Under the pieces are notes generated by a model. That model searched no databases. It saw only the letters and a program-made list of their open reading frames with translations, and was not told the origin of the DNA. From a virus: 23,834 nt of DNA. Shown piece by piece: positions 1-23,834 of the stretch. The stretch lies in IMG/VR virus record IMGVR_UViG_3300044974_000513, positions 1 to 23,834 of that record; one strand, given 5' to 3'. A program made the translations under genes and the position numbers. Positions within the stretch are counted from its first letter, which is position 1. The number at the start of each line of letters is the position of its first letter.

Positions 1-875
1 ATTTCTCCCGGACCGGCTACTAAAGTACATTGAGAACCTGATTTTACTCTAGGTTTACAATTTCTAGGAAGAGCTTCATTATCATTACTTGAAACAATCG
101 AACCCATAAAGATGGATGTTGGTCTAATATCAATACCTGATTCTTTTGATAAATCAAAATCAGTTCTTGTTATACCCAAATTACATATTTCAGGTTGACC
201 CCATAACGGCTCAACCTCAATAGTTCTATTAAAATTAATAATTTGAGGTAACGAATTTAAATTTGATGAGGATTTGAAATTTATACCAGCTACTTGAGCT
301 GGTGTTGCAAGACCCATTCTTATCAAATCTTGAGGTGATAATGAAAATTCCCCAATATCCGATAAGTCAATATCAACAACAACTGTTTGACTTCCGGTTG
401 GTACACCAAAAATCATATAGTCACCACTAGAGTTTGTTACAGTAGAGTATTTGTAGTATTTATCGTATACCTGTATTAAAGTTGGGTCTGTTAAAACATC
501 TTCCCGATTAAAAAAAGTTCCTGTTGGATTATGACCACTATGAGATTTAACGTAAGGTAGTAAATTATACCTATACCCGTCTTCATTTAAATCAGTTAAT
601 GTTTTATACGGATATAAATCAGAAGTAACAGGATTAAGTTCGTCATTTGTATCTAAAGGTATAAACACAGAAACTTTAGCATTTGGAATACCAAAACCAT
701 TGTTCACACTTACCCTACCAACAATTACTCCGTAATCAGAGCATTGTCTAGTGTATATTTGACTTTGTAATAATTTTAGAGATAGTATTTCTAAATACTC
801 AAATTCTTGGTCTATCAAGACATTAAGTGATTTATCAACACCCGGCTCTGTACGTATTCTAAATGAATTGGACAT
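1..875 (-). CDS. Partial virion (probable baseplate) protein with a carboxypeptidase-regulatory-like domain; 3' end outside window
   Basis: The frame is open from an ATG at 873-875 to the left edge, giving 291 N-terminal residues (MSNSFRIRTEPGVDKSLNVL...) with no stop. Residues about 48-74 (GVIVGRVSVNNGFGIPNAKV) and 144-172 (SSGDYMIFGVPTGSQTVVVD) read as the two halves of a carboxypeptidase-regulatory/transthyretin-like beta sandwich, with about 70 residues inserted between them. That fold is common in Bacteroidota surface proteins and usually mediates adhesion or structural contacts. The gene follows gp25 and gp6, which is where the wedge protein gp7 often lies in T4-like phages, so a baseplate or wedge role is inferred from position only; I do not see recognisable gp7 sequence. 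The start has an A/T-rich leader with an AAAAAAG stretch and no strong Shine-Dalgarno. Alternatives are a short-fibre or adhesin-type protein. The reading frame is certain; the function is tentative. Confidence 0.8.
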   Translation of the reverse strand, partial: MSNSFRIRTEPGVDKSLNVLIDQEFEYLEILSLKLLQSQIYTRQCSDYGVIVGRVSVNNGFGIPNAKVSVFIPLDTNDELNPVTSDLYPYKTLTDLNEDGYRYNLLPYVKSHSGHNPTGTFFNREDVLTDPTLIQVYDKYYKYSTVTNSSGDYMIFGVPTGSQTVVVDIDLSDIGEFSLSPQDLIRMGLATPAQVAGINFKSSSNLNSLPQIINFNRTIEVEPLWGQPEICNLGITRTDFDLSKESGIDIRPTSIFMGSIVSSNDNEALPRNCKPRVKSGSQCTLVAGPGE

Positions 876-886
876 AATAATCTTTT

Positions 887-896
887 TTAATAAATA
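887..896 (-). promoter_or_regulatory. Candidate late-promoter-like motif TATTTATTAA upstream of the left-edge gene
   Basis: On the minus strand TATTTATTAA ends 11 bp before the ATG at 875, in the 71-bp gap after gp6. The same TATTTATWAA string occurs upstream of gp25, the gp41-like helicase and the 74-aa gene. It is reminiscent of, but not identical to, the T4 late-promoter box TATAAATA. It could equally be an AT-rich translation-initiation region. A short inverted repeat (aaatagt/actattt, 892-911) overlaps it. Confidence 0.35.
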
Positions 897-946
897 GTTT
901 ATATACTATTTTCAAAAGATAATTCAATAAATTTTAAAATAAATTG

Positions 947-2785
947 CTAAGAGAAATTAACCGTTTTAATATTTTTAACTCTTACATTGATATCTTTGTT
1001 TGGATATCTAACTTGATACACTTGTCTTGGTTCGGCAAAAATTGTATCATCAACTAATTCAATTTGTTTTGTTTCCGAATCGATATATCTTTGAGATGTT
1101 TGAGATGAAGAATATTGACCACCAACTTTATTAAAAAATGTCATATCTGAAACGGAAATTACCCCATTTTCACTTTGAACTAATCTTCTTAATTCTGATA
1201 CATTAACATTTTCACCCATTTCTTGGTTTGTTGGGTCAAAATAATCTGTGATTATATTAATTACTTGAGAAATAATTGAACCTTGATTTTGTGAATTGTC
1301 TAACACAACATCAACATTTATTGCTAAATCAATAACGTTAGCACTTTCAATTGACACATAATCATTAATCATACGATAATTTGATAGATAATTCGCAACA
1401 TTATTTTTTAATGTGTTTGACACTATCTCGGTTAATCTACCGGTCTCATCATATGATAACATTTGAACTTTGATTTTATTATTTTCTTCAGTTATCGCAA
1501 CTTTAGCAGGAGCCCCGAATTGTGACGGCATTGTTCTAATAATTGATTCATAATCATTTACCGTAACCGCTCTATTTTGAGCCGTAAAGTTATACGATAC
1601 TAAATTCCTAACTTCTTCTGTTGTTGGATAATTTGCTCCCCCGATAGCAGCAGTTACATTATTACATCTTAATGAATTAACGACAGTTGTATTGACTGAT
1701 TCAGATGGTCCATTAACAAAGAATGATACCGTACCAATTTGTGTGATAACACCAACCCCTAAATTACTTCCTGTACCACCACCAATTCTATATTGAACGA
1801 ATAATGTTGAATTAGGTTTTAAAGTACTACCTAATGCAAAGTTATTTGAATATTTGTATAAATTTAATGGTTTACCATCTCGAGCAAATTCTCTTAATTG
1901 TTCATCAGCCGATTGACTACCACCACCAAAGGTCATTTTAAAGAACCCTTCAGGTGTAAATTCTGTAATAAATTTAGTGGCAGTATTTACATATCTACCT
2001 ACTTTAATTCCAGGATTGTCAGAAACTTTTGTTGGGTCTTCAATAAAAACTCTATCTTGAGCTAAAGCTTGAACTTCAAACCATCTATTATCAACACCTA
2101 AAAATTCTTGATTTGAAGGCACATTGGCATATTGAGTACCATCTTTCAATAACACACTTGTCACCCCTAATACGGTCTTTTCAGGTAAAAATATTTCAAA
2201 AAATGGTCTTACGTCATTTGCTGTAATAACTCTCTTGAAAACTTTAGTAATACCGTTAACAATGGTCTCACGTTTTACAATGGTATAATTTAATAACTTA
2301 TTGTTTGAATCAAAATTTGGGATTTTTAATCTATTCGGGAATCCATCCGCGTTTGATGGTGAAGAAAAATCAATATCATAAACAGTTTCAAATACTTGAC
2401 CGGCACCACTTACTTGAGAACCTCTACGTAAAATACCGCAATATCTTAAATCTTCTTTATCACCAAAAGCCGGTACAGTAATTGAAAAATCAACTAAAGC
2501 AACTGACGGTCTTTGACCCGGAACTTTTAATCCATAAGTTTTGGCAATGTTAAATACTGATGACCTTTGTTGAGCATACTGTAATACCGTCTCTTGAATA
2601 CTTCTATCTATGTTGAATTGAAGGTTGTCGGTAACCGCAGCGTTTAGGTCTAATAATACAGAGAATACACTCGCATCATTAAAGTTGTCAACTAAATCCG
2701 GATAATAAGTTCTTGTAAAGTTTATTAACTCGGTTCTAATTGATTGGAAATCTCTCGTAGTATACGATATTTTTTTATTTGCCAT
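947..2785 (-). CDS. gp6: Baseplate wedge protein, T4 gp6-like (gpJ family)
   Basis: 612 residues, close to T4 gp6 (660). The N-terminus (SYTTRDFQSIRTELINF, then NFNDASVFSVLLDLNAAVTD and NIDRSIQETVLQYAQQRSS) is the typical opening of gp6/J-like wedge proteins: a helical region that packs against gp25 and gp53. Around residues 400-455 the segment VNDYESIIRTMPSQFGAPAK followed by a KVQMLSYDETG strand matches the conserved C-terminal part of the family. In T4, gp6 dimers form the continuous ring of the inner baseplate and link the wedges. The gene starts 5 bp after the gp25 stop, so the two are translationally linked, as is common in T4-like phages and contractile injection systems. The stop is TAG at 947-949. 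The family call is confident; residue-level contacts are not visible. Confidence 0.92.
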   Translation of the reverse strand: MANKKISYTTRDFQSIRTELINFTRTYYPDLVDNFNDASVFSVLLDLNAAVTDNLQFNIDRSIQETVLQYAQQRSSVFNIAKTYGLKVPGQRPSVALVDFSITVPAFGDKEDLRYCGILRRGSQVSGAGQVFETVYDIDFSSPSNADGFPNRLKIPNFDSNNKLLNYTIVKRETIVNGITKVFKRVITANDVRPFFEIFLPEKTVLGVTSVLLKDGTQYANVPSNQEFLGVDNRWFEVQALAQDRVFIEDPTKVSDNPGIKVGRYVNTATKFITEFTPEGFFKMTFGGGSQSADEQLREFARDGKPLNLYKYSNNFALGSTLKPNSTLFVQYRIGGGTGSNLGVGVITQIGTVSFFVNGPSESVNTTVVNSLRCNNVTAAIGGANYPTTEEVRNLVSYNFTAQNRAVTVNDYESIIRTMPSQFGAPAKVAITEENNKIKVQMLSYDETGRLTEIVSNTLKNNVANYLSNYRMINDYVSIESANVIDLAINVDVVLDNSQNQGSIISQVINIITDYFDPTNQEMGENVNVSELRRLVQSENGVISVSDMTFFNKVGGQYSSSQTSQRYIDSETKQIELVDDTIFAEPRQVYQVRYPNKDINVRVKNIKTVNFS

Positions 2786-2790
2786 ATTCT

Positions 2791-3249
2791 TTAAATATTT
2801 AGGATTACAAAATCACTAGCGTTAAACACGTCATTATTTATTTGATAATCTATTTTTACTTTCGCAGTGTGTTCTTTAGTTCCAATACCCGGTACTCTGA
2901 AAACACGTGTATCGTATTGGTCAACATAAGTACCTTTATCTTCTTCACCATCCGATGCCGCAGTTATACTTATATTTTTAATAGTTATTCCCGGAATATA
3001 CTCCTCAACAGCATCTCTAATCTCAGCGTCAATGTCTGAAAATGTAGGACCATCTAATGGTTCAAATATAAATTCATACAATCTTGTACCAAAATCGGGT
3101 AAAAAATATCTACTTCCTTTTCTAGTCAATAATAAATGTATTAAGTCCGTTCTTGTTTCTTGAGTACTATCTGTGGAAAGGTCTAAATACTTTCCATCAT
3201 AAGAATCCCTAAAAGGGAAATTAATACCATATGTTTTTCCATCTGCCAT
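2791..3249 (-). CDS. gp25: Baseplate wedge protein gp25 (GPW/gp25 family)
   Basis: 152 residues, near the family norm (T4 gp25 is 132). The hallmark block lies at about residues 33-66: DLIHLLLTRKGSRYFLPDFG followed by TRLYEFIFEPLD. This is the GPW/gp25 (lysozyme-like-fold, non-catalytic) signature that contacts the first sheath ring and gp6. Residues 70-150 hold the family's beta-rich C-terminal half (EYIPGITIKNISI...). It is the first gene after the terminator that closes the RNR unit and heads the gp25-gp6-(gp7-like) baseplate block. Its leader contains TATTTATAAA, a candidate late promoter. Family assignment is secure. Confidence 0.94.
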   Translation of the reverse strand: MADGKTYGINFPFRDSYDGKYLDLSTDSTQETRTDLIHLLLTRKGSRYFLPDFGTRLYEFIFEPLDGPTFSDIDAEIRDAVEEYIPGITIKNISITAASDGEEDKGTYVDQYDTRVFRVPGIGTKEHTAKVKIDYQINNDVFNASDFVILNI

Positions 3250-3277
3250 ATCTATAAATATAGTGTCGTAATTATTT

Positions 3278-3287
3278 TTTATAAATA
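3278..3287 (-). promoter_or_regulatory. Candidate late-promoter-like motif TATTTATAAA upstream of gp25
   Basis: Minus-strand GTATTTATAAAAAA lies in the 84-bp gap between the NrdA terminator and gp25, 28 bp from the gp25 ATG. A new transcript must start hereabouts if the upstream terminator works, which makes this the best-supported copy of the TATTTATWAA motif. A second, partial copy (CTATATTTATAG, 3252-3263) lies next to the start codon. No sigma70-like -35 is evident. Confidence 0.4.
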
Positions 3288-3290
3288 CCC

Positions 3291-3324
3291 TTAAAATAAA
3301 AAATCACGACATAAGCCGTGATTT
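3291..3324 (-). terminator. Intrinsic terminator after nrdA
   Basis: Reading on the minus strand just after the NrdA stop, an 8-bp perfect stem AAATCACG (3317-3324) pairs with CGTGATTT (3301-3308) across an 8-nt loop and runs directly into TTTTTTATTTT. This is the classical hairpin plus U-tract layout, with the T-run on the minus-strand side only, so it acts on the RNR transcript. It separates the replication/nucleotide module from the gp25-gp6 baseplate module. Confidence 0.85.
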
Positions 3325-3333
3325 ATATTCGTA

Positions 3334-5748
3334 TTAAGAACCACACCCAAAACATTCAAACTCACTGTCTTTTGGTTTTTGATTAAATTCAACAGTTGGT
3401 TTCTCAATTGGTTTTGGTTGACCCACTTTTGAGATATCGACCGCCAAGTGTTTTGCTCCGGTTGATATCGCTTTAGTTCGAACATAATAACAAAGAGTTT
3501 TTAATCCTTTACCCCAAGAATGGAAGTGTGATGATGATATTTTTGATAATGTCGGATTAGACATATAGATATTCATCGATTGTGATTGGTCAATGAACGG
3601 TGCTCTGTCTGCCGCCATATCAATAAGTTCTCTTTGAGATATTTCCCAAATTGTTTTGTATTTTGGAATTAAATGTTCTATTCTCTTAACTTTTTTGTTG
3701 TAATTTTTATCTTCAACATCAAGATAATGATTAAAGTTAATGTTTTGAATTGAACCCTCATTCATTATAATCTCATTTTTCAAATCTTCAGACCAAATAC
3801 CAATTTTTTCAAAATCATTAATTAAGTATTTGTTAACAATTAAGATTTCTCCCCCAACTACACGACGATTAAATAATGCCGAGTGAGCCGGTTCTGTCAT
3901 TTCAAATGAACCTGTGATTTTAGCTGAAGACGCTACCGGCATCTGAGCTGTAAATAACGAGTTACAAACCCCGTGGTTGGACACTTCTAATTTAAGTGAA
4001 TCCCAATCCCACATTCTTCCTAATCCTTCGTAATCTAACCCCCACATATCAAATTGGAATATACCTTTTGACATTGGTGAACCTTCAAAGAATTTATATG
4101 GTTTATATTCACCTGATTTACATAATTCCATACTTTCAGTGATTGCTGCAAAGTAGATTGTTTCAAAGATTTCTTTGTTTAACTTTCTTGCCTCTTCAGA
4201 TGTAAAGATGTAATCCATTAAGTAAAATACGTCAGCAAGACCTTGTGTTCCAATCGCAATCGCTCTTTGTTCCAAACCACCTTTTCTACCTTGTTCGGTT
4301 GAATAACTATTGATATCAACAACTTTGTTAAGTGCTCTAACAACCTTTCTAACTTCATTATAAAGTAATTTAAAATCAAACTCACCTTTAATAATAAAGT
4401 TTTTCAATACCATAGAAGATAACGTACAGATAGCAGTGGTGTTCTCATCAGTATATTGGTAAATCTCATTACATAAGTTAGATTGTTTAATCACCCCAAT
4501 GTTCTGATGGTTAGTTTTTCTGTTCGCACTATCTTTAGAACATAAATAAGGAACTCCTGTTTCAACCTGAGATTCAATAATTTTATTCCAAATTGTTTGT
4601 GCTTTTACTTTTTTACCAAGACCAAGTTCAACCGCTTTGTTGTAGTTTTCCTCATACTCATCACCATAAGTTTCCTGTAATGGTTTGATACCCGCTTTGA
4701 TAATATCATTAGGACAGAACAAATACCAATCCTTATTATCTTTAACCGCATTCATAAAGTTGTCCGGTAACCATATTGACGTAAACAAATCTCTTGCTCT
4801 TAACTCCTCAGCACCTGTATTCTTTTTAATGTCTAATAAATCTACGATATCTTTATGCCAAGGTTCAATGTAGATAGCTGCACTACCCGGTCTTCTACCT
4901 TGTTGATTAAAGAATCTTAACCCTTCATTAACAATCTTTAAGTATTTTAATAAACCACCCGCAAATCCACCTGATGAATTAATACGACTTTCTTTACTAC
5001 GAACGTTAGACATACATAATCCAATACCTGCGGCATCTGATGAATATGTTGAAATGTCGTTGAATGTTTGCAATAATCCTTCTCTTGAATCTCCGTGATT
5101 GTATTTCAATACACAAGATGCTAGTTGAGGTGTTTTAGTTCCCGCATTAATCATAATTGGTGTTGCAGGAGAAATAAGTTGGTTTGATAATGAATTATAA
5201 TATTCAACCGCCTCTTCAAATGATTTAGTAACCCATAAAGCCACTCTCATATACATATGTTGTGGTCTTTCAATTACTCTACCTTCCGGAGTTTTTAACA
5301 AATACATTTCTTGTAATGATTTCCACGCAAAATAATCAAAATTGTAATCATTCTCGTGATTTATTACAGAATCAATATTTTCAGGACCATATTTTTCAAT
5401 AGTTTCCATTAACTTATCGTTAATAATACCATCAACGTGTAATGTGTGCATTGTGTTACAGAAACTTTCATCAGTTTCTTTATGATACGCAGATATCGCC
5501 ACTGAAGACGCTAATCTTGAGTAGTCGTGATGACTTCCGGTATACGCCGCAGCAATCTCATAAACTAACTTATCCAACTCTTTGGTTGTAATAACACCCT
5601 CAGTCGGAACTGAAGTAATCACCTTAATGAATACCTCATCAGCATTTACGTTTAATCCTCTTGCAGCACGTTTAACTCTATTGTATATTTTTTGGGGGTT
5701 GAACGAAACTTCGTCCCCCCCTCTTTTTTTTATCTTTAATGACATCAT
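3334..5748 (-). CDS. nrdA: Ribonucleoside-diphosphate reductase class Ia, large (alpha) subunit
   Basis: 804 residues. It reduces NDPs to dNDPs with NrdB. Residues about 4-92 form an ATP-cone (KKRGG..V.F...KI through AISAYHKET); it keeps the ELD acid (D59) aligned with human R1 D57, whose mutation removes dATP inhibition. Catalytic residues are visible: C212 (ASCVL), N424-C426-E428 (SNLCNEI, thiyl radical site) and C441 (AICTLSS). The tyrosine pair Y754-Y755 lies in GLKTLCYYVRT, and the redox-active C-terminal pair C799/C802 in ECFGCGS. The CxxCGS end and KTxxYYxRT spacing resemble eukaryotic and Bacteroidota enzymes rather than the E. coli/T4 type. The gene begins 1 nt after the NrdB stop (TAA-T-ATG), with a second ATG at codon 2. 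An intrinsic terminator follows. It appears complete and functional. Confidence 0.97.
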   Translation of the reverse strand: MMSLKIKKRGGDEVSFNPQKIYNRVKRAARGLNVNADEVFIKVITSVPTEGVITTKELDKLVYEIAAAYTGSHHDYSRLASSVAISAYHKETDESFCNTMHTLHVDGIINDKLMETIEKYGPENIDSVINHENDYNFDYFAWKSLQEMYLLKTPEGRVIERPQHMYMRVALWVTKSFEEAVEYYNSLSNQLISPATPIMINAGTKTPQLASCVLKYNHGDSREGLLQTFNDISTYSSDAAGIGLCMSNVRSKESRINSSGGFAGGLLKYLKIVNEGLRFFNQQGRRPGSAAIYIEPWHKDIVDLLDIKKNTGAEELRARDLFTSIWLPDNFMNAVKDNKDWYLFCPNDIIKAGIKPLQETYGDEYEENYNKAVELGLGKKVKAQTIWNKIIESQVETGVPYLCSKDSANRKTNHQNIGVIKQSNLCNEIYQYTDENTTAICTLSSMVLKNFIIKGEFDFKLLYNEVRKVVRALNKVVDINSYSTEQGRKGGLEQRAIAIGTQGLADVFYLMDYIFTSEEARKLNKEIFETIYFAAITESMELCKSGEYKPYKFFEGSPMSKGIFQFDMWGLDYEGLGRMWDWDSLKLEVSNHGVCNSLFTAQMPVASSAKITGSFEMTEPAHSALFNRRVVGGEILIVNKYLINDFEKIGIWSEDLKNEIIMNEGSIQNINFNHYLDVEDKNYNKKVKRIEHLIPKYKTIWEISQRELIDMAADRAPFIDQSQSMNIYMSNPTLSKISSSHFHSWGKGLKTLCYYVRTKAISTGAKHLAVDISKVGQPKPIEKPTVEFNQKPKDSEFECFGCGS

Positions 5749-5749
5749 A

Positions 5750-6700
5750 TTAAAAATCTTCTGTAAATGTTAATGACTCACCCAATTTAGCCTTTTGGTA
5801 CTCCATAGTTCTTGATTCAAAGAAGTTACCCTTTGTTTCAACAGCTATCTGTTCCATAAACTTAAATGGTTGTTCTACGTTAAATTGTTTTTTACATCCA
5901 AATTTAACCAATAAACCATCAGTAACAAACTCAAGATATTGTTTCATCAAGTTTGAATTCATACCAATTAAAGATACCGGTATTGATTCAGTAATAAACT
6001 CTTTTTCAATCTCCAAAGCAGATAATAAGATTTCTCTAATTCTTTTTTCACTTGGTTTATTCTCCAAATGATTGTTAACCAAATGAATAGCAAAATCACA
6101 ATGTAAATTCTCATCTTTAAAGATAAGTGAATTAGCATTACATAATCCTTGCATAATCCCTCTTGATTTCAACCAAAATATTGAACAGAATGAACCTGAG
6201 AAGAAGATACCCTCAACTGCCGCAAAAGCAATTAATCTTTCTTGGAAAGTTGAATTCTCAATCCAATCTAAAGCCCATTTAGCCTTCTTTTGAACTGCAG
6301 GTAATTTATCAATTGCGTGAAAACATTCGTCTTTCTCATCATCATCTGATATATAAGTATCAATTAATAATGAATACATTAAAGAGTGGATATTCTCCGC
6401 CATAAGTTGGAATCCGTAGAAAAATTTAGCCTCCGGATATTGTACTTCTTTTAAGAAGTTTTCCGCAAGGTTTTCATTAACAATTCCATCAGACGCAGCA
6501 AAGAATGACAATACATTCTTCACAAAGAATCTTTCATTATCAGTTAAATTTTCCCAATCTCTAATGTCATTGGATAAATCAACCTCTTCTGCCGTCCAAA
6601 ATGCGGCCTGATGTTGTTGGTAAAATTCCCATATATCATTATGTTCAATAGGGAAAATAACGAATCGGTTCGGATTTTCTTTTAATATTTTTTCTTCCAT
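5750..6700 (-). CDS. nrdB: Ribonucleoside-diphosphate reductase class Ia, small (beta) subunit
   Basis: 316 residues, of ordinary length for a viral or eukaryote-type R2. It houses the di-iron/tyrosyl-radical cofactor that starts catalysis in NrdA. All expected ligands can be placed against mammalian R2: D71 ([13 protein letters not shown]), E102 and H105 (ENIHS), the radical tyrosine Y109 ([12 protein letters not shown]), E163 ([10 protein letters not shown]), and E197/H200 ([10 protein letters not shown]). The N-terminus [14 protein letters not shown] and block [11 protein letters not shown]-type (here [14 protein letters not shown]) are strongly eukaryote/Bacteroidota-like. The C-terminal LTFTEDF corresponds to the tail that docks on NrdA. 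The gene starts 5 nt after the helicase stop and overlaps nothing, and NrdA follows with 1 nt spacing. The B-then-A order is the reverse of the common nrdA-nrdB order. Confidence 0.97.
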
Positions 6701-6705
6701 TTTTT

Positions 6706-8088
6706 TTAATTTTGTGTTTGTTGTTTTTCTTTTCTTTTTTCTAACAAATCTTTGATTCGTTGTCTATTTCTTTCTTCAGTTTGTTCTTCAAGCCCTAAAA
6801 AGGTTACCGAACTTTCTGTATCAATCTCTAACATACCATTGTCAAATTTACAATTTTCAAAGACAATACCATCATCACCAATACGGGATTTAGTGATTGC
6901 AATCGTTGCTAGTTTCATTTCTTTTTGTTGTAAAGATTTTGCTACGGAAATGATTACGTGCCCAACCTGAGCTTTTTTTATAGAACCACCCATTTGGTCG
7001 GTAGTTACTACATCAGAAGATATTGAACTTCTGTTACCTTGTGTCGCAGTCCATCCAACAATATCCAACTCGTGACACATTGCCTCGAATCCTCTCATTA
7101 CTGAACCCTCAGATTTCCATTCATCCCCCAAGTTTTTATCCGGTACCACACAATCAATATAGTCCAATAATACCATATCAATTTTGATTCCTTCAGAAAT
7201 CATTTTTCTGATTTGATTCTTAATTTGCATCATCGTTACAGTATCGGATGGAAGTTTTTTAAGTATCAATTCATTAGGCATTTTCTCCTTAATTTCTTGA
7301 ACTTTGGTTATTACTTCATCTTTTCTTGTTGACAATTCATCTGGATGAATTTTTGTCCACAATGTAATGTGTTTACGTTGAATAATCTTCGGGTTATCCT
7401 CAAAGAATATTTGTAAAACATTGTATCCCAAATTAAATGCGTGATTTGAGATTTTTGTTAGTAAAGTTGATTTACCAACACCGGTTGGTGCTAAAACAAC
7501 ACCAATTTCACCCTTAGCTAACCCACCTTTTAACAATCTATCAATTCCCGGAATACCCATTGGTATCGGATGACGATAATCCTCGTTTAGAACATCATCT
7601 AAGTTACTAAAAACACTCTCAGTTCCTTTATCGTGTTCCCCAACTTGAAGAGCTTTACTCACCATCTCCTCTAATGTATCATAACTCTCAAATTCACCGG
7701 TATCGATGATTTTTTGAGCTTTAATCATTACCTTCTGTAACTCTTGTTGTTTACAGAATTTCATTGATTTTTCTTGTACAAATTCCGCACCTTCAAGTGT
7801 AGATTCCTTAACTTTTGTAAGTGTATCAATAATAATTTTTGCAGCCAAAGGTTGTTGTATCTCAGATTTTGTGATTTGTTCTAAGGTGTCAAAGGTTGGT
7901 GTGTGTTCATATTTTGAATAATATTCTTTAATCATTTGAATGATTAATTTGAAGTATTTATTCTCAAAATAATTTGGTTCCATCACATCGATAATTGACC
8001 TTGAAAATTCTTTATCGATAATGATTTGGTTTAATAATTGTATCTGAAAGGTACTACCTAGATACTCGAAATTTTTGTTTGACGCCAT
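6706..8088 (-). CDS. gp41: Replicative DNA helicase, T4 gp41/DnaB family (SF4)
   Basis: 460 residues, matching T4 gp41 (475). It would unwind DNA 5'-3' on the lagging strand as a hexamer and interact with primase. The N-terminal about 150 residues are helical, as expected of the collar domain. The RecA-like domain follows: Walker [10 protein letters not shown] (200-208), Walker B MVLLDYID (305-312), a sensor/H4-type motif TATQGNR (347-353), and a basic TKSRIGDDG stretch (399-407) in the position of the arginine-finger/beta-hairpin region. The C-terminus is charged and K/E/Q-rich. It lies 29 bp downstream of the 150-aa unknown gene, with a TATTTATTAA element between them, and 5 nt upstream of nrdB. 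A primase is not in the window. Confidence 0.93.
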
Positions 8089-8107
8089 ATATTTTTCTTT
8101 TAGTGTA

Positions 8108-8117
8108 TTAATAAATA
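8108..8117 (-). promoter_or_regulatory. TATTTATTAA element within a short palindrome upstream of the gp41-like helicase
   Basis: The 29-bp gap before the helicase contains GTATTTATTAATAC, and with the end of the previous gene an outer GTGTAT/ATACAC pair. It is one of four intergenic TATTTATWAA copies. Unlike the other three it lies inside the replication block. The stem is too AT-rich and lacks a T-tract, so it is not read as a terminator. Confidence 0.3.
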
Positions 8118-8570
8118 CTATACACTTAGGTTAACCTCTAGATATTTTTTTGTTAAATTTTTTGATGAAAAAATGTCAGTCAAGTTTATCAACAAGTTTT
8201 TTAGGTGTGGGCGGACATCCACAGTATATCTTACCTTTGGAGGGTATACTTTAGCATCCACCTGTCTATGACAAATTGTCACATCATTTTGTTTAATAAA
8301 AATATTAAAGTACTCAGGTCCATCAATATAAGATGTTTCCAAGATGTTAGGATTGTTGATAATTTCGTACATATTGTCCGTCATATACGTTACGGTTTTT
8401 AATGATAATTGTGAATGAATATCGTCTTTAAATTCACGAAGTAATTCATAAAGTTCCAATGAGTTTTTAGCATCATTGTTAAACTCTCTCACATTAAAAA
8501 ATCTTTGCACAATGATGTTATCATTTACCATCATTAAGAATTCTAATTTTACCGAATCTTGGTCTCTCAT
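8118..8570 (-). CDS. Unknown 150-aa protein within the replication operon
   Basis: I do not recognise this protein. It is 150 residues, soluble-looking, without signal peptide, membrane segment or cysteine cluster (a single Cys, in TICHRQVD). The N-terminal part reads as alternating strands (VKLEFLMMVNDNIIVQRFFN), followed by a helical stretch (SLELYELLREFKDDIHSQ) and a tyrosine-rich middle (YIDGPEYFNIFI). The C-terminus is probably helical (HLKNLLINLTDIFSSKNLTK). It starts 4 nt after the RNase H stop and ends 29 bp before the helicase. Its position in T4-like replication clusters makes a replication accessory role plausible, for example helicase loading, but there is no sequence resemblance I can point to with T4 gp59. 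Coding status is supported by tight spacing and the absence of a competing frame. Confidence 0.85.
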   Translation of the reverse strand: MRDQDSVKLEFLMMVNDNIIVQRFFNVREFNNDAKNSLELYELLREFKDDIHSQLSLKTVTYMTDNMYEIINNPNILETSYIDGPEYFNIFIKQNDVTICHRQVDAKVYPPKVRYTVDVRPHLKNLLINLTDIFSSKNLTKKYLEVNLSV

Positions 8571-8574
8571 AGTT

Positions 8575-9576
8575 TTAATTGTTTTTAAAATTTCTTTTTT
8601 CTTTTCTTGTTAGTTTCATAAAGGGTCTAACAAAATTAACCCACGCGTCATCAACTTTAGGTAGATATTTGAAAAACCCATCATCCATCATCATCTTAAT
8701 AAGGTTTCTATACCCCCTTCCATCAGGGTCTAAAGTTTCCTTATAATACAATTCAACAAGTTCCTTTCCTTCTTCGGTTATTAGAGGATTTGATAAATCA
8801 ACAATTTTTTTGTTAACCTCAAAAAACTCATCACCATATACTCCGGTTCTTGTTTTCCCTGATAATAGATTCTGTAATGTCTTGTTACTTCTATTTTCTT
8901 TTAGTAGGATTTCAGCCTTTTCTAAAATATCGGAAACAGAAACCGTTTTTTCAAGTAGCTCAGGAAAAAACTTTATAAGTGTTTTCTCACCAAGTCCGGA
9001 AATACCATCAATATTATCTGATTTATCACCCGATAAAATCTTATAGGTGCGAACATTTTGATGTGGGAAATAATAATATTCCAACATCACCTTGTCACCA
9101 TTTCGATAAGTTTGTTTTGTTTTTGGATAATACACCGACACTTTGTCCGAGATAAGTTGGATGAGGTCTTTATCCCCCGAGAAAATCGTTTTCTGTTCGT
9201 TCTCCGAGATTTGGCAGTAATATGCAATCAAATCATCCGCCTCATTTTTTTCGACGTTTATTTGTCTTATATAACACTCTTCCAAATACTCTTTAATCCT
9301 CTCTTTTTGTTCTTCAAAAGATTGGTCCTTAAAGTCATCTGTAACTCTACGTTTTTCTTTATATTGGGGATACAATGTTTTTCGGGTTAGGGAATTATCA
9401 TTCCCATCCCAAAACACAACTACTTTGTCGTAGTTTTCTTCGTCTATAAGTCTACGAAGGGTATTCACAAAGTGCCATACGGCACCTATGTGTTTACCTT
9501 TATTAAAAAAATCTTTAACCCCGTGGAATCCAATTTTTGTTAAATTGTTACCATCCACTAATAGTGTTTTAACCAC
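8575..9576 (-). CDS. rnh: RNase H / 5'-3' exonuclease (FEN-1 family, T4 Rnh-like)
   Basis: 333 residues, close to T4 RNase H (305). It would remove RNA primers and flaps from lagging-strand fragments. The PIN-like nuclease core shows the acidic metal ligands in order: D8 (LLVDGNNL), D57 (VFWDGNDN), E112/D114/D115 (NEADDLIAYY), D135/D137 (FSGDKDLI), and D184/D187 (ILSGDKSDNIDG). Residues about 180-203 (SGDKSDNIDGISGLGEKT) form the helix-three-turn-helix DNA-binding motif. A helical-arch segment (LYPQYKEKRR, 68-77) is rich in basic residues. The start is 22 bp after the UvsX stop (TAG) behind an A-rich leader, and the downstream 150-aa gene follows within 4 nt. Family call is secure; the precise preference (RNA versus DNA flap) cannot be read from sequence. 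Confidence 0.94.
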   Translation of the reverse strand: MVKTLLVDGNNLTKIGFHGVKDFFNKGKHIGAVWHFVNTLRRLIDEENYDKVVVFWDGNDNSLTRKTLYPQYKEKRRVTDDFKDQSFEEQKERIKEYLEECYIRQINVEKNEADDLIAYYCQISENEQKTIFSGDKDLIQLISDKVSVYYPKTKQTYRNGDKVMLEYYYFPHQNVRTYKILSGDKSDNIDGISGLGEKTLIKFFPELLEKTVSVSDILEKAEILLKENRSNKTLQNLLSGKTRTGVYGDEFFEVNKKIVDLSNPLITEEGKELVELYYKETLDPDGRGYRNLIKMMMDDGFFKYLPKVDDAWVNFVRPFMKLTRKEKRNFKNN

Positions 9577-9598
9577 TTTTTGTTTGTTTACGTTAGTA

Positions 9599-10597
9599 CT
9601 AGTCTTCGTCCTCTTCTTCTACTTTTGAAACAATATCTTTATAGACGATTTCTCCGTCACCTGATAATATTTGATTCCAAAATTCTGAATATTCTTTTTT
9701 GTATTTCTCTAAAGCCGATTTGTCGTCTTTAATATACCCTTGTGGTACCGCAATGATTTTACCATCCTTGAATGAAATACCATTAACGTGGTTTTTCAAT
9801 ACAGATATTTTAGTTCTTGTTGCGTAAGCTACCGTTCTTCCTCCTTTGGTTGCCGTAATGTGGTTAATACCCGCTTTTTTCTGATTACCGAACAAGAATA
9901 CTAAACTTGACGCTAACCATAATGCCTCGCCACCTTTTGCTTTAATCTCAGGTTGTCCAAACGGATTGTCCGGAAGGTCTACCCAAGGTTGATTGATAAC
10001 AACCAAAGTCGAATAATACGGAACACTTTCTTTTTTTGTTTTAGAGATTCTTGAGTGAATACCCATACCAATTGTGTCCGCAAGTGCCGCAGCATTGTGC
10101 ATTTTTCCACCCTTACCTTCGTAAGTCATCTTACACGGAATAGAACCAACAGAATCCCAACAGAATAAAATGTTATAAGGAATATCACCACTTTCTTGGG
10201 CATCCAATATATCATTCATATAGTCGGTTAATTGTTCAATATAATCAAAACTATCATTAAAGATAAAATGACCATCCCAATTACCATCCTCGTCTTGTTC
10301 TGCTTGTAATCCTAATTCAACCGCGTGTTTCCAACTCCATTTTTTCTCTGTGATAATTATAACCGGTAAATCACCCCTTCTTTGAGCGTCAGCCGCCGCT
10401 AAAATCATCGCAGTTGTTTTTGATGAGTTTGAATGCCCCAAAAACATATTGATTCCACCCATAATAGGTCCCGGTAAACCACAAGCCTCCATAAAAGCTT
10501 CACCACAATTATAATAACTCTCGTCTTTATATTTTGTTTTAGTAGAATACTTTCCTTTAATATCCTCCATTGAGAAGGTTTTCTTTTTTATCCCCAT
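9599..10597 (-). CDS. uvsX: UvsX-like recombinase (RecA/Rad51 family)
   Basis: 332 residues (T4 UvsX is 391). It would form filaments on ssDNA and catalyse strand exchange for recombination-dependent replication, aided by the gp32-like protein encoded just upstream. The RecA core shows Walker A GHSNSSKTT (54-62; the extra serines resemble the UvsX-type P-loop rather than RecA's), Walker B NILFCWDSV (142-150), a catalytic-loop region VVINQPW (199-205), and the L2-like KAKGGEALWLASS (219-231). The C-terminus is acidic (VEEEDED), as in RecA-type proteins where the tail tempers DNA binding. The start ATG is abutted by an 11-bp motif (AACTTGGACAT) that recurs through the 101-bp gap to gp32, so initiation may be regulated. 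There is no clear Shine-Dalgarno. A uvsW- or uvsY-like partner is not in the window. Confidence 0.93.
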   Translation of the reverse strand: MGIKKKTFSMEDIKGKYSTKTKYKDESYYNCGEAFMEACGLPGPIMGGINMFLGHSNSSKTTAMILAAADAQRRGDLPVIIITEKKWSWKHAVELGLQAEQDEDGNWDGHFIFNDSFDYIEQLTDYMNDILDAQESGDIPYNILFCWDSVGSIPCKMTYEGKGGKMHNAAALADTIGMGIHSRISKTKKESVPYYSTLVVINQPWVDLPDNPFGQPEIKAKGGEALWLASSLVFLFGNQKKAGINHITATKGGRTVAYATRTKISVLKNHVNGISFKDGKIIAVPQGYIKDDKSALEKYKKEYSEFWNQILSGDGEIVYKDIVSKVEEEDED

Positions 10598-10684
10598 ATG
10601 TCCAAGTTAATTGTTGTTTTTGTTAGTTTTTAATAGAACTAGGACATCGTGTCTTAGTTGATGTCCTAGTTAATTGTCCAAGTT
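10598..10684 (-). repeat. Array of five 11-bp motif copies between gp32 and uvsX
   Basis: The intergenic DNA carries five copies of WTGTCCWAGTT (written on the + strand): ATGTCCAAGTT at 10598-10608; an inverted ATGTCCTAGTT at 10637-10647; GTGTCTTAGTT at 10649-10659; ATGTCCTAGTT at 10661-10671; TTGTCCAAGTT at 10674-10684. The last four are spaced 12, 12 and 13 bp start to start. The first abuts the uvsX start codon. This is a strong candidate for an operator or RNA-binding site. No known consensus is recognised. Confidence 0.75.
10637..10671 (-). promoter_or_regulatory. Perfect 12-bp hairpin between gp32 and uvsX
   Basis: On the minus strand AACTAGGACATC (10660-10671) and GATGTCCTAGTT (10637-10648) are exact reverse complements around an 11-nt loop, AACTAAGACAC, which is itself a diverged copy of the arm. 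The RNA stem would be stable. No U-tract follows (CTATTAAAAAC), so it is not a standard terminator. Possible roles are an RNase processing site, an attenuator, or a protein-binding hairpin affecting uvsX. Confidence 0.7.
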
Positions 10685-10698
10685 AGTTTTTTTTTTGA

Positions 10699-11553
10699 TT
10701 AGAACGGCATATCATCATCCCCTTCATCGTCCGCTTGTGGGTCAACAGGTCCTGATGGTTTTGAACCACCAAATGAAATTTCATCTTCGTCTGAATTACC
10801 ATAATCGTAACCACCTTTGTCAGAATTCCATTTTGGAGTTTCACCTCTCGCAATTGCCTCTAAGTATTCAACCGGTTTTTTAGAATAAACATCCTCCCAA
10901 GTTAATTCATCGTTAATCCAAGAGTCCGCAAGTTCTTTATCCTCGTGAACAGGTGCCGCGTCATCATACATAACGGTTTGAATAACAGTGTAGTAAGCTC
11001 CTTTTGGAGTTTTTGCCTTAGTTAATTCTAAGATAAGGTCTCTACCTTTTTCAGGGTCAGCAATATCACCTTTGTTTCTGTAGATAGGTATGATTTTGTC
11101 ATAGATTCCCTCATTTTTGTAGTTAGATTTGAATCTCCAAAATTTAACACCATCTTCTTCGTTATCTCTATCGATAACCTTAACAATGTAGAATTTACGT
11201 GATAAGTAATTTGATGCCAATTTTTTATCAGCTTCTTTACCTGTTGAACGTAATTCTTCGTAAACCTCAGTTAAAGGTGAACGTTCGTTGTCGTTTTTTC
11301 CCGGGTCATAAAATTTTTGGAATTTTCCGTCTACTTGAATCTCGTGATACCAAACTTCTTTGAATGGTGAAGAACCATCTTTTGTTGGTAAGATTCTTAA
11401 TCTTTTTTGTCCTTGGGTTTCCTTATCAGTAAGGATTGCCGCAAAGTATTTTTTCATTCTTTCTTCTTGTGTAAATTTTGAGGTAGAAGAAGTACTACCT
11501 TGTTTTGCTTTCTCGTATTGAGCCAAAACTGCGTCTAATGAATTTGTCGCCAT
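10699..11553 (-). CDS. gp32: ssDNA-binding protein, T4 gp32-like, cysteine-free
   Basis: 284 residues (T4 gp32 is 301). It would coat ssDNA and organise replication and recombination proteins. Visible parts: a short N-terminal arm; a basic KRLRILP segment (50-56) resembling the region before the gp32 OB fold; a core with WYHEI (68-72), FWRFKSNYKNEGIYDKI (138-154) and DLILELTKAKT (172-182), aligning with the gp32 GKVFKYRF..KIWDKI and ANFVLKV blocks; then a linker. The C-terminus is acidic and ends DDDMPF, very like the bacterial SSB tip DDDIPF that recruits partner proteins. There is no cysteine in the whole protein, so the zinc-binding CxxC of T4 gp32 is absent; the aligned place reads ERSPLTEV. 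It is the first gene after a terminator and promoter pair and is followed by the motif array and uvsX. Confidence 0.88.
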   Translation of the reverse strand: MATNSLDAVLAQYEKAKQGSTSSTSKFTQEERMKKYFAAILTDKETQGQKRLRILPTKDGSSPFKEVWYHEIQVDGKFQKFYDPGKNDNERSPLTEVYEELRSTGKEADKKLASNYLSRKFYIVKVIDRDNEEDGVKFWRFKSNYKNEGIYDKIIPIYRNKGDIADPEKGRDLILELTKAKTPKGAYYTVIQTVMYDDAAPVHEDKELADSWINDELTWEDVYSKKPVEYLEAIARGETPKWNSDKGGYDYGNSDEDEISFGGSKPSGPVDPQADDEGDDDMPF

Positions 11554-11576
11554 AGTGTTTAAAATATTTAAAGGTT
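11554..11576 (-). promoter_or_regulatory. Short AU-rich leader of the gp32 gene, possible autoregulatory site
   Basis: If transcription starts about 7 bp after the TATACT box, the leader is only about 22 nt and reads ACCTTTAAATATTTTAAAC before the start. It has no G residue and no Shine-Dalgarno. T4 gp32 represses its own translation by binding an unstructured UUAAA-rich leader; the UUUAAA repeats here resemble that. This is inference from similarity of composition only. Confidence 0.3.
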
Positions 11577-11582
11577 TATAAA

Positions 11583-11611
11583 AGTATAAGTGTCAGCCGT
11601 GTGTTTGTCAA
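11583..11611 (-). promoter_or_regulatory. Sigma70-type promoter for the replication module
   Basis: Minus strand TTGACA (11606-11611), a 17-bp spacer (11589-11605), then TATACT (11583-11588). The -35 is perfect and the -10 has one mismatch from TATAAT, with optimal spacing, 29 bp upstream of the gp32 ATG. The same stretch also holds TTTG and TACTTTTA, partly fitting the Bacteroidota -33 TTTG / -7 TAnnTTTG pattern. It lies directly downstream of a terminator. Confidence 0.8.
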
Positions 11612-11621
11612 ATTGTTTTGT

Positions 11622-11645
11622 AAAAAAAACGGTCCGAAGACCGTT
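11622..11645 (-). terminator. UUCG-tetraloop intrinsic terminator after the 222-aa gene
   Basis: Minus strand AACGGTC (11639-11645), loop TTCG (11635-11638), GACCGTT (11628-11634), then a T-run continuing to 11622. A perfect 7-bp stem closed by the very stable UUCG loop and followed by eight T residues is a textbook terminator. It begins 4 bp after the stop of the 222-aa gene and ends the late tail transcript just before the gp32 promoter. Confidence 0.95.
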
Positions 11646-11649
11646 AAAA

Positions 11650-12318
11650 TTATCTTACTTGTCTAAATGGATTTACTTCGTCTTCAAAATTTCTGAAGGT
11701 TTTTTTAATCTCATTTGGTGAATAATCTTCAACTTCGTCTTGAGTTAAAACATATTCATTTTTTCCTGTTTTTTCCATATCTTCCTCTTTATCATCAAAA
11801 AATTGACTTAACTTTTGATTGAAAGGTCCTGAATCTAATGTTCTTAATTCTAATCTTTCTTGAGGAGTTTTTTCTCTGTATTTTTCAACCTTAGCTTCTA
11901 AATCATTTAATTTAGTCATGATACCATCCATCTCACCTAATTTAGTTTCTAAATTGTCTAAATGTTGGAATAAGTTATTAAAATACTCTTCTTGTTTCTC
12001 TTCAACTTTTTTCTGTGATTTCACTAAATCAGTAATATCCATTTCTTCCGTTTTTGATTCTGATTTTTCATCATCACCAATTTTTTCTACATCCGGGTCA
12101 TTTGCCACATCAACAGGTTGAGGTCCTGCAGGTGCTGCCGGTGCCGGAGCAACATTTGGGTCTGCCGGTGGAGCTAATCCCGCATCCGGTGCCGGAGCTG
12201 CGTTTGGGTCAACCTCACCAGGTGGTGGAGGTAATGTAGCATCTTGTTCAACAATATATTTATTGATAGAATTATATCTAGCGATTTCTTCTAAAATTTG
12301 ATTGTCTATTTTTTTCAT
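11650..12318 (-). CDS. Unknown 222-aa protein: Pro/Ala-rich linker plus coiled coil
   Basis: I do not recognise a family. Residues 1-25 are a probable helix (NQILEEIARYNSINKYIVE). Residues 28-75 are low-complexity Pro/Ala (PPPPGEVDPNAAPAPDAG and similar), including a twofold DPN.APAP repeat that reflects a DNA duplication. Residues 95-150 form a convincing coiled coil (LVKSQKKVEEKQEEYFNNL, then HLDNLETKLGEMDGIMTKL). The remainder is charged, ending NPFRQVR. There are no cysteines. This layout suits a structural adaptor or scaffold-like protein of the virion rather than an enzyme. It is the last gene of the tail module, 4 nt after the 74-aa gene, and is followed by a strong terminator, so a late structural or assembly role is inferred. 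The start is supported by the close upstream stop. Confidence 0.85.
   Translation of the reverse strand: MKKIDNQILEEIARYNSINKYIVEQDATLPPPPGEVDPNAAPAPDAGLAPPADPNVAPAPAAPAGPQPVDVANDPDVEKIGDDEKSESKTEEMDITDLVKSQKKVEEKQEEYFNNLFQHLDNLETKLGEMDGIMTKLNDLEAKVEKYREKTPQERLELRTLDSGPFNQKLSQFFDDKEEDMEKTGKNEYVLTQDEVEDYSPNEIKKTFRNFEDEVNPFRQVR
12141..12210 (-). repeat. In-frame 48-bp tandem duplication in the Pro/Ala-rich linker
   Basis: The segment beginning gtgccggagc and ending tttgggtc occurs at 12141-12162 and again at 12189-12210 with a few differences, 48 bp (16 codons) apart. It encodes the two DPN.APAP units of the 222-aa protein. Local GC is clearly above the surroundings because of Gly/Ala/Pro-type codons. 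It is a length-variable linker by nature. Confidence 0.7.
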
Positions 12319-12322
12319 GTTA

Positions 12323-12547
12323 TTAACCGTTTAATAGTTGTTTTACTCCTGTTAAGGTTTCAACTTGAATTTTTTTATTTTTATTTAATGTGTTATCAAC
12401 TCTTTCAATTAAACCATCTTTCATTCTGATAGTATAACAATCTCCAGTGTCTAAATCACATACTTGTTTAGAACCATCTCCCAAATCTTTTTCGGTACTT
12501 CTGGTATTTTTACCTAAATAGTTATCTAATATTAATTTTGTGTTCAT
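12323..12547 (-). CDS. Unknown 74-aa protein in the tail module
   Basis: A small acidic and basic mixed protein with no family I recognise. It has two cysteines close together (QVCDLDTGDCYTIRMKDG), a run of short turns and probable strands in the middle, and a lysine/threonine-rich C-terminus ending KQLLNG. No signal peptide or membrane segment. It starts 44 bp after the hub gene stop, preceded by a TATTTATAAATA element and an AAAAAGATT stretch, and its stop is 4 nt before the 222-aa gene start, so the two are likely co-translated. The clean spacing supports a real gene, but function is unknown. Confidence 0.75.
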   Translation of the reverse strand: MNTKLILDNYLGKNTRSTEKDLGDGSKQVCDLDTGDCYTIRMKDGLIERVDNTLNKNKKIQVETLTGVKQLLNG

Positions 12548-12555
12548 AATCTTTT

Positions 12556-12567
12556 TATTTATAAATA
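12556..12567 (-). promoter_or_regulatory. Palindromic TATTTATAAATA element upstream of the 74-aa gene
   Basis: The 12-bp perfect palindrome TATTTATAAATA contains an exact T4-type late box, TATAAATA, on the minus strand (12556-12563), plus the TATTTATAAA version shared with other gaps. It ends 8 bp before the ATG, which would give an almost leaderless transcript if it were a -10 box. It may instead be part of an AT-rich initiation region. It sits in the 44-bp gap after the hub gene. Confidence 0.4.
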
Positions 12568-12591
12568 TCTTTTATTTTGAAAAAATTTAAT

Positions 12592-15500
12592 TTAACATTT
12601 TGTTCCGTTTCTAGAACATGGTTTTCCGTCCCATACAATTTCCGTTCCTGTATATGGTTTACTATAACATTCACAACAAATATTATCTTTAATAGCATCC
12701 CAATCATCAGCATCAATTATGTCACGATATTTAAATCCGTAGTCAGGACAATCTAATGGCATAATTACTTTAACAAACCCTTTATTAACAAATCTAATGT
12801 TTGGAAAAGCATCAACTATAACAATAAACACAATTTCATATGTTTTTGGGTTTCTAGCAAGTTCTAAAGCTTCAATTAAATTAGGAGAACTAATAAAAGA
12901 ACCTTTATTATCACCTTTCTTTATTGTAAAATTACTAATTAATATATCTGACATTTGACCACTAATGTATATTTTAGCATTAAAATCTTGCGTTAATAAC
13001 GCTCCTTCATTTAAAACAAAAAAATCACCACTTAAAGAACCACCAGCATTAATTTTTAGTCTTTGTAAATAATAAGTACTAAAAACAAAACTTTCTTCAA
13101 AAATACCTTGATTTGTTTGACCTTGTGGTGGAACATTAGGTGGCGGAGTACCACTTACATTTCCACTACCGGTTTTAAATAGGTTAATAGATTGTTGAAC
13201 ACTAGTTTCCATCTGACTTAATTGACTCGGATTATCTTGAACCAATTTGTTATATACATCAATATTTTTTTGATTTGCTGAGAAATATAATGTGTAAAAT
13301 TTAACAATCTCTTTTGCCGTTATTTCAGGTAACTGTGTTACCCTACCTTTCCATCTATCAATTAAAAATGAAATATGTTTAGATAAATCCGAAAAAATTG
13401 AATATGGTACATCAGTTGAACTACAATAATATTGTTGATTAAAATAATTAAGCCCCGGATTACCCCAATATTGTAATAAATTAATACCTGAATAGTTATT
13501 TTCTTTTGTTTCTAATTCAGTTCCATTTGACGAACCTAAATAAATTGCCGCAAAAACTAAATATCTTAATCTTTGGTCATCGGTTTGAGCAATAATTGTA
13601 CCAATAGCATCTTTATATTTAGATTTAGTTGTTGTTGGGGAATCAACGTTCCCATATTTTTCATAATTACTCACTGGTTTACATTGTGAAGAATTTTTTG
13701 AACTATTTGCGTCTTTCTTTGTAGCTTCTTTAACAGTATCATTAGTTTCACTAATAACATTATTCCCTTTTGTAGCACTTTCTTTTATCGCCTCTTGTTT
13801 GTCTTGTTTATTTTTTTCAATAATTGAAGTCAATAAATTAGTTTTTAAAGTTTGAATGTAACTATCTATTTCAGGTAAATTTGACACCGCTTGTCTGATT
13901 CCTTTAAACACAGTTTCAAATGTTCCCGGCCCAATACTATGATTAACTTCTTGAATCATATACGCCCCACTGAACATTGGTACGTGTCTCAAATTAAAAT
14001 ACATTGTTGGTTGAATCATGGCATTACCCATCATGGATACGGTACAAGCGTAACTTCTATTTTTATATAAATTATATAATGAAATATTTTGTGTACCCGC
14101 AACTTTACCTGAAGATTGTTTAACCAACTCATCAGTTTGTTGTAAAGATTCTGCAGTTGCTTGTCCCGCACTTTGGTCTATTTGGAATCCGTGGAAAATT
14201 GATTGACTTTGCGGTCCAACATCAACATTAAACCCAACAACTTTATTAGATTTATCCCAATCGGTTTTACCTATTTGGTCTTCAATTAATGGATTATCAC
14301 TAGCACGTCTTAAGTCAAAAGAATCCCCTTTAAATCTTACATTAGCATTGTTTTGAAAATCAGGTTGTTCACTTGGTTTACCCGCGTAAAAACACACCAT
14401 TTTTGCTGAAGAATTTCTATAATCAACATTTAAAAACGTCCCAAACATCGTGTTAGCAAAATCAAGAGACCCCTCTGGTTTTGGAACAGGATTTTTGACC
14501 GCATCTTGTACATTATAAAAGTTAACGTATGAAGGTATGTTCATAACAACAAAATTATTTTCAACTAAAATTGTTTGAACAAACGTCAACATACTTGTTT
14601 TAGGGTTTATATCTTTTAATCTAAATTTTAATTTATTAACATCAACCAATACTTTATCCCCAATGTTTCTGTTTGCCCTATCCATTAATAAAACATCTTC
14701 AAAAAGTGTTTTAGTTTTAAAGTCATTACCTGATATCCATTTATCGTTTAACGCTTTAAACGCCTCCCAATATTCTAATTTTGTTTGAGGACCTTCTAAT
14801 GCTGTCGCAAGTGCAGTATCAGGTGTACTACCAACATCCGGTAATTGTTTTTGTAATTTAGGCATTAATTTATTAATAATAATACTTTGGAATTTATCCG
14901 TACTTGCAATATAATCATTCATTAAATTAACAAACTTATTATAATTCAGAGTATCATCATTTAATTTTTGAGTCGCATAAATTTTAATAATAGGTGCGAA
15001 TGTTTTTATATTTTCAACACTAAAATCTATATTACAATCAACAAAAAAATCTGTAATGTATGAACCATTATTTGTATATTGTAATTGAGGTATCTCCGAA
15101 AAACCAACATATAATTGTAACGCTCTCCATTCATTTGGGTAATTTGTAATTGATTGTGATAATGTTACCGTACCTCCTGATGTTGGTAATGGAATTGGTG
15201 TTTGGAACGAATATTTACTCCAAGTATATGGGTCAGCAATTAAAGCATTTGAAAAAGTATAAAATAATCTTTTATCAAAGTTTGCCGGATTACCATATTT
15301 GAACACAACGTCATAATTTAAAAATGACTGTAAAATATTAGTTAAAACATTCAACTGCGAATCCGAAACTGCAGAAACTAATTCAGTATTAATGTTTGTC
15401 CCACCTACTTTTGGAATCTTCATTAAACTTCTCATCAACATTTGAAAATTTTTGAATGACTTTGTCGTTTCAGTATCAGTATTTGATATAAACTCATCAT

Positions 15501-18500
15501 CAAAATCATATATTGATTTTGAAAAATTTAAAAATTCAGTTTCAAAACTATCTAAAACTTCTGTCTCAAATACTGAAAATAATTCACTTATTTCAGTGTA
15601 TTGGTCTTGTTTGCCGTTAATTGAAAAATTCTCTTGTTTGTCATTACCCGTAATGTTGAATACTTGTTTTAAGTATTTTATTGGCGTTGGTTTAACAACT
15701 TTATCTATATCAAAATACCCATAGTTAGGTGCTGACCAAAACATTCTAACCGAACCGTTATACATTGCGGTATTACCGGTAATCTCATATTTTAGTTGAT
15801 TAGTTTCTTCAGTAATACATTCATTACTTGTTTGATTTATTAACGCACCTTGAGATGGGACAATAAATGATGAAGTTTGGTCCAATGTTGTGATATAAAC
15901 CGACCAAGGAATAACTCTTAAATCTCTTTTTGGGTTATTTGGGTCAAAACCTTCAGGCATATTAATTATTGCTTCAGGCACATAATTTAATGTAACTCCT
16001 GAAGTAAACCCATTTTGAATATCTGTATCGGTGTAACCTGAATATATTTGGAAACCTTGATAAAATACATTAAAATCATTAATTAATAATGGGTAAAAAC
16101 CTGTATTAATTAATGAAGATGTTTCGGCACCTAATGTTGTATTTTTTTCTAACACAATATCCATTTGAGCACCATTAATTATCAAATTATAGTTTTTTGT
16201 TGGCGAATTTGTTACCGGGTCATAGTTACGTACATAACTAAATCCTGACCACGATGTATCCAAAATATCTTGACCTGTTTCTACAAAATTTTTATATCTA
16301 TTCCAAACAGAACCAATTTTCAATATCCAAGGATATGGTAATTTATGAACCGCACCAAATTTTTTAAGTGTTGCAAAAATGTAATCTAAATCCGTAACAG
16401 AATTTGATTCATATGTTTTATATTTTTCTCTTAAGGTAGATAATGGTAAACTATTTAAAAACAAATATGCTGAAGCAACAAATGGATATTCATCGTTATT
16501 TCTAAAATTCTTAACACCTTCCTGAATTGAATTAATAAAATATGGAGTGTTGAACATTGAAACAGTTTGGTTACTAGTAACCAAACCTGAATAATCATTA
16601 TACCTTAAATTACCCTCTGTCGGTAATTGTTTATCAAAACTTCTATTTTCATAAAATGATTTTAAATCAAAGAAATAAATTGGTGATTTAATTTCATTAA
16701 ATAAAAAATTAGTGAATGGTCTTCTATCATTATTATTAGTTATATCTAAAAAATTAGATATAATTTTTTTATTAGTATTATACGTTAATACTTTTGTTGT
16801 GTTATATGATGATTTGATATCCGAAATCGAATTCCCATTGGCTAATTCATTTTTAACCCAAGTAAAATTTGTAAATGGGTACGTATCAGTTAAATTAAAA
16901 ATATTACTTGAGGTTGAATTTGATATAAAATTAACAACATTATTTTCACCCGGTAGGGAAACTAATGGTTGAGATTGATTTTCATTCAACAAGTTTTGGC
17001 TTAAAAATTCATAACTAGAATTATTAACTTTATTCTTAATGTAAGAAGTGTTGAAAATACCTCTTATAAAATTTTGCCAACTTTCACCTGTACCATCATT
17101 AGATATATGTCTCATTAATATCTCAAAATTACCAGCATTAATTCCAAACTCTTTTAATTTTTTAATAATAAAAGGGTTATCGTTAGATAAACTTTGAATA
17201 ATATTAATACTTTCTGCCTCAGCAATTACATCCGTTACTTTATCTTGGTCTTGAGTATTACCATTACTTCTTAATAAACCTGAATAATTTGATGTTAAAA
17301 ATATTCTTTCAAATATTTCATAAAAATATTTAATCTCTTCCTTGTTATCATAAACAGCATTACTAATTGGAAATTCAATAGCATCCAATGATACTCGTTG
17401 AATATCCGTTAACGGATTTTCAGTTGTTAACGGGTCTGCAGGTGGTTTTACCGTTTGAGTTGTCGCTCTAATAAATTCTTCCACAAATTCTACTTCAGGC
17501 CATAAATCTGTTTGATAGGCCTTCGTTTGATTTATAACATTTTTATCACCCGGATAAGTTAATTCAAACATTTCACGTCCATCCTTACCTGATGTCGCAA
17601 CTAACATTTGTGGCCACGGGTATATTGGTAATGTTTCATTATCTCCTGACGATACGTTATCCACACAAGCAGTTGCGGTTTCAGGATTTAAAATAGAATT
17701 CCTTCTAGCTTTAATTTGCGTATCATTTAAATTCCAAGCTTGAACGTGAACATCGTCCATCAATCTTAAAAATGCCTCTCCGTTTGCAAATATAACCGCA
17801 AGAACATTTCGGATATTTGGAACAAACCCAATACCGTTATCTTTCTTTTGTAATAAATTAGTTAAAGCCTCCGTTAATTCTTCTTGAATATTTTCTTTAA
17901 CGGATTTAACTAATTTACCCATTTGATTTATTAAATCCTCAAATCTACCAGTACCTTCAAATATATAAAATTGAAAATTCTTTTCTTCAGAACCTTTAGT
18001 ATTGGTTATCGTTAATGAATTAAAAATACCTTCAGTCGCTAATTGATTTTTAAACTCTTGAAGTTGTAATGGTGTAGGCTGTGTTGATAGTTTTTTTCTT
18101 TGTCTATAAGTTTCGTCAATATTAACATCAGATTCTTTCAAATCAATAGGGAATATATTTGGGGTAATCTTGAACGGTACTTTTGAATTTGTGTTCGTTT
18201 TACCATCAATAGTATACTTACCATCCACACCACAAACAGTATTTGATTCCATTTTTTCTTTTGCATCACTAATAATACTTTGTAGTTCCGCTAAAGCATT
18301 TTTTCTTTTTTGTGATGTATTAATTTCAGATTTAAACGTATAAACTTTACTACCCTCAGTAAGACCATTAACCCCTTTCATAACCAAATAATTCTCAGTA
18401 TCCATATATTTAGAAAACCAAGAAGTTCCCGCACCAACATAAACATCTTTATCCAAATTACCTAATAATCGTTGATACTCCTCAACGTAAGTTAATGGGT

Positions 18501-19488
18501 CTAAATTTTGTTGTGAAAATGATGTTAAAATGTTTTTAATAAAATTCTCAATTCTATCTCTCATTTGTACAACAGTTATTTCAGGAAAATCATCAGGTAT
18601 CATCCCTTTTGATTTATACTCACTATATAACTCTCTAACTTTTTGATAACCTCTCGAAACTATTGAATCCTGTACATTTGAAAAGTTGGTAGCCCCACCT
18701 TTAGTCGTTTGTATATTAACTCTAGATTGATACATATGAGGGACTGCCGTTAACGCAGCCATAGGCACTTCACTTAATAGTGTGTATTTGTATGTGTAAA
18801 AATGTAGTTTTATTTTAAAATTACCATTAGATGTATCATATCTTGATGAAAACGTTTGTAACATTAATTGTAATTTAACAGCTTTACCATAAAATCCTTT
18901 TATTGTTAATTGGAACATTGGATATGGTAAATTAAAAAATGCCGCGTATGGTGAATTATCACCCGCCTCAAACATCGCTCTACCTTTAACATCTTCTAAT
19001 TCAATCGTAATTGAAGGTAGAAAATCTAATCCTTGTCTAATATTAATAGAGGTAATACCTAATAATCCATTATCAACAGACGCTTGTTTACCACCTGAAT
19101 TAATTGTTTGTCTTATATAAAAATCACTACTCTTATTTGGATTTGAAACAGAGGTTAGTTTTGGCTGATTCACACCATTACCGGTAATTGTATCTTTACC
19201 TGTTATTTCATCAGTATATGAATTATCTAAAAATGTTTTATCACCCGGTTTTAAAAAATTAATACTGGCAATTGAAACTGTTTGTACTTGGTCGTTATTC
19301 GCAACACCAAGTGCTAATTTAGTTCGTGGCAATACTTTACACTCTAAATTAGCATACATCACTAAATTTTCTTGTTTCACATATCTTTCTTGTACTTTTC
19401 CGTCACTGTCTATGACTTTATTTGGGTCTATGATTGATATGTTATTATAATCAAACTCAACTAATATATTTTCCGATTTATCTACCAT
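12592..19488 (-). CDS. Giant baseplate-hub-like tail protein (2298 aa)
   Basis: 2298 residues, far larger than T4 gp27 (391) or gp5 (575). Residues about 120-255 (GLLGITSINIRQGLDFLPSI, LPYPMFQLTIKGFYGKAVKL, then a long beta-rich run) and about 1740-1865 (VVGFNVDVGPQSQSIF; SYACTVSMMGNAMIQPTMYF; GAYMIQEVNHSIGPGTFETV) resemble the parts of a gp27/gpD-type hub barrel. They are separated by roughly 1,500 residues of mostly unrecognised sequence. Residues about 1950-2070 hold a helical, lysozyme- or glucosaminidase-like segment (ETKENNYSGINLLQYWG). A PPPNVPPQGQ linker near 2115 leads to a beta-rich C-terminal domain ending in a cysteine cluster (NICCECYSK; CSRNGTKC). It overlaps the 108-aa LysM gene by 11 nt, implying coupled translation. 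Tail/baseplate assignment is good; the hub role is inferred from short motifs. Confidence 0.85.
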   Translation of the reverse strand: MVDKSENILVEFDYNNISIIDPNKVIDSDGKVQERYVKQENLVMYANLECKVLPRTKLALGVANNDQVQTVSIASINFLKPGDKTFLDNSYTDEITGKDTITGNGVNQPKLTSVSNPNKSSDFYIRQTINSGGKQASVDNGLLGITSINIRQGLDFLPSITIELEDVKGRAMFEAGDNSPYAAFFNLPYPMFQLTIKGFYGKAVKLQLMLQTFSSRYDTSNGNFKIKLHFYTYKYTLLSEVPMAALTAVPHMYQSRVNIQTTKGGATNFSNVQDSIVSRGYQKVRELYSEYKSKGMIPDDFPEITVVQMRDRIENFIKNILTSFSQQNLDPLTYVEEYQRLLGNLDKDVYVGAGTSWFSKYMDTENYLVMKGVNGLTEGSKVYTFKSEINTSQKRKNALAELQSIISDAKEKMESNTVCGVDGKYTIDGKTNTNSKVPFKITPNIFPIDLKESDVNIDETYRQRKKLSTQPTPLQLQEFKNQLATEGIFNSLTITNTKGSEEKNFQFYIFEGTGRFEDLINQMGKLVKSVKENIQEELTEALTNLLQKKDNGIGFVPNIRNVLAVIFANGEAFLRLMDDVHVQAWNLNDTQIKARRNSILNPETATACVDNVSSGDNETLPIYPWPQMLVATSGKDGREMFELTYPGDKNVINQTKAYQTDLWPEVEFVEEFIRATTQTVKPPADPLTTENPLTDIQRVSLDAIEFPISNAVYDNKEEIKYFYEIFERIFLTSNYSGLLRSNGNTQDQDKVTDVIAEAESINIIQSLSNDNPFIIKKLKEFGINAGNFEILMRHISNDGTGESWQNFIRGIFNTSYIKNKVNNSSYEFLSQNLLNENQSQPLVSLPGENNVVNFISNSTSSNIFNLTDTYPFTNFTWVKNELANGNSISDIKSSYNTTKVLTYNTNKKIISNFLDITNNNDRRPFTNFLFNEIKSPIYFFDLKSFYENRSFDKQLPTEGNLRYNDYSGLVTSNQTVSMFNTPYFINSIQEGVKNFRNNDEYPFVASAYLFLNSLPLSTLREKYKTYESNSVTDLDYIFATLKKFGAVHKLPYPWILKIGSVWNRYKNFVETGQDILDTSWSGFSYVRNYDPVTNSPTKNYNLIINGAQMDIVLEKNTTLGAETSSLINTGFYPLLINDFNVFYQGFQIYSGYTDTDIQNGFTSGVTLNYVPEAIINMPEGFDPNNPKRDLRVIPWSVYITTLDQTSSFIVPSQGALINQTSNECITEETNQLKYEITGNTAMYNGSVRMFWSAPNYGYFDIDKVVKPTPIKYLKQVFNITGNDKQENFSINGKQDQYTEISELFSVFETEVLDSFETEFLNFSKSIYDFDDEFISNTDTETTKSFKNFQMLMRSLMKIPKVGGTNINTELVSAVSDSQLNVLTNILQSFLNYDVVFKYGNPANFDKRLFYTFSNALIADPYTWSKYSFQTPIPLPTSGGTVTLSQSITNYPNEWRALQLYVGFSEIPQLQYTNNGSYITDFFVDCNIDFSVENIKTFAPIIKIYATQKLNDDTLNYNKFVNLMNDYIASTDKFQSIIINKLMPKLQKQLPDVGSTPDTALATALEGPQTKLEYWEAFKALNDKWISGNDFKTKTLFEDVLLMDRANRNIGDKVLVDVNKLKFRLKDINPKTSMLTFVQTILVENNFVVMNIPSYVNFYNVQDAVKNPVPKPEGSLDFANTMFGTFLNVDYRNSSAKMVCFYAGKPSEQPDFQNNANVRFKGDSFDLRRASDNPLIEDQIGKTDWDKSNKVVGFNVDVGPQSQSIFHGFQIDQSAGQATAESLQQTDELVKQSSGKVAGTQNISLYNLYKNRSYACTVSMMGNAMIQPTMYFNLRHVPMFSGAYMIQEVNHSIGPGTFETVFKGIRQAVSNLPEIDSYIQTLKTNLLTSIIEKNKQDKQEAIKESATKGNNVISETNDTVKEATKKDANSSKNSSQCKPVSNYEKYGNVDSPTTTKSKYKDAIGTIIAQTDDQRLRYLVFAAIYLGSSNGTELETKENNYSGINLLQYWGNPGLNYFNQQYYCSSTDVPYSIFSDLSKHISFLIDRWKGRVTQLPEITAKEIVKFYTLYFSANQKNIDVYNKLVQDNPSQLSQMETSVQQSINLFKTGSGNVSGTPPPNVPPQGQTNQGIFEESFVFSTYYLQRLKINAGGSLSGDFFVLNEGALLTQDFNAKIYISGQMSDILISNFTIKKGDNKGSFISSPNLIEALELARNPKTYEIVFIVIVDAFPNIRFVNKGFVKVIMPLDCPDYGFKYRDIIDADDWDAIKDNICCECYSKPYTGTEIVWDGKPCSRNGTKC

Positions 19489-19804
19489 AATAAAAGAAGT
19501 AATTTTCTAGGTCATTGTTGTAATCCTGTAATGAAGCTATTAAAGGATAAGGGATTGTCAAGATAGCCCCATCAGGGATATTCCACTCTTGACCTGCGTA
19601 TATTGGATTTGCTTGTAATATTAACCAACCAAAGTAAGGAGCACCATAAAATTGTTGTGAAACTTTATCTAATCTAGATTGAGCAACTTTGAAAATATAT
19701 CTCTTATCAGTGGATTTACTTGGCAGAGTAATATATGGAACAACTGTTTGTCGTCCATTAACAATAAAATTATTGTATCTATTATAATAATCTCTAGTAC
19801 CCAT
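19478..19804 (-). CDS. gp53: LysM-domain baseplate protein, T4 gp53-like
   Basis: 108 residues, shorter than T4 gp53 (196). Residues about 36-88 form a LysM-type module: RYIFKVAQSRLDKVSQQFYG, APYFGWLILQANPIYAGQEW and IPDGAILTIP, with the usual pattern of a first strand, two short helices and a closing strand. Such modules occur in gp53 and in tail protein X-type baseplate proteins of phages and contractile injection systems, where they bind neighbouring baseplate subunits rather than necessarily peptidoglycan. The start lies 2 nt after the stop of the upstream large tail protein and the end overlaps the hub-like gene by 11 nt. That tight packing with hub and tube genes agrees with a wedge-hub junction role. 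Family LysM is confident; the gp53 name rests on context. Confidence 0.85.
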   Translation of the reverse strand: MGTRDYYNRYNNFIVNGRQTVVPYITLPSKSTDKRYIFKVAQSRLDKVSQQFYGAPYFGWLILQANPIYAGQEWNIPDGAILTIPYPLIASLQDYNNDLENYFFYYGR

Positions 19805-19806
19805 AA

Positions 19807-22800
19807 TTAATCAAATTTTATTTTACCATCAAAAGTTAAAGGGTCGTTATTCACATTAACCGTTTTATATAAATTAGCAATATCCGTTTTTTGTTGTGTC
19901 TCTGTAGCAGGGTCAGGAACTGTTGTGTATGTAAACTTTCTTAACTTACCTTTAGGATAAGCTGGTTGGTTTACAAATTTTGAATACGATTCTTTATCCC
20001 TAATTGTTTTAATAAATTTTTGTTCAGCAACTAACTCTTTTTTAGTTAAATCCGCAAAATCATCACAAATATTATTAAATTTTCTAACTAATTTATTATC
20101 ATTCTTTAATTCTCCACTAATAATTGTGTTTATAAATTGTGTTAATTTATTTTTATCGTTAAATATTTGAGCCATTACCATGAATTGTCGTTTATCCTCA
20201 ACTGATGCCGTTTCAAATTGTTTAGATATTGGGTCAAATTGTCCCGGACCATCATACGGGTTTGTAACAGTTGTAATTATTTTTTCAGCATCCATTAAAA
20301 GATTAAACTCATCTAATCTAACACCAACTAAACGATAATCATCACATAATTCTTGATACGTATCCAAAACACCAGTACTAGCCGTATTAACTTCAGTAGT
20401 TCCTGAAATAGTATAAACACGAGGAACACCCGTATCTAAAATTTTACCATCAGTTTTTGTTGTTACTAAATTTATCTTTCTAATTATTTGAACCATATTT
20501 TGTTCTAAAACCACAATCTCTTGAATTTTAGTAAACAAACCACTACTATAATCACCTTTTAACGTGTTAATATATTGATTCATATTTGTTTTAACTCTTT
20601 GAATTGTTGCATCTGTAAATTTAAAACCAACTAATCTTGATATGATATAATTTTTATTAGTAGGGTTGTCAGCATTTATATCTGAGATAAACGTAGTAAA
20701 TAACGAATCAACTTTAGTTTCAACACCTTCAGGTTTACCGTAAATTGGTGCCAATACACTACTAGAATTTAACGTTATTTCTCCGGAAGTATATAATCTA
20801 TCTTGAGTAATTAACTGCCAAACACCATAATTGTAAGATTTAACAATACTATCACTTTGATTTAAGATATTTGTATAATATTCTTGTGTTGAATCTAATA
20901 TTTTATCCATAATAGTCATATAGGTAATTTCACCTGTTTGACCACTAGTAACCGGAATATTTGTTAATATATCTCCAATAGTATTTCCACCATCGTTAAC
21001 AATATCATTTTGAACATTATTAACCGTAACCGGTGGTTGAGCATCTAATATTGACTGAACTAATTTAGCGTCCAAAGCTGAAGTGTCTTCAGTCCAAGTC
21101 GCTCTTTCATCATAAATTTCAGTATTAGCATAGAAATTAAATGATAACGCATTTTGTAGTTGTTCAACAGGTCTAGCTAATCCCATACCACCAATCATAT
21201 CAAAACTTAAATTAACATTTGCAATCATTGGTTGGATACCTATACCTTCAGGATTCATATCTAATATTAATGGCTCATATGAAAATGAAATTGTTTTTGG
21301 AATTATTTTACCATTATAAAAATCGCCAACTCTTAATACTAAAACCGGTGGTGCACCAAACGCAGTATTTACCGCATCATTATATTTTGGTTTACCATCA
21401 GCACCAATAACAGGAATAGTTTCACCAGGTCTAACACATTGATTCAAGAATGTTAATCTAGCGTTTAACCCTTCAGGGGTCATAGAGTGAAATGCGGGAT
21501 TAAAAAATCTAATTTTATCCGCAATAGAACCATATAGAATAGGATTACTTTCTTTAATAACATCAAAATAATCACATTCAGTTAATAACTGTCTAATAAT
21601 TCGTTTTCCAATACCTTCTTTTAATTTTTGTTGTATTTCTACAGTTTGAACAGGTTTAATAGTGTTAATTGTTGTATCAGTTACTTCAGGAGTTATTATT
21701 TCAACTTTTTGAGTTGTTGTTGTAGTTGTCACAGTTGGAGTAACAAGAATACTATTAATCTTAACTCTTCTACATGCCATAGCGTCAGTTGAAAATACTT
21801 GTGCTAAATTATTAGAAGTCGTTGTGTTTGTATTTGATTTAATATCTTTACTACAATCTACTTGAGAACCACTTCCCGATTCACCTTGAGGAATAACTAT
21901 ATCTTCCCCTCGACCACTTTGTAAGGTAATTTGTAATGTTTTATCTTCAAAAAATGGAGCTAAATTAGCATCCCCAATTTTATAAGTTTTTAAAAATTGA
22001 ATTACCGAATCATTTCTTCGTTTAGAAAGATTTTCATTATATGTAGGACTTGCTGTTGCAGATGCCGAACCCACCATTTGAATACTGATAGTACCTTTTT
22101 TTTCTTTTAATATGTTATAAGCATCAACAATGAAGTTTCTATCATTAAGAGCAATTTTATTATAATTTGATATTACAATATTATCAAAAAATTCTCTTAC
22201 GTTTCTATTAACACTACCGTCATTAAATATTCCACTTGCGGTATCCACATATTTAGTAATGTTTGATGGTGTGGTATAATCAGAATAGGTTATATTATAC
22301 GGTACTGAAGACACAACCCCATTTGATTTAGGGTCAGGAATATCATTATCAAAATAAAACGCCAATTGTGAATAATTCTTTTTAAAATCGTCAATAGATG
22401 TATCAGGATTTGCTTTTTGTAGTGAAGAATCCGCCGGACTACCCGCACCACCTTGAGGTACAGAATTTTCTCTTGGAATATTAGCACTAACATTCTTTAA
22501 CTCTTCATCCGTTAATCTTGGATTACTTAATATTTCTTGATATGTATATAAATCCTTTGTTGGTATTGTATTAAATTTTAATGCCAAATCATAAATGTCA
22601 TATTTAACACACCCGGCAAAGAAAGAATCAATTATTGAATTAATTCTTTCTTTATTTTGTCCTTTTAATTGTTTTTCAACAATAGTATTCATAACCGAAG
22701 GACTATCCACAATAATCTTCCAACTTAATTGCCCACTTCTACTTGTGTTTTTATAAGTATAGATTGGCTCAGGTCTACCTAAAAATGAAGTATCATTCCA

Positions 22801-23834
22801 ATTAGCGGTACTACTATCAGAAAATTTTAAATCATAAGGTGGGAACCACATAACTCTACCCCCATTTGGACCTTTCTCACAAACAGGTAATTCATCATAA
22901 GTAAACCCAGGTCTACTTGAAGTTCTCCAAGCTAAGTTCTCAATTGAGAACATATATTTTTTAGCATATCCCCCCGTTCCATTAACATTATTTGCTATAA
23001 TGTTTGTTGACCCCGGATTTCTTAATGGAACAATATTTAAATTGTATGTATTATCTAAAACAGAATGTGTAAATCTTCTACCTGATGTAGTTATACCATC
23101 TGTTTTTTGTAAATCATTATATGTATAATACGGATTATCTTTAGTAAAAACCCTACAATATTCTATACCGGCATCACCTCCTGTTGTATTATCGGTATAT
23201 GATAAAACTTGAGAACCTTTAGTAATTTCTTTATACCCATCATGGAATACCTTACTAATTTGATTCATCGCATTACCAACGTGTTTTAAACGGGCTTCAC
23301 CCGTAACACCATCAGCCGAGTCAATTAATCTTTGAGTTTGGTCTAATATGGAAGTTTCTTTAAATTCAAGATTAGTTGATTCATCTCTTGTTATATTTCC
23401 ACTAACCAATTGGTAATCTTCATCAATTGTTCCTGAACCACCACCCGGTATTGCTCGGAATCCTGCGTTTGGTTTATACTTTGGAGATACCCAAACAAAA
23501 CCACCATCAATACCACCACCGTCACTATAAGACCTTCCACCTAAACCAAAATTGCTAAGAGCCGATTCATTACCTTCATATAAAATACCCATCTCAGATG
23601 GACCATATACAGGTGAAGGGTCTTGTTGTCCAAATGCGTTAACAGGTATTTGATTTGGGGGTGAAGTAATATATGAAGGTTCTGATGTTCTACTTCCAAC
23701 ATAATATCCCCCAACTAATGTACCATTACCCGGATTAATATTTGGAACTAATAAGTTAACTAAACCTTGAGCAATACCAAATAATAAACCATAATCTTTA
23801 TCATACGATGGTTGATATCTGTTATAATTTATAT
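19807..23834 (-). CDS. Large tail/baseplate protein with an OmpA-like domain; 5' end outside window
   Basis: The frame stays open to the right edge: 80 more codons without a stop lie upstream of the first internal ATG (23590-23592), so that ATG is probably not the start. At least 1341 residues. Parts in order: a Gly-rich N-terminal stretch; RVMWFPPYDLKF and FLGRPEPIYTYKNTSRSG (about 22693-22857), a beta-rich segment of the tail-tube/baseplate junction type; an OmpA-C-like domain (about 21898-22371) with YFDNDIPD, TISIQMVGSAS, and YNENLSKRRNDSVIQFL; a Thr-rich linker (about 21643-21741); a second beta-barrel-like block (about 21103-21495, FGAPPVLVLRVGDF, NPEGIGIQPMIANVNLSFDM); and a helical C-terminal part. 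OmpA-C domains bind peptidoglycan, and many contact Asp and Arg residues; the NLSKRR core is kept. Two nt upstream of the LysM gene. A gp48/gp54-like tube-cap role is possible but unproven. Confidence 0.85.
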   Translation of the reverse strand, partial: INYNRYQPSYDKDYGLLFGIAQGLVNLLVPNINPGNGTLVGGYYVGSRTSEPSYITSPPNQIPVNAFGQQDPSPVYGPSEMGILYEGNESALSNFGLGGRSYSDGGGIDGGFVWVSPKYKPNAGFRAIPGGGSGTIDEDYQLVSGNITRDESTNLEFKETSILDQTQRLIDSADGVTGEARLKHVGNAMNQISKVFHDGYKEITKGSQVLSYTDNTTGGDAGIEYCRVFTKDNPYYTYNDLQKTDGITTSGRRFTHSVLDNTYNLNIVPLRNPGSTNIIANNVNGTGGYAKKYMFSIENLAWRTSSRPGFTYDELPVCEKGPNGGRVMWFPPYDLKFSDSSTANWNDTSFLGRPEPIYTYKNTSRSGQLSWKIIVDSPSVMNTIVEKQLKGQNKERINSIIDSFFAGCVKYDIYDLALKFNTIPTKDLYTYQEILSNPRLTDEELKNVSANIPRENSVPQGGAGSPADSSLQKANPDTSIDDFKKNYSQLAFYFDNDIPDPKSNGVVSSVPYNITYSDYTTPSNITKYVDTASGIFNDGSVNRNVREFFDNIVISNYNKIALNDRNFIVDAYNILKEKKGTISIQMVGSASATASPTYNENLSKRRNDSVIQFLKTYKIGDANLAPFFEDKTLQITLQSGRGEDIVIPQGESGSGSQVDCSKDIKSNTNTTTSNNLAQVFSTDAMACRRVKINSILVTPTVTTTTTTQKVEIITPEVTDTTINTIKPVQTVEIQQKLKEGIGKRIIRQLLTECDYFDVIKESNPILYGSIADKIRFFNPAFHSMTPEGLNARLTFLNQCVRPGETIPVIGADGKPKYNDAVNTAFGAPPVLVLRVGDFYNGKIIPKTISFSYEPLILDMNPEGIGIQPMIANVNLSFDMIGGMGLARPVEQLQNALSFNFYANTEIYDERATWTEDTSALDAKLVQSILDAQPPVTVNNVQNDIVNDGGNTIGDILTNIPVTSGQTGEITYMTIMDKILDSTQEYYTNILNQSDSIVKSYNYGVWQLITQDRLYTSGEITLNSSSVLAPIYGKPEGVETKVDSLFTTFISDINADNPTNKNYIISRLVGFKFTDATIQRVKTNMNQYINTLKGDYSSGLFTKIQEIVVLEQNMVQIIRKINLVTTKTDGKILDTGVPRVYTISGTTEVNTASTGVLDTYQELCDDYRLVGVRLDEFNLLMDAEKIITTVTNPYDGPGQFDPISKQFETASVEDKRQFMVMAQIFNDKNKLTQFINTIISGELKNDNKLVRKFNNICDDFADLTKKELVAEQKFIKTIRDKESYSKFVNQPAYPKGKLRKFTYTTVPDPATETQQKTDIANLYKTVNVNNDPLTFDGKIKFD

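Follow-up and report, generated by a model that had tools for sequence, protein, structure and literature searches.

The phage single-stranded DNA-binding protein gp32 and the recombinase UvsX cooperate when phage replication depends on recombination, so the ratio of the two is expected to be important. In CsrA-type regulation, a motif in a hairpin loop is combined with a copy over the ribosome-binding site. The PeSLs of phage T4 carry an early promoter and are present in many copies per genome; they are said to have been described by Arbiol et al. in 2010 (a paper cited in PMC4177764) as mobile regulatory cassettes, short stem-loop spacers where neighboring genes shuffle. In T4, gp32 and gp43 bind structured leaders together with sequence over the ribosome-binding site (PMC3014915, PMC535899); the gp32 operator includes an RNA pseudoknot as nucleation site. 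The T4 gene 32 transcript has an unusual stability, and RNase E cleaves it close to the stop codon (PMC3014915). PMC2864571 describes STAXI RNAs, which lie near ssb genes and contain tandem pseudoknots, and the L17 downstream element, a structured RNA located after the gene that it may control.

The element considered here occupies the spacer between a gp32-type gene and a UvsX-like recombinase gene in viral DNA (IMG/VR record IMGVR_UViG_3300044974_000513, positions 1 to 23,834; this whole stretch of 23,834 nt is the window). It is a version of known kinds of element, namely terminator or attenuator hairpins and phage translational operators, and constitutes no new category. Its layout of a loop copy and a start copy recalls CsrA regulation, but the motif is CAURGACA here and GGA in the CsrA consensus. 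Like the PeSLs, it is a short stem-loop regulatory spacer at a point of gene shuffling; unlike them, it had a single occurrence in each of 10 focal-type records examined (the type is defined below), and no promoter was recognized within it. Structured RNA tens of nucleotides before a start codon, together with ribosome-binding-site sequence, is shared with the T4 gene 32 and 43 operators (PMC3014915, PMC535899), and the gene 32 operator also has an unstructured A+U-rich stretch between structure and start. Those operators control the repressor's own gene from its leader, whereas the present element follows gp32 and precedes another gene. Proximity to an ssb gene is common to STAXI, and a position downstream of a gene to the L17 element (PMC2864571); STAXI differs in its tandem pseudoknots, and the present element reached no Rfam family threshold. 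At the gathering threshold, Rfam gave no match in 57,252 bases (the window plus six loci), and the best spacer match at the weak level had E 0.04 and 22.2 bits against a threshold of 41.2. The element was not reported in the papers within reach of a literature search, which extended to few subscription papers.

Layout and transcriptional setting of the spacer

Both genes lie on the minus strand with 101 bp between them (Table 1). They had been named as gp32 and uvsX from the sequence, and Pfam (for gp32) and PHROG matches support these calls; the Pfam RecA match of the window's uvsX (E 0.0005) stays below the RecA curated cut-off.

Table 1. Features of the gp32-uvsX region, in window coordinates and in the order of transcription
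Feature	Position	Strand	Basis
UUCG-loop hairpin resembling a terminator, ahead of the gp32 promoter-like site	11628..11645	(-)	terminator listing; relatives
Promoter-like site upstream of gp32, TTGACA-17-TATACT	11583..11611	(-)	conserved in relatives
gp32-type single-stranded DNA-binding protein gene (upstream)	10699..11553	(-)	Pfam gp32 E 8.7e-13; PHROG ssDNA-binding protein
Motif copy 1 (sense AACTTGGACAA), flanking the hairpin on its 5' side	10674..10684	(-)	motif search; alignment
Hairpin 5' arm AACTAGGACATC, including motif copy 2 AACTAGGACAT	10660..10671	(-)	motif search; fold; covariation
11-nt loop with diverged copy 3 AACTAAGACAC	10649..10659	(-)	motif and inverted-repeat search
Hairpin 3' arm GATGTCCTAGTT, complement of the motif	10637..10648	(-)	inverted-repeat search
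A-rich linker from hairpin to start copy, mostly unpaired in the predicted fold	10609..10636	(-)	sequence; fold
Start-codon motif copy AACTTGGACAT, adjoining the ATG	10598..10608	(-)	sequence; start copies in relatives
UvsX-like recombinase gene (downstream)	9599..10597	(-)	PHROG UvsX-like recombinase E 1e-16

The original prediction described five copies of WTGTCCWAGTT in 87 bp. The cluster is real, with four exact copies, at 10598-10608 (+), 10637-10647 (-), 10661-10671 (+) and 10674-10684 (+), and a fifth at 10649-10659 (+) that has two mismatches and had rightly been called diverged. A search of the whole 23.8-kb window placed all of its exact copies within that single 87-bp stretch. The steps from 10637 to 10649, 10661 and 10674 are 12, 12 and 13 bp, which confirms the proposed phasing, and the perfect 12-bp inverted repeat (10637-10648 and 10660-10671) with its 11-nt loop, as well as the copy abutting the uvsX start codon, were recovered as described. 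In 300 dinucleotide shuffles of the window, exact copies averaged 0.12 (maximum 2) and never exceeded one within 81 bp, against four observed, so that the density is indeed beyond chance. Matches with up to two mismatches show no excess over the whole window (28 against 36.8 in shuffles), and the unusual part is thus the clustering of exact copies. Copy 1 is the counterpart of the 5' arm of an outer (second) helix found in most of the focal clade, and its 3' partner is absent in the window. As RNA, the spacer folds with z = -3.25, and one of 200 shuffles was equally stable. The T4-type gp32 operator has an unstructured stretch with UUAA(A) that runs up to the start codon. The A-rich linker here contains AAAUUAAAUUAA in the focal consensus and UUAAAA and UUAAC in the window, letters that local A/U-richness may also account for. 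On the strand opposite the genes, a run of ten T residues (10687-10696, +) differs in length among relatives.

The coding strand directly after the window hairpin reads CUAUUAAAAA, so a proper U-tract is absent, as had been noted. Of the features of an intrinsic terminator, the window therefore has the stable transcript hairpin, according to prediction and covariation, and lacks the U-tract after the 3' arm; for a lenient count to reach 5 U in 8, it has to begin within the stem or at its last bases. The terminator listing excluded this hairpin because of its loop limit of 8.

Positions 9000-12400 of the window gave no blastn match among INPHARED phages. By protein, the nearest isolates are the Flavobacterium phages 'immuto' (UvsX 36.9% identical), in which ssb and recombinase genes are 2 nt apart with no spacer. 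A gp32 scan of GTDB found no relative and hence no host, which is probably a member of the Bacteroidetes. Across the best 61 upstream sequences by gp32 identity, the promoter-like site takes the form TTTGAC...TTATACTTTT and resembles the Bacteroidetes -33/-7 promoter consensus TTTG/TANNTTTG given in PMC6847099. Since this conserved site stands behind a terminator-like hairpin, gp32 is probably its own transcription unit with the spacer hairpin at its end. In the same region (11583-11645, -), CGGCTGACACTTATACTT is near-invariant in close relatives, which exceeds the apparent need of a promoter alone. Further along this strand (12592-19488, -), the window encodes a protein of 2298 aa with no Pfam match at E 0.001.

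Relatives of the spacer and conservation of the hairpin as RNA

IMG/VR was scanned four times by uvsX, once by gp32 and once by pattern, yielding at least 506 loci, many overlapping on the same contigs and with the window pooled in. Both genes were present in at least 432 oriented entries, adjacent in 293 (118 distinct spacers) and non-adjacent in 139. Among the matches listed, a hairpin of -6 kcal/mol or lower follows gp32 in 117 of the 118 distinct adjacent spacers and in all 65 distinct non-adjacent regions whose gp32 match extends to the C-terminus, a criterion loose enough for L451 and L454 to pass with weak unrelated folds running into the next ORF. A U-tract was scored, again among the matches listed, in 58 of 117 adjacent and 55 of 65 non-adjacent cases, by a lenient count that includes L318, L473 and the spacer of the window itself and overlooks some real terminators because their hairpin was drawn too long. 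Of the 59 adjacent spacers lacking a U-tract, visual inspection assigned 46 to the focal type.

Spacers of the focal type comprise an outer 5' copy, an inner 12-bp stem, an outer 3' arm UUGUCUAA, an A-rich linker and a start copy, with no proper U-tract. The resulting two-helix form, a 12-bp helix followed by an asymmetric internal loop and a helix of 6-7 bp, is seen in most members of the clade; the second helix is missing from the window and L248. Motif-bearing terminators have a stem CWWRGACAC...GUGUCYWWG and a U-tract, often a loop copy, and in many cases a start copy, which is lacking in L046, L287, L299 and L488 (group III hairpins). Other terminators have unrelated stems, such as GGTAGTGA...TCACTACC followed by T7, and no start copy. 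The intrinsic terminators of relatives resemble the element in their place directly after gp32, and the stem CWWRGACAC recurs in several of them; a proper U-tract is what the focal clade and the window lack by comparison, and most of the clade differs further in having the second helix. Because plain terminators occupy the equivalent position in many relatives outside the focal clade, the element is probably a modified terminator, and on sequence comparison the hairpin seems to be descended from a transcription stop signal. The earlier view that simple termination is unlikely suits the window's clade, whereas plain terminators stand at the same place in many relatives.

Comparison of the window with 47 relatives (48 spacers; 19 pairs in two helices) gives good support to the hairpin as an evolutionarily maintained RNA structure. 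Paired combinations fill 97.6% of the cells, and two-sided changes affect seven pairs and 36 cells, where shuffles gave 7.1 cells and slid controls no more than 9. All seven of these pairs belong to the inner helix. Pairing in the outer helix stands at 97%, with one-sided changes only, its 3' side being absent in the window; focal grouping used the pattern of the outer 3' arm, so that the invariance of this arm comes partly from selection of rows, and the 47- and 48-row sets add five rows that do not match it. Alignment A1 has the window row off by two bases at each end, and the helix search took in nested helices. In the 47 relatives, helix cells hold 91 G-U and no A-C combinations, with 16 otherwise unpaired. 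A stem that stays paired through two-sided changes and tolerates G-U without A-C indicates selection on the coding-strand RNA and not on a DNA operator. The compensatory changes called for in the original prediction are thus present, and the motif recurs upstream of uvsX in relatives; neither of the outcomes that it had named as refuting, lack of motif and hairpin in relatives or uncompensated stem changes, arose. Its operator reading on DNA is disfavored by the same stem changes and G-U over A-C asymmetry, which favor its alternatives on the mRNA, a protein-binding site or an RNA switch. A switch by base pairing of the 3' arm with the start copy shows no covariation. As a whole, the earlier interpretation is partly supported. 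An antisense (bidirectional) terminator was also considered and rejected: the plus-strand T10 (10687-10696) starts 15 nt beyond the hairpin and varies in length, and the G-U asymmetry indicates the other strand.

A covariance model built from 38 focal rows was run on 15 chosen records, 10 focal-type and 5 of other types, with 150 first-look candidates scored in records above 100 kb. Every focal-type record (47-322 kb) gave one strong match, located at the gp32-uvsX spacer (10/10, E 1.5e-16 or better), and next-best matches in these records were at E 0.056 or weaker, several of them being the opposite strand of the same place. The five other-type records reached only E 0.16 at best. The window itself scores 44.3 bits (E 1.3e-6). 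A genome-wide regulon, for which the earlier proposal to look for the motif elsewhere in related genomes was followed, was rejected: there is no excess outside the spacer, with 57 matches against 100 for the backward control in nine records of at least 56 kb, and in another search 2 of 21 motif matches fell outside the gp32-uvsX spacer.

Motif copies at the downstream start and allele exchange at the spacer

Among the matches listed, strict WTRGACA occurs at the next start in 56 of 173 regions with usable gp32, and 55 of these 56 have a motif-bearing hairpin. Regions without such a hairpin show a start copy in 1 of 86, namely L030, whose hairpin is a degenerate form. Conversely, a strict start copy is missing from 32 of the 87 regions scored as motif-bearing; roughly half of the 32 show degenerate versions such as UAUACA and the others none. 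In this scoring, L228, L237 and L265 count as motif-bearing through unrelated hairpins, and the next start of L504 was mispicked inside its hairpin. Mapped on the gp32 tree, there are 21 changes in the hairpin motif and 26 in the start copy. Across 14 independent tree pairs differing in the hairpin motif, the start copy differs in the same direction in 6.8, in the opposite direction in 0.3 and not at all in 6.9 (p between 0.004 and 0.22, median 0.031). Starting instead from pairs that differ in the start copy gives a weaker result (median p 0.0625). The whole element spans only some 100 bp and is passed on as a unit, so that the association of hairpin and start copy may reflect joint inheritance.

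Next to the ATG, the start copy is still present in lineages whose gp32 is as little as 55% identical to that of the window, and with both uvsX classes; it also covers the start of a different downstream ORF in L048, L285, L125, L180, L183 and L030; L311, from the same group, has no motif over its start. A small protein of about 70-75 aa fills the gap between gp32 and uvsX in L048, L285, L478 and L112, that of L285 belonging to PHROG 1811, a family of unknown function. Among the matches listed, 39 rows were scored as hairpin plus U-tract, a set of related rows to which the spacer of the window and some other hairpins, focal-type or unrelated, also belong; the loop copy is found in 19, the start copy in 27 and both in 17. 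CAURGACA stands in the loop of 12 of the 39, and a random 13-mer of assumed composition has a 2.5% chance of a loop match. Stems in this set mostly read TTGG, ATGG, TAGG or ATAG, with matching 3' arms. The commonest form of the copies is CATAGACA (9 of 19 loops and 17 of 27 starts), including where the stem reads differently, which suggests that loop and start copies are maintained as sequence and not merely copied from an arm. Within the focal clade, loop copies are rare.

Patterns of identity along the locus indicate that gp32 and uvsX alleles are exchanged at the spacer. Junctions were examined in six pairs. In the window versus L318 and in L440 versus L416, gp32 is about 70% identical and near-full identity then runs from the first motif copy into uvsX, while in L417 versus L428 gp32 and spacer are alike and uvsX falls to about 65% after the first codons. 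Two uvsX allele classes, with about 64% DNA identity, alternate on closely related gp32 backgrounds (L417 and L428, for example). When each of 28 class-B rows was paired with its nearest class-A row by gp32, 25 pairs had gp32 identity of at least 85%; mean identities in these were 93.6% for gp32, 85.5% for the spacer and 63.9% for uvsX, and the spacer exceeded uvsX in 24 of the 25. The best gp32 tree (54 rows) has 14 changes of uvsX class, of which at least 5 are forced by supported branches. The locus offers a clear case of a short regulatory spacer at the joint of neighboring-gene allele exchange. An endonuclease-like ORF lies between gp32 and uvsX in L451 and L454 (PHROG 2340 at E 1e-10 and no Pfam match for L451); both motif hairpin and start copy are absent from these two loci, though their uvsX is 98% and 94% identical to that of the window.

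Candidate mechanisms

The reading with a roughly even prospect of being right has two parts: a hairpin derived from a terminator that serves as attenuator or mRNA end, and an operator-like motif that covers the start codon of the following gene. The element would act in cis, as RNA closing the gp32 transcription unit. Given a promoter belonging to gp32, the hairpin would end, pause or protect the gp32 mRNA, leaving less uvsX, and the element may in this way limit the amount of uvsX made. With its U-tract gone, the focal clade would rely on partial read-through, or on processing with 3'-end protection, instead of full termination. Single-stranded CAURGACA near the hairpin (in the loop or 5' flank) and over the downstream start would form a putative translational operator, on which a phage or host RNA-binding protein, gp32 being a candidate, would adjust translation of the next gene as well. 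This operator part is proposed because the start copy accompanies motif hairpins and the loop resembles the start copy. If gp32 were the protein that binds the motif, a simple testable link between single-stranded DNA-binding protein and recombinase would follow. T4 controls gp32 through a leader operator, while this group has an apparently terminator-derived element on the 3' side with a motif at the neighbor's start. A bolder version is decidedly unlikely: a portable cassette whose loop or flank displays the motif of the next start, so that one RNA-binding protein, perhaps gp32, would link how the gp32 mRNA ends with how the following gene is translated, the same cassette being the joint for allele exchange.

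It is possible, though rather unlikely, that only the hairpin matters, as a terminator remnant or attenuator, and that the extra copies are functionless by-products of duplication or slippage around the inverted repeat. Tandem unit duplications do occur (a doubled unit in L061 and a 13-nt step in most focal rows), copy-less hairpins stand at the same place in many relatives, and the copies are degenerate in parts of the clade. Against by-products speak the persistence of the start copy by the ATG across gp32 divergence and both uvsX classes, and CATAGACA in loop and start of several lineages with other stem sequences. An unlikely alternative for the hairpin itself is that the irregular two-helix structure is cut by an RNase III-like RNase or blocks 3' exonucleases, which would leave the gp32 mRNA stable and put uvsX on an mRNA of its own. 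Its intercistronic position, its asymmetric internal loop between helices of 12 and 6-7 bp and the missing U-tract fit this idea, as do the stability and RNase E cut of T4 gene 32 mRNA (PMC3014915); the window and L248, however, do without the second helix. The structure may be compared with T7 RNase III sites, a comparison on which the literature search gave nothing direct.

Retention of the spacer as short shared homology, or as the neighborhood of a homing endonuclease, for gp32/uvsX allele exchange is improbable as its explanation and compatible with the others. The identity jumps in the three pairs named, the 25 of 28 cross-class pairs with similar gp32 and divergent uvsX, and the endonuclease-like ORF in L451 and L454 agree with it, but exchange accounts for the positions of breakpoints and not for two-sided stem changes, the class changes forced by supported branches number at least 5 against 14 on the best tree, and the junctions come from six pairs. 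Quite improbable is an RNA switch in which the 3' arm pairs with the 5' copy or the start copy and hides the uvsX start, for instance while the 5' copy is occupied by ribosomes that are completing gp32. Between the start copy and the outer 3' arm, 94% of pair cells allow pairing, which is no excess over shuffles (94.2%), and the alternative partners show no two-sided change. When the first 18 nt were blocked in silico, the mean pairing between hairpin and start region went up from 0.13 to 0.29 in 42 focal rows and from 0.12 to 0.16 in 50 others. This pairing reaches 0.3 in 22 of the 42, but the other 20, including those with UAUACA starts, form it little, and the window's own spacer (row L409) drops from 0.31 to 0.21. 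Sequestration of the start codon by pairing is accordingly unsupported, having no covariation and, by prediction, forming in roughly half of the focal rows. The 12-13-bp phasing and inverted copies would suit an operator on DNA, or an array of replication iterons, to which a phage protein binds, a very improbable reading because the stem changes break the motif yet keep RNA pairing, the 91 G-U against 0 A-C imply selection on one RNA strand, and the motif is not in excess elsewhere in long records.

Relatives bearing the element include contigs of jumbo-phage size, at 322 kb (L477), 309 kb (L435) and 272 kb (L462).
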